Part shown: in pieces, positions 1 through 64,000 of the stretch
How the letters are laid out: every line of letters begins with the position of its first letter
Numbering within the stretch: position 1 is the first letter of the stretch
Assembly (NCBI RefSeq): GCF_016804325.1
Contig: NZ_CP043627.1
Coordinates: 62,001 to 126,000, forward strand
From: Methylobacterium aquaticum
Lineage (GTDB): Bacteria; Pseudomonadota; Alphaproteobacteria; Rhizobiales; Beijerinckiaceae
Length of the DNA: 64,000 nucleotides
Reading direction: 5' to 3'
Program-made: the position numbers and the translations under genes
Notes under the pieces: generated by a model
Seen by the model: only the letters and a program-made list of their open reading frames with translations
The model's database searches: none
Told to the model about the DNA's origin: nothing

Positions 1-124
1 GGCCGGCCTCCGCCGGGGCGGCGGCTTCCCCTTGCCGCCCCCGGCGCCAGCGCCTAAGAGCGCGCGGCCCCGCACATCTCAAGCGCCGCGCCGACGCGCA
101 CGGCGCACCTGACAGGAGTTGCCC

Positions 125-838
125 ATGCGTCCCTCGAAGCGCGCCCCCGACGAGCTGCGCAAGGTCACGCTGGAGCGGGGCGTCTCGCGCTACGCCGAGG
201 GCTCCTGCCTCGTCACCTTCGGGGAGACCAAGGTGCTGTGCACCGCCTCGCTGGAGGAGCGCGGGCCGTCCTGGCTGCGCGGCTCCGGCAAGGGCTGGAT
301 CACCGCCGAGTACAGCATGCTGCCGCGTGCCACCCACGACCGCAACCGGCGCGAGGTCAATGCCGGCAAGCCGTCCGGGCGCACCCAGGAGATCCAGCGC
401 CTGATCGGCCGGTCCCTGCGCGCCGTGGTGAACCTGCCGGCGGTGGGCGAGCGCCAGATCGTGGTCGATTGCGACGTGCTCCAGGCCGATGGCGGCACCC
501 GCACGGCGGCGATCACCGGCGCCTGGGTGGCGTTGCACGAGTGCTTCACCTGGATGCGCGGCCGCTCGATCATCTCGGTCGATCCGATGCGCGACCACGT
601 CGCGGCGATCTCCTGCGGCATTCACAAGGGCACGCCCGTGCTCGACCTCGACTACGCCGAGGATTCCGGCGCCGAGACCGATGCCAACTTCGTCATCACC
701 GGCTCGGGCGGCATCGTCGAGGTGCAGGGCACGGCCGAGGTGAAGCCGTTCTCCGAGGAGGAGTTCCTGAGCCTCCTGCGGCTGGCCAAGACCGGCACCG
801 CCGCCCTGGTGGCGCTCCAGAAGCAGGCGATCGCCTGA
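125..838 (+). CDS. rph: Ribonuclease PH
   Basis: 237-residue phosphorolytic 3'-5' exoribonuclease that trims tRNA 3' ends using inorganic phosphate; cytoplasmic hexamer. The family signatures are present: [16 protein letters not shown] (residues 85-100) and the phosphate-binding GGTR (123-126) inside [16 protein letters not shown]. Length matches the family (about 238). ATG at 125 is preferred over the upstream in-frame TTG at 119, because GGAG at 115-118 sits 6 bases before the ATG but touches the TTG. The stop overlaps the rdgB start by one base, so the two are translationally coupled. Confidence 0.97.
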
Positions 839-1470
839 TGGCCCGGCTCCTCACCGGGCGGGTCGTGATCGCGACCCACAATGCCGGCAAGCTGCGCGAG
901 ATGCGCGAGCTGCTGGCGCCCTTCGGCGTCGAGGCCGTCTCGGCCGGCGAGCTGAACCTGCCGGAGCCGGACGAGACCGGCACGATGTTCTCGGAGAACG
1001 CCGCCATCAAGGCGCGGGCGGCGACCGAGGCCACCGGGCTGCCGGCCTTCGCGGACGATTCGGGGCTCTGCGTCGATGCCCTCGACGGGGCGCCCGGCCT
1101 GTTCTCGGCCCGCTGGTCCGGCGGCTCGAAGGATTTCTCGGGGGCGATGGCGCGCATCGAGCGGGAGCTGACGAGCCGCGGTGCCACCGACCGCCGCGCG
1201 CACTTCGTCTCGGCCCTGGTCCTGGCCTGGCCGGACGGGCACGAGGAGCTGTTCGAGGGGCGGGTGTTCGGCGAGCTGGTCTGGCCGCCCCGGGGCGACA
1301 AGGGCTTCGGCTACGACCCGATGTTCAAGCCGGACGAGAGCCCGCTCACCTTCGGCGAGCTGTCCTCGGAGGAGAAGCACGGCATCGACTGGGCGAAGCG
1401 CGAAGCCCTTTCGCACCGGGCCCGCGCCTTCCTGGCGCTGGAAGCCGCCTGCCTGCGCCGGCCGGACTGA
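838..1470 (+). CDS. rdgB: Non-canonical purine NTP pyrophosphatase, RdgB/HAM1 family
   Basis: 210-residue house-cleaning enzyme that hydrolyses dITP, ITP and XTP to monophosphates. The substrate-binding THNAGK (13-18), the FADDSGL motif with metal-binding acidic residues (about 73-79), GDKGFGYDP and the late [16 protein letters not shown] are all present. The start ATG shares its A with the TGA of rph (TGATG). rph-rdgB is a common pair in this order. The protein is complete and of normal length. Confidence 0.97.
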
Positions 1471-1590
1471 CATTGACACCCTCGATGCCGTCCCGGGGCT
1501 CGGCGAAGACGACACCCCGGGATCACATCGAGAGAAGTCGGCTCATGTGCCGGATCGATCGACGCGGCCGTTCTCGATAGGCCCTGAACG

Positions 1591-1666
1591 AAGGAGGCGC
1601 CCGCTCCGGGGGAGGGGCGCCTTGCCTTCTAGCGCGAGAAGGAGGCGGCCGGGCCGCCCCTTCTCG
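1591..1666. terminator. Two stem-loops between convergent rdgB and ohr
   Basis: Two inverted repeats lie between the converging genes: AAGGaGGCGCC...GGCGCCttgCCTT (1591-1627) and a nearly perfect 16-bp-arm hairpin CGAGAAGGaGGCGGCC/GGCCGCCcCTTCTCG (about 1635-1666). Neither has a clear T-run. Position and symmetry suggest a bidirectional transcription end; this is inference. Confidence 0.45.
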
Positions 1667-1679
1667 GGCCTGCGATGGA

Positions 1680-2105
1680 TCACGCGATGGTCAGGCCGAC
1701 ATCGACGTTGCCGCGGGTGGCGTTCGAGTACGGGCAGACCTGGTGGGCCTTCTCGACCAGCGTCTCGGCGGTCGCCTTGTCGAGGCCGGGCAGCGAGATG
1801 GTCAGGTCGGTGGTGATGCCGAAGCCGCCCTCGGAGCGCGGGCCGATGCCGACCTTGGCGGTCACGGTGGTGTCGGCCGGGACGGCGATCTTCTCCTGGC
1901 CGCCGACAAACTTCATCGCGCCGAGGAAGCAGGCGGCATAGCCGGCCGCGAAGAGCTGCTCGGGGTTGTTGCCGGCGCCGCCGGCGCCGCCGAGCTCCTT
2001 GGGGGTCGACAGCTTGACGTCGAGGCTGCCGTCCTGGGTCTGGGCGCGACCGTCGCGACCGCCATTCGCCGTGGCCTGGGTGGTGTACTTCACGTCGACG
2101 GACAT
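1680..2105 (-). CDS. ohr: Organic hydroperoxide resistance protein Ohr (OsmC superfamily)
   Basis: 141-residue thiol peroxidase that reduces organic and fatty-acid hydroperoxides, normally using lipoylated partners. Both catalytic cysteines are visible: C59 in YAACFLGAM and C124 in HQVCPYSNATRGN. The length is typical of Ohr rather than OsmC. It is divergently transcribed from an OhrR-type MarR regulator, the classical arrangement, with a palindromic candidate operator in the shared promoter. Confidence 0.95.
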   Translation of the reverse strand: MSVDVKYTTQATANGGRDGRAQTQDGSLDVKLSTPKELGGAGGAGNNPEQLFAAGYAACFLGAMKFVGGQEKIAVPADTTVTAKVGIGPRSEGGFGITTDLTISLPGLDKATAETLVEKAHQVCPYSNATRGNVDVGLTIA

Positions 2106-2165
2106 CGGGCTCTCCTCGGATCGGGCGGCCTCTCGTGCCGCGCCACGGTCATAGATCGAAATCTC

Positions 2166-2177
2166 ATTGCGCGCAAT
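2166..2177. promoter_or_regulatory. Candidate OhrR operator
   Basis: A perfect 12-bp palindrome ATTGCGCGCAAT lies in the 179-bp divergent ohr/ohrR promoter region, in locally AT-rich flanks. OhrR proteins are known to bind AT-rich dyads with ATTG/CAAT half-sites near the ohr promoter. The palindrome is seen directly; its assignment to OhrR is inference. Confidence 0.6.
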
Positions 2178-2284
2178 TTGTTTTTGAGCGCCGTTGCGGC
2201 TATGATCGTCACGGCCGCGGGCGCAGGATCTTCCTGGGGCTCACGGCCAGGCCCCGCGCGACGGAGCCCCTTGAGGAGCGGGAC

Positions 2285-2842
2285 ATGTCCGAGACCGACG
2301 CGCGCCGCGAAGCCGCCGCCCGGATTTCCGATGAGAACGGCAGCCGGGATGCCGGCCGGGACGATCTTGGCCGGGACGATCCTGGCCGGGTGGATGCCCT
2401 GCATCTGTCGAACCAGATCTGCTTTGCGGTCTATTCGGCGGCGCATGCCTTCAACCGGATCTACAAGCCGCTCCTCGACCGGATCGGCCTGACCTATCCG
2501 CAATACCTGGTGCTGCTCCTGCTCTGGGAGCAGGACGGGCAGACGATGAAGACCCTCGGGCAGCGCCTTTACCTCGATTCCGGTACCCTGACCCCGCTGC
2601 TTAAGCGCCTGGAGGCGGCGGGCCTGGTGACGCGGACCCGCGACGCGGAGGACGAGCGGCTCATGCGCATCGGCCTGACCGAGGCCGGCGCGTCCCTGCG
2701 CGAGAAGGCGACGCCGTTTCCCGACGAGATCGTCTGCGCCTCCGGCCGTCCGGCGGACCGTCTGATGGCCCTGCGCGACGAGATCCTGGCCCTGCGCGAC
2801 AGCCTGCATGCCTGTTCGGCCCCGGATCGCGGGGTGGCATGA
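2285..2842 (+). CDS. ohrR: MarR-family organic peroxide sensor/repressor OhrR
   Basis: 185-residue winged-helix repressor. The OhrR peroxide-sensing cysteine lies in LSNQICFAVYSA (C46), followed by the winged-helix region (LDSGTLTPLLKRLEAAGLVTR). The N-terminus carries about 36 extra residues compared with usual OhrR (about 150); this stretch is acidic and Arg-rich and contains a small duplication (AGRDDLGRDDPGR) from a repeated ggccgggacgatc. A later start could remove the extension. Divergent to ohr. It probably represses ohr and itself until C46 is oxidised. Confidence 0.9.
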   Translation: MSETDARREAAARISDENGSRDAGRDDLGRDDPGRVDALHLSNQICFAVYSAAHAFNRIYKPLLDRIGLTYPQYLVLLLLWEQDGQTMKTLGQRLYLDSGTLTPLLKRLEAAGLVTRTRDAEDERLMRIGLTEAGASLREKATPFPDEIVCASGRPADRLMALRDEILALRDSLHACSAPDRGVA

Positions 2843-2853
2843 GAATTTGCCTC

Positions 2854-3118
2854 AGAGCCTGTTTGAGCAGAGTGATTTGACAAAAACTGAGAAGAATTAG
2901 GAGATATCCTACCCTTCCACCTCATCCTGAGGTGTTGGCGATCAGAGATCGCACGCGATCGCAGATCGACCGACCTCGAAGGAGGGCTCCAGAAGCCTCG
3001 GCGATCCCTGGAGCCCTCCTTCGAGGCTCACTTCGTTCGCACCTCAGGATGAGGTTAGAGGGTAGGACGATCCCGCCCGCCTCAAGTCTTGAGTAGAAGT
3101 CCTGCTTAAACAGGCTCT
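2854..3118. repeat. Intergenic fold-back repeat, copy A (with terminal inverted repeats)
   Basis: 265-bp non-coding element bounded by inverted AGAGCCTGTTT...AAACAGGCTCT. Inside lies a long interrupted palindrome: CCTCATCCTGAGGTG and CTCGAAGGAGGGCTCCAG on the left arm are mirrored by CTGGAGCCCTCCTTCGAG and CACCTCAGGATGAGG on the right. Further copies are at 7590-7848 and 50901-51118, with a core-only copy at 41013-41283. It fills the gap between ohrR and the aldo-keto reductase. It resembles a non-autonomous MITE or palindromic repeat; no transposase is linked. Confidence 0.85.
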
Positions 3119-3281
3119 CAGGAGTTGACTCGGACGGACGGCTCGATAAGCCCTTTTGACCCTTCAACCGACAGTATCGTTCCGGGCTCCGCCGAGCGGC
3201 CCGGAACGACACTATGGGACGGGACCGTTTTCGCGCCATGACAGACCGGTGCCGCATGTCGCGGCGCGGCCGACGGCACCC

Positions 3282-4121
3282 CTACAGCATCGGCAGATTC
3301 CGCGGCTCCGGCCCGCGCGGGAAGGCCGCGTCGATCCGGGCGAGGTCGGCGTCGCTCAGGGCGAGGCTGCCCCCGCCTGCATTCTCGGCGGCATGGGCCG
3401 GGCTCGATGCCTTCGGGATCGCCAGGACGCCGTCGCCACGGGTGAGCGCCGCCAGCGCCACCTGCCGCGGCGTGGCGCCATGGCTCTGCGCGATCTCGGC
3501 CAGGACCCGGCCGCCCGGGGTCGCCGGCCCCGGGAAGCTGTCGTGGCCGAAGGGGCTGTAGGCCACCACCGCGACGCCGTGGCGCCGGCACCAGGGCAGG
3601 ACGGAATGCTCGATCGCCCGCTCCTCCAGGTGATAGAGCACCTGGTTGCAGGCGATGCGGTCGGGGCCCGCGACGGAGAGCGCCTCGTCGAGGTCGTCGG
3701 CGTCGAAGTTGCTGACGCCCCAGGACAGGATCTTGCCCGCCCGCACCAGGTCCTCGAAGGCCCGGAAGGTCTCGGCCAGCGGGTGCGGCCCGCGCCAGTG
3801 CAGCAGGTAGCAATCGAGCCGGTCGGTGCGCAGGCGCCGGAGCGAGCGCTCGCAGGCCTCGACCGTACCCCGGCGCGAGGCGTTGCCGGGCAGAACCTTC
3901 GAGACGAGAAAGACCTCGTCGCGCCGGTCGCCGATCGCCTCGGCGATCAGCGGCTCGGCCTCGCCGTACATCTCGGCGGTGTCGACGTGGCTCATGCCGA
4001 CATCGAGCCCGCGATTCAGGGCGGCGGCGGCCACGGTGGGCTCGCCCTCGTCGAGGTACCAGGTTCCCTGCCCGATCACCGGCACCGCGGGTCGGTTGCG
4101 TCCGAAGGGTTGCCGTCGCAT
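3282..4121 (-). CDS. Aldo/keto reductase
   Basis: 279-residue NAD(P)H-dependent carbonyl reductase of the AKR superfamily. The catalytic tetrad is complete: D47, Y52, K75 and H108 (in [17 protein letters not shown] and YLLHWRG). The family C-terminal cofactor region is represented by [11 protein letters not shown] at 4121 is preceded by AGGAG six bases upstream, so the longer open frame is not used. It is monocistronic and divergent from the metNIQ operon; its substrate cannot be told from sequence. Confidence 0.9.
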
Positions 4122-4422
4122 CGCGCGCTCCTGCGATCTGTGCCGTCCTGGTCCGCGGGGCGCCCGGAGGGCAAGGGCAGATCGCGGAGAATGCACGGTT
4201 TTTTGCGATTCGTCCTCTGGTGGAGAGAGGATGGAGAGGCCGGAACCTGGAAACGGTGGGGAAAAACGATCTGCTCTCCTGCGCCGTTCTTCAAAAAGAA
4301 CATTCCGGTTGACAAAAAATCCGCATCCGGGTTTTTGTGCCGGCCAGACACCTGGATCAAGACACGCGTCGAAGGACCCCGATGACCGCTCCCGTCTCCC
4401 CGCCCGCCCGGACCCGCGCGCC
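4122..4422. other. Divergent intergenic region upstream of metNIQ
   Basis: About 300 bp between the aldo-keto reductase and metN. It is relatively A-rich at 4255-4325 and holds TTGACA (4309-4314), a possible -35 box, without a convincing -10. ATG at 4382 opens a 14-codon frame ([14 protein letters not shown], stop 4424-4426) whose stop overlaps the GTG start of metN. No SAM-II-type or SAM-I-type riboswitch could be recognised by eye. Confidence 0.4.
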
Positions 4423-5591
4423 GTGACGGCCCCCGTCCGCGTGCCGGTGCCGGCGGACCTGAGCGGCCGGCTCCGCGATCCCGATGCGCTCGTCCGGCTG
4501 GAGAGCGTGGCGAAGAGCTACACGGCGCGCCGCGGCGCCGGCGCCGTCACGGCGCTCGAGGATATCGACCTCTCGGTGTCGCGCGGCCGGGTGCTCGGCG
4601 TCATCGGCCGCTCGGGCGCCGGCAAGTCGACGCTGATCCGCCTGGTCAACGGGCTGGAGCGGCCGAGCCGCGGCCGGGTGATCGTGGCCGGCGCCGAGAT
4701 CTCGAGCCTGTCGGAGGCCGCGTTGCGGGCTGAGCGCCGCGGCATCGGCATGATCTTCCAGCATTTCAACCTGCTCTCGGCCCGCACGGCGGCCGGCAAC
4801 GTCGCGCTGCCCCTCGAAGTGGCGGGCACCGACAAGGCCGCGATCCGCGCCCGCGTCGCGGAACTCCTCGACCTCGTCGGGCTCGGTCCCCAGGCCGACC
4901 GCTACCCGGCCGAATTGTCGGGGGGCAGAAGCAGCGCGTCGGCATCGCCCGGGCGCTCGCCACCAACCCGAAGGTGCTGCTCTCCGACGAGGCAACCTCG
5001 GCCCTCGACCCCGAGACCACCCGCTCGATCCTCGACCTGCTCGGCCGGATCAACCGGGAGCTCGGCCTGACGATCCTGCTCATCACCCACGAGATGGCGG
5101 TGATCCGGGCGATCGCCCACGAGGTCGCGGTGCTCGATGGCGGGCGCATCGCCGAAAGCGGCGATGTCTTCGATGTTTTCACCCGGCCGCAAGCCGCGAT
5201 CACCCGCACCTTCCTCGACGAGGAGACCGGCCGCGCCCTGCCGCCGGCGCTCGCCGCGCGTCTCAGCCCCGGCCTGACGGCGGGGGAGGGGAAACAGGCG
5301 GTGCTCCGCATCACCTTCCGGGGGCCGCACGCCACCGATCCGGTGCTGGCCCAGCTCGCCCGCGACGCCGGCATCCCGGCCGGCATCCTCTCGGGCACCG
5401 TCGACGAGATCGCCGGCCGCCCCTTCGGCACCCTGGTGGTCGGGGTTCCGCCCGAGCCGGGGACCGTCGAGCGGACGCAGGCCTTCCTCGCCGCCCGCGG
5501 CCTCGACGTGGAGATGCTCGGCACCCTCGACCTCGCCGGCTGGCAGCAGACCGCCGCCCCCCGCGCTACGGACCCGCGTCATGTCGCCTGA
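4423..5591 (+). pseudogene. metN: Methionine ABC transporter ATP-binding protein MetN, frameshifted
   Basis: ATPase of the methionine importer. The first part reads through Walker A (GRSGAGKST, residues 62-70) to LSGG of the ABC signature. There a run of six G (4920-4925) is one short, so the expected [15 protein letters not shown] is lost and a wrong frame follows to 5070. From about 4930 the correct frame resumes with [12 protein letters not shown] (Walker B) and runs to 5591, including the C-terminal NIL substrate-sensing domain. The repaired length is about 389 residues, normal for MetN. The start is a GTG overlapping the stop of a 14-codon frame. Either a sequencing undercall or a true null mutation; the metI start overlaps its end. 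Confidence 0.88.
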
Positions 5592-6245
5592 ACTGATCCG
5601 CCTCCTCGTCCAGGCCACGATCGATACGCTGCAGATGGTGGCGGTGGCGGCCTCGCTCGGCACGCTGATCGGTCTGCCGCTCGGCGTGTTCCTGGCCACC
5701 AGCGGCCGCGGCGAGTTGCTGGCCGCGCCCTGGCTCAACCGGGTGCTCGGCCTCGTCGTCAACGCCACCCGCTCGACCCCGTTCATCATCCTGGTGGTGG
5801 CGATCATCCCGTTCACCCGGCTGATCGCCGGCACCTCGATCGGCACCAACGCCGCCACCGTGCCGCTCACCATCGCGGCGATCCCGTTCATCGCCCGCCT
5901 CGTCGAGGGCGCGGTGCGGGAGGTCGATGGCGGCCTCGTCGAGGCGGCCCGGGCCTTCGGGGCGAGCCCGTTGCAGATCGTCCTCAAGGTGCTGATCCCC
6001 GAGGCCCTGCCCGGCATCGTCCTCGGTCTCACCCTGGCGGTGGTATCGCTGATCGGCTTCTCGGCGATGGTCGGCGCCGTCGGCGGCGGGGGCTGGGCGA
6101 TCTCGGCATCCGCTACGGCTACCAGCGCTTCATGCCCGAGATGATGCTCGCCGTCGTGGTGGTGCTGATCGTCCTGGTGCAACTGGTCCAGACCCTCGGC
6201 GACCGGCTGGCGCGGCGCATGAACAAGCGCCTGCGCCACGGCTGA
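5581..6245 (+). pseudogene. metI: Methionine ABC transporter permease MetI, frameshifted
   Basis: Membrane permease of the MetNIQ importer. Frame one gives five hydrophobic helices and the EAA loop (EAARAFGASPLQIVLKVLIPEALPG). It then leaves frame at a run of five G (6088-6092), where the family has GAVGGGGLGDLGIRYGYQRF. Adding one G restores that sequence and the last helix, ending at TGA 6243-6245 (about 221 residues, the usual size). The unrepaired frame ends early at 6144. It overlaps metN by 11 bases. This is the second G-run deletion in the same operon. Confidence 0.88.
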
Positions 6246-6280
6246 TCCCGTTTTCCTTCTACCCTCGGAGCGTGAATTCG

Positions 6281-7060
6281 ATGCTGCGTACCCTCACCCT
6301 GGCGGTCCTCCTCGCCTCCGCCAGCCTGCCGGCGCTCGCCCAGACCCAGCGCCTGCGCGTCGGCGCTACGCCGGGCCCGCACGCCCAGATCCTGGAAGCG
6401 GTCAAGCCGATCGCCGCCAAGAAGGGCCTCGACCTCCAGGTGGTCGAGTTCTCGGACTACGTCGTGCCGAACGAGGCCCTGTCGTCGGGCGAGCTGGAGG
6501 CCAACTCGTTCCAGCACCAGCCCTATCTCGACAACCAGAAGGCCGATCGCGGCTACAAGATCGAGAGCGTCGGCCAGACGGTGAACTTCCCGATGGGCGT
6601 CTACTCGAAGCGCCACAAGAGCTTCGATGCGGTGCCGGCGGGCGGCACGGTGGCGATCCCCAACGACCCGACCAATGGCGGCCGCGCCCTGCTGCTGCTC
6701 CAGGACAAGGGGCTCCTGAAGCTGAAGCCGGGTGTCGGCTTCAAGCCGAGCGTCGCCGACATCACCGACAACCCGAAGCGCCTGCGCATCATCGAGGTCG
6801 ACGCGGCCCAGACCCCGCGCTCCCTCGACGACGTCGATGCGGCGGCGGTCAACACCAACTACGCCACCGCGGCCGGCCTCAAGCCCGGCGACGCGATCCT
6901 GAAGGAGGATCCCAAGGGGCCCTACGTCAACGTGATCGCGGTGCGCAGCGCCGACAAGGACAAGCCCTGGGTCAAGACCCTCGTCGAGTCCTACCGCTCG
7001 CCGGAGGTGAAGGCCTTCATCGAGAGCAAGTTCGGCGGCGCGGTGATCACCAGCTGGTGA
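6281..7060 (+). CDS. metQ: Methionine-binding protein MetQ (NlpA family)
   Basis: 259-residue periplasmic receptor delivering methionine to MetNI. It has a signal peptide (MLRTLTLAVLLASASLPALAQ) without a lipobox cysteine, and NlpA-family blocks VGATPGPHAQILE, ANSFQHQPYL, GVYSKRHKS, IPNDPTNGGRAL and NTNYATAAGL. ATG 6281 is chosen over the in-frame GTG at 6272 because GGAG ends at 6270. Unlike metN and metI it is intact. Third gene of the operon. Confidence 0.95.
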   Translation: MLRTLTLAVLLASASLPALAQTQRLRVGATPGPHAQILEAVKPIAAKKGLDLQVVEFSDYVVPNEALSSGELEANSFQHQPYLDNQKADRGYKIESVGQTVNFPMGVYSKRHKSFDAVPAGGTVAIPNDPTNGGRALLLLQDKGLLKLKPGVGFKPSVADITDNPKRLRIIEVDAAQTPRSLDDVDAAAVNTNYATAAGLKPGDAILKEDPKGPYVNVIAVRSADKDKPWVKTLVESYRSPEVKAFIESKFGGAVITSW

Positions 7061-7212
7061 GCCGGCCGGGTCCGGCCGGGAGGGATCAGCCTCCGGCCGG
7101 ACCCTTATCCACAGCGCGAACGCCGATTGCAGCGGAGCCATGAAACCAAACGCGGCCGTGCGCGTCTTCTCAGCACGGCCCGAGTGACGGGCTGCCCTTC
7201 TTGAGGTGCCCG

Positions 7213-7473
7213 ATGAAGATCCTGACTTCCTGCCTGGTCGCGGCCGTCCTCACCGCCGCCGCCGTTCCCGCCTTCGCCCAGGGCAACTCGCCCTACAACA
7301 ATTCGGGCTCGCAGGCCGGCGGTCCGCTCGGCGGCGTGCAGCGCGAGATGGGCGCCCCCGGTGGCGCGCCGGCCGTCGGTGCCGCCCCGCGCGCGACCAT
7401 GCAGCCGACCATGCGCAAGAAGCGCATGATGAAGCAGCGCCGCATGATGCACCGCCACCACCGCGCCCGCTGA
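7213..7473 (+). CDS. Small secreted protein with Met/Arg/His-rich tail
   Basis: 86-residue protein with a clear signal peptide (MKILTSCLVAAVLTAAAVPAFAQ) and a Gly/Pro/Ala-rich middle. Its last 24 residues are dominated by Met, Arg, Lys and His (MRKKRMMKQRRMMHRHHRAR). No family is recognised. The Met/His tail could bind metal (copper) or anionic surfaces, which is speculative. It stands alone and is followed by a good intrinsic terminator. Confidence 0.7.
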   Translation: MKILTSCLVAAVLTAAAVPAFAQGNSPYNNSGSQAGGPLGGVQREMGAPGGAPAVGAAPRATMQPTMRKKRMMKQRRMMHRHHRAR

Positions 7474-7500
7474 TCCGTACCAGACGGTTCGGCCCGTTTC

Positions 7501-7548
7501 GGCGCGTTCGTCGGACGACTCGATGTCGTCAGGCGGACGCGCCTTTTT
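7501..7548 (+). terminator. Rho-independent terminator after the small secreted protein
   Basis: Stem GGCGCGTtC...GgACGCGCC with an internal hairpin in the loop, followed directly by TTTTTG, 28 bases after the stop codon at 7471-7473. Confidence 0.7.
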
Positions 7549-7589
7549 GTTGGTTGCGCCTCCGGCCTTCTTCGCTCGACCTCATCCTG

Positions 7590-7848
7590 AGAGCCTGTTT
7601 GAGCGGATCGGTCTGACCGAAGCCGAAAGGGATCGTGAGATACCCTATCCTGCCACCTCATCCTGAGGTGTCGGTCGATCTTCGATCGACTGACCTCGAA
7701 GGAGGCTTCCAGAAGTCTCTGCGATCCCTGGAGCCCTCCTTCGAGGTCAGCCGATTTTCAATCGGCTAACACCTCAGGATGAGGTTAGAGGGCAAGATGA
7801 TCCCTCCTCTTTCAAATTTTCCATGGAAAATTCTGCTCAAACAGACTC
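7590..7848. repeat. Intergenic fold-back repeat, copy B
   Basis: About 259 bp, bounded by AGAGCCTGTTT and AAACAGACTC (one mismatch). The inner arms carry CCTCATCCTGAGGTGT and GACCTCGAAGGAGG, mirrored by CCTCCTTCGAGGTC and ACACCTCAGGATGAGG. Same family as 2854-3118. It separates the small secreted protein from the 70-residue gene on the other strand. Confidence 0.85.
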
Positions 7849-7918
7849 CGAGATGTGAGCGAGAGCGAGCCTCGAAGGTGAGAGGCACATGCCGCTCCCT
7901 TCCACCCAGAGCTGTCCT

Positions 7919-8131
7919 TCAGAATCCCCCCGTACGCCACAGCGCCACCCCCGCCGCCATCAGCCCGGCGAGCCAGAGGCCTGCAATGAGCGTCAGGGTG
8001 CGACGGCGGCCTGCGCTCGCCCGGTTGTCGTTGGCGGCGCGGCGCAGCCGGAGGGATGCGGCGTCGTAGCCGTGGGTGGCGGCCGCGATCGTGGCCGGGC
8101 GGGCGGGGGCGGTCTTGCGCAGGCTCGTCAT
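7919..8131 (-). CDS. Small membrane-anchored hypothetical protein
   Basis: 70 residues: a basic, Ala-rich N-terminal part with the RRAANDNR motif often seen in short Hyphomicrobiales proteins, then one predicted C-terminal membrane helix (LTLIAGLWLAGLMAAGVALW). No known domain and no strong ribosome-binding site. The composition and helix argue that it is a real gene, but this is uncertain. Confidence 0.5.
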   Translation of the reverse strand: MTSLRKTAPARPATIAAATHGYDAASLRLRRAANDNRASAGRRRTLTLIAGLWLAGLMAAGVALWRTGGF

Positions 8132-8263
8132 GGCGATTCGTGCTCGTCGGACGACGATAGCACGACGGTGAGGCGAGCGTGAGCGCCCGAACGCCGCAAG
8201 CCGGCAGCACGGCCAAGTTTCAGGCCAGGGTCTTGTCAGGCCAGGGTGTTTTCGGGTCGCACG

Positions 8264-8509
8264 TCAGACGGGCAGGTGAATCGGGCGCGCGACGCTCCGC
8301 GGCGCATGACCGTCGATCCAGTGCGGGCTGAGCACCGCGCCGTCCTCGGTGACGATCCAGGGCAGGATTTCGGGATCGTCGGCCGCTGCGGCCGCCGCGA
8401 GCGCGGCGCGCAGGGTCGGGAAGCGGCGTATCACACAGGGCCCCGGCGCGGCCTGGGTACCGTGCCACACCATCAGCGCGACCCGACGCTCCCTCTGCGG
8501 CTGCGGCAT
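8264..8509 (-). CDS. Hypothetical protein, 81 residues
   Basis: Short soluble protein with a regular alpha/beta look: VALMVWHGTQ, RRFPTLRAALAAAAA, ILPWIVTEDGAVLSPHWID. Its layout resembles small uncharacterised proteins of Methylobacterium, but no named domain is recognised. It lies upstream of nothing else on the same strand within 130 bases and downstream of the antiporter gene. Confidence 0.55.
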   Translation of the reverse strand: MPQPQRERRVALMVWHGTQAAPGPCVIRRFPTLRAALAAAAAADDPEILPWIVTEDGAVLSPHWIDGHAPRSVARPIHLPV

Positions 8510-8619
8510 CGTCCCACTCCTCTCGCGAACGGGAGGAGGATGGCGCAGCCGGGATCTCGAGATGCTGGCCGGATGATTGCGGTTCGGTCATGAAGCGGGG
8601 AAAATCATGATCCTCCGCT

Positions 8620-10443
8620 TCACGACTCCGCCGGCGCCTCGCGGTGCGGCCGCAGTTCCGGGGCGCCGAGTTCGGGCTCGGCATCCGCCGCGGGCTCGGC
8701 CCGGCTCTCGGCCCGGCTCGAATCGATGAACAGGCGGGCCTCGCCCTCGCTCAGGCCCAAGCTGCGCAACGCGTAGAGCGCCATGCCGAAGCCGACCTCG
8801 CGCTCGGCCATCAGCACCAGGCCGACCTTCTCCTCCTCGAGGTTGCGCCGCTCCACGTCGCTGTGGGTGCGCACCACCGTGTCGATGCCCGGATTGGCCT
8901 CGCGGGCGATCTCGATCAGGCGGCGGGCCTGATGGGCGTCCGGGCTCGCGACGACGAGCAGGCGCGCCCGTCCGATATCCGCCGCATCGAGGATGCCGGG
9001 CGCCCCGGCATCGCCGAACACCGTCGCGATGCCCGCAGCGCGCAGTTCCTCGACCCGGCGCCGGTCGCGCTCCACCACCACGTATGGCAGCTCCCAGGCC
9101 GCGAGCGCCTTGCCGATGGCGCCGCCGACCCGGCCGAAGCCGATCACCACCGCGTGTCCCTCGCGGCCCTTGTCATGGGTCGCGACCGCGACCGGGCCGC
9201 CGCGATGCTCGAACCGGGCGGCGAGGGCCGGCTTGCCCTCGACGAAGTGGGCGAGCCGGCTCAGGGAGGCGAAGATCAGCGGGTTGAGGGTGATGGACAG
9301 GAGCGAGCCGGCCAGGATCAGGTCGCGGCCCTCCGGCGGCAGCAGCTTCAGGCCGATGCCGAGGCTCGCCAGGATGAACGAGAACTCGCCGATCTGGGCG
9401 AGGCTCGCCGCGATGGTCAGCGCCGTCGAGAGCGGATGGCGGAAGGCCAGCACGATGGCGACCGCGGCGAGCGACTTGCCGACCAGGATCACCGCCAGGG
9501 TGGCGAGCACGGCGAGCGGCTCGCGCAGCAGGATCGTCGGGTCGAACAGCATGCCGACCGAGACGAAGAACAGGACCGCGAAGGCGTCCTGGAGCGGCAG
9601 CGAATCCGCCGCGGCCTGGTGGCTGAGGTCGGACTCGGCGAGCACCATGCCGGCGAAGAAGGCACCGAGCGCGAAGGAGACGCCGAACAATTCGGCCGAG
9701 CCGTAGGCGATGCCGAGCGCCAGCGCCAGGACCGCCAGGGTGAACAGCTCGCGCGAGCCGGTGCGGGCGGCCTGGTCGAGGAGCCAGGGCACCGCCCGCC
9801 GGCCGCCGGCCAGCATCAGCCCGGCGAAGGCCGCCACCTTGGCAAGCGTCAGCCCCAGCGTGAGCCAGATGTTGCCGTCGCCGGCGATCCCGTGCGCCGC
9901 GCCCGCGCTCTCGCCGCCGAGCGGGCCGGCGAGTGCCGGCAGCAGGACGAGGGCCAGCACCATCGCCAGATCCTCGACGATGAGCCAGCCGACGGCGATG
10001 CGGCCCTTGTCGGAATCGAGGAGGCCCCGCTCCTCCAGCGCCCGCAGCAGCACCACCGTCGAGGCGACCGAGAGGGCGAGGCCGAAGACGAGGCCCGCCC
10101 CGAGGCCCCAGCCCCAGGCGAGGCTCAAGCCCAGCCCCATCAGGGTGGCGACCGCGATCTGCACCACGGCGCCGGGCAGCGCGATGGCGCGCACCGACAT
10201 CAGGTCGCCGATCGAGAAATGCAGGCCGACGCCGAACATCAGCAGGATCACGCCGATCTCGGCCAGCTGCCCGGCCAGTTCCGCGTTGCCGACGAAGCCC
10301 GGCGTGTGCGGCCCGACCGCGACGCCGGCGAGCAGGTAACCGACCAGAGGCGGCAGCTTGAGCCGCTGCGCGAGCATGCCGCCGACGAACGCGAAGACGA
10401 GCCCGAGGGCGATGATGGCGATCAGCTCGGAGGCGTGCGGCAC
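8620..10443 (-). CDS. ybaL: YbaL/KefB-type monovalent cation:proton antiporter (CPA2)
   Basis: 607-residue inner-membrane antiporter. Residues 1 to about 390 form the 12-helix Na+/H+ exchanger domain (GYLLAGVAVGPHTPGF, GVGLHFS, the VASTVVLLRALEERG and LIVEDLAMVLAL blocks). A TrkA-N Rossmann domain follows (VVIGFGRVGGAIG, about 417-429), which gates the channel by nucleotide or glutathione-type ligands. The tail is acidic and Pro/Glu-rich. Likely role: K+/H+ exchange and pH or electrophile stress protection. Confidence 0.92.
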   Translation of the reverse strand: MPHASELIAIIALGLVFAFVGGMLAQRLKLPPLVGYLLAGVAVGPHTPGFVGNAELAGQLAEIGVILLMFGVGLHFSIGDLMSVRAIALPGAVVQIAVATLMGLGLSLAWGWGLGAGLVFGLALSVASTVVLLRALEERGLLDSDKGRIAVGWLIVEDLAMVLALVLLPALAGPLGGESAGAAHGIAGDGNIWLTLGLTLAKVAAFAGLMLAGGRRAVPWLLDQAARTGSRELFTLAVLALALGIAYGSAELFGVSFALGAFFAGMVLAESDLSHQAAADSLPLQDAFAVLFFVSVGMLFDPTILLREPLAVLATLAVILVGKSLAAVAIVLAFRHPLSTALTIAASLAQIGEFSFILASLGIGLKLLPPEGRDLILAGSLLSITLNPLIFASLSRLAHFVEGKPALAARFEHRGGPVAVATHDKGREGHAVVIGFGRVGGAIGKALAAWELPYVVVERDRRRVEELRAAGIATVFGDAGAPGILDAADIGRARLLVVASPDAHQARRLIEIAREANPGIDTVVRTHSDVERRNLEEEKVGLVLMAEREVGFGMALYALRSLGLSEGEARLFIDSSRAESRAEPAADAEPELGAPELRPHREAPAES

Positions 10444-10611
10444 GGTCGGGTCAGCTCCTTCGGGTGTCGGCGTGCCGCGAGGGCATCATCCTCAGTTCCG
10501 AAGTCTAGCAGCCTTTCCGGGTTCCCGCCGTGCTGCGCCGCACCAAAAAGCACCGCAACATCCCGGAATCTCCCCGGAATCCCCGCGATGCCGGAGGCGG
10601 CGGGAGCGGTC

Positions 10612-10740
10612 TCAGCGGCCCGCGGGCCGCCGGGCGGCGCCGGGCAGCCGCGGCAGGCTCGCTCCCGGCCGGGCGGCGAGCACGATGACGATCGCGCCGA
10701 GGGCGGCGGAGGTCATCACGAGGAGCTCGGTCATGAACAT
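10612..10740 (-). CDS. Possible 42-residue single-helix membrane peptide
   Basis: The frame gives MFMTELLVMTSAALGAIVIVLAARP followed by an Arg/Pro-rich tail: one hydrophobic helix and a basic cytoplasmic end. The ribosome-binding site is weak and no family is recognised. It lies alone in the 568-bp gap between the antiporter and the DUF2147 gene. It may be chance in high-GC DNA. Confidence 0.3.
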   Translation of the reverse strand: MFMTELLVMTSAALGAIVIVLAARPGASLPRLPGAARRPAGR

Positions 10741-11011
10741 GCGGCAGCCCTGGGGGTGAGCGGACGCCGCGTCGCGGCAGTCGAAAAGAGCGGGTTTCGC
10801 CGGTCGGGCGATTGCCGACCGGCGTCGCTGCTCTAGCTCGCCGCAAGAGCGGCCGGCCATGTGACATCCCGCCGTGAGGCAGCATGTCCGCCTCGGCCGC
10901 CCACGATTCCGACGCAATGGGCCGGCCTCTGGCGTCCGGCCGCGCGATGCGGCATCAGCGATGGACTCAAGTGTCGTGCGCGGGCCGCACCGCCAGACGA
11001 GGGTATGCAGT

Positions 11012-11557
11012 ATGAAGAAGGTCCTGACCGGGGCGCTCGTGGCCCTCGGCCTGTCGTCCGGAGCGGCGCTCGCCGCTCCGAAAGACCCGAGCGGGACTTG
11101 GTTGACCGAGGACGGCCGGGCCCGCATCCGTGTCGAGAAGTGCCAGGGCCGCGCCGACCGCATCTGCGGCTACGCCGTGTGGCTCAAGGTTCCCAACGAC
11201 GACAAGGGCCAGCCCCGGGTCGACTTCAAGAACGCCGACGCCAAGAAGCGCAGCCGCCTGTCGCTGGGCCACCAGCTCATGATGGGGCTCAAGCCCAACG
11301 CGGATAACCGTTACGAGGGACAGATCTACAACGCCGACGACGGCAAGCTCTACGACGTCTCGATCTGGACCGAGGAGCCCGGGGAACTGAACGTCCGCGG
11401 CTGCCTGATGGGCTTCCTGTGCGGGTCCCAGACCTGGAAGCGCGTCAACGACGTCGTGCCCGGCCAGCTCACCGCAGCGACCGGCGCGCCGAACGGCCCG
11501 CGGCCGGACCCCGAATGGGCCGCGGCACAGAAGCCGGCCGCCGCGCCCAAGCCGTAA
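11012..11557 (+). CDS. DUF2147 secreted protein
   Basis: 181 residues with a signal peptide (MKKVLTGALVALGLSSGAALA) and the DUF2147 domain: PSGTWLTEDGRARIRVEKC, ICGYAVWLK, IYNADDGKLYDVSIW and VRGCLMGFLCGSQTWKR. Four cysteines in the mature part can form disulfides in the periplasm. The Pro/Ala-rich tail (QKPAAAPKP) is partly duplicated in the DNA just after the stop. The family is a small beta-rich periplasmic domain of unknown function. Followed by a strong terminator. Confidence 0.9.
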   Translation: MKKVLTGALVALGLSSGAALAAPKDPSGTWLTEDGRARIRVEKCQGRADRICGYAVWLKVPNDDKGQPRVDFKNADAKKRSRLSLGHQLMMGLKPNADNRYEGQIYNADDGKLYDVSIWTEEPGELNVRGCLMGFLCGSQTWKRVNDVVPGQLTAATGAPNGPRPDPEWAAAQKPAAAPKP

Positions 11558-11648
11558 TCCGCGCCCAAGCCGTAACCCGCGAAGCGGATCCCGGCCTTCC
11601 ATCATCGCCGCGCCTCGTGCCGCCGCCTGGCGGCACGGGCGCCTCGCC

Positions 11649-11682
11649 AGGGCACTCGCCGATCGCGGCGGGTGCCCTTTTT
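11649..11682 (+). terminator. Strong intrinsic terminator after the DUF2147 gene
   Basis: Perfect 13-bp stem AGGGCACTCGCCG / CGGCGGGTGCCCT with loop ATCG, followed by TTTTT. Confidence 0.9.
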
Positions 11683-12101
11683 CGTGCGCGACCGGCGCCG
11701 AGCACAGTCGTCGTTCCGGCATCCACCCGTCCGAGTTGTCGATCGTCCCTGTCGCTTGAGTGGCAAGCCGGCCGCCCGCGACGCACATTCGGGCATTTTC
11801 TACAACCTCAAGTATTTATTTCTTCATAGTGCGGCGTATCGGCCCGGCGGGGCAATCCCCCTTCGCCGCCGGAGGCTTAGGCCGCCGGTTCGAGATAACC
11901 GTGAGATCAAAGATTGTGCAAATATTCCTTTTTGCAACCGTCTGTGGGCGGATCAGAACTTTCCGTGAAAGCACCGGCTGTGATCCGGACCGGTGTCAGC
12001 CGATCCGGTTGTATCCCCTCTACTCTCCGGCCGCACTTTTTCATTGACTGTTAGGGATTTTGGCGACATGTGCAAAGAAGTATTCCAAAAAGGGGGCTTT
12101 C
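11683..12101 (+). other. Leader region of mucR copy 1
   Basis: About 420 bp without a supported gene. It is AT-rich at 11795-11830 and 11890-11950 (for example AAGTATTTATTTCTTC and GTGCAAATATTCC). MucR-family proteins bind AT-rich DNA and commonly repress their own promoters, so autoregulatory sites are plausible here; no precise operator can be assigned. Confidence 0.4.
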
Positions 12102-12599
12102 ATGAGCGATGACGACCAGGCGCCGAGCACGCAACTGATCAGTCTTTCGGCCGATATCGTGTCGGCCTACGTGTCGAAGAACTCGGTGCCGGTCGGGGAT
12201 CTCGCGAGCCTGATCGCCGCCGTACACGCCTCCCTGGAGCGCGTCGCCGCTCCGCCGGCCCCCGAGCCCGAGAAGCCCACGCCGCCCGTCCCGATCCGCA
12301 AGACCGTCACGGCGGACTACATCATCAGCCTGGAGGACGGTAAGCCGTACAAGTCGCTCAAGCGGCACCTGACCACCCGGGGTCTCTCCCCGGACCAGTA
12401 CCGCCAGAAGTGGGGTCTTCCGCACGACTATCCGATGGTCGCCGCGACCTACGCCGCCCAGCGCTCGGAGCTCGCCAAGAGCCTCGGCCTCGGCCAGATC
12501 CGCCGCGACCGTGCGGCCGCGGCCCGCCTCGCGGCGGAGTCCGCTCCTGCGGGCGATCAGGCTCCGGCCCGTCGGGGCCGCCCGCGCAAGGGCGAGTGA
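12102..12599 (+). CDS. mucR: MucR/Ros-family transcriptional regulator, copy 1
   Basis: 165-residue H-NS-like global regulator. The N-terminal oligomerisation region (LSADIVSAYVSKNSVPVGDLASLIAAVH) and the C-terminal DNA-binding domain (KSLKRHL, SPDQYRQKWGLP, YPMVAATYAAQRSELAK) are typical. The zinc-finger ligands are not: where Ros has Cys-X2-Cys, this has S76 and D79, and only H89 of the two histidines remains. Similar zinc-free family members are known in Mesorhizobium. ATG 12102 is chosen because GGGGG lies 8-12 bases upstream. The tail is basic (RRGRPRKGE). A near-identical paralogue lies at 19154. Confidence 0.93.
   Translation: MSDDDQAPSTQLISLSADIVSAYVSKNSVPVGDLASLIAAVHASLERVAAPPAPEPEKPTPPVPIRKTVTADYIISLEDGKPYKSLKRHLTTRGLSPDQYRQKWGLPHDYPMVAATYAAQRSELAKSLGLGQIRRDRAAAARLAAESAPAGDQAPARRGRPRKGE
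12150..12497 (+). repeat. 348-bp direct repeat (mucR copy 1 segment)
   Basis: This segment and 19211-19558 match over 348 bp with only about 15 differences by eye, including most third codon positions, while the flanks are unrelated. It marks a recent duplication or gene conversion between the two mucR genes, about 7 kb apart in direct orientation. Confidence 0.9.
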
Positions 12600-12835
12600 G
12601 ACCGGCGAGCCTGACGAAGGGGCGAGCAGGACGAGGTCCGGACGGCGGCGTCCGGGCATCGCCGTCCTCGCGATGACAGGCGCTGGGTGTTCGCTCCCGT
12701 CGGGGGGGCGGGACCCGCGCCATTGTCATGTCTCGAGGGCTTCGCAGGCTCGTCCGTCGAGGACAACCCGCGCCTGATCTCCAACGAAGGCGTTCCCGGG
12801 ACGGGCCCGGAATGGTGGCCGATGTCTCCCAAACG

Positions 12836-12890
12836 AAAAAACCCCCGCCGGGCGTCGCGCGCCGCGAGCGGCGCCGCACCTGACGGGGGC
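12836..12890 (-). terminator. Intrinsic terminator of the DUF6481-like gene
   Basis: Read on the minus strand, a GCCCCCGTC...CGGCGGGGG stem with an inner GC-rich hairpin is followed by TTTTTTCG. It ends about 50 bases after the stop codon of the gene at 12940-13287. Confidence 0.85.
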
Positions 12891-12939
12891 TGGAACGACC
12901 GGGGCGATCCCCGAACGGGAATCGCGGGTCGCCGGGTTC

Positions 12940-13287
12940 TTACTTGCGGCGCGCCTTGCGGGCGGCGTAGCGGGCGTCGCGGGCGGCCTTGCGCTCCGCT
13001 TCCTCGGCCGCCTCGCGCTCCGCGGCCTCGGCCGCCTCGCGTTCGGCGCGGGCCTTGGCCTCCGCCGCCTCCGCCGCCAGGCGCTCGGCCTCCGCCTGCT
13101 TGGCGGCCTCGCGCTCCGCGGCGCGGGCGGCGCGGGCCTCGGCGATCTTCTGGCGCTCGGCCAGGCGGGCCTGGACCTCGGGGTCGTCGGCGGCGGGCTT
13201 GGCCCGGAACTTCTCCAGCAGGGCCTTCTTCGCGTCCGCGGACGTGCTCCGCCGATCGTTGAAGTTCTGGTCCTTGAAGCCGGCCAT
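12940..13287 (-). CDS. Charged coiled-coil protein of the DUF6481 type
   Basis: 115 residues. A short N-terminal motif (MAGFKDQNFNDRRSTSADAKKALLEKFRAKPAADDP) matches the alphaproteobacterial DUF6481 family. It is followed by about 80 residues of Ala/Glu/Arg/Lys heptad-like sequence with no helix breakers, a long single coiled coil. Family members often lie beside cold-shock genes; none is here. Function unknown. It has its own terminator. Confidence 0.75.
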   Translation of the reverse strand: MAGFKDQNFNDRRSTSADAKKALLEKFRAKPAADDPEVQARLAERQKIAEARAARAAEREAAKQAEAERLAAEAAEAKARAEREAAEAAEREAAEEAERKAARDARYAARKARRK

Positions 13288-13565
13288 CGTGTTCGTCTCG
13301 TCGTCCTGCGTGAGAAGGCGCGCCTGTTCGCAAGGGCCGCGCCGGGATCCGTCATGGGCTGTCCGGCTCTCGCGGGCGAGGGGCCGTCGGAACGTGCTCT
13401 AGCGCCGACCGCGTCCGGTTTCAAAGCGAAAGACGCCGCGCCCCCCCGAGATGAGGGCGGGAACCCCGCCCGATCGGCGCAAAACGCCGGGCTCGGGGAG
13501 GGGATTGTCAAGATTTCCGCGCCACCTTCGCGAGGCGGCGGCGCTCTCTCGCCGGAGGAGACCTC

Positions 13566-14612
13566 ATGCGTGCGATCGTCCTCGACGATGCCGAGCTCAA
13601 CAACCTCCTGATGCTCGAGGCGCTGCGGCCGATCGTCGGGTGCCGGCCGCAGAGCTTCACGCGGCCGGCCGACGCCCTCGCCTTCGCCGAGGCGCATGCC
13701 GACGAGGTCGGCATCGTCCTGACCGATTACGAGATGCCGGGGATGGACGGGCTTGGGGTCATCCGGGCCTTGCGGGCGCTGCCGGGCTTCGCCCACGTGC
13801 CGATCGTGATGGTGACGAGCTTCGACCAGCGGGCGCTGCGCCGCGCGGCGCTGGAGGCCGGCGCCACCGACTTCGTCAACAAGCCCTGCGACCCGGTCGA
13901 GATCCGCGCCCGCGTCACCAACCTGCTGGAGCTGCGCCGCGCCCACAAGGCCGAGGCCGCCCAATCGGCCCGGCTCGCCCAGGAGGTCGCCGCGGCGGTC
14001 GCCCTCGTCGAGGCGCGCGAGCGCGAGATCGTCACCGTGCTGATGCGCGCGGCCGAGCACCGCGACACCGATACCGGCGACCACGTCGCCCGGGTGGCGA
14101 ACTACACGGCGCTGATCGCCGAGGCGATGGGCCTGTCGCCGGATCGGATCCGGCTGATCAGCCTGGCCTCGACGATGCACGACGTCGGCAAGATCGCGAT
14201 CCCCGACGCGATCCTGCTCAAGCCCGGCCCCCTGACCCCGGCGGAGCGTCTGGAGATGGAGCGCCATGCCGAGCGCGGCGCCCGCATCCTGGCCAACAGC
14301 TCCTCCGACGTGGTCCGGCTCGCCGCCGAGATCGCCGTGAGCCACCACGAGCGCTGGGACGGCAAGGGCTACCCGAAGGGTCTGGCCGGCGAGGCGATCC
14401 CGCTGCCCGGCCGCATCGTCGCGGTGGCGGACGTGTTCGACGCCCTGACCAGCGACCGGCCCTACAAGCGCGCCTGGACCCTGGAGGACACCCACGCCTT
14501 CCTCCAGCGCGAGGCGGGCGGGCATTTCGACCCGGCGGTGGTCGCAGCCTTCCTGTCGCGCTGGGACGCCGTGGCGGACCTCGTCGGCCGCGGCGCCAGC
14601 CGCGCCGCCTGA
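13566..14612 (+). CDS. Response regulator with HD-GYP cyclic-di-GMP phosphodiesterase domain
   Basis: 348 residues. REC domain 1-120 with phospho-acceptor D54 ([11 protein letters not shown]) and K106, a helical linker, then HD-GYP: HD at 205-206 (STMHDVGKI) and GYP at 268-270 ([12 protein letters not shown]). All metal-binding signature residues are present, so it should hydrolyse c-di-GMP like RpfG. The hybrid histidine kinase starts 41 bases downstream on the same strand and probably feeds phosphate to it through its Hpt domain. Confidence 0.94.
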
Positions 14613-14653
14613 GGCGCCGAGGTCGTGGCCACCGGCAGGATCGTGACATCAGG

Positions 14654-17671
<3,018 letters not shown>

Positions 17672-17804
17672 TCTCCGCTCGCCTGATCTTCCGACCATTG
17701 GGGCGCGGGGTACCGGACCCATCCGGCGCCCCGCGGCGTTACTGTCGTCAGCCGCGGCTACGCTCGCCGGGCGACGGGAGTTTTCGAACACATGGCCCAA
17801 TCCC

Positions 17805-18773
17805 ATGGCTCATGAGAGCAACGGCGCGATCTACACCGCCGCCGGCGCCAACCTGGCGATCGCCGCGGCGAAGTTCGTCGGCGCCTTCTTCACCGGCAGC
17901 AGCGCCATGCTGGCCGAGGGCGTCCACTCGATGGTCGACACCGCCAACCAGATCCTGCTCCTCGTCGGGCTGAAGCGGGCGCGGCGGCCGGCGGATGCCC
18001 GCTTCCCGTTCGGCTACGGCCGGGAGGTCTATTTCTATGCCTTCCTGGTCGCCCTGCTGATCTTCCTCGGCGGCGGCGCCTTCGCGGTCTACGAGGGCAT
18101 CCACAAGCTCCAGCATCCCGAGCCCGCCGCCGACGCCGTGATCTTCGGGCGGACCGTCCCGGGCCTCTACGTGAACCTCGCGATCCTCGGCTTCGCGGTC
18201 GCCGCCGAGGGCTATTCCTGCTTCGTCGCCCTCAAGGCGTTCTGGGGCGAGAAGGGCCAGCGGCCGCCGATCACCGCGATCCGCCGCAGCAAGGACCCGG
18301 CCCTGTTCACCGTGCTGGTCGAGGACGTGGCGGCCTTGACCGGCCTCGTCGTGGCGCTTACCGGCGTGATCCTGGCCGAGACCCTGAAGCAGCCCGCCTT
18401 CGACGGCATCGCCTCGATCGTCATCGGGCTCATCCTGATCGGCATGGCGATCTTCCTGATGATCGAGACCCACGGCCTGCTCGTCGGCGAGGCGGCGGAG
18501 CCCGAACTGGTCGCCGGCCTGCACGAGATCGTCCGGTCCGAGCCGGGGGTGGAGTACGTCAACGAGGTGCTGACCCAGCATCTCGGTCCCGCCGACGTCC
18601 TGGTCAATGTCAGCCTCGACATCGACGACCGGCTCAGCGGCGGCGAGGTCGAGCGGATGGTCGGGCAGCTGGAGCGGCGGATGAAGGCCCTGAGCCCCAA
18701 GGTCCGGCGCGTCTTCATCGAGATCCAGTCCCGCCACGACGCCGCCGCGCGCCAGCCGGACCGGGTGGCCTGA
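17805..18773 (+). CDS. Cation diffusion facilitator family transporter
   Basis: 322-residue inner-membrane metal/proton antiporter of the CDF (ZIP-independent efflux) family. The first metal site, H-X3-D, is at H41/D45 in AEGVHSMVDTANQ; the second-site region is LVEDVAALTG. Six helices are predicted, followed by the cytoplasmic ferredoxin-like domain (ELVAGLHEIVRSEPGVEYVNEV). The metal is not predictable (zinc, iron or manganese). An ATG at 17792 opens an 8-codon frame overlapping this start and takes the better GGGAG site, so initiation may be coupled or weak. Confidence 0.92.
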   Translation: MAHESNGAIYTAAGANLAIAAAKFVGAFFTGSSAMLAEGVHSMVDTANQILLLVGLKRARRPADARFPFGYGREVYFYAFLVALLIFLGGGAFAVYEGIHKLQHPEPAADAVIFGRTVPGLYVNLAILGFAVAAEGYSCFVALKAFWGEKGQRPPITAIRRSKDPALFTVLVEDVAALTGLVVALTGVILAETLKQPAFDGIASIVIGLILIGMAIFLMIETHGLLVGEAAEPELVAGLHEIVRSEPGVEYVNEVLTQHLGPADVLVNVSLDIDDRLSGGEVERMVGQLERRMKALSPKVRRVFIEIQSRHDAAARQPDRVA

Positions 18774-19153
18774 TCGCGCCCCCGCGACGCGTCCCCGACA
18801 GCCGGCGGCTTCCGGGGATGTCAATATTCCTCCTCGCGGCGCCTTGCTCAGACACCGGTTCTCGATAGAGTTTTATGCAATTATCGGCAACGAGAGTGCG
18901 AAAGTTGCAACCTTAGGTATATTGCGGTTGATTGTGTCGCCATGAAATCCACAGAAACTACCTGATTTTATCGATGCGTTGCTGTTACCAGCTTGCGGGC
19001 GGGCATGAGACTTGCCACCAAGTCTGAGGGGCCGGTCGCTCGCGCCGACGGACTTGGGTCGCGGATGGCCCTCAAGAACACCGAATGGCGGCACGGTGCC
19101 GGACCAGCTCGCTGCAAGGCCGCCGTCCACCACACTCTCGAAGCGGAAACCCT
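18774..19153 (+). other. AT-rich leader region of mucR copy 2
   Basis: 380 bp without a gene. It is AT-rich at 18840-18990 (GTTTTATGCAATTATCGG, GGTATATTGCGGTTGATTG), which fits a MucR-regulated promoter. The region does not resemble the leader of mucR copy 1, so the duplication covers only coding DNA. Confidence 0.4.
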
Positions 19154-19582
19154 ATGATGTCAGACGTGGATACTCACGATCAGGAGCCGGGCGACCTCGT
19201 CATGCTCACGGCCGATATCGTGTCGGCCTACGTGTCGAAGAACTCGGTGCCGGTTGGGGAGCTCGGCAGCCTGATCGCCGCCGTACACGCCTCCCTGGAA
19301 CGCGTCGCCGCGCCGCCGGCCCCCGAGCCCGAGAAGCCCACGCCGCCCGTCCCGATCCGCAAGACCGTCACGGCCGACTACATCATCAGCCTGGAGGACG
19401 GTAAGCCGTACAAGTCGCTCAAGCGGCACCTGACCACCCGGGGTCTCTCGCCCGAGCAGTACCGCCAGAAGTGGGGTCTTCCGCACGACTATCCGATGGT
19501 CGCCGCGACCTACGCCGCCCAGCGCTCGGAGCTCGCCAAGAGCTCGGGCCTCGGCCAGCAGCGCAAGAACCGCGGGCGGTAA
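19154..19582 (+). CDS. mucR: MucR/Ros-family transcriptional regulator, copy 2
   Basis: 142 residues; the central part is almost identical to copy 1 at 12102, with the same lost zinc ligands (IISLEDGKPYKSLKRHL). It differs at the N-terminus (MMSDVDTHDQEPGDLVM) and lacks the basic GRPRKGE tail, ending in QQRKNRGR. Two ATGs (19154, 19157) are possible starts. Both proteins keep the oligomerisation region, so mixed oligomers are likely. Confidence 0.92.
   Translation: MMSDVDTHDQEPGDLVMLTADIVSAYVSKNSVPVGELGSLIAAVHASLERVAAPPAPEPEKPTPPVPIRKTVTADYIISLEDGKPYKSLKRHLTTRGLSPEQYRQKWGLPHDYPMVAATYAAQRSELAKSSGLGQQRKNRGR
19211..19558 (+). repeat. 348-bp direct repeat (mucR copy 2 segment)
   Basis: Partner of 12150-12497 (see there); about 96 % identical by eye, with differences scattered rather than clustered. 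Confidence 0.9.
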
Positions 19583-19996
<414 letters not shown>

Positions 19997-20108
19997 GCCG
20001 TAAGCGGGCATATGTCATATCGCCGAGGCGATGTCACTACCCAAGTGGCTCCGTCACCACCTGCCTCCGCCACCCTGCCAACCCTGCGTTAAGCACGCTG
20101 GGCAGGCC

Positions 20109-20184
<76 letters not shown>

Positions 20185-20295
20185 GTCCGAGGCGGGTGCC
20201 TTGTAGGCCGGCCCTTCTCAGCCTGTCAATTCCCTTGGTGGGCCCGCCGCGCCGCAATCGCGCGCGGGGTGCCCCGGGGCTCGCACGGACCACGC

Positions 20296-20583
20296 ATGCG
20301 CTCGATCCTCTGGCTCATCGACAACATCATCACGCTCTACGTGTACCTGCTCATCGCCAGCGCCGTCCTGAGCTGGCTGGTGGCCTTCAACGTGGTCAAC
20401 GTGCGCAACCCGATCGTCTCGCAGATCGGGGAGTTCCTGTTCCGGGTGACCGAGCCGGCCCTGCGGCCGATCCGGCGCATCCTGCCCAACCTCGGCGGCA
20501 TCGACATCTCGCCGATCATCCTGGTCCTCGGCCTGTTCTTCCTGCGCAACCTGATGTTCGAGCTCTTCGCCGGCATGGCGTAG
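20296..20583 (+). CDS. YggT family membrane protein
   Basis: 95 residues with two hydrophobic segments ([20 protein letters not shown] and [20 protein letters not shown]) around the conserved [21 protein letters not shown] loop. The YggT family is linked to membrane integrity and osmotic stress; the molecular role is unknown. The DUF167 gene follows 35 bases later, the standard yggT-yggU pair. Confidence 0.92.
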
Positions 20584-20618
20584 AGACTTGGCGTAGCGCC
20601 CGCCATGATGGGCCCGCG

Positions 20619-20954
20619 ATGAGGAGCCCGCCCTGGCGGGTCACGCCCCAGGGGCTCGAGGTCCGCGTGCGGGCCACCCCGCGCGGCGGACGCGACGCCC
20701 TCGACGGCGTCGAGATCCGGGACGACGGCGCCGCCGTGCTGAAGGTCCGGGTCCGGGCGGCGCCGAAGGACGGTGCCGCCAACGCGGCGATCCGGGACGT
20801 GCTGCGGCGCGCCCTCGGCCTCCCGGCCTCGGCGGTTGCACTCACCACCGGGGCCACCGCCCGGATCAAGCTGTTTCGCATCGCCGGCGACGGTCCGGCG
20901 CTGGCGGCGCGGCTCGACGGCCTGCTCTATGCTCCATCCAAGAGCGGGGCTTGA
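20619..20954 (+). CDS. DUF167 (YggU) family protein
   Basis: 111-residue small alpha/beta protein. The family core is visible: RVRATPRGGRDALDG, KVRVRAAPKDGAANAAIRDVLRRALG and the GATARIKLFRIAG strand. Role unknown; commonly next to yggT, as here. The start ATG at 20619 gives the usual family length. Confidence 0.9.
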   Translation: MRSPPWRVTPQGLEVRVRATPRGGRDALDGVEIRDDGAAVLKVRVRAAPKDGAANAAIRDVLRRALGLPASAVALTTGATARIKLFRIAGDGPALAARLDGLLYAPSKSGA

Positions 20955-21096
20955 CCGTCGGACGGCACTACCCCTCAAATCGCCGGCAGGCGGCCGGCCG
21001 TTCTGCCGGCCCGATACCATCCAGAGCCTGCCGGGCGCGTCACCGCATCCGGCAGGCTCTCGCACGAGCGCCGCAGCGCTCGCACGAGGGGCGACG

Positions 21097-22143
21097 ATGA
21101 AGACCAATCCGGGCCGTTTCTTCGAGGATTTCCGCCTCGGGGAGACCATCCGCCACGCCACGCCGCGCACGGTCACCACCGGCGACGTGGCGCTCTACAC
21201 CGCGCTCTACGGCCCACGCTTCGCGGTGCAATCCTCCGACGCCTTCGCGGCGGCCTTCGGCTACGCTCGGGCCCCCCTCGACGACCTGCTGGTGTTCCAC
21301 GTCGTGTTCGGCAAGACGGTGCCGGACATCTCGCTCAACGCGGTCGCCAATCTCGGCTACGCGGAAGGCCGCTTCCTGCGCCCGGTCTATCCCGGCGAGA
21401 CCCTGAATTCGGTCTCGGAGGTGATCGGCCTCAAGGAGAGCTCGAACCGCCAGACCGGCGTGGTCTATGTCCGTTCCACCGGCTACGATGCCCATGGCGA
21501 GGCGGTGCTGAGCTATTGCCGCTGGGTGTTGGTGCGCAAGCGCGAACCCGAGGCTAGAATCGCCGAGGAGGCGGTGCCGAGCCTCGCCAAGGCGGTGGCG
21601 CCGGAGGACCTGGCCGCCGCCCTGCCGCCCCTGAACGCGCAGGCCTACGATCTCGGTCTCGCCGGCAGCCCGCATCGCCTCGGCGACTACCAGGTCGGCG
21701 AGCGCATCGACCACGTCGACGGCATGACCGTCGAGGAGGCCGAGCACCAGATCGCCACCCGGCTGTTCCAGAACACCGCCAAGGTCCATTTCGACGGCTA
21801 CGCGGCCAAGGATACCCGCTTCGGCAAGCGGCTGATCTATGGCGGCCACGTCATCTCGCTCGCCCGGGCCTTGAGCTTCAACGGGCTGGGCAACGCCTTC
21901 TCGATCGCGGGCATCAATGCCGGGCGCCACGTCGCGCCGCTGTTTGCCGGCGACACGGTCTATGCCTGGAGCGAGGTGCTGGCGGTGGCCGACCTGCCGG
22001 GCCGCAGCGATGTCGGCGCCCTGCGCCTGCGCACGATCGCGACCAAGAACCAGCCCTGCACCGCCCATCCGGACAAGGCCGGCGAGAGCACCGACCCGTC
22101 GGTGATCCTCGACCTCGATTACTGGGCGCTGATGCCGCGCTGA
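21097..22143 (+). CDS. mcd: Mesaconyl-CoA hydratase (ethylmalonyl-CoA pathway, MaoC fold)
   Basis: 348-residue double hot-dog (MaoC-like) enzyme. It hydrates mesaconyl-CoA to (2R,3S)-beta-methylmalyl-CoA, which is then split to glyoxylate and propionyl-CoA. It matches the family over its length: FFEDFRLGETIRHATPRTVT near the N-terminus, LDDLLVFHVVFGKTVPDISLNAVANLGYAEG, then the second hot-dog with RLFQNTAKVHFD and GGHVISLARALSFNGL. The pathway regenerates glyoxylate in serine-cycle methylotrophs lacking isocitrate lyase. Also named mch in Rhodobacter. Monocistronic, followed by a hairpin at 22152-22175. Confidence 0.93.
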   Translation: MKTNPGRFFEDFRLGETIRHATPRTVTTGDVALYTALYGPRFAVQSSDAFAAAFGYARAPLDDLLVFHVVFGKTVPDISLNAVANLGYAEGRFLRPVYPGETLNSVSEVIGLKESSNRQTGVVYVRSTGYDAHGEAVLSYCRWVLVRKREPEARIAEEAVPSLAKAVAPEDLAAALPPLNAQAYDLGLAGSPHRLGDYQVGERIDHVDGMTVEEAEHQIATRLFQNTAKVHFDGYAAKDTRFGKRLIYGGHVISLARALSFNGLGNAFSIAGINAGRHVAPLFAGDTVYAWSEVLAVADLPGRSDVGALRLRTIATKNQPCTAHPDKAGESTDPSVILDLDYWALMPR

Positions 22144-22151
22144 GGGACGGG

Positions 22152-22175
22152 CCGGCGCCGCTTCGGCGGCGCCGG
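22152..22175 (+). terminator. Hairpin after mcd
   Basis: GC-only stem CCGGCGCCGC/GCGGCGCCGG with a tight TTCG-type loop, 9 bases after the mcd stop, followed by AAACC rather than a T-run. Probably a transcription end or an mRNA-stabilising structure. Confidence 0.5.
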
Positions 22176-22293
22176 AAACCCCGGTTCCACGCAGGTGGGC
22201 TCCGGTCTTCGAGAATAGATCGTTTTCCTAACGTAACGTATCATTCACCGGTCGATCGTATCGTCCTTGCAGGAACGACCGGACGACGATCAC

Positions 22294-23580
22294 ATGCTGA
22301 CGCGGTTCTCTCGCAAAGACGGATTTCTCGAACTGCTCGCGACGCGGGCCGGCGTCGGCCTGTGGGAGGTGATCCCGTTCAAGGGCGATCTCACCCATCC
22401 GAAGACCCGGGTGACCTGGACGCCGGAAATGCGGCGCGTGTTCGGATGCAAGACGATCGAGGAGTTTCCGAACACGCTGGAGGCGTGGTCGAGCCGGATC
22501 TATCCCGCCGATCTCGATTACATCATGACCGCGTTCGCCGCCGCGATCAAAGACGTGAAGAACCAGGGCGCCTACGACGTCAAGTACCGGATCGTGATGC
22601 CGGACGGGACGCCGCGCTGGATACGGGCCACGGGCGGCGCGGCTTACGACGCGAGCGGCATGCCGCTGCGGATCTGCGGTTCGATCGTCGACATCCAGCC
22701 CGAAATGGAGGCCAAGGCCAACGACGAGGCGCGGGCCAAGCGCATCGACGCGATGGTCGCCGACTTCGCGCAGGAGTCCCGGACCCTGTTCGAGACCCTG
22801 TCGAAGGCCGCTGCCGAGATGCAGGCGGCGGCCGCCGCCATGGCCGGCACCGCCGACCAGACCAGCGCCCGCTCGAATGCGGTGGCGAGCGCCGCCACGC
22901 AGACCTCGACCAACATCGGCACGGTCGCGGCGGCCTCCGAGGAGCTGGGCAGCTCGGTCACCGAGATCGGCCGCCAGGTCCAGGGCTCGGCGGCGCTCGC
23001 CGAGGCGGCGGTGGTCGAGGCCGACGGGACCGCCCGTCTGGTGCAGGAGCTAAGCGGTGCGGTGAGCAAGATCGGCGACGTGGTCAGCCTGATCTCCTCC
23101 ATCGCCGGCCAGACCAACCTGCTGGCCTTGAACGCCACCATCGAGGCGGCGCGGGCCGGCGAGGCGGGACGCGGCTTCGCGGTCGTCGCGGCCGAGGTCA
23201 AGGAACTGGCCAACCAGACCGCCAAGGCGACCGAGGAGATCTCCTCGCAGATCGCCCGGATCCAGGATTCGACCGCGCAGGCGGTGTCGGCGATCGGCGG
23301 CTTCGGCGCGCGGATTCGCGAGATCAGCACCGTTACGACGGCGATCGCCGCCGCGGTCGAGGAGCAGAACGCCGCGACCCAGGAGATCGTCCGCAACGTC
23401 GCGCAGGCCGCCGACGGCGCCGGCGAGGTGATGAGCGGGACCGCCGGCGTCTCGGCCTCGGCGCAGGAGACCGGACAGACCGCCGCCCGGGTGATCGCCG
23501 CCTCGGCGGGCGTGTCGGACCGCTCCCGCGAGCTGAGCGCGCAGACCGACGCCTTCCTCAAGGGCGTCCGGGCGGCTTGA
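22294..23580 (+). CDS. Soluble PAS-containing methyl-accepting chemotaxis protein
   Basis: 428 residues with no membrane segment. Residues 1-140 form a PAS sensor with its PAC tail ([33 protein letters not shown]). The rest is an MCP signalling coiled coil with the conserved hairpin tip [35 protein letters not shown] (written here as the family signature). It therefore senses an internal cue, probably redox or energy state. A TTG at 22267 would add nine residues. No che genes lie nearby. Confidence 0.92.
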
Positions 23581-23604
23581 CCCGGATCGCCGTCCCGCCG
23601 CCGC

Positions 23605-24063
23605 TCAGGCGGCGGTCCTGGCGGCGGTGAAGCGGCGGAACGCCTCCAGCGTCTCGCCGCTGACATGGTGCTCGATGCCCTCGGCGTCGCACCGCGCCAC
23701 GTCCGGGCTGACGCCGAGCGCCAGCAGGAACGATTCGACGATGCGGTGGCGTTCCCGCGCCTCCGCGGCGAGCGCCCGGCCGGCCTCGGTGAGGAACACG
23801 CCCCGGTAGGGCCGCTGCTGCACCAGGCCGTCCTCGGCCAGGCGCTTGAGCATCTTGGCCACCGTCGGCTGCGCCACGCCGAGGCGGGCCGCGATGTCGA
23901 CCTGGCGCGCCTCGCCGCCATCGCCGATCAGGTCGGCGATCAGCTCGACGTAATCCTCCACCAGTTCGAGCCGGCGCGCCTCGCGCACCTGCCGGAAGCC
24001 GGCGGAATGCGCCTCGGCATCGACCAGGGCGGCGGGCTCGTGCGGGCGATCGGTGTCCTGCAT
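23605..24063 (-). CDS. mntR: Manganese-responsive regulator MntR (DtxR family)
   Basis: 152 residues. A DtxR-type winged helix (about 35-95: [44 protein letters not shown]) is followed by the dimerisation/metal domain, including [11 protein letters not shown] with Cys, Glu and His ligands. Length and the lack of an SH3-like third domain fit MntR rather than IdeR. The Nramp transporter gene mntH, its usual neighbour, is not in this window. Confidence 0.88.
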
Positions 24064-24169
24064 GGGATGGGGTCGTCCGCCTCGTTCATTCGGTCCGTGA
24101 TGACGACTTTCTTACCCGAGGACGGGCCGGGTGTGCAGGGCCTGAAGGCACCACCGTCAGCCTTACGCG

Positions 24170-24232
24170 ACGCGCCGCGAGCCTTGCTCCACGCGCCGCG
24201 AGCCTTGCTCCACGCGCCGCGAGCCTCGCTCG
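24170..24232. repeat. Three tandem 21-bp repeats
   Basis: The unit ACGCGCCGCGAGCCTTGCTCC occurs three times head to tail (24170-24190, 24191-24211, 24212-24232; the last has two changes). It lies in the non-coding space between mntR and the 3' end of the LysR gene. Confidence 0.9.
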
Positions 24233-24255
24233 AGGTCGGCACCGGTTCCGCGCCC

Positions 24256-25146
24256 TCACCCTTGCGGCGCCCGCAGGTGGGCGACGAAATCCTGGGCGAA
24301 GGGGGGCAGGGCGGCGAGGTCGCGCAGGCAGATCGTCAGGTCGCGCACCGCCCACGGATCCTCCAGGGCCACGATGGCGATCGCCATCGTGCGGGCGGCC
24401 CGGCGCGCCGTCGTCTCCGGGACGATGCCGAGGCCGACCCGGCACTCTACCAGGCGGCAGACCGCATCGAAGCCGCGCAGCTGCACCCGCAGGCGCAGGG
24501 GCTGGCCGCTGCGCCCGGCCTTGGCCGCGAGGAAGCGGGTGAGCGCGCTCGCCCGGTCGAGCCCGACGAGGTCGTGGCCCAGCACCTCGGCGAAGGGGAG
24601 GGATTCCCGCTCGGCCAGCGGATGGTCCCGCGCCACCACCAGCACGAAGCGGTCGCGGCGGAACGGATGGGTCTCGAGGCTGCCGGTCTCGACCGTGCCG
24701 GCGACGAGGCCGAGATCCGCCGCGCCCTCGGCGACGAGCCCGACGATCTCGTCGGACAGCCGCTCCTCGATGTCGACGCTCACCCCCGGATGCAGGGTGA
24801 GATAGGCCGAGAGGACTTCCGGCAGGAATTCGGTCAGGGCGTTGGTGTTGGACAGGACCCGGATCTGGCCCGCCGCCCCGCCCGCGAAGGCGCCGAGATC
24901 GCCTTGCAGCCGCTCGACATTGCCGAGGATCTGGCGGGCATGGGCCAGGAGGGTGCGCCCGGCCGGCGTCGGGGTGACGCCGAGCCGCGCCCGGGTGAGG
25001 AGGGCGGCACCGAGCGAGGCCTCCATGCTGCGGATGCGGTGGCTCGCCGCGGCGAGCGCCAGGTTGGCGCGGGCGGCGCCATGGGTGATCGAGCCCGCCT
25101 CGACCACGTGGCGAAACAGGCTCAGATCGACGAGATCGAAATGCAT
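24256..25146 (-). CDS. LysR-family transcriptional regulator
   Basis: 296 residues. The helix-turn-helix at 1-62 (FRHVVEAGSITHGAARANLALAAASHRIRSMEASLGAALL) is followed by the periplasmic-binding-like effector domain. ATG 25146 gives the canonical short N-terminus of the family. It is divergent from the sdh operon across a 284-bp gap; whether it controls sdh is unknown. The effector cannot be predicted. Confidence 0.92.
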   Translation of the reverse strand: MHFDLVDLSLFRHVVEAGSITHGAARANLALAAASHRIRSMEASLGAALLTRARLGVTPTPAGRTLLAHARQILGNVERLQGDLGAFAGGAAGQIRVLSNTNALTEFLPEVLSAYLTLHPGVSVDIEERLSDEIVGLVAEGAADLGLVAGTVETGSLETHPFRRDRFVLVVARDHPLAERESLPFAEVLGHDLVGLDRASALTRFLAAKAGRSGQPLRLRVQLRGFDAVCRLVECRVGLGIVPETTARRAARTMAIAIVALEDPWAVRDLTICLRDLAALPPFAQDFVAHLRAPQG

Positions 25147-25430
25147 GGCGGCGGCTCCCTCCCTCGGGCGAAGGCCCGGTGCCGGCCGATCGTTTCGCCG
25201 GCCGCGAAGGTAGATCGGGCGGGGCTGCGATGACCAGGGGCCTCCACAGCCTTCGCGATCGGCGAAGGCTGGGTCAACGAGAGCCGCATTGCGAATTGGA
25301 CGCGTTCCAGGGAGACAGACCGACGCGTCTGTCACCGGCCTGGACCGACGGCCACGTTGCGCTGGCGGGACGGAGCCGGTAGGCACCCAGTTTAGAGCCG
25401 GTACAGACCTGAGACTTTCCGAGGATCACC

Positions 25431-25850
25431 ATGGCGGACACCGCAAGGCCCACCAACCCCGCCGGCAGGCCGGTCGTTCGACCGCTCTCGCCCCATCTCC
25501 AGATCTACCGCTGGACCTGGACCATGGCGATGTCGGTGGCCCACCGCATCACCGGCGTCGCGCTCTACGGCGGAACGGCCCTGCTGGCGCTCTGGCTCGT
25601 GGCGCTGGCGGCCGGCTCCGGCGCCTACGGCCCGGTGGCGTGGTTCTTCGGCTCGATCCTCGGGCGGCTGATCCTGTTCGTCTATACCTGGATCCTGCTG
25701 CACCACATGCTCGGCGGCATCCGCCACCTGGTCTGGGATTTCGGCCACGGCATGGAGCCCGGCACCCGCATCGCGATGGCCCGCTTCACCCTGATCGGCT
25801 CGACCGCCCTGACGGTGCTGATCTGGCTCGTCGCCCTCGTGGCGCGCTGA
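25431..25850 (+). CDS. sdhC: Succinate dehydrogenase cytochrome b556 subunit SdhC
   Basis: 139-residue membrane anchor of complex II with three helices. The quinone-site RPLSPHLQIYRW (17-28) and the haem-ligand region LHHMLGGIRHLVWDFGHG (H91/H92, H99) are intact. It begins the operon sdhC-sdhD-sdhA-(two extra genes)-sdhB, with a short 15-base gap to sdhD. Confidence 0.96.
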   Translation: MADTARPTNPAGRPVVRPLSPHLQIYRWTWTMAMSVAHRITGVALYGGTALLALWLVALAAGSGAYGPVAWFFGSILGRLILFVYTWILLHHMLGGIRHLVWDFGHGMEPGTRIAMARFTLIGSTALTVLIWLVALVAR

Positions 25851-25865
25851 GAAGGACGACGACAG

Positions 25866-26267
25866 ATGGCCGATCCCCGTCCCTCGATCCGCACCGCCCG
25901 CGCCCGCATCAGCGGCCTCGGTGCGGCGCATCACGGCACCCGCGAATGGTGGATGCACCGCGTCACCGCGGTCGCGAACGTGCCCCTCGTCCTCGCCTTC
26001 GTGGTGATCGTTGCCCTGATGGCCGGCCGGCCCTATCCGGCGGCGGTCGCCCTGGTGTCGCACCCGCTGGTGGCGATCCTGCTCATCCTTGGCGTCCTGT
26101 CGGTCACCAACCACATGCGGATGGGCTTGCAGATCGTCATCGAGGACTATGTCCACGACAAGGGCCTGCGCATCGCCGCGGTCATCGCCAACAACTTCTA
26201 CTGCGTCGTCGTCGCGGTCGCCTGCCTCTACGCCATCGTGCGCGTGAGCCTGCGGGTCCTCGTGTAA
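25866..26267 (+). CDS. sdhD: Succinate dehydrogenase membrane anchor SdhD
   Basis: 133 residues with three predicted helices. Alphaproteobacterial SdhD signatures are [22 protein letters not shown] at the N-terminus and [21 protein letters not shown] with the second haem-ligand histidine. It anchors SdhAB with SdhC and completes the ubiquinone site. Confidence 0.96.
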
Positions 26268-26304
26268 CGACAGACTGCGTCACGCCAGAACGGGAACCTC
26301 GCCC

Positions 26305-28131
26305 ATGGCCTCCACCGCTTCCGCCGCGCCGGCCCAGAACGGCAAGGCGTACACCATCATCGACCACACCTTCGACGTCGTGATCGTCGGCGCCGGCGGC
26401 GCCGGCCTGCGGGCCACCGTCGGCTGCTCGCAGGCCGGCCTGCGCACCGCCTGCATCACCAAGGTGTTCCCGACCCGCTCGCACACCGTGGCGGCGCAGG
26501 GCGGCATCTCGGCCTCGCTCGGCAACATGGGCCCGGACGACTGGCGCTGGCACATGTACGACACCGTGAAGGGGTCGGACTGGCTCGGCGACCAGGACGC
26601 GATCGAGTACCTGGTGCGCAACGCGCCGGCCGCGGTCTACGAGCTCGAGCATTGGGGCGTGCCGTTCTCGCGCACCGCCGAGGGCAAGATCTACCAGCGC
26701 CCGTTCGGCGGCATGACCACCGATTACGGCAAGGGCACCGCCCAGCGCACCTGCGCGGCGGCCGACCGCACCGGCCACGCCATGCTGCACACCCTCTACG
26801 GCCAGGCCGTGAAGGCGCAGACCAACTTCTTCATCGAGTATTTCGCCCTTGACCTGATCATGGACGAGGAGGGCCGCTGCCGCGGCGTCATCGCCATCGA
26901 CCAGGCGACCGGCGAGATCCACCGCTTCCGGGCCGCCACGACGGTGCTCGCCACCGGCGGCTACGGCCGGGCCTATTTCTCGGCGACCTCGGCCCATACC
27001 TGCACCGGCGACGGCAACGCCATGGTGCTGCGGGCGGGCCTGGCGCTCGAGGACATGGAGTTCGTCCAGTTCCACCCGACCGGCATCTACGGCGCCGGCT
27101 GCCTCATCACCGAGGGCTCGCGCGGCGAGGGCGGCTACCTGACCAACTCCGAGGGTGAGCGCTTCATGGAGCGCTACGCCCCCTCGGCCAAGGACCTCGC
27201 CTCCCGCGACGTGGTCTCCCGCTCCATGACCATGGAGATCCGCGCCGGCCGCGGTGTCGGCAAGAACAAGGACCACATCTTCCTTCACCTCGACCACCTC
27301 GACCCGAAGATCCTGCACGAGCGCCTGCCCGGCATCTCGGAGAGCGCGAAGATCTTCGCCGGCGTCGACGTGACCAAGGAGCCGATCCCGGTCATCCCGA
27401 CCGTCCACTACAACATGGGCGGCATCCCGACGAACTTCCACGGCGAGGTGCTCACCCTCAAGAACGGCAACCCGGACCACGTGGTGCCGGGCCTGATGGC
27501 GATCGGCGAGGCGGCCTGCGTCTCGGTCCACGGCGCCAACCGCCTGGGCTCGAACTCGCTCATCGACCTCGTGGTGTTCGGGCGCGCCGCGGGCCTGCGC
27601 TGCGCCGAGACGGTGGAGAAGGGCGGCCGCCTGCCGGAACTGCCGAAGGATTCCGCCGACAAGGCGCTCGGCCGCCTCGACCGCTTCCGCTACGCCAATG
27701 GCGGCACGCCGACGGCGGAGCTGCGCCTCGAGATGCAGAAGACGATGCAGAACAACTGCGCCGTGTTCCGCACCGGCGAGGTGCTGGAGGAGGGCAGGGG
27801 CCTGATCAACAAGGTCTGGGCCGGCACCGACGACGTGAAGGTGACCGACCGCTCGCTGGTCTGGAACACAGACCTGCTCGAGACCCTGGAATACGACAAC
27901 CTGATCGGCCAGGCCGTCGTCACCATGGAATCGGCCGCCAACCGGACCGAGTCGCGCGGCGCGCATGCCCGCGAGGACTTCCCGGATCGCGACGACAAGC
28001 AGTGGATGAAGCACACGCTCGCCTGGCTCGACCCCGACGCCCGCAAGGTCGCGATCGATTACCGGCCGGTCCACACCTACACGATGTCGAACGACATCGC
28101 GTATATCGAGCCGAAGGCCCGCGTGTACTGA
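26305..28131 (+). CDS. sdhA: Succinate dehydrogenase flavoprotein subunit SdhA
   Basis: 608-residue catalytic subunit oxidising succinate to fumarate. FAD-binding [13 protein letters not shown] (about 26-38), the covalent-FAD histidine H60 in [12 protein letters not shown], the active-site [13 protein letters not shown] and [16 protein letters not shown] blocks and the C-terminal domain are intact. Full family length. In most relatives sdhB follows directly, but here a toxin-antitoxin pair lies between. Confidence 0.98.
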
Positions 28132-28162
28132 GGCCGACGCGACGGCCGGCTTGGAGGGATCG

Positions 28163-28396
28163 ATGACCGAGTTCCCCCGGATCACCCGCGATCCGGCCGT
28201 CATGGCCGGGAAAGCCTGCATCCGCGGCAAGCGGGTGACGGTCGCGATGATCCTCGGAAATCTCGGTGAGGGCGTCGGCATCGACGAGTTGCTGGCGGCC
28301 TATCCCTATCTCGAGCGCGAGGACGTGCTCGAGGCCCTCCGCTACGCGGCCTGGATGGCGCAGGAGCGCGAGATCGCTCTCGAGCCGGCGGCGTGA
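28163..28396 (+). CDS. DUF433 antitoxin (Xre-like winged helix)
   Basis: 77 residues. The DUF433 signature is clear: RITRDPAVMAGKACIRGKRVTVAMILGNLGEGVGIDELLAAYPYLEREDVLEALRYAAW (split for reading as PAVMAGKACIRG and YPYLEREDVLEALRYA). This family is the antitoxin partner of DUF5615 PIN-like toxins. ATG 28163 has GGAGGG just upstream. Its stop TGA overlaps the GTG of the toxin by four bases. It lies 31 bases after sdhA and 5' of sdhB, so it is transcribed with the sdh operon. Confidence 0.9.
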   Translation: MTEFPRITRDPAVMAGKACIRGKRVTVAMILGNLGEGVGIDELLAAYPYLEREDVLEALRYAAWMAQEREIALEPAA

Positions 28397-28773
28397 GGAT
28401 CGTGGTCGACATGAACCTCACGCCCGACTGGGTCTCCTACCTCCAGGGCCTTGGACACGACGCGGTCCACTGGTCGGAGGTCGGTGCGGAGGACGCGCCC
28501 GACACCGACATCATCGATTGGGCGCGAGCCTCCGGTCGCGCCGTCATGACGGCCGATCTCGATTTCGGGATCGCCCTGGCGCGGTCGGACGCGACCGCGC
28601 CGAGCGTCATCCAGCTCCGCACGGGATCCACGCTGCCCGGGCGCGTCGGCCCCCTCGTCGCCCGCGCGATCGACGGGGCGCGGGCGGACCTGCACTCCGG
28701 AGCCCTCCTCACCATCGAGACCGGACGGGTGCGACTGCGTCCCCTCGGGCTCGACCGCACCGATCAGGCATAG
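28393..28773 (+). CDS. DUF5615 PIN-like toxin
   Basis: 126 residues with a GTG start coupled to the DUF433 stop (GTGA). The PIN-fold acidic residues are in place: VVDMN at the first strand, DTDIIDWA in the middle and TADLDFG at the third. Predicted small RNase toxin neutralised by the DUF433 partner. It ends only four bases before the sdhB start, so translation of sdhB is closely tied to this gene. Confidence 0.88.
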
Positions 28774-28777
28774 ACAG

Positions 28778-29560
28778 ATGGCCCAGTTCAACCTCCCCAA
28801 AGGCTCCCAGTACACCGAGGGCAAGACCTGGCCGAAGCCGGCCGGCGCCAAGAATCTCCAGGAGTTCCGGATCTACCGCTGGAACGAGGATGACGGCGCC
28901 AATCCGCGGATCGACACCTACTACGTCGATCGCGACGATTGCGGCCCGATGGTCCTCGACGCGCTCCTGTGGATCAAGAACAAGGTCGACCCGACCCTGA
29001 CCTTCCGGCGCTCGTGCCGCGAGGGCATCTGCGGCTCCTGCGCCATGAACATCATGGGGCAGAACACGCTGGCCTGCACGCTCGGCATCGACGACTGCAA
29101 GTCTACCCAAGTCAAGATCTATCCGCTGCCGCACATGCCGGTGCTGAAGGATTTGGTGCCGGACCTGACCTCGTTCTTCGCCCAGCACGCGGCGATCGAG
29201 CCGTGGCTGCAGACCGAGACGCCCTCGCCCGAGAAGGAGTGGCGCCAAACGCCTGAGGACCGCGCGCGGCTCGACGGGCTCTACGAGTGCATCCTGTGCG
29301 CCTGCTGCACCACCTCGTGCCCGAGCTACTGGTGGAACGGCGACCGCTTCCTCGGCCCGGCGGCCCTGCTCCAGGCCTATCGCTGGCTGATCGACAGCCG
29401 CGACGAGAATACCGGCGAGCGCCTCGACGGGCTGCACGACCCGTTCCGGCTCTACCGCTGCCACACCATCATGAACTGCGCCAATACCTGCCCGAAGGGC
29501 CTGAACCCGGCCAAGGCCATCGCCGAGATCAAGAAGATGATGGTGGCCCGCGAGGTCTGA
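28778..29560 (+). CDS. sdhB: Succinate dehydrogenase iron-sulfur subunit SdhB
   Basis: 260 residues carrying three iron-sulfur clusters. [2Fe-2S]: [15 protein letters not shown] plus a later Cys. [4Fe-4S] and [3Fe-4S]: [12 protein letters not shown] and [14 protein letters not shown]. It transfers electrons from FAD in SdhA to ubiquinone. Last gene of the operon and followed by an intrinsic terminator. Confidence 0.98.
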
Positions 29561-29620
29561 TTCGCCTCGAAAAACCTTGTCGGGGTGGCCGACTGGGTCC
29601 TGTCGGCCACACCCCCTCGA

Positions 29621-29644
29621 AAAGGCGCCTTCAGGCGCCTTTGT
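29621..29644 (+). terminator. Terminator of the sdh operon
   Basis: Stem AAGGCGCC/GGCGCCTT with loop TTCA, then TTG. A second hairpin just upstream (GGGGTGGCCGAC...GTCGGCCACaCCCC, 29581-29615) may assist. Confidence 0.75.
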
Positions 29645-29740
29645 CGTTGGGGAAACCCCTGCACGCGCCTTGGCGGGATCGTATTTCCCGGGGACCAACG
29701 ATCCTCGACATCCGCCCAAAGGCCCTTTCAGGACCCCTCG

Positions 29741-30352
29741 ATGCCGCGTCAGATCCTCTGCACCGTCGCCGCCTTGGCCCTCGCCGCGAGCGCCGGCGCC
29801 TGCTCCTCGTCGCGGTTCGATACCGGGCTCAACGCCGCGGCGCGGCCCGTCTCCCGCCCGGCCCGGCCGCTGCCGCCCGAGGAGCCGGATCTCGGCCCCG
29901 GCCTGTCCTCCGGCCCGGTGACCTCGGCGCCCCTGGCGCCGCCCCCGGGTGCCTCCGCGGCTCCGGCCGTCGCCAACCCGTCCGGCCCGATCATGGCGGA
30001 GCCGGCGCCTCCGCCGCCGGTGCAGCAGCAGGCCGCGATCGCCCCGCCGCCGGCTCCCGTGGTGTCGACCGGCGGACGCTCGGCGGTCGTCGGCGGCTGG
30101 ACCGCCAAGGACGCGACCGGCGCGAGCTGCCGCGTCACCCTGGCGAGCACCCCGGCCCTCGACCTCTACAAGGCCTCGTCCGCGGGCTGCGCCAACAAGG
30201 ACCTCGCCAAGGTCACCGCCTGGGACTACCGCGACGGCGAGGTCTATCTCTACCAGCCCGGCGGCACCGTCGCGGCACGCCTGCGCCCGGCCGGGGGCGC
30301 CATGGACGGCGCCCTGTCGAAGTCGGGTGCGCCGCTGGCGATGGTGCGGTAA
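29741..30352 (+). CDS. Lipoprotein with AprI/Inh protease-inhibitor domain
   Basis: 203 residues. Signal peptide with lipobox SAGA-C21, a long Pro/Ala-rich linker (about 30-105), then an Inh-type beta-barrel (VVGGWTAKDATGASCRVTL ... SAGCANKDLAKVTAWDYRDGEVYLY). The two cysteines form the family disulfide. It resembles Omp19-type outer-membrane lipoproteins of Brucella that inhibit host or self proteases. No target protease is encoded nearby. Confidence 0.85.
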   Translation: MPRQILCTVAALALAASAGACSSSRFDTGLNAAARPVSRPARPLPPEEPDLGPGLSSGPVTSAPLAPPPGASAAPAVANPSGPIMAEPAPPPPVQQQAAIAPPPAPVVSTGGRSAVVGGWTAKDATGASCRVTLASTPALDLYKASSAGCANKDLAKVTAWDYRDGEVYLYQPGGTVAARLRPAGGAMDGALSKSGAPLAMVR

Positions 30353-30356
30353 GCCA

Positions 30357-31733
30357 CTATTCGGCGGCGCTGAGCCGGAAGGCGGGCCGCGGCGGCACCG
30401 CCTCTCCGGCCATCCGGCGGCAATCGGCGATGGTGGAGCGCGCGGTCTCGATCGCGATCATCACCGCCGCCATGGTGCGGGTGTCGGTCTCGCGCTCGCG
30501 GGTGTAGCGCACGACATCCGCCGCCAGGGTATCGACCTCGCCGGTGAGCGCGTCGAGGCCGGCGGCATCCGCCCGGCGCGCCTCGGCCAGGATCTCGAGC
30601 AGCCGGTCCATCACCACGTCGATGCGCTCGCGCCGCAGGCGGCGCAGGCGCTGGCGCAGCCAGGCGAGGGCCGAGCCGAAGCCGCCGCCGAGCACCGCCA
30701 GCAGGTAGACCCAGTCGCCGTAGCGCTCGATGAAGCCCTGCTGCTCGCGCTCGTAATAGTCGATCGCGCCGGGATGGATCGGCAGCCGCGCGCTCGTCGC
30801 CTCGGCGGTGGTCTCGTAGGCAGGCGCGGCCACGTAATCGGCGGCCGGCGTCGCGTCGGAGAGCCGCGAGCGCAGTTCGAACAGGTGCTGGGTCACGTCC
30901 GCCGCCACGGTCCGGCTCATCGAGGCCTTGGCCATCAGCCGGTACGAGGCGCCGACGGTCTTCACCTCGTCCTCGGGCACCTTCGGGCTGCCGCCGAACA
31001 GCCCGGCCGGCACCGTCACCGCCTGGAGCCGGGGCAGGCGCTCGATGATCGCCGGCCCGTCCTCGACCCCGACGAAATCGACCTTGCGGGTCCGGCTCGC
31101 CGCCTGGACCGTGCCGACGAGGCGGAGCGCCATCGGGGCGGCGGGCGCGATCACCGCCACGACGGCGTCGATGCGCCTTTGCGCGAAGGCTGCGGCCAGG
31201 TCCTCCTCCGCGAGCGGCACCAGCCGCACCTGGCCGGCGGCGATCGGCCCGCTGCCGCCCTCCTGGAGGGTGAGGCCGTAATAGCCCATCAGGCTCTTCA
31301 GCAGCCACAGATCGGCGTCGCGATGGGCCACGATGCCGAGGCGCTTGCGGGCCAGCCCCGGGAAGGTCGTGATGCCCGACGGCGCCGGCGAGGCGATCAG
31401 CATCGCCTGGTCGCGCAGGATCGCGAGCGTCAGGCCGTTCGACGGCAGATCGACGTCGGGCCGCACCACCGCGAGGTCGGCCTTTCCTTGCTCCAGGGCC
31501 TTGGCGCTCTCGCGCACGTCGTCGAAGGGCAGGATCTTCAGGCGCACCCCCTTGTGGGTGCTCGTCAGGGCGTCGGCATAGGCGCGGATCAGCGCCGGCT
31601 CGGTGCCGTCCCGCGGCGCCACCGCGATGGTGAGGGTCGTCGCCTGCAACAGGTACATGGCCACCGCCGCCGCGATGGTGAGCACCAGGCTGGTGACCAG
31701 GAAGATGCGCTCGGGCCGGAAGGCTCTCGTCAT
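30357..31733 (-). CDS. Membrane-anchored TAXI-family solute receptor
   Basis: 458 residues. N-terminal membrane helix (FLVTSLVLTIAAAVAMYLL), then a TAXI-type (TRAP-associated) binding domain to about residue 335 (LTIAVAPRDGTEPALIRAYADAL, GKADLAVVRPDV), a second helix (WVYLLAVLGGGFGSALAWL) and a cytoplasmic helical tail of about 95 residues. Ordinary TAXI receptors are free periplasmic proteins working with a DctM permease; none is encoded here. The two-helix anchor and tail suggest a sensory or scaffold role, which is inference. Confidence 0.82.
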   Translation of the reverse strand: MTRAFRPERIFLVTSLVLTIAAAVAMYLLQATTLTIAVAPRDGTEPALIRAYADALTSTHKGVRLKILPFDDVRESAKALEQGKADLAVVRPDVDLPSNGLTLAILRDQAMLIASPAPSGITTFPGLARKRLGIVAHRDADLWLLKSLMGYYGLTLQEGGSGPIAAGQVRLVPLAEEDLAAAFAQRRIDAVVAVIAPAAPMALRLVGTVQAASRTRKVDFVGVEDGPAIIERLPRLQAVTVPAGLFGGSPKVPEDEVKTVGASYRLMAKASMSRTVAADVTQHLFELRSRLSDATPAADYVAAPAYETTAEATSARLPIHPGAIDYYEREQQGFIERYGDWVYLLAVLGGGFGSALAWLRQRLRRLRRERIDVVMDRLLEILAEARRADAAGLDALTGEVDTLAADVVRYTRERETDTRTMAAVMIAIETARSTIADCRRMAGEAVPPRPAFRLSAAE

Positions 31734-31938
31734 CGCGCGGACATGCCCTCCCTCGACGACCGGGGTTTCGATGGCATGAAACCGGGGGAGGGCGGTCCGG
31801 GTTGCGCGGCGTGCGTGTCGCAGGGGCGTTCGCCCAACGGTCTAGTAGTTGACTTAACGACATCTTTTGGAACAAATCGGCTTTTTAAATTTTAGATAAA
31901 GATAGCGCTTCGCAGCACCATGTGGGGGCAATCAAGAT

Positions 31939-32223
31939 ATGACATCAGAACGCGGAAATTTCAATATCGTCCTGATGTGGGCGCCATTCGGCTTTGCGCC
32001 AACTTCTGGGCAATCATTTGAGGCGTCTTGTACGGTGCCTCTTGGGATCGATAGATCGACAAATCATCTAAACCTGCGTTCGGCCGTCGATGAAGCCCTT
32101 CGCGAACGGGAGGCAAAAAGTACCGCGGGCAAGCTCCCTGTCATAAAGGTGCATACGGGTGATGGTGTCGCGATTTTCGGTCTCCAGGAAATCATTGCGC
32201 TTAATCGCGAGCTTCCAAAATGA
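31939..32223 (+). CDS. Hypothetical protein in an AT-rich island
   Basis: 94 residues with no recognised domain. The reading frame and about 120 bp on each side have much lower G+C than all neighbours and use A/T-ending codons freely, pointing to horizontal origin. The flanks contain long A/T runs (31860-31905 and 32222-32275). It ends before a GC-rich stem-loop at 32281. No signal peptide or membrane helix. Confidence 0.55.
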   Translation: MTSERGNFNIVLMWAPFGFAPTSGQSFEASCTVPLGIDRSTNHLNLRSAVDEALREREAKSTAGKLPVIKVHTGDGVAIFGLQEIIALNRELPK

Positions 32224-32280
32224 CTTAAATATAAAACAAATTAATGAATAAATTTTTTATCTTAGTTGCAGGCGGATTTT

Positions 32281-32310
32281 AGGCGGGGCCGAATTAGATC
32301 GGTCCCGCCT
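32281..32310. terminator. Stem-loop between the AT-rich gene and the outer-membrane barrel
   Basis: Imperfect 12-bp stem AGGCGGGgCCGA/TCGGtCCCGCCT with loop ATTAGA lies between two converging genes. There is no strict T-run on either side; probably a bidirectional end. Confidence 0.5.
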
Positions 32311-32315
32311 CATAG

Positions 32316-33920
32316 TCATGGATTGACCCGCACCCCGACCAGATACGTGTCCGAGTGATAGCTCGACCCGATCGCGGTGCTGCGCAGCATCTCGCGAGCG
32401 TAGCTCGCCCGGACGCCGAGCCAGCGGTTGAGGCGGTAATCGAGCTTGATGCCGGCGCTGTAGCCCTGCTCGCGGATGCTGGTGCCCTGGTAGTCGTTGT
32501 TGATCAGCGTGCCGGTGAAGGTCAGGCGCAGGTTGCGGCGCAGGTCGTGGGTGAGTTCCGCGACGGCGGTGCGGGTGAGGATGCCGCTCGCGCCGGGCAC
32601 GATGGTCTCGCTCACGCTGGTCGCCGCGCCGATCCGGAGCGAGGTCAGCGCGGTCGCCGCCCAGGTGACCGAGCCGTCGATCACCGGGCCGGTGACGTCG
32701 CGCAGGCGGCTGTCGGCGTAGTGGCGCGACAGGTAGCCGCCCGATACCTCGCCGACGAGGAGCCGGCTGATCTCGAAGCTCGATCCGGCGCGCACGGTGA
32801 CGCCGTTGGAATCGCGGCGCAGGCCGGACTGGTCGACCGCGAAGTCGTGGACCCGCGTGTCGACCAGGGTGTCGACGAAGGGGGTGAAGCCGGGGCGGAT
32901 CTCGTAGCCGGTGCGCAGGCGCAGGCCGAACTGGTTGGCGTTGCGGTCGTCCTGGCGCAGGAGCGTGCCGTCGGAGAGCTGCGCGTTCTCGAAGGTCTGG
33001 CGGTCGACCAGGCCCGCCACCGTCACTTGGAGCCGGTTGAAGTTCTGCGTCACCCCGACCGTGCCGCCATAGGCGGCGACGAGAGGCCGGTCGCGGACCT
33101 GGGCGGCGAGGTCCGGGCTGCCGGCACGCTGGGTCGAGATGGCGTAGCGGCCCTCGATGTCGACCTTGGTATCGCGCGTGACGTCGAGGCGCAGCCGCAT
33201 CGCGCCGTCGCCGTCCGGCCGGTCGGCGTTGGGGTTGTCGGGGTACAGGAAGTAGCCGAAGCGCATCGCGCCGGTGAGCGCGTGGGACGACCAGTCGCTC
33301 GCGACCCGCAGCTCGCCCTGGCTCAGCAGCGCCATCGAGCCGCGGCGATAGATCGAGCGGTCGGGGTTCGAATCGTAGCCGACGCTCTGCTGCAGCGCCG
33401 GGAACAGGGTCAGCCCGCCGAGCCGGATGCCGAGGGGGCCGTAGGGATCGAGCGGGTCGATCGTACGCCGGCGCAGGAGCGGCGCGCCCGTGGTGAGATC
33501 CGGCACGCCCGAGACCGGGAGCTGAACGATCGGGCGCAGGCGCCCATCGTCGGCGGTGGCCGCTTGGGTCGCCTGGCGGGTGATGGCGGTGGTGGGCGGG
33601 CGCGTCCGCCGCTGCGGCGGGGTGCGCGGCCGGGCGACGAAACGGGACGCCCCGCCGGGGCGACCGACGCCGCGGGACAGGGCGCCGGGAAGGGCCGGGT
33701 TGGTATTGCGCAGGGCGAAGGTCGCGGGATCCCGGCCGCCCGGAAGCGGGCCGGGCAGGTTCGGATCGGTCGCCTGGCCCGGACCTTGCCCGAATCCCTG
33801 GTCCAGGCCCGGCGCCGCGACCTGGGCCCGGACCGGCCCCGCGGCGGCGAGGGAGACCGCCAGCACCAGGACCGGAAGGCCGGGGCCGGCCCGTCCGCGT
33901 GTTCGCCGCTCGTCCGCCAC
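32316..33920 (-). CDS. Outer-membrane beta-barrel protein (BBP2 type)
   Basis: 534 residues. Signal peptide (VLVLAVSLAAAGPVRAQ), about 130 residues of Gly/Pro/Arg-rich linker, then a barrel of alternating strands: FPALQQSVGYDSNPDRS (the motif often seen in this family), LRLDVTRDTKVDIEGRY, WAATALTSLRIGAATSVSE and a final strand ending SDTYLVGVRVNP. Such proteins lie at polysaccharide loci and may act as export or surface barrels; here only the Wzc-like gene 5 kb away hints at that. Function unproven. Confidence 0.78.
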   Translation of the reverse strand: MADERRTRGRAGPGLPVLVLAVSLAAAGPVRAQVAAPGLDQGFGQGPGQATDPNLPGPLPGGRDPATFALRNTNPALPGALSRGVGRPGGASRFVARPRTPPQRRTRPPTTAITRQATQAATADDGRLRPIVQLPVSGVPDLTTGAPLLRRRTIDPLDPYGPLGIRLGGLTLFPALQQSVGYDSNPDRSIYRRGSMALLSQGELRVASDWSSHALTGAMRFGYFLYPDNPNADRPDGDGAMRLRLDVTRDTKVDIEGRYAISTQRAGSPDLAAQVRDRPLVAAYGGTVGVTQNFNRLQVTVAGLVDRQTFENAQLSDGTLLRQDDRNANQFGLRLRTGYEIRPGFTPFVDTLVDTRVHDFAVDQSGLRRDSNGVTVRAGSSFEISRLLVGEVSGGYLSRHYADSRLRDVTGPVIDGSVTWAATALTSLRIGAATSVSETIVPGASGILTRTAVAELTHDLRRNLRLTFTGTLINNDYQGTSIREQGYSAGIKLDYRLNRWLGVRASYAREMLRSTAIGSSYHSDTYLVGVRVNP

Positions 33921-34067
33921 GGGCCTGCCGCTCCGCTCCGCCGGGCCCGTCCAGTCCGGCGGGCCATCATGGTTAAGAGCGGTACAACGGGCAGGGTTAA
34001 GTCCCCGTAACTGACCCGGGACCGGCCTTGTCCCGGGGAAACGGGACGGTTGTGGAGACGAACCGTG

Positions 34068-34619
34068 TCATCGCCCCGGAGGCGTCCGGTCGCCGGGCCC
34101 GAGGGCGCGCTGCATCAGCACGGTGTCGAGCCAGGTGCCGTGCTTCCAGCCGACGGCGTCGAGAACCCCGACGTGCCGGAAGCCGAGGCCGGCATGGAGC
34201 GCGATCGAGGCGGCGTTTTGCGAATCCCCGATCACCGCCACCATCTGGCGAAAATCCGCGGCCGTCGCCTCGTCGATGAGCCGCGCCAGCAGGCGCCGGC
34301 CGAGGCCCCGGCCGGCCTGGTCGGGCCGGACGTAGACGGAGGTCTCGACCGTGCCGCGATAGGCCGCCCGGGTCCGGTAGGGCCCGGCATAGGCGTAGGC
34401 GACGACCATCCCCGCCCGCTCGGCGACGAGATAGGGGTAGCCGCCCGCGACGAGCGCCGCCCGGCGCCGGCCCATCTCGGCCTCGTCCGGCGGCTCGATC
34501 TCGAACGAGGCCCGGCCGGTCGTCACCGCATGGGCGTAGATCGCCGTCACGGCGGGAAGGTCGTCCTCCCGGCAGGGGCGAAGCATCACGTCGTCGCTCT
34601 CGTGCGCCATCACTCGCAT
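34068..34619 (-). CDS. GNAT N-acetyltransferase, phosphinothricin-acetyltransferase type
   Basis: 183 residues. Family blocks: LRPCREDDLPAVTAIYAHAV, GRASFEIEPPDEAEM, the YAYAGPYRTRAAYRGTVETSVYV strand and the acetyl-CoA loop QAGRGLGRRLL, then HAGLGFRHVGVLDAVGWKHG. Homologues acetylate phosphinothricin, methionine sulfoximine or related amino-acid analogues. Adjacent and divergent to mutL (64-bp gap). Confidence 0.87.
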   Translation of the reverse strand: MRVMAHESDDVMLRPCREDDLPAVTAIYAHAVTTGRASFEIEPPDEAEMGRRRAALVAGGYPYLVAERAGMVVAYAYAGPYRTRAAYRGTVETSVYVRPDQAGRGLGRRLLARLIDEATAADFRQMVAVIGDSQNAASIALHAGLGFRHVGVLDAVGWKHGTWLDTVLMQRALGPGDRTPPGR

Positions 34620-34683
34620 CCACCCGTGGAAACGCGGGCGCCCGCACCTTCTGGCGGGCCCGGCAAACCCTTATATTCCGTCC

Positions 34684-36684
<2,001 letters not shown>

Positions 36685-36773
36685 GCCGTCGTCGTTCCGG
36701 CGCGGGACGGGCTTCCCGGACCGCATGGCCCTCGCCTACGATCGCACCGGCCTCACAGCACCGGAGTCAAGAC

Positions 36774-37592
36774 ATGCCCGCGGCGCGGCGCGACGTGTTC
36801 ATCGACCTCGACGCCTTCGACCGCCTCTGCGAGGCGGCGGAGGAGGGAGAACGCCTCGAATACATCGACGGACATGTCTTTCGCATGATGGTTAGCGGCT
36901 CGACCGCCCATCACGCCCTGACCCGACGCCTCGACGGCCTCATCGCGGAGCGCCTCGCGCCCGGCGGCCCCTGCACGTCGTTCCGGGAGACGATGCGGCT
37001 CGACGCCGGCACGGCGCGGTTCTACCCGGACGTCTTCGTCTCGTGTCGCGGCGATCTCGCGCCCGATCCGGAGACCCGGGGCGTCACCTCGGCCACCGTG
37101 ATCCTGGAGGTCCTGTCGCCCTCGACCGAGCGGTACGATCGCGGCCGGAAGTGGCTCGCCTACCAAGCCTTGCCCGATCTCCGCCACTTCGTCCTCGTCG
37201 CCCAGGACCAGCGCCGGATCGAGGCCTATCACCGCGAGGACGCGGGCTGGCGCTACGAACTCATCCAGGCGCCGGATGCCGTCCTTCGGCTCGACGCGGT
37301 CGCGGTCGCCTTGCGGCTCGACGAGATCTACGCGGTCGTTCCGATGCTCGCGACGGCGCATGACGACCACCCGCTGCCCGCCCCGTTCGGGCCGGCTCAA
37401 GTCGCCCGCATCGCCGCCCTGAAGGGACTGGCCATGCCCGGCACCATCGAAAAGCTGCTGAGTGACATGGATGCGGAGGAATGCGCGGCGGCGGTGGCGG
37501 TCCTCGTCGGCCTCACCGATCCGCCGGCGGAGGCGTGGCGGGCAATCCTGCCGGAGAGGCTGCATTGCGGGTTGGACACGGCATCGCGCTGA
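36774..37592 (+). CDS. Uma2-family putative endonuclease (DUF820)
   Basis: 272 residues. The Uma2 PD-(D/E)XK fold is visible: LDAFDRLCEAAEEGERLEYIDGHVFRM, then FYPDVFVSC, VILEVLSPSTERYDRGRKWLAYQALP and HFVLVAQDQRRIEAYHR. The acidic D/E and Lys of the nuclease-type site are kept. The family is expanded in cyanobacteria and scattered elsewhere; its substrate is unknown. About 80 extra residues at the C-terminus are unassigned. Confidence 0.82.
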   Translation: MPAARRDVFIDLDAFDRLCEAAEEGERLEYIDGHVFRMMVSGSTAHHALTRRLDGLIAERLAPGGPCTSFRETMRLDAGTARFYPDVFVSCRGDLAPDPETRGVTSATVILEVLSPSTERYDRGRKWLAYQALPDLRHFVLVAQDQRRIEAYHREDAGWRYELIQAPDAVLRLDAVAVALRLDEIYAVVPMLATAHDDHPLPAPFGPAQVARIAALKGLAMPGTIEKLLSDMDAEECAAAVAVLVGLTDPPAEAWRAILPERLHCGLDTASR

Positions 37593-37786
37593 ACGGCGTG
37601 ACGCCGGTCCCATCCTGACCCGTTGGTTGGTCGGGATGCTCGATCGTCCTGCTGTTGAAGTTCTCACAACCTGTCGGATAGGTTCTCGCGAAGTCGACAT
37701 GCACCATGTCAAACTGAAGCCGCGGAGCGGAGCCCCGAATCCGCCGCTCGGGTCGTTCCGCCGAAGTCGGAAGCATCCTCGCGCGA

Positions 37787-38269
37787 TCAGCCGGCCGCCA
37801 CCTCGTCGAGGCGCCCGGCCGGGTCGTGCGGTTCGAGGCCGCGCCGGTCGCGGGCATCGCCGACGACCCGGCCGGGCACGCCGACCACCAGGGCGAAATC
37901 CGGCACGTCTTCCGTGACGACGGCGCCGGCGCCGATCATCGCGCCGCGGCCGATGGCGAGGCCGGGCAGCACGGTCGCGCGCGAGCCGAGCGAGGCCCCG
38001 GCCCCGATCCGGGTCGGGCCCGAAGCACCGGTCTCCTGATCGCCGATCACCACGCCATGCCCGACGAACACCCCCTCGCCGAGCTCGACCGCCGGGCCGA
38101 GCACGCTGTGCGAGGAGACCTTGCAGCGCGCGCCGACGCGGCTGCCCGGCCGGATCTGCACGAACGGCCCGACCCGGGCGCCGGCCCCGATGCGGCAGCC
38201 GGCGAGATCGACGAGGTCCGGATGCGTGATGCTGGCGCCCTCGTCGAGGGACACGTCGGTGATCGGCAT
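37787..38269 (-). CDS. Left-handed beta-helix acyltransferase (hexapeptide repeats)
   Basis: 160 residues made of hexapeptide turns: IGAGARVGPFVQIRPGSRVGARCKVSSHSVLGPAVELGEGVFVGHGVVIGD (in shorter form VGPFVQI, VSSHSVL, VFVGHGVVIGD), then TRIGAGASLGSRATVLPGLAIGRGAMIGAGAVVTEDVPDFALVVGVPGRVVG, the standard end of the WbbJ/maltose-acetyltransferase group. It probably acetylates a sugar nucleotide or a glycan unit. The Wzc-like gene is divergent, 440 bp away. Confidence 0.85.
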   Translation of the reverse strand: MPITDVSLDEGASITHPDLVDLAGCRIGAGARVGPFVQIRPGSRVGARCKVSSHSVLGPAVELGEGVFVGHGVVIGDQETGASGPTRIGAGASLGSRATVLPGLAIGRGAMIGAGAVVTEDVPDFALVVGVPGRVVGDARDRRGLEPHDPAGRLDEVAAG

Positions 38270-38708
38270 CGGGCGGGCTCCGGTCTGGGATGTCGGCAGC
38301 GTCGGACACGAGCCTAGGCTGCCGCCGCGCCGCGCCGCAGCACCGGCTTTGGAGGCGCCGGGGCGCGCCGCCCTCGGCCGCCCGGGGCGGGTGGCGCGGG
38401 TCGGCTCTCTCCCATCGGCGAGGGCACCTCCACCAGCCGGCGGAGGCGTCGGCGAGCGGCCCGCCCCGAAAGGGGGAGGGAGGCGCGTTCGGGGTGAACC
38501 CCGCCTCCGCCGCCCGGGCGTCCTCGGGCGGCGCCTACGCCGTTCCGCGGCGTTCCGGGTGGCTGCGTGCCGGACGTACACCTTCGAGGGTCACGGGCGG
38601 ATCCGCGGGATCGAGAGATCCCGGTCCGCCCGCGGCGGCCACCAGCGCCCGCGGGGGAGCCGCCGAACCCTGATCCCCCGCCGCGGTCGAGCCGAAGAGA
38701 GCGCGATC
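38270..38708. other. GC-rich intergenic region
   Basis: 439 bp between the acyltransferase and the Wzc-like gene. Open frames here are the usual high-GC chance frames with Arg/Pro/Ala composition. No promoter or hairpin of note is recognisable; it presumably carries the divergent promoters. Confidence 0.4.
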
Positions 38709-40568
38709 TTGCTGAACAACCCGATCTGGACCGACCCGTCCCTGGCCCCGCGCCTCCGGGACGACCCGCCGGAGACGCGAAGCCTCGAGGTCCGCGACAT
38801 CCTCGCGTTCCTGCGCCGCCGCCGCGCCCGCATCCTCGCCTGCGCCCTGGCCGGGGCGGCGCTCGGCGCCCTCACGACGCTCGCCGCGACGCCGGTCTAC
38901 ACCGCCCGGGCGCAGCTGGTGATCGATTCCAAGATGCCGCCGCTCTTCGCCGAGCCCGGCGGCGAGGCGCGCTTCGCCATCGATACCGGCCAGATCGCCA
39001 ACCAGGTGGCGATCCTGCGCTCCGAGAAGGTCGCCCGGATGGTGATCGACCGGCTCGGGCTTGCGCGCGATCCGGAATTCGCCGGCTCGACGCTCCGGCT
39101 CCCGCCCTGGGCCGCCGCCCTCCAGGGCCGCGCGGCCGCGCTGTTCGAGCACGCGCGCGCCGCCGTCAAGGGAGCGACCGGACGCGCCGAGGCCGAGGCC
39201 GATCAGGACCTCGCGGCGGAACGGCGCCTGCTCGACACCTTCGCGGCCCGGCTCGACGTGCGCCGCGCCGGCCTCGCCTACGCCCTCGACATCACCTTCT
39301 CGGCCCGCGATCCGCAGAAGGCGGCCGACATCGTCAACGCCGTGGTGGAGCAGTTCCTGCGCGAGAAGATGGAGGCGCGGATCGAGGCCTCGCGCTTCGC
39401 CACCGACTGGCTCAACGAGCGCGTCGACCGGTTCCGGGCCCAGATGAACACGGCGATCCGCGCCGTGCAGGAATTCCGCGCCACCCACAATTACCGCATC
39501 CGCCGCGGCCGGCGCGACGAATCCGACGGGCCGGTGGCGAGCGCCGGCACGCAGGTGGTGCCGCGGGCGCCCGTCGATGACGAGCCCGGCACGCTGGAGG
39601 AACTCGAATCCGCCGCCGAGACCTCGCGCAAGGTCTATGAGAGCCTGCTGGTGGTGCTGGCCGAGGCGGTGCAGCGCCAGAGCGCGCCGGTCGCCGATTC
39701 CCGGGTCATCACCGCGGCGACCCGGCCGCTGTTCCGCTCCAATCCGGGCCTGCGGCTGACCATGCCGGCCGGCGCCGTGGCGGGGGCCGGCCTGTTCGTG
39801 GCGATCGGGGTCGCGGGCCTGCTCCTCGACGGGCGCGCCCGCTCCCGGCGCCAGGTCCGGGCGGCGACCGGGCGGGATTGCCTGGGCTGGATCCCGGCCC
39901 GTCCCGAGGGGCGCCGCCGCCGCGGCCTGACCGACGAGGCGCGGCTCTGCGCCGGGCTCGCCGAGGGCCTGCAATGGACCCGCCTCTCCCTCGCCTCGGC
40001 CAACCACGCCGCGCCTCTGCGCAGCATCGGCCTCACGGCGGCGGGGCGCACCTGCGGACGCACCAAAGCGCTCGCGGCGATCGAGCTCGCCCGGCTCTAC
40101 GCCGCCGCGGGGGCGCGCGTCCTGGTGATCGATGCCGATGCCGCCGACCCGGTGTCGCGCGAGCCTGGCGCGGGCGAGGGGATCGCCGCGGAGCTGCGCG
40201 GCTTCGGCCCCCGGGCCTCCGAGAGCTGGCGCAGCCACGTCACGGCGCTCACGGATGGATGCGACGTGCTGGTCCTCGCGCACGAGGCCTTGCCCTCGCC
40301 GCACTGGCTCGGCTCGCCGGCCATGGAGGCGCTGCTGACCAGCCTGTGCGACGCCTACGACGTGGTGATCGTCGACCTGCCGCCGGTCGGCCGCTCCGCC
40401 GCCACCGTGGCGCTGGCGCCGCTCCTCGACGGCGTGGTGCTGATGACCGAGTGGGGCCGCACGCCCCTGCGCACCCTGACCGAGGCCTGCGAGGCCCTGG
40501 AGCATGCCCGCGCCCGGATCCTGGGCACCGTCACCACCGAGGTCGATCGGACTGCGCTGGATGGGTGA
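38709..40568 (+). CDS. Wzc-like polysaccharide chain-length protein with degenerate P-loop
   Basis: About 619 residues from a TTG. The Wzz domain (SLEVRDILAFLRRRRARILACALAGAALGALT, first helix about 50-75; a long coiled coil; second helix about 355-380) is fused to a MinD/BY-kinase-like domain. Walker A should read GxGKS/T but here is TAAGRTCGRTKAL, which lacks the canonical Lys-Ser/Thr pair. Walker A' (VLVIDADAADP) and B (DVVIVDLPP) are recognisable. There is no C-terminal Tyr cluster. It probably controls exopolysaccharide length without active tyrosine kinase activity. The start codon is uncertain. Confidence 0.8.
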   Translation: MLNNPIWTDPSLAPRLRDDPPETRSLEVRDILAFLRRRRARILACALAGAALGALTTLAATPVYTARAQLVIDSKMPPLFAEPGGEARFAIDTGQIANQVAILRSEKVARMVIDRLGLARDPEFAGSTLRLPPWAAALQGRAAALFEHARAAVKGATGRAEAEADQDLAAERRLLDTFAARLDVRRAGLAYALDITFSARDPQKAADIVNAVVEQFLREKMEARIEASRFATDWLNERVDRFRAQMNTAIRAVQEFRATHNYRIRRGRRDESDGPVASAGTQVVPRAPVDDEPGTLEELESAAETSRKVYESLLVVLAEAVQRQSAPVADSRVITAATRPLFRSNPGLRLTMPAGAVAGAGLFVAIGVAGLLLDGRARSRRQVRAATGRDCLGWIPARPEGRRRRGLTDEARLCAGLAEGLQWTRLSLASANHAAPLRSIGLTAAGRTCGRTKALAAIELARLYAAAGARVLVIDADAADPVSREPGAGEGIAAELRGFGPRASESWRSHVTALTDGCDVLVLAHEALPSPHWLGSPAMEALLTSLCDAYDVVIVDLPPVGRSAATVALAPLLDGVVLMTEWGRTPLRTLTEACEALEHARARILGTVTTEVDRTALDG

Positions 40569-40772
40569 GGAGCTCTGAAAAGGGGCTTTACGCCCGTCAG
40601 TCAGGCATATGATGCATGATCGGCGGGCAATTCAGCAGGATTGCGCCAGTTGCATGCGATGAGCGCATATCGCAACTGCGAGATTCTTGATTGTTGCAAC
40701 GCAGCATGAGGCTCATGGTCGGGGACAGGAACCACAGAGTTCCACCCCACCTCCCACTTCGGAGCCGAACCC

Positions 40773-40916
40773 ATGGCCTCCTCGTCGTCGATCGCCGCGA
40801 CCCGTTCCTTCTCCCCCGCCACGGTTTCGACCAAGCCGGGCCTGTTCGCCACGATGATGCGTCTCTGGCGCGAGCATAACGCGCGCGTCGCAGAGATCGG
40901 AATGCCGCCGCTCTGA
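40773..40916 (+). CDS. Small protein, 47 residues
   Basis: ATG at 40773 follows CGGAG with about 9 bases spacing. The predicted peptide begins MASSSSIAATRSFSPATVS and ends LWREHNARVAEIGMPPL, a Ser/Thr-rich half and an amphipathic helical half. No family is recognised. The good ribosome site and protein-like tail make it more than chance. Confidence 0.5.
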   Translation: MASSSSIAATRSFSPATVSTKPGLFATMMRLWREHNARVAEIGMPPL

Positions 40917-41012
40917 GCGGGAAGTCCTTCTTCCGCGTCGCGGACCCTGAGATCCGCCACGCGTGTCATCAAGGCTCGTCGGCGAAGTCGGCATGGTCTG
41001 TCCCACCCACAC

Positions 41013-41283
41013 CCTCGTCCTGAGGTGTTGGCGATCGCCGATCGCGCCCGATTGAAAATCGGCTGACCTCGAAGGATGGCTCCAGGGATCGCCGAGACGG
41101 CTGGAGCCCTCCTTCGAGGTCGGTCCATCGATGATGGACTGATACCAATGGCCCAAGATGCTGACGCATCGGGCCATTGAGCCATCTCGAATTATCTATG
41201 CCAAGCCAGAGGCTTGACGAAAATTCGAGAACGGAACCAAAAGTCGTTTCCAACGACCGTTGGTATGACACCTCAGGATGAGG
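41013..41283. repeat. Intergenic fold-back repeat, copy C (core only, interrupted)
   Basis: Only the inner palindrome of the family is present: CCTCgTCCTGAGGTGTTGG and GACCTCGAAGGA on the left, TCCTTCGAGGTC and CACCTCAGGATGAGG on the right. The outer AGAGCCTGTTT repeats are missing. A second element (41143-41265) is inserted in its right arm. It lies between the 47-residue gene and the CLC channel. Confidence 0.8.
41143..41265. mobile_element. 123-bp non-autonomous inverted-repeat element with TGA target duplication
   Basis: Ends are TACCAAtGG and CCgTTGGTA (one mismatch). It is flanked on both sides by TGA: the sequence reads GAC-TGA-[element]-TGA-CACCTCAGG, whereas the empty site in copy D (about 51057-51069) reads GAC-TGA-CACCTCAGG. 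The inside folds into further hairpins (CAATGGCCC/GGGCCATTG, CTCGAATT/AATTCGAG, CAAGCC/GGCTTG). It encodes nothing. A 3-bp TNA-type duplication is known for some IS5-family groups. Confidence 0.8.
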
Positions 41284-41347
41284 TCGCGGGTGGGATCGTG
41301 CGACATGTCGCCGGCGAATCGCCTGTCGCGTGATCCCGTCCCCGCCC

Positions 41348-42682
41348 TCACGCCGGCCCGCTCACCTCCGGCGCATGCGCCTTGCGCCCGGTGATGCGCG
41401 CGACCATCGGCTCGGCAAGCGCGTGGTAGAGCCCGTGCTTGCAGACGAGCTTCGAGGTGCCGTCGGCGATGAGCGCCGTGACCATCAGCGGAATCACCAG
41501 GCCGTGGTTCTCCGTCATCTCCGACACGATGACGAACGAGGTGATCGGCGCCTGCAGCACGCCGGTCAGGTAGGCCACCATCCCGACCAGCACCACGGCC
41601 CCGACCGGCACCTCCGCGAACAGGCGCGCGATCTCGGCACCGAGGCCTGCGCCCACCGCCAGCGACGGGGCGAACAGCCCGCCCGGGATGCCGCTGATCG
41701 ATGACAGGGTCGTGGCCAGAAACTTCAGCGGGCCGAACAGCGGATGGGTGTCGGCGGTGCCGTGGAGCAGCGCCTTCGCCTGCTCGTAGCCGGTGCCGTA
41801 GACGTGCCCGTCGGTGGCCAGCCCGCACAGGGCGACGCCGAGGCCGCACAGAACCGCGAAGATCACCGGCCGGCTCGAGACGAACCGCCCGAGCCCCCCC
41901 GGCAGGCCGCCGCAGGACACCGCGATGACGATGCGGCTGAACAGCCCGCCGGACAGCCCGCCGAGCACGCCGCAGAGCGGCACCACGGCCCAGGCCGTGA
42001 GCGGCAGGGTGTCGGCGGTGGTGCCGAAATAGGTGTAGTTGCCGACGAGCGCGAGCGAGGTCAGGCCCGCCGCGATGATCGCCCCGAGGATGAGGCTCGA
42101 GGTCTTGGCCTCGTAGGAGCGGCTCAGCTCCTCGATGCCGAACACGATGCCGGCGAGCGGCGTGTTGAAGGCCGCCGCCACCCCGGCGGCGCCCCCGGCG
42201 AGGAGCAGGCCGCGCTGGCGCTCCGGCGCGAGCGGCCCGGCCGCCGCCAGGAGCGCGGCGCCGACCTGCACCGTCGGCCCCTCGCGCCCGGTCGAGGCGC
42301 CGCAGAACAGGCCCAGGGTCATCACCACGATCTTGCCGAAGGCGGTGCGCAGGGAGACGAGCGGATGACGCAGGGCGGCGTCGTCGATGTCCCGGGCGGC
42401 GATCACCTGCGGGATGCCGCTGCCCTGGGAGTTCGGGAACACCGTGCGGGCGAGCAGGGCCGCGAGCCCGAAACCGAGCGGGGTGAGGACGAGGGCGATC
42501 AGCGGCGAGATCCCGAGTATCGCCCGGAACGCCGATTGCGCCGCATCGGCCAGGTGCGCCATCAGCACCGCCGCCGCACCGACCGCGATGCCACCGAGCA
42601 CGAACAGCCCGCGCCGGCCCCAGATCCCGGCGAGATCCCGCGATCCCGGCAGCCGCTCCCTCAATCCCCGCACGCGACGCAA
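41348..42682 (-). CDS. CLC-family chloride channel/transporter
   Basis: About 444 residues, polytopic. The ion-pathway motifs are NSQGSGIPQV, CGASTGREGPTVQVGA (with the gating glutamate), and SSISGIPGGLFAPSLAVGA. There are no C-terminal CBS domains, as in bacterial ClcA. The TTG at 42682 is the longest start; a GTG at 42673 is also possible. Likely Cl-/H+ exchange in acid or osmotic stress. Confidence 0.92.
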   Translation of the reverse strand: MRRVRGLRERLPGSRDLAGIWGRRGLFVLGGIAVGAAAVLMAHLADAAQSAFRAILGISPLIALVLTPLGFGLAALLARTVFPNSQGSGIPQVIAARDIDDAALRHPLVSLRTAFGKIVVMTLGLFCGASTGREGPTVQVGAALLAAAGPLAPERQRGLLLAGGAAGVAAAFNTPLAGIVFGIEELSRSYEAKTSSLILGAIIAAGLTSLALVGNYTYFGTTADTLPLTAWAVVPLCGVLGGLSGGLFSRIVIAVSCGGLPGGLGRFVSSRPVIFAVLCGLGVALCGLATDGHVYGTGYEQAKALLHGTADTHPLFGPLKFLATTLSSISGIPGGLFAPSLAVGAGLGAEIARLFAEVPVGAVVLVGMVAYLTGVLQAPITSFVIVSEMTENHGLVIPLMVTALIADGTSKLVCKHGLYHALAEPMVARITGRKAHAPEVSGPA

Positions 42683-42786
42683 CCCTTTGTCCAGTCCGAC
42701 CAGTCGGCACCTTGGACGAAACCCTCGCCGATGCGAAGCTCCACCGGAACAGGTCAGGGCTGACCATGGGACAGGAGGGGGGCGTC

Positions 42787-43725
42787 ATGCGGGTGCTCGT
42801 GGTGGGGGCCGGGGCGACCGGCGGATATTTCGGGGCGCGGCTGGCGGCAGCCGGGCGCGACGTGACCTTCCTGGTCCGCGAAGCGCGGGCGGCGCGGCTC
42901 GCCGAGGGCGGCCTCTCGGTGAGGAGCCCGCTCGGGGACGTCCGCATCGCGGCGCCCGCGACCGTGACGGCGGGCACCATCCCGGGTCCCTTCGACCTCG
43001 TGCTCCTGAGCTGCAAGGCCTACGACCTCGCGGGCGCCCTCGACGACGTCGCCCCGGCGGTCGGGCCGGACACGATGGTGCTGCCGATCCTCAACGGGAT
43101 GGCGCATCTCGACGCCCTCGACGCGCGGTTCGGGCCCGATCGGGTGCTCGGCGGCTCCTGCGCCATCGCGGCGACGCTCTCGTCCGAGGGCGAGATCGTG
43201 CAGATGAGCGAGCTGCACGCCCTCACCTTCGGCGAGCGGGACGGAACCCGCTCGGAGCGGATCGGCCGGGTCGCCGCCGTCATGGAGGGGGCGGGCTTCA
43301 CCGCCCGGCTCAGCGACAGGATCCTGCTCGAGATGTGGGAGAAATGGGTTTTTCTGGCCACGCTGGCCTGCGGCACCTGCCTGATGCGGGCGCCGATCGG
43401 CGACATCGTCGCCGCACCCGGCGGGGCCGAGCTGATGCTCGGTTTGCTGGAGGAATGCCGCGGCATCGCGGCCGGCGCCGGCCACGCGCCGCGGGAGAAG
43501 TTTCTGGAGTCGAGCCGCGGTACCCTGACGGCGGCGGGGTCCCGCTTCACCGCCTCGATGCTGCGCGACATCGAGAAGGGCGCCCGGATCGAGGCCGACC
43601 ACATCGTCGGCGATCTCCTGGCCCGCGGCCGCTCGGGCGATCCGGACGGGGCCCGGCCGCACCTGACCACCGCCTACACCCACCTCAAAGCCTATGAGAG
43701 CCGGCGGGCGCGGGAGCAGGGCTGA
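42787..43725 (+). CDS. panE: 2-dehydropantoate 2-reductase (ketopantoate reductase family)
   Basis: 312 residues. NADPH site VVGAGATGGYFGARLAAAG (5-23), the catalytic lysine region LSCKAYDL, NGMAHLDALDARFG and the C-terminal EKWVFLATLACGTCLMR plus GTLTAAGSRFTASMLRDIEKGARIEADHIVGDLL. ATG 42787 has AGGAGGGG upstream. It may make pantoate for coenzyme A; family members with other substrates exist, and no pan operon surrounds it. Confidence 0.87.
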   Translation: MRVLVVGAGATGGYFGARLAAAGRDVTFLVREARAARLAEGGLSVRSPLGDVRIAAPATVTAGTIPGPFDLVLLSCKAYDLAGALDDVAPAVGPDTMVLPILNGMAHLDALDARFGPDRVLGGSCAIAATLSSEGEIVQMSELHALTFGERDGTRSERIGRVAAVMEGAGFTARLSDRILLEMWEKWVFLATLACGTCLMRAPIGDIVAAPGGAELMLGLLEECRGIAAGAGHAPREKFLESSRGTLTAAGSRFTASMLRDIEKGARIEADHIVGDLLARGRSGDPDGARPHLTTAYTHLKAYESRRAREQG

Positions 43726-43809
43726 ACCGACGGGACACGCCCGGCGCGTGGGGGCGCCGGGCGTGAGGGAGAGGCGCGCCCGGCGCCGAGGCGCCGGGCC
43801 CGGCCGCCG

Positions 43810-46755
43810 CTACCAGCGGTAGATGACGCGATCGAGCCCGACGACGATCGCCCGCTGGGCATTCGGGACCGCCAGGGCCGTGGCCTGGAAGTTCGGATCG
43901 ATCTGCGTCCAGTTCATGACCGTGTCGTCGCCGGTCTTGCGCCACATCTTCTTGCTGGCGGTGTTCGTCACCAGGACGCTGCCGTCGGGCGAGGCCGCGA
44001 TCTCGGCCGCATCGCCCCCGACGCGGGCCCAGTTGCCGCCCTGGTCGCCGCGATAGACCCCGTTGTCGAGGCCGATGTGCCAGAGGCTGTTGCGGTTCAT
44101 CACCGCCACCCTGAGCGCCTTGCCGGGGAGCTGTCGCCAGGCGTTCGTGTTGTCGTCCGCCTGCTTGAGCCAGATGTCGTTGTTGCCGTTGGCGATGACG
44201 ATCGTGCCGTCGGCGGCGGCGATGGACTTCGCGTTGGTGCCGACCTGGGTCCAGTTCTGGCCGTTGTAGCGGTAGATGTTGGTATCGGTGCCGACGCCGT
44301 AGATGCTGGTGGCGCTGATCACCGCGATGTCGGTGAAATTTCCGGGGAGCGGCGTCCAGGCGTTGTCGCTCACGTAGCGCCACGGCACCTTGGTGTCGGC
44401 GTTGAGGGTGACGAGGGTGCCGTCGGCGCCGACCGACACGCGGGAGGCGGCGGTACCGATCGGCGTCCACTGACCGTTCGCGGCCGGCTGGGTGCCCGAG
44501 CCGTCGGCCGGCGGCGCGACGCAGAACGAGGCGTCCTGGTTGTAGGTGGGACCGCCATCCGGCTTGGCGATGGAGAACGTGAAGTTCGCGTGGCGCAGGT
44601 AGTAACCCGGCCAGTTGACCGCCTCGTAGGACGTGCAGGTGCCGGTGTTGCAGCCGCAATTGCCGGCGAGCGGCGCACGCGGGGTGAAGGTCGAATCCTG
44701 CTTGAAGAGGTCGCGGCCGTCGTTGGGCTGCTGCCAGAGCTGGAAGTTCTGGTGGCGCAGGTACTGGCTGGCATTCGTGCTCGCCTGGAACGACACGCCG
44801 GAGCCGGCAAGCCCCGCGACCATCCGGAAGGTGGCCTGCTGCTTGTCGCCCGCGTTGGCCGGGGTGACGAGGCGCGCGGTGCCGTTGACGTTGGTGAGGT
44901 AGCTCGTGGTGTAGTTGCTCGATTGCAGGCTCACGGCCGAGCCGACGCCGCCCGTCCCGCCGGCCGTTCCGGTCCCGGTGCCGCCACCCGTGCCCCCGGC
45001 CGTGCCGCCACCCGTGCCGCCGCCGGCCTGCCCGCCGGCGGAGGTGACCACGCCGGGCGCCGCGACCTGGCTCGGCGCGGCGACGCCGGCCCCGAGGGCG
45101 ATGATCACGCCCGGGGAGGGGACGCCCTTCTGGTCGATCGCGACGAGCTGATAATAGCCGGGAGGCGCGACGTTGGCCGAAGCCGGCGCCTGCACGGTCA
45201 CGGCGTTGCCGGCTTGCGTGAAGGCGGCGGGGTAGCGGCGCTGGGTCGAGTTGAAGCTGTGGGTTGTCGCGCTCAGGCCCACCAGCACGACCTGCGACAG
45301 GCCGTTCTGGGAGGTGAGCTCGACCTGCATCGACTGGCCGTGCTGCATCTGCACGGTCGAGAGGCTGACGATTTGCGGGCGCGGGGCGAGCGCCGTCTTG
45401 CCGTTGACGGTGGTGAACAGGTAGGGCGGGTAGAACACCTCGACGTTCTGGTTGTTGACCGGGCCCGGCGCGCCGCCGCCGGCGATGAGCAGGGCCCCGT
45501 TCTGCATCAGGATCGCGCTCGAGTGGTAGCCGCGATAGACGCCCAACGAGGCCGCGAGCGACCAGCGGCCGGTCTTCGGGTCCCAGATCTCGGATTGCAG
45601 CACGATGTCGCCGTCGCCGCGGTCGTTCCATTTGCTGCCGCCGGTCACGGCGACTTGGCCGGTGGGCAGGACGGTGGCATTGGCCCAGCCGCGGCCGAAA
45701 TTCATCGGCGCGGTGTCGGTCACCGCCGGCGCGGCGCCGTTGATGTCGATCACCGAGGCGCGGCTGCTCGACAGGAAGCCGTCGCCGTTGCTGTAGGCGT
45801 TCCCGCCGACCTGGAGGATCTTGCCGGCCTCGAACATCACGGCGGTGGAGGCGGGTCCGACATTCGGCGCGTCGGTGGCGGAACTCGCGTTGCGCTGCGC
45901 CTCCTTGAAGGTCATCACGTTCACCGAACCGTTGTTGCTCGGATCGAGGAACCACATCTTCTCGGAGGAGATGCCGAAGACCTTGCCGTTCGGGGCGACC
46001 CAGGCGCGCGGATACCAGAAGCGTTCATTGTCGGGGCCGAACGCGTCGCGGCTCTTGGCGCCGAACAGGCTCCGCCACTGGTTGCCGTCGTAGATCTCCG
46101 GGGTCATCCCGGTCATCAGGCCCTTGTCGACGCTGCCCTGCGGGTCGTTCCAGCCGCCCTGGTAGGGATAGGAGCCGCCCATGATCAGCTGCTGGCCGTT
46201 GGGCAGCGTCAGCATGGTCGAATAGTAGCGGTCGTTGGCGAGCTTGGCGCCGATGCCGCCGACGCCGGTGGCGGTATTGTTGAGCAGCACGCTGCCCTTG
46301 TCGTTGCCGTTGTCGAAGATGCCGCCGGCGATGAGCAGCGAACCGTCGGCCCGGAAGGCCTGGGCGGCGCAGAAGCTGTTGACGCCCGGCACCCCCGGCA
46401 GGGTGATGTGGCCGGCGCCGATCCCTTGCGTGGGATCCCAGATGTCGAAGGTGCGGCCGTCCTGGGTGCCCGGGTTGCCGCCCGGGCTGCCGTAGGACGC
46501 CACCTTGCCGCTGGGCAGGAGGCCGAGGGTGATGGCGTTCATCGGCCAGTTCTGCACGCCGGAGAACACGCCCATCGTCGGCGCGGTGTCGGGCAGCGGC
46601 ACGCTCCCCATGACCGGGTCGGCGACCTGCTTGACCACCACGCCGAACTGCGCGGCACGGGCCGGCGACAGGAATCCGGCGCTCAGGATGGTGGCGGAGA
46701 GAAGGGCGGCGTCGCGCAGGCGCGGGCGGCGCCCGGCCGTGGTCGGTGCGGTCAT
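43810..46755 (-). CDS. Secreted galactose-oxidase-like copper radical oxidase with AbfB and tectonin modules
   Basis: 981 residues with a signal peptide (about 1-35). A kelch-propeller oxidase (about 60-455) and its DUF1929 cap (about 460-565) keep the copper-radical residues: C129 (NSFCAAQ), the Tyr pair at 177-178, Y410-H411 (RGYHSS) and H499 (TTHSFNSTQRR). Then come a Gly/Thr linker (about 575-605), an AbfB sugar-binding module (about 612-750, SYLTNVNG, YLRHQNFQLWQ, YYLRHANFTF) and a tectonin propeller (about 765-981). It should oxidise a primary alcohol or aldehyde to product plus H2O2, possibly on surface glycans. A Sco-type copper chaperone gene lies just upstream. Confidence 0.9.
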   Translation of the reverse strand: MTAPTTAGRRPRLRDAALLSATILSAGFLSPARAAQFGVVVKQVADPVMGSVPLPDTAPTMGVFSGVQNWPMNAITLGLLPSGKVASYGSPGGNPGTQDGRTFDIWDPTQGIGAGHITLPGVPGVNSFCAAQAFRADGSLLIAGGIFDNGNDKGSVLLNNTATGVGGIGAKLANDRYYSTMLTLPNGQQLIMGGSYPYQGGWNDPQGSVDKGLMTGMTPEIYDGNQWRSLFGAKSRDAFGPDNERFWYPRAWVAPNGKVFGISSEKMWFLDPSNNGSVNVMTFKEAQRNASSATDAPNVGPASTAVMFEAGKILQVGGNAYSNGDGFLSSSRASVIDINGAAPAVTDTAPMNFGRGWANATVLPTGQVAVTGGSKWNDRGDGDIVLQSEIWDPKTGRWSLAASLGVYRGYHSSAILMQNGALLIAGGGAPGPVNNQNVEVFYPPYLFTTVNGKTALAPRPQIVSLSTVQMQHGQSMQVELTSQNGLSQVVLVGLSATTHSFNSTQRRYPAAFTQAGNAVTVQAPASANVAPPGYYQLVAIDQKGVPSPGVIIALGAGVAAPSQVAAPGVVTSAGGQAGGGTGGGTAGGTGGGTGTGTAGGTGGVGSAVSLQSSNYTTSYLTNVNGTARLVTPANAGDKQQATFRMVAGLAGSGVSFQASTNASQYLRHQNFQLWQQPNDGRDLFKQDSTFTPRAPLAGNCGCNTGTCTSYEAVNWPGYYLRHANFTFSIAKPDGGPTYNQDASFCVAPPADGSGTQPAANGQWTPIGTAASRVSVGADGTLVTLNADTKVPWRYVSDNAWTPLPGNFTDIAVISATSIYGVGTDTNIYRYNGQNWTQVGTNAKSIAAADGTIVIANGNNDIWLKQADDNTNAWRQLPGKALRVAVMNRNSLWHIGLDNGVYRGDQGGNWARVGGDAAEIAASPDGSVLVTNTASKKMWRKTGDDTVMNWTQIDPNFQATALAVPNAQRAIVVGLDRVIYRW

Positions 46756-46882
46756 CGGTCGAGGCTTTCGCTTGGGGCGGCTGGAGCAATGTCCGACGAA
46801 GCGGATCCCGGTTCGTCGTCGAAGAGGCGGTCAAATCAGGGACTTGGAGACGGTCACGACCGCCACGCGGCCGTGCGGCTCC

Positions 46883-47557
46883 CTAGAGGGGAGCGGAACC
46901 GGGCGTTGGAGCGTCGAGCCCCTGCGCGAAGCTGTCGAGGAGGGGGATGTCGCGTTCGAGCCGCGGCCGGTCGACCGGGTCGCCGCCATAGCTCATCGCG
47001 ATCCCGCCGCGCCGGTCGAAGACCAGGACTTGCGGCGGGGGTTCGGGCAGCGAACCTGCCGGGTAGCGCAGCGCCGCGGTGATCGCCGCGGTCCAGGCCG
47101 CGTCGCCGGCGAGGAACCGCAATCGCGTCTGCGCGCCGACGGTGCCGTCGACGAAGGTCCGCAGGGCCGTCACGCCCCCGCCCGCCGTCGCGCCGTCGAG
47201 GGAGACCGCCAGGAACACCGCGCGGTCGCGGATCGTCTCCGGCAGGGCCTTGGCGACCCGGTCGAGGTCGAGGGTGCGGGTGACGCAGACGATCGAGCAA
47301 TCGGGTGCGACGAACGCCACCACGGCGATCCGGTCGCGCAGATCCGCCGGATTCAGCACGACGCCGCGCTGGTCGGCCCGCGGCCCGGCAGCGTCCGACG
47401 GCCAGAGCAGCGTCTCCACGTCGTTTCGCGGCATCGCCGCAGCGTTCGTCCGCGGCTCGAACGCGGCGTTGCTGGGAATGCCCCAGAGGGGCAGGCCGGC
47501 CACGAGGGCGGCCACGTACTTGAATCCCGGCCACATGGCTCGCTTGCGCCAATCCAT
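46883..47557 (-). CDS. SCO1/SenC-type copper chaperone
   Basis: 224 residues with an N-terminal signal anchor (YVAALVAGLPLWGIPSNA) and a thioredoxin-like fold. The copper-binding Cys-X3-Cys is C87-C91 in VAPDCSIVCVTRTLDLDRV. It ends 127 bp before the galactose-oxidase gene on the same strand, so the two probably form an operon and this protein may load copper into the oxidase. ATG 47557 is chosen over the longer frame because it places the hydrophobic anchor near the N-terminus. Confidence 0.8.
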   Translation of the reverse strand: MDWRKRAMWPGFKYVAALVAGLPLWGIPSNAAFEPRTNAAAMPRNDVETLLWPSDAAGPRADQRGVVLNPADLRDRIAVVAFVAPDCSIVCVTRTLDLDRVAKALPETIRDRAVFLAVSLDGATAGGGVTALRTFVDGTVGAQTRLRFLAGDAAWTAAITAALRYPAGSLPEPPPQVLVFDRRGGIAMSYGGDPVDRPRLERDIPLLDSFAQGLDAPTPGSAPL

Positions 47558-48006
47558 CGGTGAGTTGCGACAGCGGCAAATCTGACGCACGGGCGTTTAA
47601 AACCCGTAATGGGGCGCGGATAACGAATCATGACTCGGATGACCGAGCGAAATGGAGAATCCCGCCGGTGCAACTTGCAGTATATTCTGGTGACTAATCC
47701 GTCAGGCTTAATGAGATGCGGATTTATCTGTTAGAAAATGCGATGATGGTGTGGAGGCGGTGCGGCATCGGCGATCGGTGCCGCAGGAGATCGCCGGATG
47801 ACGAACGCGATCGCCGGGCCGCGCCCGCCTTCCGGCTGCCCGACATGCCTGCACAGTTCTGGCGCTCTTGTCGTCGTTCCGGGCTCCGCCTTCGCCGCCC
47901 CGGACGACGCGGCGGGTTCGACATCGGTCGGGAACAATCGAACAGGTGCTCGAAAGGGCCTGCGCTCGTCTCGCCCTTGCAGGCAGGATGAGCGCCCGAA
48001 GCTCCC
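47558..48006. other. Intergenic region upstream of the copper-oxidase operon
   Basis: 449 bp without a gene. The part near 47590-47720 is less GC-rich and likely carries the promoter for the sco-oxidase operon. At 47878-47915 a CGTTCCGGGCTCCGCC hairpin recurs that is also found at 3178-3212 (CGTTCCGGGCTCCGCCgagcGGCCCGGAACG), a short dispersed repeat. Confidence 0.4.
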
Positions 48007-48957
48007 CTATTCCTTGTGCGCGAACAGGTACGTCCCGCTCGCCAGTTCCAGGTTCTTCTGGTCGCTCAGCTGGGTCACGTAGGGCTCCTGGAGGAGCGAG
48101 AGCGGGTCGGCGGTGAAGTCGGAGAGGCGGCGCGACAGGAAGCGCTTGCGCACGTCCGGCGGCAGGCCGGCGGCCCAGGACTGGATCATCCAGGTCAGGC
48201 TCCAGATCGGTAGGAGCGAGGCCGGGACGTATTGGTGGTCGACCGCCAGGTGGCCGGCGAACAGGTTGCGCAGGCCCTCGCCGGTCATGTTGTAGTAGTG
48301 GTGCGGATAGCCGTGCAGGGGTTGCAGGAACGGCACCGCGCAGACCAGCTTCCCGCCGGGCTTGAGCACCCGGGCGATCTCGCGGGCGCAGGCGAAGGGG
48401 TCGCGGACATGCTCCAGCACCGCGATCGAGATCACCCCGTCGAAGCTGCCATCGCGGAACGGCAGCACCTCGCCGACGCCGAGCACGTCGGTCGTGTCGT
48501 AGTCGGCGATCTCGAGATTGACGACGTTGGCGTAGTAGCGGTCGCGCCGGCCGGCGCCGCAATCGAGGATCAACCCGTCGGGATTCGCCGCGATGAGTTC
48601 GTGGACGTGGCCGTCATAGGAATTCTGCGAGACGTTCGGGCTGTCCTCGGCGCCCGACAGCGCCCGCAGCTCCTCGCTGAGGAAGTCGTATTTCTCGCCG
48701 ATCCGGCGATGCGGCAGGTCGTCCCGCACCAGGGGGCCGAGCCGCGCGAGCTTCTCGGCCCGCATGGCGTCGAGCCCCTCGGGGATACGGCTCTGGCGCC
48801 GTCCCTGGCGAAGGCCATGCTTGTCGAAATGCGCCCGGCCGCTGGCGAGCCGTCCCTCGCGCACGGCGAGATCGAGATCCGGATTGGCCGCGAGATAATC
48901 GGCCTCGCGAAAGGTCGACGCCGTCGCCGGCTCGACCATGTCGAGATAAGGCACCAC
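48007..48957 (-). CDS. Class I SAM-dependent methyltransferase
   Basis: 316 residues from GTG 48957 (or 310 from ATG 48939). An N-terminal repeat-like unit (READYLAANPDLDLAVREGRLASGRAHFDKHGLRQGRR) is of a kind that precedes glycan-related methyltransferases in alphaproteobacteria. The Methyltransf_11 core follows: LILDCGAGRRDRYY, VLGVGEVLPFRDGSFDGVISIAVLEHV, PFACAREIARVLKPGGKLVCAVPF. It starts just after the hydrolase stop. Substrate unknown, possibly a surface polysaccharide. Confidence 0.83.
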   Translation of the reverse strand: MVPYLDMVEPATASTFREADYLAANPDLDLAVREGRLASGRAHFDKHGLRQGRRQSRIPEGLDAMRAEKLARLGPLVRDDLPHRRIGEKYDFLSEELRALSGAEDSPNVSQNSYDGHVHELIAANPDGLILDCGAGRRDRYYANVVNLEIADYDTTDVLGVGEVLPFRDGSFDGVISIAVLEHVRDPFACAREIARVLKPGGKLVCAVPFLQPLHGYPHHYYNMTGEGLRNLFAGHLAVDHQYVPASLLPIWSLTWMIQSWAAGLPPDVRKRFLSRRLSDFTADPLSLLQEPYVTQLSDQKNLELASGTYLFAHKE

Positions 48958-48959
48958 GG

Positions 48960-49508
48960 CTAGAGCGCGCGCAGGAAGCCGGCGAAGCGCATCAGCCCCT
49001 CGGGCCAGGGCCCGTGCCCGCTCTCGACGTTGAGATGCCCGGATTCGCCGGCATCGACCAGTTCCGCGCCCCAGGCGGCGGCGAACTCGCCGGCCCGGTC
49101 GTAGGCGGTGTAGGGATCGGTGCGGCTCGTCACCAGCACCGACGGGAAGGCCAGGGGCTCGCGCGGGATCGGCGCGAAGCTGCGCAAGGGAGCCGGCGTG
49201 TCCGGCCGCTCGACGTCGGGCAGCGCGACCAGGAAGGCGCCGGCGACGCTGCCCTTCGGCAGGTAGGGCGCCGCCTGCACGCAGGCGATCACGCCGAGGC
49301 TGTGGGCCACCAGCACCGCCGGCCGGGTCGCCGCCTGCACCGCCGCGATCACGGCGTCGCGCCACGCCTCCGGCTCGGGATGGTCCCAGCTCTCCTGGGT
49401 CACCCGGCGGGCGGTCGAGAGCCGCTCCTGCCAGCGGCTCTGCCAGTGGTCCGGCCCGGAACTGGTGTAGCCCGGGACGACGAGGATGTCGCAATCGGCC
49501 GATTTCAT
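48960..49508 (-). CDS. RBBP9/YdeN family serine hydrolase
   Basis: 182-residue alpha/beta hydrolase. Catalytic triad S70 (VAHSLGV), D131 (TSRTDPY) and H158 (GESGHLN). The N-terminus VVPGYTSSGPDHWQSRW is the family signature. Small hydrolases of this family are of unknown physiological substrate. The methyltransferase gene follows within a few bases. Confidence 0.9.
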   Translation of the reverse strand: MKSADCDILVVPGYTSSGPDHWQSRWQERLSTARRVTQESWDHPEPEAWRDAVIAAVQAATRPAVLVAHSLGVIACVQAAPYLPKGSVAGAFLVALPDVERPDTPAPLRSFAPIPREPLAFPSVLVTSRTDPYTAYDRAGEFAAAWGAELVDAGESGHLNVESGHGPWPEGLMRFAGFLRAL

Positions 49509-49550
49509 GCCGCACCGTTACAGGCAGGACGCGGCAGCGTCGAGAGCGTC

Positions 49551-50657
49551 CTACTCCGCTGCGAGCGGCGGCACGGCCGGGGCGATCCCTGAGAGCACCG
49601 GCCCGACATGCAGCGCCAGACCGGTCGAGGCGAGGTTCTTGAACTTGGCTTCGACCTCGATGTCGCACCAGGCGAGGTGGCGGGCCGTGTAATCGTTGAA
49701 CGCCCGGTTCCACATCATGTCGGAATGGGCGGCCAGGTCTCGGCCCTTGAGGCCGGCCTCCGTCAGGGCCGCGAAGTCGGGCAGCGCGTCCGGATCGTGG
49801 CCGGGCAGCACGTCCTCGCGCGAGACGCTGACATGGCCGACCGGCCGCACCCCGCGCCAGGACTCGATCACCCGGGCGATGCGGGGATCGTCCGGCGCGA
49901 TGTAGCCGCCGCGGCTGTGGATCCAGTGGTGGTGCAGGTCGAGCACCACCGGCACCCGGTCGGCGAGGCGCAAAACCTCGTCGAGGCCGAAGGCCGATTC
50001 GTCGTTCTCGACCGTGACGAGGTCGCGGGCGACCTGGCTCACCTTGTCGAGGTTCTCCCGGAAGGCGTCGACCCCGGGGTCGCGGGCTCCGACATGGATG
50101 TTGACGTGGGCGCCGTGCGGGTGCCACCCGCCGCCATAGCCCATCATCTCCATCACCTCGGCATGGTAGTCGAGTTCGGCGATGCCGTTCTCCAGCGCCG
50201 CCGGATTGCGGCTCGCCAGGATGCAGAACGGGCCGGGATGCATGCTGAGCCGCACCCCGCCCGCCCGCGCCGCCTCGCCCACCGTGGCCAGCCCGGCCTC
50301 GATGGCGCGGCGGAAGTCCGGATCGGCATAGAGGCCGCACACCTCCGGATGGGTGTAGCCCGGCAGGATCGAGCTCGCGAGCCGCAGGAGACGCTCCAAC
50401 GGGGGACGCGCCGCCACCCAGGCGACCTGCCGCTCCATCGCCGCGAGGTTGTGCGTGACGACGGCCGTCAGCTTCTCCCGCGCCGCCGCCGGATCGAGCC
50501 GGCGCAAATGCGCGATCGTCACCGTGGTGACGTTCATCACCATCGCGGCGTCCTTCGCGGCCTTCAGGGTCTTGTGCCCGCCGGGCGGATCCTCGGGAAT
50601 GAGCTTGCAGCAGAAGCCGAGGCGGGGGCCGGGAGCGGAGGAGGGGGCGGAGGTCAT
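49551..50657 (-). CDS. uvsE: UV-damage endonuclease UvsE/UvdE
   Basis: 368-residue TIM-barrel nuclease that nicks 5' of UV photoproducts. Family blocks: RLGFCCKLI at the N-terminus, HPGPFCILASRNPAALENGIAELDYHAEVM, HGAHVNIHVG, VTVENDESAFGLDEVL, PVVLDLHHHWIH and HSDMMWN with metal-binding Asp/Glu/His. ATG 50657 is preferred over a TTG three codons upstream. Consistent with a sun-exposed plant-surface lifestyle, but that is inference. Confidence 0.93.
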   Translation of the reverse strand: MTSAPSSAPGPRLGFCCKLIPEDPPGGHKTLKAAKDAAMVMNVTTVTIAHLRRLDPAAAREKLTAVVTHNLAAMERQVAWVAARPPLERLLRLASSILPGYTHPEVCGLYADPDFRRAIEAGLATVGEAARAGGVRLSMHPGPFCILASRNPAALENGIAELDYHAEVMEMMGYGGGWHPHGAHVNIHVGARDPGVDAFRENLDKVSQVARDLVTVENDESAFGLDEVLRLADRVPVVLDLHHHWIHSRGGYIAPDDPRIARVIESWRGVRPVGHVSVSREDVLPGHDPDALPDFAALTEAGLKGRDLAAHSDMMWNRAFNDYTARHLAWCDIEVEAKFKNLASTGLALHVGPVLSGIAPAVPPLAAE

Positions 50658-50900
50658 GGCCGACAACGCGGCGTGTGCCCCGCGGGTCCAAACGGTTCCG
50701 TGCGAGCCTGTTTATTGGCTTCCGCGGATCTCGAATTCTCCACGTCATTCCGGGGCTATTCGGGAAAAGATGGCGCGTCTCCCCTCTCCCGTGTGGGAGA
50801 GGGGATCCCGCACTTCGATTTTGAATAGGATTTTCACCGGACAGCTCTGCGGGACGACACGGCGAGCATCGAAGCTGTCGGATTCGATCGAGCAGTTCTG
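50658..50900. other. Intergenic region upstream of uvsE
   Basis: No gene. It contains one extra GAGCCTGTTT (50704-50713), a lone end of the fold-back family, and a CCCCTCTCCCgtgtGGGAGAGGGG hairpin (50781-50804). Confidence 0.4.
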
Positions 50901-51118
50901 AGAGCCTGTTTGAGTTGCGAAATTCGGCTGTAACGACCTTTTCCATCCCTCTCGCGACCTCATCCTGAGGTGCGACTGAAAGGAGCCTCGAAGGAGGGCT
51001 CCAGAAGTCCTCGCGATCCCTGGAGCCCTCCTTCGAGGTCAGTCGATGTTCAATCGACTGACACCTCAGGATGAGGTCGTGTGTGGGAGTAAATGCTTGA
51101 GTCAATCAAACAGGCTCT
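50901..51118. repeat. Intergenic fold-back repeat, copy D
   Basis: 218 bp with perfect 11-bp ends AGAGCCTGTTT/AAACAGGCTCT. Inner arms CCTCATCCTGAGGTG and CCTCGAAGGAGGGCTCCAG pair with CTGGAGCCCTCCTTCGAGG and CACCTCAGGATGAGG. It preserves the uninterrupted site into which the 123-bp element jumped in copy C. Confidence 0.88.
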
Positions 51119-51151
51119 GAGACACGAGGAGTGGGTTCAGGGCGGCCAACG

Positions 51152-51177
51152 AAAAAGCCGGCCCCGAGGGGCCGGCC
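51152..51177 (-). terminator. Intrinsic terminator of the envelope-stress operon
   Basis: On the minus strand: stem GCCGGCCCC/GGGGCCGGC with a 3-base loop, followed by TTTTTCG, about 25 bases after the stop of the 51202-52005 gene. Confidence 0.88.
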
Positions 51178-51201
51178 GGTCGTGATCGGGGATAAGCCGG
51201 A

Positions 51202-52005
51202 TCAGTGCGTCTGCCGGCCCGGCTCGGCCGTGCCGGGCTGCTGGGTCCCGGGCTGGTGGGTCCCAGGCTGGTTCTTGCGCAGCTCGTCCGAGGCGGCGTT
51301 GGCGGCCGCGACGGCGGCATCCTGGGCCTGGTCGAGGGCGGTCTCGACGAATTGACGGCCGCGCTCGGTCGCCTCGCGGGCGTAGCGCAGGCCCTGGTCG
51401 CGGACCTCGTCGGCATAGGGGCCGACGGCCCGGTCTTCCTGGCGGGTGCGCGGCAGGAGCGCGCCGAGCAGCATGCCGGCGGCGAGGCCGACCACGCCGA
51501 CCAGGACCGGGTTCTCGCTCACGAAGCGCTCGACGGCGGTCTGGCCCTGGGCCAGCCGCTCGCTGCCGCGGTCGCGCAGGTCGGCATAGCGCTGCGAGCC
51601 GGTCTCGATCCGGTCGCTGGCCCAGTCGCGGGCGCGGTCGATCGTCTCGGAGCTGCGGCCGCCGACGGCGCCGTAGGCCTGGCTCGCCTGGGCGTGGGCG
51701 CGGTCGATCGCCTCGCTGGCGCCCTGCTTGAGCCGGTCCGCGGCGGCATCGGCCTTGGCGCGCAGGTCCTCGGCGGTCTGGCTGATGCGCTCGCCGATGG
51801 CGGAGGCCGTCTCGCTCACCCGCTCGGAGGCGTGGGCCGCCTTGTCGCCGAGGGTGTCGCCGGCGTCGCGGGCGGCATCGTGCGCGGCGTCGAGGTTCCG
51901 GCGGACGGTGTCGTGGTCCTGGTGCAGGTTGCGCTCGGGCCCCGTGGCAGGGGTGTGGGCCGAGGGGGCGCCCGGATTGGCCGGGTTGATGGTGTGCTCT
52001 GCCAT
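51202..52005 (-). CDS. LEA/YqjD-like helical stress protein with membrane segment
   Basis: 267 residues. About 160 residues of Ala/Asp/Arg/Glu-rich 11-mer-like amphipathic helix (DAARDAGDTLGDKAAHASERVSETASAIGERI; KADAAADRLKQGASEAIDRAHAQ) recall LEA/apolipoprotein-type proteins. One membrane helix follows (PVLVGVVGLAAGMLLGALLP), then more helix and a QPGTHQPGTQQPGT tail. Similar proteins protect membranes or bind ribosomes at the membrane. Last of four genes on the same strand. Confidence 0.75.
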   Translation of the reverse strand: MAEHTINPANPGAPSAHTPATGPERNLHQDHDTVRRNLDAAHDAARDAGDTLGDKAAHASERVSETASAIGERISQTAEDLRAKADAAADRLKQGASEAIDRAHAQASQAYGAVGGRSSETIDRARDWASDRIETGSQRYADLRDRGSERLAQGQTAVERFVSENPVLVGVVGLAAGMLLGALLPRTRQEDRAVGPYADEVRDQGLRYAREATERGRQFVETALDQAQDAAVAAANAASDELRKNQPGTHQPGTQQPGTAEPGRQTH

Positions 52006-52115
52006 GACTCTGGTACTCCTTGGCGCGAGACTCGCGGCGTCTTCAGTGCCGGCGGAGCCTTTGGGGCCGATCGAAGGGTCTCACGAAGGGGCGCCGGCCT
52101 TCGGCCGGCGCCGCC

Positions 52116-52511
52116 TCACATGCGCAGGCCGTCGGCGACGCGGTCGGCCGCCGGGTGCGCGGTCGGCCGGTCGGGATCGTAGACCCGGGCCGCGCCGGTC
52201 TTGAGCACCGGCACCGCCTCGGCCCCGTTCATCGTGGCGTCGAGGTGCTGGCGGCGCTGCGATTCCCGGGCGACGCGGTGGATCAGCCAGCCGACGCCGG
52301 CGACGATCAGCATGACCGGGACGGGATTGCGCCGCACCGCCTCCAGCGCCCCGTCGTAGAGGCCGCTCGCCGGCGATTGCCGCACCGTGCCGAGCATCTC
52401 GTCGACGAGGCTGGCCGGGGAGAGCCGGCCCTGGATCTGGTCGATGGTCCGGTCGAGCCGGGCCCGGGTCTCCTCGATGTCGTGCTCGAGTTCGTTGATC
52501 GACTGGGTCAT
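52116..52511 (-). CDS. DUF3618 family protein
   Basis: 131 residues. The DUF3618 signature INELEHDIEETRARLDRTIDQIQGRLSPASLVDE at the N-terminus is followed by a membrane helix (VPVMLIVAGVGWLIHRVA) and a polar tail. It overlaps the holin-like gene upstream by four bases (ATGA), so the two are coupled. The family accompanies stress-operon membrane proteins. Confidence 0.88.
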   Translation of the reverse strand: MTQSINELEHDIEETRARLDRTIDQIQGRLSPASLVDEMLGTVRQSPASGLYDGALEAVRRNPVPVMLIVAGVGWLIHRVARESQRRQHLDATMNGAEAVPVLKTGAARVYDPDRPTAHPAADRVADGLRM

Positions 52512-52933
52512 CCCGACACCCTCTCGGACAGGACCCTCGCATCCTGGCGCACCTGGCGCGTCGTGCGGGTCGGCGTCAGCGTGGACAGGGACATGGCGCT
52601 GCGGCCCCACAGGGCGAGGCCGATGCCGATCGCCAGGAACACCGCCCCGACGATCAGGGCGGCGAGCGCCTCCGAGTTCACCACCGTGGCGAGCCACTTC
52701 ACCAGGGCGTCGGTGAGCACCAGCAGGGCGACGACGGCGAAGACGGCCGCGCCCACCATCATGCCGAGCCCGAGGAACAGCGACCTCAGGTTGTTCGACA
52801 TCTCGGTGCGGAAGAGGGCGATCTCCTTGCGGGCGAGATCGGTGGTCTCGCGCAGGGCATCACCGAGGAGGCCCTGGATGCTCCCGGGGGCTCCGGTGCC
52901 GCCGAGCGGGCGGCCGGCATTGGGGTCGGCCAT
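52508..52933 (-). CDS. Phage_holin_3_6 (DUF1469) family membrane protein
   Basis: 141 residues: an amphipathic N-terminal helix (DALRETTDLARKEIALFRTEMSNNL), two membrane helices (LFLGLGMMVGAAVFAVVALLVLTDAL and LAALIVGAVFLAIGIGLALW) and a charged tail. Despite the holin name, this family is a common chromosomal envelope protein in stress operons and not evidence of prophage. Confidence 0.87.
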   Translation of the reverse strand: MADPNAGRPLGGTGAPGSIQGLLGDALRETTDLARKEIALFRTEMSNNLRSLFLGLGMMVGAAVFAVVALLVLTDALVKWLATVVNSEALAALIVGAVFLAIGIGLALWGRSAMSLSTLTPTRTTRQVRQDARVLSERVSG

Positions 52934-52947
52934 CGCGGCGTCCTCCT

Positions 52948-53589
52948 TCAGGCCGAGTAGCGCGGGCCGGACGCGCCGGTGCGGTAGGGATCGGGCCGGG
53001 TGGTCTCGGGCTCGCTGTGGGCGCCCGGAACGTCGCGGGAGCGCGCGGCATACGGATCGTACGACGTGCCGCGGGCGCGGTCGGCACCCACTTCCGGCCC
53101 GCGGGCGAAGGCCTCGCGCCCGTCGAGGACGTGCGCGGGATGGGCCGAGGCGCGGATGAAGCGGGCGGCGAGGAAGCCGGTGAGGAAGGTCGCCACCGCG
53201 ACGGCGGCGGGCCGGCGCCGGGCCACCGACTCGATCTCGCTGTAGAAATCCTCGAAGCTGCGCTCGCGGATCGAGCCCGAGAGCTGCTCGAGGCCTTCCG
53301 CCGCGCTGTCGAAGAACGCCTTCACGTTCGGCTGCTGGTCGAGCTTGCCGCCGGAATCGCGCAGGGCCTGGGCGAGGTCGGAGACCGACTGGGCGGCGTC
53401 GCCTTTGCGGCGGTCGACGTAGCCGTGGACCTGCTCGCGGGCCGACTCGACCAGGCTGTAGCCGCGCTCCATCGCGACGTCGCCGAGCTGGCGCACGTCG
53501 TGGCGCAGCTCGTTCCAATCCGCCGGGCGCTCGCCGGGGGCACCCCGGTCGTCCGACCGGTGCGGTCCGTTCTCGTAACCCGCGCTCAT
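52948..53589 (-). CDS. Stress-operon helical membrane protein, function unknown
   Basis: 213 residues. A long amphipathic helical region (LRHDVRQLGDVAMERGYSLVESAREQVHGYVDRRKGDAAQSVSDLAQALRDSG) is followed by a short hydrophobic segment (AVAVATFLTGFLAARFI) and a polar C-terminus. It is the first gene of the four-gene operon, which ends at 51202, and lies about 80 bases downstream of a candidate EcfG promoter. Confidence 0.75.
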   Translation of the reverse strand: MSAGYENGPHRSDDRGAPGERPADWNELRHDVRQLGDVAMERGYSLVESAREQVHGYVDRRKGDAAQSVSDLAQALRDSGGKLDQQPNVKAFFDSAAEGLEQLSGSIRERSFEDFYSEIESVARRRPAAVAVATFLTGFLAARFIRASAHPAHVLDGREAFARGPEVGADRARGTSYDPYAARSRDVPGAHSEPETTRPDPYRTGASGPRYSA

Positions 53590-53669
53590 CAGGGGCACTC
53601 CATTCTCTGTCGGCGCGGCGGGCAGGCCGGACCGGCCGCCGCGCCGACACATGCGACGATATTGCGAGT

Positions 53670-53694
53670 AACAGCAGCCAAGGCGCCCGGTTCC
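53670..53694 (-). promoter_or_regulatory. Candidate EcfG (general stress) promoter
   Basis: On the minus strand: GGAAC (53694-53690), 17 bases, then GTT (53672-53670), i.e. GGAAC-N16-TGTT. The alphaproteobacterial EcfG consensus is GGAAC-N16-17-CGTT, so one base differs in the -10. It points at the operon starting at 53589, whose gene types (DUF3618, holin-like, LEA-like) are typical EcfG targets. Confidence 0.65.
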
Positions 53695-53972
53695 GGCCTC
53701 ATCCGGGGAGGAATCGCCGAGGGATTCCTCGACGGATTCCTGTGGAGCGCCGGGCACAGCCGGTGCGGGTGCGAACGACGCCGGATTCGTCGGGAGGGTT
53801 GACCATTTCGTACGGATCGCGCTTGCTCACCGCGCGTTTTCTCTGTCCGGGGTGGATGGACGCGGCGACGTTCCCGCCCCGGATCTCGAAGTGTGTCGCA
53901 TTGTCCGACGAACCGGTGCCCACGTCGTCGGACAATGCACTCAGGTCCGTGCAGCCGGAGTCCATACCCGCC

Positions 53973-55394
53973 GTGTCACGCCTCATCATCGTGTCGAATC
54001 GCGTCGCCGTCCCGGATGCGGGCTCCAAGGCGGTCGCGGCCGGCGGGCTCGCCGTCGCCCTCAAGGAGGCCTTCACGGCCTACAAGGGCCTCTGGTTCGG
54101 CTGGAGCGGCAAGATCACCGACAACCCGTCCTCCGAGCCGGTGATCGCCGACCGGGGCCGGGTGCAATACGCGGTGATGGACCTCTCGCCCCAGGACCAC
54201 CGCGAGTATTACAGCGGCTTCGCCAACCGGGCGCTCTGGCCGATCATGCATTACCGCCTCGGCCTGGCGGCGTTCTCCCGGGCCGACTATGCCGGCTACC
54301 AGCGCGTCAACCGCATCTTCGCCCAGGCGCTCGCCGGGCTGATCGAGCCGGGCGACCTGATCTGGGTCCACGACTACCATCTGATCCCGCTCGCCTCCGA
54401 GCTCAGGGGCCTGGGCGTCTCGAACCCGATCGGCTACTTCCACCACATCCCCTGGCCGTCCGGCGAGGTGTTCAACACCCTGCCGGCCTCGACCGAACTC
54501 CTGCGCGCGGTCTCCGACTACGACCTGATCGGCCTCCAGACCGACAGCGACGTCCACAACCTGTCGCGCAACCTCGTCGACGAGCTGCGGGCGATCCCGC
54601 TCGGCGGCGGCTCGCTGATGGTCGACGGGCGCCGCACCCGCATCCGCAGCTTCCCGATCGGCATCGACGTCGACGGCTTCCGCCAGGCCGCCGAGCGCGC
54701 CGGCATGAACCGCACCGTGCGCGACACGGTGGCGGGCCTGCGCACCCGCAAGCTCCTCATCGGCGTCGACCGGCTCGACTACTCGAAGGGCGTGCCGGAG
54801 CGGATGGAGGCGGTGGAGCGCTTCTTCGCCTCCAACCCCGACCAGCGCGGCAACGTCGTCTTCCTGCAGATCGCCCCGAAATCCCGCACCGAGGTGCCGG
54901 AATACGAGCAGCTCAGCCGCGACGTGAACGAGGTCCTGGGGAACATCAACGGCTCGCTCGGCGAACCGTCCTGGACGCCGATCCAGTACGTCACCAAGGC
55001 CTATCCCCGCGCGGTGCTGGCGGGGCTCTACCGCGCCGCCCGGGTCGGCGTGGTGACGCCGATGCGCGACGGCATGAACCTCGTCGCCAAGGAATACGTC
55101 GCCGCCCAGAGCGAGGACGATCCGGGCGTGCTGGTGCTGTCGAAGTTCGCCGGCTCCGCCCGCCAGATGCCCGAGGCCCTGCTGGTCAACCCCTACGACC
55201 GGTTCGAGGTGGCGGAGGCCATCCGCGCCGCCCTCTACATGCCCAAGGCCGAGCGCGTGGAGCGCTGGAAGCCGATGTTCGAGCGCATGGCGCGCGAGGA
55301 CGTGGATTGGTGGGCCCGGAGCTATCTCGGCGAGCTGGAAGGGTTCCGCACGGTGGAGCGCGAGCCGCCGGCGGCGGCGGAGCAGGCCCGGTAG
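53973..55394 (+). CDS. otsA: Trehalose-6-phosphate synthase OtsA
   Basis: 473-residue GT20 enzyme joining UDP-glucose and glucose 6-phosphate. The signatures are intact: [94 protein letters not shown] start at 53973 puts the family N-terminus at residue 2; GGAG lies 13 bases upstream. Trehalose is an osmotic and desiccation protectant. otsB is not seen nearby. Divergent from the stress operon. Confidence 0.95.
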
Positions 55395-55509
55395 GACCGC
55401 AAAGACCGCCCGCAATCCCGCGCCGAACCCTCCCGGTCGGCGTGTCGGGACCGGGGAGGGCGACGGGTCGAGCCCAGCGGATCGGGTCGGGTCGGTCCGA
55501 CCCGGCCTC

Positions 55510-55845
55510 TCAGGTTCGCTCCGCACCCGGCAGCGGCGCGTCGCAGGCCCTGGCGGCCGTCCAGGCGACGGCGAAGCCGGGATCGATGACGAAAGCGCCG
55601 GTCTCGTCGCGGCGGTACCAGCCGTTCCGCGCCGGCAGGTGGCCGGTGCCGTGGACCGCCGTCGTCACGAGGCCCAGGATGGGGGCGACCAGTTCGGCCG
55701 GCGCGAAGTCCCGCAACCCCGCCGCCGTGACGGCCCCTTGCGCCGCGAAGGCGTCGATCAGCGCGAGGGAGATCGGCTCCGGGACGAGGCGGTGGCGGGC
55801 CCGGACCAGCCGGCGCGCCCGGTAGGAAGCGGCGGGCCAGTCCAT
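55510..55845 (-). CDS. Hypothetical protein, 111 residues
   Basis: Small mixed alpha/beta protein (ARHRLVPEPISLALIDAFAAQGAVTAAGLRDFAPAELVAPILGL ... ARNGWYRRDETGAFVIDPGFAVAW). No family recognised. ATG 55845 has AGGAG with 9-base spacing, better than ATG 55854. It follows the GNAT gene on the same strand at a 73-bp distance, so it may be the last gene of the tail-collar cluster. Confidence 0.6.
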   Translation of the reverse strand: MDWPAASYRARRLVRARHRLVPEPISLALIDAFAAQGAVTAAGLRDFAPAELVAPILGLVTTAVHGTGHLPARNGWYRRDETGAFVIDPGFAVAWTAARACDAPLPGAERT

Positions 55846-55918
55846 CGGGTCCATCTCCTGGCGGCCGCTCGCGGTGCCCTGCGGCGCTGGGGCGACCATT
55901 CCCCGTGCGCCGGCAATG

Positions 55919-56452
55919 TCAAGCGCCGGCTGCCTGCGCCACCCGCCGGGAGACCGGGATCCAGGCCATGTCGTAATGCGGCGGCCGCACGGCGGTGACC
56001 TGGAAGCCCAGGCGCTCGTAGAGGGAGCGCCCGTCGGTGGCGCCGACCATCGGCGTCGAGAGGGTGATCGGCAGGCGCACGCTCTCGGCCGCCGCCTGCA
56101 GGCTGCGCACCAGGTCGGTGCCGATGCCCTTGCCGCGGGCCGCCGCGACGATCGCCAGTTCCGAGATGCGCCAGTCGGCATAGCCGAGATCGACGACGAG
56201 GCGCCCGACCGCCTGGCCGGTGCGCTCGACGATGAAGTCCATGTGCTCGGGATACACGCTCTCCAGCCCCGCCCGCATGGTCCGGAACTGCTGCTCGTAG
56301 AGCGCCTGCAGCACGTCGCGGTCCGTGTCGGCCCAGGACAGCCAGGGGCGCGATTCGATGAAGAGCTGGAGCAGGAAGTCCTGGTCGCTCGGTCGGATCG
56401 GGCGAAGGCCGAGCCCGCCGAACAGCGGGATGGAGCCGGTCTGGGAGGCCAT
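55919..56452 (-). CDS. GNAT family N-acetyltransferase
   Basis: 177 residues. Core: LRPIRPSDQDFLLQLFIESRPWLSWADTDRDVLQALYEQQ, ISELAIVAAARGKGIGTDLVRSLQAAAE (acetyl-CoA loop) and YERLGFQVTAVRPPHYDMAW. The gene lies 72 bases after the DUF6916 gene on the same strand. Acetyltransferases of this type are often found with tail-collar/DUF6916 genes, hinting at modification of the fibre protein or host peptides (inference). Confidence 0.83.
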   Translation of the reverse strand: MASQTGSIPLFGGLGLRPIRPSDQDFLLQLFIESRPWLSWADTDRDVLQALYEQQFRTMRAGLESVYPEHMDFIVERTGQAVGRLVVDLGYADWRISELAIVAAARGKGIGTDLVRSLQAAAESVRLPITLSTPMVGATDGRSLYERLGFQVTAVRPPHYDMAWIPVSRRVAQAAGA

Positions 56453-56524
56453 GCGGCGGGTCTCCGGTCGGGACGGAAGAGAGGGCGGCCCGCGCAGGAA
56501 GCCTGCGGGGCCGCCCGGTGAGGT

Positions 56525-56850
56525 TCAGTTGAAGACCGCCTGGTAGGCGGCGGAGTCCGGGGGGACGCCCGTGGGCATGATCCGCTCGACATAGAGCGGC
56601 CCGATCTCGCCGAGAGCGGGATGCGTCAGCACGCAATCGCCCCCCGGAAGGGCCCCGCCGCCGCCGCCGGGCAGCCGAAGACCAGGGAGAACGCCGTGCG
56701 CGGGCTGCCCGCCATGGTCGAGTGGGGGGATTCCCGGCACGAGGCCAGGGTGACGGCCAGTTCCTGACCGCCCGGGCCCCGCAACGCGAAGCCGTCCCCC
56801 AGCAGGTCCGCAAAGGTCGCCGCCGAGACGGTGTCGAGCGCGACGGTCAC
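56525..56850 (-). pseudogene. DUF6916 family gene, frameshifted
   Basis: The upstream frame starts MTVALDTVSAATFADLLGDGFALRG and reads to TAFSLVFGCPAAAAG. The second frame supplies ALPGGDCVLTHPALGEIGPLYVERIMPTG ... YQAVFN, the typical DUF6916 ending. The switch falls at four G on the minus strand (C-run 56653-56656), where one added G joins the two into a protein of about 108 residues. The start overlaps the tail-collar stop by four bases. DUF6916 proteins accompany tail-collar proteins. Confidence 0.82.
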
Positions 56851-57530
56851 GGCCGGTCCGGGTAGAGGCCGACCAGCGCGATGACGAAGCTCATCGCCAG
56901 CGACGGCTGGTAGTTGGTGAACGGCTGGCCGGCGCCGGCATTGCCGATCGCCACGGTGCCGCCGGTGACGGTCGGGACGCTGAAGGTCTGCCCCGCGGTC
57001 GCGGCATTGCCCGTCACGGTCGTCGCCCCGTCTGCGAGGGGGGTCGTGGCGGGGGCGGGAGTTGCGGTGGCGGAGGTGTAGATCTTCGTGTTCGTACCCC
57101 CGCTCGCCCCCAGCAATGCCGTGTTCGAGGGACTCGCATTGCCTGCCACCGTCGACGCGACGTTGATCGCCACCTTCAGGGTGCCGGCCTGCGGCTGGAT
57201 GGTGACGGTCTGGCTGCCGGTAACCGCCGTGAACGTCGCGCCGTGGCTATGCACCGGCAGGTTGGTGAGCCCGAGCGTCGTGGTCGGGGTGCCGGTCGTC
57301 GTGGCGAGCGGGAAGTTGCTGCCCTGAGACACGCCGGTGCCGATGGGAGCGCGTCCCTGAAGGTCAGGCAGATTGAAGGTCGTACCGGGGTTGCCGCCGA
57401 ACGAATTTCCCATCAGGCTGTAAAGAGCCTGATACTGCATAATTTGCAACGATTGGCCCTGGCACATCGCATAGTTCCGCGGCGCCCAGTTCCAAGGTAT
57501 CATGAATATCATTCCAATCATCGGATCCAT
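56847..57530 (-). CDS. Tail-collar (microcystin-dependent protein-like) fibre protein
   Basis: 227 residues. It starts MDPMIGMIFMIPWNWAPRNYAMCQGQSLQIMQYQALYSLMGNSFGGNPGTTFNLPDLQGRAPIG (signature pieces: NWAPRNYAMCQGQ and FNLPDLQGRAPIG), then a Thr/Ala/Gly-rich stalk (THSHGA, TATPAPATTPLADGATTVTG) and the LAMSFVIALVGLYPD end. Phage_Tail_Collar domain proteins of this sort sit on chromosomes and may form surface or contractile-injection fibres. Its upstream flank is AT-rich, and a decayed paralogue lies just upstream. Confidence 0.85.
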   Translation of the reverse strand: MDPMIGMIFMIPWNWAPRNYAMCQGQSLQIMQYQALYSLMGNSFGGNPGTTFNLPDLQGRAPIGTGVSQGSNFPLATTTGTPTTTLGLTNLPVHSHGATFTAVTGSQTVTIQPQAGTLKVAINVASTVAGNASPSNTALLGASGGTNTKIYTSATATPAPATTPLADGATTVTGNAATAGQTFSVPTVTGGTVAIGNAGAGQPFTNYQPSLAMSFVIALVGLYPDRP

Positions 57531-57723
57531 GGCAAAATTCCTTAGATATGAGTGCGCCGCAGCAACGTTCGCGCAGAACCGAATCGGCCTGATCAGTGAT
57601 TCGTTCGGCACGACGACTGTTAGTCGACCGGAGACCGGTTCCGCAAGCGACCTTTTCGATGTCTGTTCGTCCGGTGAAGGATGTTGGCTCTGACGGAACA
57701 CGCGGATCGGTGAAGGAATTATA

Positions 57724-58011
57724 TCCACCGACTGGGCATGGGACAGCAGATTGGCGGCCGTCAGCGTCGTCGTTTCGGGGCCGCAGGCGATAGCGTATTC
57801 AGCGCTGCTGGTCGGCGACTTGCCCATGCCGACGGCCGGGCGACCCTGAAAGTTCGGCGAGCCAAAAGTGCCTTAGGCGAGAGAGCTGCCATACATGTTG
57901 CTGATGAGGAGCAACAGTTCATGTTGGCGCTAAACGTTCAGCACTTGTCCATGCGTGCCAGGCAGCCCTGCGGTGCGAAATTGAATGAAACGTAAAGATC
58001 ATGCCTGTCAT
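57724..58011 (-). pseudogene. Decayed tail-collar gene remnant
   Basis: On the minus strand from ATG 58011, three frames together give a tail-collar protein: MTGMIFTF in frame one, then NFAPQGCLA, then FQGRPAVGMGKSPTSSAEYAIACGPETTTLTAANLLSHAQS. These match the intact gene's MIGMIFMIPWNWAPRNY, NLPDLQGRAPIGTGV and later blocks. At least two frameshifts and an internal stop (TGA after ARMDKC) disable it, and the 3' half is missing. It shows that the locus once held two tandem fibre genes. Confidence 0.7.
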
Positions 58012-58734
58012 CGCCCCCTGAGGTCGCAATTCCTTAATGGCCTGTAATGCACAAAGATTATTCTTGACCGAATCACTTTCACATTTCGAATCGCCCAGCG
58101 CCGAATCTGATAGACGACGATGTGTCTCTGCAAGCAGCATTTGGAAAAAATTTTACGAGCTTCCTGGAGAGGTGATTAGAACATGAATAGAAAAATATTA
58201 CAATACCTAGTCTGTTTTCGCGTCATGTCGAACCTTCGGGAAACGGCGTGGGCCGCGTGTTACACTCGGCGGTGCCGCGCGATCCCCCGCCCTTGTCCTG
58301 TCGCAAGGGGAAGCGGGACGCTTCCGCCGTAGAGGGCCGGCACGAGGACTCCTCGTCGCGCACGCGCCATCGCTCCCGATGACCCGTGTGGGAAAAATCT
58401 CGTTCTTTATGTAATATTGATCATTACTTTCTTGAAATAAATCTGCTTCTAAAAAATAAAATATGTATTTATTGTGTGATTATTTGATTTTTATGAGAGA
58501 TAAATACATGTCAAGTGACAGCTATGAATAACTTGTCAGGGCAGGCAGTCGTCACTATGGCGAAAATGCCACTTTCGGTCGGTTTGACGATCGTATGCGG
58601 CGGAAAAATCATTTCCTCTCTTTCGCCGTGACGTGGCCGCGGGCATTTTGCCGACCGATATGCCGCGCGACTGGACATGCCCGCCGAGGGAGGGGCTTGT
58701 CGAGCGGACCGTAAATGAATTTAGGAGAATTTCG
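58012..58734 (+). other. AT-rich promoter island upstream of the collagen-Hint gene
   Basis: About 720 bp with no convincing gene; the 58384-58560 part is far more AT-rich than anything else in the window. A 50-codon frame at 58183-58332 has a purine-rich site (GGAGAGG) but an unremarkable Arg/Cys-rich product. A perfect 10-bp inverted repeat lies at 58463-58509. Such DNA is typical of MucR/H-NS-silenced accessory promoters. Confidence 0.5.
58463..58509. promoter_or_regulatory. Inverted repeat in the AT-rich island
   Basis: ATGTATTTAT (58463-58472) and ATAAATACAT (58500-58509) are perfect inverted copies 27 bp apart. It may be a regulator-binding site or hairpin for the collagen-Hint gene 226 bp downstream. 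Confidence 0.5.
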
Positions 58735-61700
58735 ATGACTCAGTATTTGATTACTCTGAATGGTACAGGTGGACTCGACAACCAACAGTACAATTTTTAT
58801 TATGGTAATGCTACCACGACAGCTATTTCTAATTATCTTGGGACTGTATACGGACAGTTCACCAATCAACCAGGCACGAGATTCCCGTATTCGTTTCAAT
58901 ATATTGCGGACGATACAACAGCGTTCGGCGTCGCCGTTAGAGATGCGACGCGTTTTACAGTTCAGAATGCGAGCGGCGCCACCGGGGTGGAATTTTCCGA
59001 CGCCGTCAACGATGGTCAAGGATCGACGGGAACGAATTCTAACTATAGCGAAACCCTGACCGCCACCCGGGTTGTGCTCAACCAGGGCCCGCAAGGTGCG
59101 ACCGGCGCGCAGGGCGCCACCGGCACCCAGGGTGCGACCGGTGCCCAGGGCGTGACCGGTGCCCAGGGCGTGACCGGTGCCCAGGGCGTGACCGGTGCCC
59201 AGGGGACCACGGGCGCCCAGGGTGCGACCGGTGCCCAGGGCGTGACCGGTGCCCAGGGCGTGACCGGCGCCCAGGGGACCACGGGCGCCCAGGGTGCGAC
59301 CGGCGCCCAGGGTGCGACCGGCACCCAGGGCGCAACCGGCGCGCAAGGCGCGACCGGCGCCCAGGGCGTGACCGGCGCTCAGGGAACAACGGGCGCTCAG
59401 GGCGCTACCGGCACCCAGGGTGCGACGGGCGTGCAGGGCGCCACCGGTGCCCAGGGCGTGACCGGCGCTCAGGGAACGACGGGCGCTCAGGGCGCTACCG
59501 GCACCCAGGGTGCGACGGGCGTGCAGGGCGCCACCGGTGCCCAGGGTGTCACCGGCGCTCAGGGAACGACGGGCGCTCAGGGCGCTACCGGCACCCAGGG
59601 TGCGACGGGCGCGCAGGGTGCCACCGGTGTCCAGGGTGTCACCGGCGCTCAGGGAACGACGGGCGCTCAGGGCGCTACCGGCACCCAGGGCGCGACGGGC
59701 GCGCAGGGTGCCACCGGTGCCCAGGGTGTCACCGGCGCCCAGGGGACTACGGGTGCCCAGGGCGCCACCGGCACCCAAGGAGCGACCGGCGTCCAGGGTG
59801 CCACCGGTGCCCAGGGCGTGACCGGCGCTCAGGGGACTACGGGTGCCCAGGGCGCCACCGGAGTTCAGGGTGCGACCGGCGCGCAGGGTGCCACCGGCGC
59901 CCAGGGCGTGACCGGTGCCCAGGGGACCACGGGCGCGCAGGGTGCGACCGGCGTTCAGGGTGCAACCGGCGCCCAGGGCGTGACCGGTGCCCAAGGGACC
60001 ACGGGCGCGCAGGGCGCGACGGGCGTGCAGGGCGCCACCGGCGACCAGGGTGCTCAGGGCACGACTGGTGCCCAGGGTGCCACCGGGTCCCAGGGCGCGA
60101 CGGGTGCCCAGGGTGCCACCGGGTCCGCGGGTGCCACCGGCTCCCAGGGCGCAACGGGGGCCCAGGGTGCCACCGGGTCCGCGGGCGCCACCGGGTCCCA
60201 GGGCGCGACGGGTGCTCAGGGTGCCACCGGCTCCCAGGGCGCAACGGGGGCCCAGGGTGCGACGGGGGCGCAGGGCGTCACTGGCGCCCAGGGTGCCACC
60301 GGGTCCGCGGGCGCCACCGGTTCCCAGGGCGCGACGGGTGCTCAGGGTGCCACAGGGTCCGCGGGTGCCACCGGCTCCCAGGGCGCAACGGGGGCCCAGG
60401 GTGCCACCGGGTCCGCGGGCGCCACCGGGTCCCAGGGCGCGACGGGCGCTCAGGGCGCCACCGGTTCCCAGGGCGCGACGGGTGCTCAGGGTGCGACGGG
60501 GGCGCAGGGCGTCACTGGCGCCCAGGGTGCCACCGGCGAACAAGGCGCGCAGGGTGTGACCGGCTCGCAAGGTGCGCCGGGTACCACCGGCTCCCAGGGC
60601 GCGACGGGGACCCAGGGTGCCACCGGTTCCCAGGGCGCGACGGGTGCTCAGGGTGCCACCGGCTCCGCGGGTGCCACCGGCTCCCAGGGCGCAACGGGGG
60701 CCCAGGGTGCCACCGGGTCCGCGGGCGCCACCGGGTCCCAGGGCGCGACGGGTGCTCAGGGTGCCACCGGCTCCCAGGGCGCAACGGGGGCCCAGGGTGC
60801 CACCGGGTCCGCGGGCGCCACCGGGTCCCAGGGCGCGACGGGTGCTCAGGGTGCCACCGGGTCCGCGGGTGCCACCGGCTCCCAGGGCGCAACGGGGGCC
60901 CAGGGTGCCACCGGGTCCCAGGGCGCGACGGGTGCTCAGGGTGCCACCGGCTCCGCGGGTGCCACCGGCTCCCAGGGCGCAACGGGGGCCCAGGGTGCCA
61001 CCGGGTCCGCGGGCGCCACCGGGTCCCAGGGCGCGACGGGTGCTCAGGGTGCCACCGGGTCCGCGGGTGCCACGGGCGCGACCGGCCCGACGGGTGCCGA
61101 CGGCCCGACCGGGGCCACCGGCCCGACCGGTCCGGTCATCTGCTTCGCGTCCGGAACGATGATCCTGACGCCGGAGGGTGAGCGTCCGGTCGAGGCCCTG
61201 CGGCCCGGCGACGCCGTCGTCACCGCTTCGGGCGAGACGGTCGCCGTCGCTTGGGTCGGTCACCGCCACCTCGACCTGCGGCGCCACCCGCAGCCCGAGC
61301 GGGCCCAGCCGGTCCGGGTCGCCGCGCATGCCTTCGGCCCCGGCCTGCCGCACCGCGACCTCGTCGTCTCGCCCGGCCACGCGCTCTTCGTCGAGGACGT
61401 GCTGATCCCGGCCGGCGTGCTCGTCAACGGCACGTCGGTGGCGCAGCTCGACCGCTCGGAGGTGGTCTACCACCACGTCGAGCTGCCGGTTCACGACATA
61501 CTGGTCGCCGACGGGATGCCCGCCGAGAGCTACCTCGATTGCGGCAACCGCGGCACCTTCGAGAACCACGACGGCCCGGTCACCCTGCACCCGGACCTCG
61601 TCGCCTCGGCGCTGAACCTGGAGCTGGCCTGCGCGCCGGTCGTCCTCCACGGCCCGGTCGTCGACCGGGTCCGGGCCCGGCTCGCCGCCAAGGGCGAGGT

Positions 61701-61746
61701 CAAGACCGAGCGCTCGGTCCTCGCGCGCCTCTTGCGGCGGGCTTAA
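58735..61746 (+). CDS. Collagen-like protein with C-terminal Hint autoprocessing domain
   Basis: 1003 residues from ATG 58735 (AGGAG 7 bases upstream). Residues 1-117 are a polar beta-rich head coded by much AT-richer DNA, with no signal peptide. Residues 118-800 are uninterrupted Gly-X-Y triplets (about 227), mostly [12 protein letters not shown] and GAT-GSQ/GSA. Residues 803-1003 form a Hint_2-type domain beginning with C803 ([30 protein letters not shown]), with [65 protein letters not shown]. Cys803 and the SPGHALF histidine are the expected catalytic residues. It could self-cleave at C803. A two-domain glycosyltransferase follows. Confidence 0.9.
59086..61134 (+). repeat. Collagen-coding tandem repeat (9/18-bp units)
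   Basis: About 2.05 kb of GGY-GCN-ACN-GGY-GCN-CAR type units, with higher-order 36-72-bp blocks copied several times (for example the ...[29 protein letters not shown] pattern from 60100 onward). The glycine register is kept from residue 118 to 799, so selection or purifying recombination preserves the frame. Prone to slippage. Confidence 0.95.
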
Positions 61747-61752
61747 GGACGC

Positions 61753-61774
61753 CGCGCCGGCCCCGGCCGGCGCG
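61753..61774 (+). terminator. Hairpin after the collagen-Hint gene
   Basis: CGCGCCGGCC/GGCCGGCGCG inverted repeat 6 bases after the stop with almost no loop and no T-run; weak evidence for a terminator. A second GC hairpin lies near 61795-61825. Confidence 0.3.
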
Positions 61775-61971
61775 ACCTTCCGCGACGAACCCGGCCCGCG
61801 GCGCCCCGACAGGCGCGCCGCGGGCCTCGTCGTGACAGGGCCGCGGCAGCCTGGGGGGCGATCCCATCCAGGCCGCGTCCCGGACTCATTCCCGGATCAT
61901 CCCCGCCCGAGTCATCCCTCCCGGCGATCCCCGGCGCCGCCCCGCGCCTCCGCCCGTCACCAGGATCCCGC

Positions 61972-64000
61972 ATGACCCCGTCCGGCCAGACCGTCTGCCT
62001 CGCGATGATCGTCAAGAACGAGGCGCCGGTGATCCGCCGGTGCCTGGAATCGGTGCGCCCGCTCATCGACCACTGGATCGTCGTCGATACCGGTTCCACC
62101 GACGGGACCCAGGATCTCGTGCGGGCAATCCTGGCCGACCTGCCGGGCGCGCTGGTCGAGCGCCCCTGGGTCGATTTCGCCCACAACCGCTCCGAGGCCC
62201 TGGCGCTGGCGCGCCCGCACGGCACCTACACCCTGGTCATCGACGCCGACGACGAGATGCTCCTGCCGCCTGGCTACGGGCTGCCCGACCTCACGGCGGA
62301 GGCCTACGAGGTCACCATCACGGACGCCCCGCTGATCTACCGGCGCACCCAGCTGGTGAAGAACACCCTGCCGTGGCGCTACCGTGGGGTGCTGCACGAA
62401 TTCATCGAATGTGCGGAAGCGACGAACCGCGCCGTCATCGACCTGACCATGCGGCGCAACCACGACGGCGCCCGCCGCCGCGACGGCGAGACCTACCGGC
62501 GCGACGCCGCGATCCTGGAGGCGGCGCTGGCGACGGAGACGGACCCGTTCTTCATCGCCCGCTACACCTTCTACCTCGCCCAGAGCTACCGCGATTGCGG
62601 TGCCCACGCGCAGGCGGTGGCCGCCTACCTGCGGCGGGCGGATCTCGGATACTGGCAGGAGGAGGTCTACGTCGCGCTGCTTGCCGCCGCCCGGCTGATG
62701 CCGGGCCTCGGGCGCCCCGTGGACGACACCCTGGCGGTCTGTCGCCGGGCGATCGCGCTCTGCCCGCACCGGGTCGAGGCTCACCACTATGCCAGCCACG
62801 TCTGCCGCCTCGCCGAGCGCTACGAGGAGGGCTTCCGCTTCGCCGAGGCGGGCCTGTCCCTGCCCCCGCCGGAGGGCGCCCTGTTCATCGAGCCCTGGAT
62901 CTACGAATACGGCCTGCGCGACGAATACGCGGTCAACGCCTACTGGGCCGGCCATCACTGGCACAGCCTCGCCGCCGGCCTCGACCTGATCGCCTGCCCG
63001 ACGGCGCCGGAGGGCGAGCGCCGGCGCTTCGCCGCCAATGCCCGCTTCGCCCTCGAGAAGCTGCCGGTTCCGATCGAGGGCCGGCGCGGCTTCCTGTCGA
63101 CGACCCGCCCGGGCATCGGCCCGAGCGACCTGCCGGGCTTCTGGTCGGGCCTGTCGCGCAAGGCCCCGTGGCTGCCGACGCGCCCGCAGGGCGGCACGGA
63201 GCTGATGCACGAGGGCCTGTCCCGACGCCTCGGCCCGGCGCTCGAACGCATCGCCCTGTGCCTGAACGGCTACGACGAGGCCCGGATCGACGACGGGCGT
63301 CCGCTCGTGGTCTGGGTCCATCACGCCACCGACCAGCCGGCCGTGGCCTGGATGCGCGAGCCCGCCCGGGTCGCCCGCGTGGCGCGCTTCGTCTTCGTCT
63401 CGGAATGGCAGCGGGCGCAGTTCCTGGCGACCTTCGGCCTGCCGGCCGAACGCTGCCTCGTCCTGCGCAACGCCACCGAGGTGCCCGAGCGCGACCGCGG
63501 GCCCGCCCGGCGCCGTCCCCTCAAGGTCGCCTATACCAGCACGCCCTATCGCGGCCTCGCGGTGCTGCTGGACGCCTGGGCGCAGGCCGCGCCCGAGGAT
63601 GCCGAGCTACACGTCTGGTCGTCGCACAAGCTCTACGGCCCGGGGGCGGACGACGCGCCTTACGCCGATCTCTACGCCCGCGCCGCCGCGCTGCCGAACG
63701 TGCATTACCACGGGCTCCTGCCCAATGCCGAGCTGCGCGCCGCGCTCGCCGACATCGACATCCTGGCCTATCCCAACACCTTCGCGGAGACCTCCTGCCT
63801 CGCGGTCATCGAGGCGATGGCGGCGGGCTGCCGGGTGATCTGCCCGAGCCACGGCGCGCTGCCGGAGACCACCGCGGGATTCGCCCGCCTCTATCCTCAC
63901 GTCGCCGATCCGGCCGAGCATGCCCGCGCCTTCGCCGCTCTCCTGGCCGAGGAACTGGCCGATCCGTGGCAGGGCCGGCCCGAGCGGGCGGCGGCGCAGC
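61972..64000 (+). CDS. Bifunctional glycosyltransferase GT2-TPR-GT4 (3' end outside window)
   Basis: At least 676 residues, open to the window edge. The N-terminal GT2 domain has CLAMIVKNEAPVIRRCLESV, WIVVDTGSTDGT and the DXD-type VIDADDE, followed by the acceptor end NHDGARRRDGETYRRDAAIL. The middle holds helical TPR-like repeats (about 180-310). The C-terminal GT4-like domain has FVFVSEWQRAQFLATFGLP, VAYTSTPYRGLAVLLDAW and the NTFAETSCLAVIEAMAAGC nucleotide-sugar motif. It lies 225 bp after the collagen-Hint gene on the same strand; the Thr-rich repeats are a plausible acceptor (inference by analogy with Bacillus BclA). Confidence 0.88.
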   Translation, partial: MTPSGQTVCLAMIVKNEAPVIRRCLESVRPLIDHWIVVDTGSTDGTQDLVRAILADLPGALVERPWVDFAHNRSEALALARPHGTYTLVIDADDEMLLPPGYGLPDLTAEAYEVTITDAPLIYRRTQLVKNTLPWRYRGVLHEFIECAEATNRAVIDLTMRRNHDGARRRDGETYRRDAAILEAALATETDPFFIARYTFYLAQSYRDCGAHAQAVAAYLRRADLGYWQEEVYVALLAAARLMPGLGRPVDDTLAVCRRAIALCPHRVEAHHYASHVCRLAERYEEGFRFAEAGLSLPPPEGALFIEPWIYEYGLRDEYAVNAYWAGHHWHSLAAGLDLIACPTAPEGERRRFAANARFALEKLPVPIEGRRGFLSTTRPGIGPSDLPGFWSGLSRKAPWLPTRPQGGTELMHEGLSRRLGPALERIALCLNGYDEARIDDGRPLVVWVHHATDQPAVAWMREPARVARVARFVFVSEWQRAQFLATFGLPAERCLVLRNATEVPERDRGPARRRPLKVAYTSTPYRGLAVLLDAWAQAAPEDAELHVWSSHKLYGPGADDAPYADLYARAAALPNVHYHGLLPNAELRAALADIDILAYPNTFAETSCLAVIEAMAAGCRVICPSHGALPETTAGFARLYPHVADPAEHARAFAALLAEELADPWQGRPERAAAQ

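Follow-up and report, generated by a model that had tools for sequence, protein, structure and literature searches.

We identified, in a 64,000-nucleotide window (the whole stretch of DNA analysed, corresponding to positions 62001-126000 of contig C1 in a source genome of 7.28 Mb), a gene whose protein joins a variable head, a long collagen stalk and a C-terminal Hint_2 domain. The reading that best accounts for this protein, to which we assign a probability of roughly 0.58, is a surface or secreted stalk with a changing head, carrying sugars placed on its Thr residues by enzymes of its own locus, and ending in a Hint domain that removes itself at Ile802-Cys803. The results suggest that the locus itself processes and sugar-coats its surface stalk.

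Architecture of the collagen-Hint gene

We determined the boundaries of the head, stalk, Hint domain and tail, together with those of the neighboring genes (Table 1). The results confirmed the architecture described in the initial annotation, including a Hint_2 domain starting at C803 and followed by a later SPGH histidine, which were located as Cys803 and His882. A single residue, Ile802, separates the last collagen triplet (ending at residue 801) from Cys803. The AT-rich codons ascribed to the head were also borne out, GC3 being 0.50 over the head and rising to 0.81 over the collagen and 0.95 over the Hint. The head had been described as devoid of a signal peptide, and on inspection by eye none was seen in the collagen-Hint protein. 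The head (residues 1-117) gave no match in Pfam or NCBIfam, and its identification as a known adhesin was rejected on the same ground, as it belongs to no family in either collection.

Table 1. Features of the collagen-Hint locus, in window coordinates
Feature	Coordinates	Strand	Basis
Phage tail collar domain gene, divergent neighbor (start codon inferred)	56847..57530	-	
Ribosome-binding site AGGAG, 7 bases 5' of ATG 58735	58723..58727	+	Read in sequence
Collagen-Hint gene, 1003 aa	58735..61746	+	Translation of frame, Pfam
Variable head, residues 1-117, without known family	58735..59085	+	Pfam, NCBIfam, codon and head comparison
228 uninterrupted Gly-X-Y triplets, residues 118-801, Thr/Gln-rich, nearly Pro-free	59086..61137	+	Pfam, residue count
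Predicted scissile bond Ile802-Cys803; Cys803 as Hint residue 1	61138..61143	+	Pfam, conservation
Hint_2 domain, residues 802-936; conserved Cys803, His882 (61378-61380), His914, His920, Glu931	61138..61542	+	Pfam, alignments
C-terminal tail, residues 937-1003 (67 aa), predicted helical at low confidence, end LLARLLRRA	61543..61743	+	
Glycosyltransferase GT2 + GT4 + FkbM methyltransferase gene, 983 aa, continuing past the window	61972..64000	+	Pfam

A nearly proline-free collagen stalk

The stalk matched the Pfam Collagen family (PF01391) at 3e-105, and its longest perfect Gly-x-x run covered residues 118-801, with GAT and GAQ predominating. About 227 uninterrupted triplets with abundant Thr at X and Y had been estimated at the outset, and the count gave 228, with Thr (114) and Gln (99) leading at the Y position and Ala (147), Ser (31), Val (23) and Thr (20) at the X position. 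The underlying DNA is a degenerate tandem repeat, with 36.5 copies of a 54-base unit (77% matches) and a 90-base period among others, and the triplet run is therefore not a product of chance. Being nearly free of Pro, the stalk might not form a stable triple helix. The rise of a collagen triple helix is 0.286 nm per residue, and at that value the 228 triplets would probably form a stalk about 0.2 micrometre long if they adopt a triple helix. Glycosylation of Thr would be a plausible stabilizer of a stalk with almost no Pro.

In its Gly-X-Y repeats and its Thr in Y, the stalk resembles the BclA-type collagens of Bacillus and the Scl adhesins. Thr in Y is typical of bacterial collagens and BclA is glycosylated, according to excerpts of PMC8968730, and the glycosylation genes found near the collagen-Hint gene would suit a glycosylated collagen of the BclA type. 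The stalk differs from BclA and Scl in composition, with 6 Pro among its 684 residues compared with 19% Pro in X for bacterial collagens overall (excerpts of PMC8968730), and the protein ends in a Hint domain instead of the ends known there. Bacterial collagens are mostly not cleaved in the account given in the same excerpts, BclA1 of C. difficile being cleaved by a little-known process (PMC8968730).

The Hint domain retains conserved Cys and His residues and a predicted HINT fold

The initial annotation had named a Hint search without matches and loss of the C803/His pair in close homologues among its refuting outcomes, and a structure prediction among its checks; neither sequence-based test refuted it, and the predicted fold was that of a HINT domain. 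The Hint search gave a strong match to Hint_2 (PF13403) over residues 802-936 (8.3e-46; 156-161 bits, against a gathering cut-off of 28.4). Cys1 and the block-B His were present in 136/136 complete Hint_2 copies. They occurred in 92/92 complete, non-identical copies, 87 of which carried the His as [ST][PAS]xH and 5 as SQxH or SHxH, and in 44/44 further copies (40 with the usual motif, the others with SHGH, TRGH and, in two cases, SRQH). Additionally, Cys803, His882, His914 and Glu931 were invariant in both alignments that we built (53 and 29 sequences, 9 common to the two), and His920 was invariant in one alignment and almost invariant in the second. The dN/dS of the Hint against the window gene was 0.27-0.38 in 6 comparisons, all of them involving the window, indicating moderate constraint only.

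An AlphaFold2 model of the Hint domain and tail, built from 11 sequences, predicted a HINT fold with a mean pLDDT of 71 and a pTM of 0.65 (pLDDT 77-93 over residues 11-130, in blocks of ten); confidence in the tail was low, and of five models two turned out poor, at mean pLDDT 43 and 36. When the predicted model was compared with solved structures by Foldseek, the top match was the Clostridium BIL 2lwy (1.7e-6), followed by Tetrahymena BIL2 and many inteins (prob 1.00), with Hedgehog 1at0 at rank 23 (5.2e-4). Similarly, a profile of the 53 Hint_2 domains searched against PDB sequences placed 2lwy first, as a distant match (3.1e-5) covering profile positions 5-41 only.

By eye, no intein-like block G (C-terminal His-Asn) was seen at the end of the domain, which reads AESYLDCGN, and no invariant or nearly invariant Asn was seen at the domain end in the 53 Hint_2 sequences. 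The domain is thus like inteins in its block A and fold and unlike them in that no C-terminal His-Asn plus nucleophile was seen at its end, for which reason splicing is not expected. Type-B BILs, which are without block G, cleave without splicing (excerpts of PMC4031507). Likened by described features, the Hint of the window agrees with a type-B BIL in its HINT fold, Cys1, block-B His and the absence of a visible C-terminal His-Asn, and variable protein regions are the setting of BILs too (excerpts of PMC5874633); it departs from one in its passenger, a collagen stalk abutting Cys1 and linked to a glycosylation locus. With Hedgehog/Hog proteins it shares the HINT fold, Cys1, the block-B His and an extra C-terminal segment predicted to be helical, but what precedes the Hint is collagen and a head unmatched in Pfam, not a Hedge domain, and BIL and inteins rank above Hedgehog in the fold search. 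By analogy, the type-B BIL offers the best functional model for this Hint.

On that model, the Hint_2 domain would act once. Cys803 would attack the carbonyl of Ile802 in an N-to-S acyl shift, with His882 helping, and the resulting Cys803 thioester would be resolved by water or by a small or surface nucleophile. The head and stalk would then be freed, residue 802 becoming their C-terminus, and the Hint domain and tail would be discarded, much as in type-B BILs. A Pro at position -1 is usually bad for the N-to-S acyl shift. The residue before Cys1 was Pro in 25/73 other Hints and in 1/19 collagen Hints, and some members of the family may therefore not cleave by this route. We found no experimental work on Hint_2 in the accessible parts of the literature searched.

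Linkage to a glycosylation locus

The collagen-Hint gene is followed by a gene for a GT2/GT4/FkbM protein (GT), which showed a weak likeness to the peptide glycosyltransferase SunS (1e-6, far below the cut-off). On the 3' side of the GT gene lies a further gene (NHYL) encoding DVNHYL/GAREGRRPN repeats, of 275 residues here and about 225 in several relatives. The initial annotation was silent on these neighboring glycosylation genes.

A GT and/or NHYL homologue was found at 17/20 collagen-Hint loci compared with 0/11 other Hint loci (Fisher 4e-6, ignoring shared ancestry), counts that are not independent since the loci come from related species; the downstream flank covered at the 11 other loci was about 0.4 kb at L116 and 3.9-7.4 kb at the rest. 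GT homologues were present at 15/20 collagen-Hint loci (9 over most of the GT length, 6 over the GT2 part only) and NHYL at 16/20, two loci having NHYL only. Both glycosylation genes were absent from the flanks covered at three of the 20 loci, L107, L109 and the partial copy L021; the genomes of L107 (G050) and L109 (G049) carry NHYL elsewhere. At L103 and L108, the glycosylation genes adjoin the stalk gene and are not all co-directional with it.

Of the 111 genomes, 51 gave an NHYL match with an E value of 1e-20 or lower, and 18 a strong one (1e-60 or better, a cut chosen after the gap was visible); 17 of these 18 have a collagen-Hint gene. In the 18th, G104, the contig starts inside the glycosyltransferase gene, and the assembly therefore does not reach the position where a collagen gene would lie. 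G085 has a collagen-Hint gene without strong NHYL, and its locus adjoins a homologue of the GT2 part. NHYL-like repeats were fused to glycosyltransferase domains (RgpF, WsaF, GT2, GT4) in 6/6 other proteins examined, five taken from the weaker NHYL matches and one from a locus of the present set. Upstream, a phage tail collar gene was found at 12/16 collagen loci with usable upstream sequence compared with 0/11 others. In the favored reading, the Thr residues in Y would be O-glycosylated by the enzyme of the neighboring GT gene.

Divergence of the head

We compared the window gene with its relatives at L099 and L101. Against L099, dS reached 1.54 in the head, near saturation, compared with 0.09 in the Hint. 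At the nucleotide level, the Hint and tail were 95.9% identical to L099 over 605 bases and the head gave only short aligned segments of up to 38 bases, with 77% identity in the spacer 3' of the gene and 68-70% in parts of the 5' region. Similarly, protein identity to the window was 49% (L099) and 31% (L101) for the head, compared with 95% and 77%, respectively, for the Hint. This pattern fits head exchange or rapid diversification of a tip, as seen in adhesins, and the head may accordingly be pictured as the fast-changing tip of a surface or secreted stalk with a putative adhesive role. The chimera suggested in the initial annotation draws some support from the difference in dS, but Hint domains homogenized by gene conversion could produce a similar contrast between head and Hint.

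Distribution of the collagen-Hint form

The protein is not an isolated oddity. Hint_2 occurs in 73/111 genomes of the genus Methylobacterium, and collagen abuts the Hint in at least 18/111, a minimum figure given that the reading was confined to the best-scoring matches. In the 20 rows counted as collagen-Hint, under a rule that allowed a gap of up to 5 residues, the aligned Hint started 0-2 residues after the end of the collagen. The nearest named relative of the Hint is that of M. indicum (95% identity). We placed 92 Hints in a quick tree, which was built on few columns, left numerous forks unresolved and would cluster near-copies in any case. In this tree, 19/20 collagen Hints grouped with a single Microvirga Hint that carries no collagen (support 90, open node). 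The collagen-Hint of G085 was placed apart from them, which implies no fewer than two changes; shuffling gave a mean of 18.4.

Outside the genus, no collagen-Hint was found among the best ~30 loci of each genome search. One search sampled 397 genomes of the order, scoring 6 candidates in each, and the other 385 genomes of the class, scoring 7 in each at an E limit of 1e-20. Nor was one found in 23 viral-contig loci, in 21 of which the Hint frame could be read, and phage records gave no match. A relative of the Hint was present in 217 plasmid records, of which 40 were surveyed and 3 read in detail; the one further collagen-Hint case in the samples was a Methylobacterium plasmid. Rare cases outside the genus could be missed in samples of this kind.

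The source genome contains 8 Hint_2 matches. A partial second collagen-Hint copy (L014/L021; G000:C1 ~3.66 Mb), with an intact Hint, about 25-27 triplets and unrelated sequence upstream, is probably decaying. Five other Hint_2 matches sit on different heads, one of them an M10-like metalloprotease. At L016 (G000:C1:5628228), a Hint_2-like N-terminal match lies, by eye, in an apparent intein inside a DNA cytosine methyltransferase. At L020:5502-7424, an M10/matrixin-like protease with a serralysin-type C-terminal match is followed by Hint_2. On the Commensalibacter melissae plasmid pCAMU (L027:1650-6182), a 1511-aa repeat protein with a sub-threshold AIDA stalk match has Hint_2 near its end, and the extra region after this Hint_2, which has no Pfam match, resembles the end of L026 by eye.

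Alternative fates of the stalk and Hint domain

Alternatively, a surface molecule (glycan, lipid or protein) bound by the tail might attack the Cys803 thioester through a hydroxyl or an amine, in the manner of Hedgehog proteins, and so anchor the stalk covalently. The tail is predicted, at low confidence, to be helical over positions 177-192 and 197-205, and recalls the sterol-recognition region (SRR) that follows the Hint of Hedgehog and is a proposed helix-loop-helix (excerpts of PMC9163320). Its terminal decamer is basic and, by hydrophobic moment, amphipathic to a borderline degree (4-7% of its own shuffles were as high, in 7 rows; the first-helix value of the L032 row was left out), and a module common to passengers as diverse as an M10-like protease, a protein with a sub-threshold AIDA stalk and collagen would suit a transfer function. 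No acceptor is known, however, and we consider this outcome rather unlikely. Hopanoid was tried as an obligate acceptor for the whole family and rejected: squalene-hopene cyclase was matched in 28/55 Hint_2-positive genomes (27 over the cut-off) and unmatched in the other 27, so it cannot have that role. The cyclase is present in all 18 collagen-Hint genomes, and a hopanoid acceptor within Methylobacterium is possible. A wider form of the proposal, in which a general, sortase-like Hint_2 module would join the glycosylated stalk and other leaderless adhesins and proteases covalently to a glycan, lipid or protein acceptor on the outer surface of Alphaproteobacteria, also appears unlikely to us.

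Collagens need registration domains, and procollagen C-propeptides are removable folding aids of this sort. The Hint of the window, being C-terminal and abutting the stalk, might similarly align three chains, help the triple helix to start and then leave; this is improbable given that 72/92 Hint_2 copies are carried by non-collagen proteins, and HINT domains are not known to act as trimerizers. A Hint that does not cleave at all, and serves only as a C-terminal module for export or anchoring, would be in keeping with the varied passengers in which no signal peptide was seen by eye. The protein ends also hint at C-terminal recognition, with a terminal Ala in 73/92 and Ala-Ala in 43/92 Hint_2 proteins compared with 18/84 and 1/84, respectively, in background genes picked by a GC3 rule. 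The retention of Cys1 and His in every one of the 136 copies is nevertheless hard to explain without catalysis, making a non-cleaving Hint quite improbable. As for secretion, a crude motif scan for type 1 systems near 59 Hint loci gave a single ABC ATPase and nothing resembling HlyD. Since a signal peptide was not seen either, these results do not account for export of the stalk.

Relation to previous work and significance

No description of a collagen-Hint protein or of Hint_2 function was found in the accessible literature, excerpts of PMC2362128, PMC11999647 and PMC12487129 included, subscription literature being outside the scope of the search. PF13403 was enriched in fast-growing marine bacteria in a 2025 study (excerpts of PMC12487129). 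Hint_2 is a domain common in Alphaproteobacteria, as its frequency in the genus and in plasmid records illustrates, for which the literature searched offered no functional account. The locus sets a predicted Hint_2 scissile bond directly against a long collagen rod, within a conserved glycosylation locus. If Hint_2 transfers its passenger, bacteria would have a Hedgehog-like route of covalent anchoring, and collagen engineering would have at its disposal a self-cleaving tag that occurs naturally at the C-terminal end of a bacterial collagen.

Other stalk and RTX proteins of the source genome

The same genome encodes a second type of stalk (L005:661-2562, L023; G000:C1 ~5.23 Mb), in which a head and 65 collagen triplets are followed by RTX repeats and the end FFFAA, without a Hint. 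This collagen-RTX protein suggests that collagen stalks can be combined with exchangeable modules at the C-terminus. Among the six RTX proteins of the genome that were examined, 3/6 end in the style of ASDILF, ESDFLF or SSDFFF, and 1/6 has an Ala-Ala end, namely the collagen-RTX protein, which is also one of the three with an ASDILF-style end and which has its Ala-Ala in common with many Hint_2 proteins. On contig G000:C5 (40,707 bases), RTX matches recur with a fixed spacing of 26,394 bases, a pattern that looks like the overlapping assembly of a circular replicon of ~26.4 kb.
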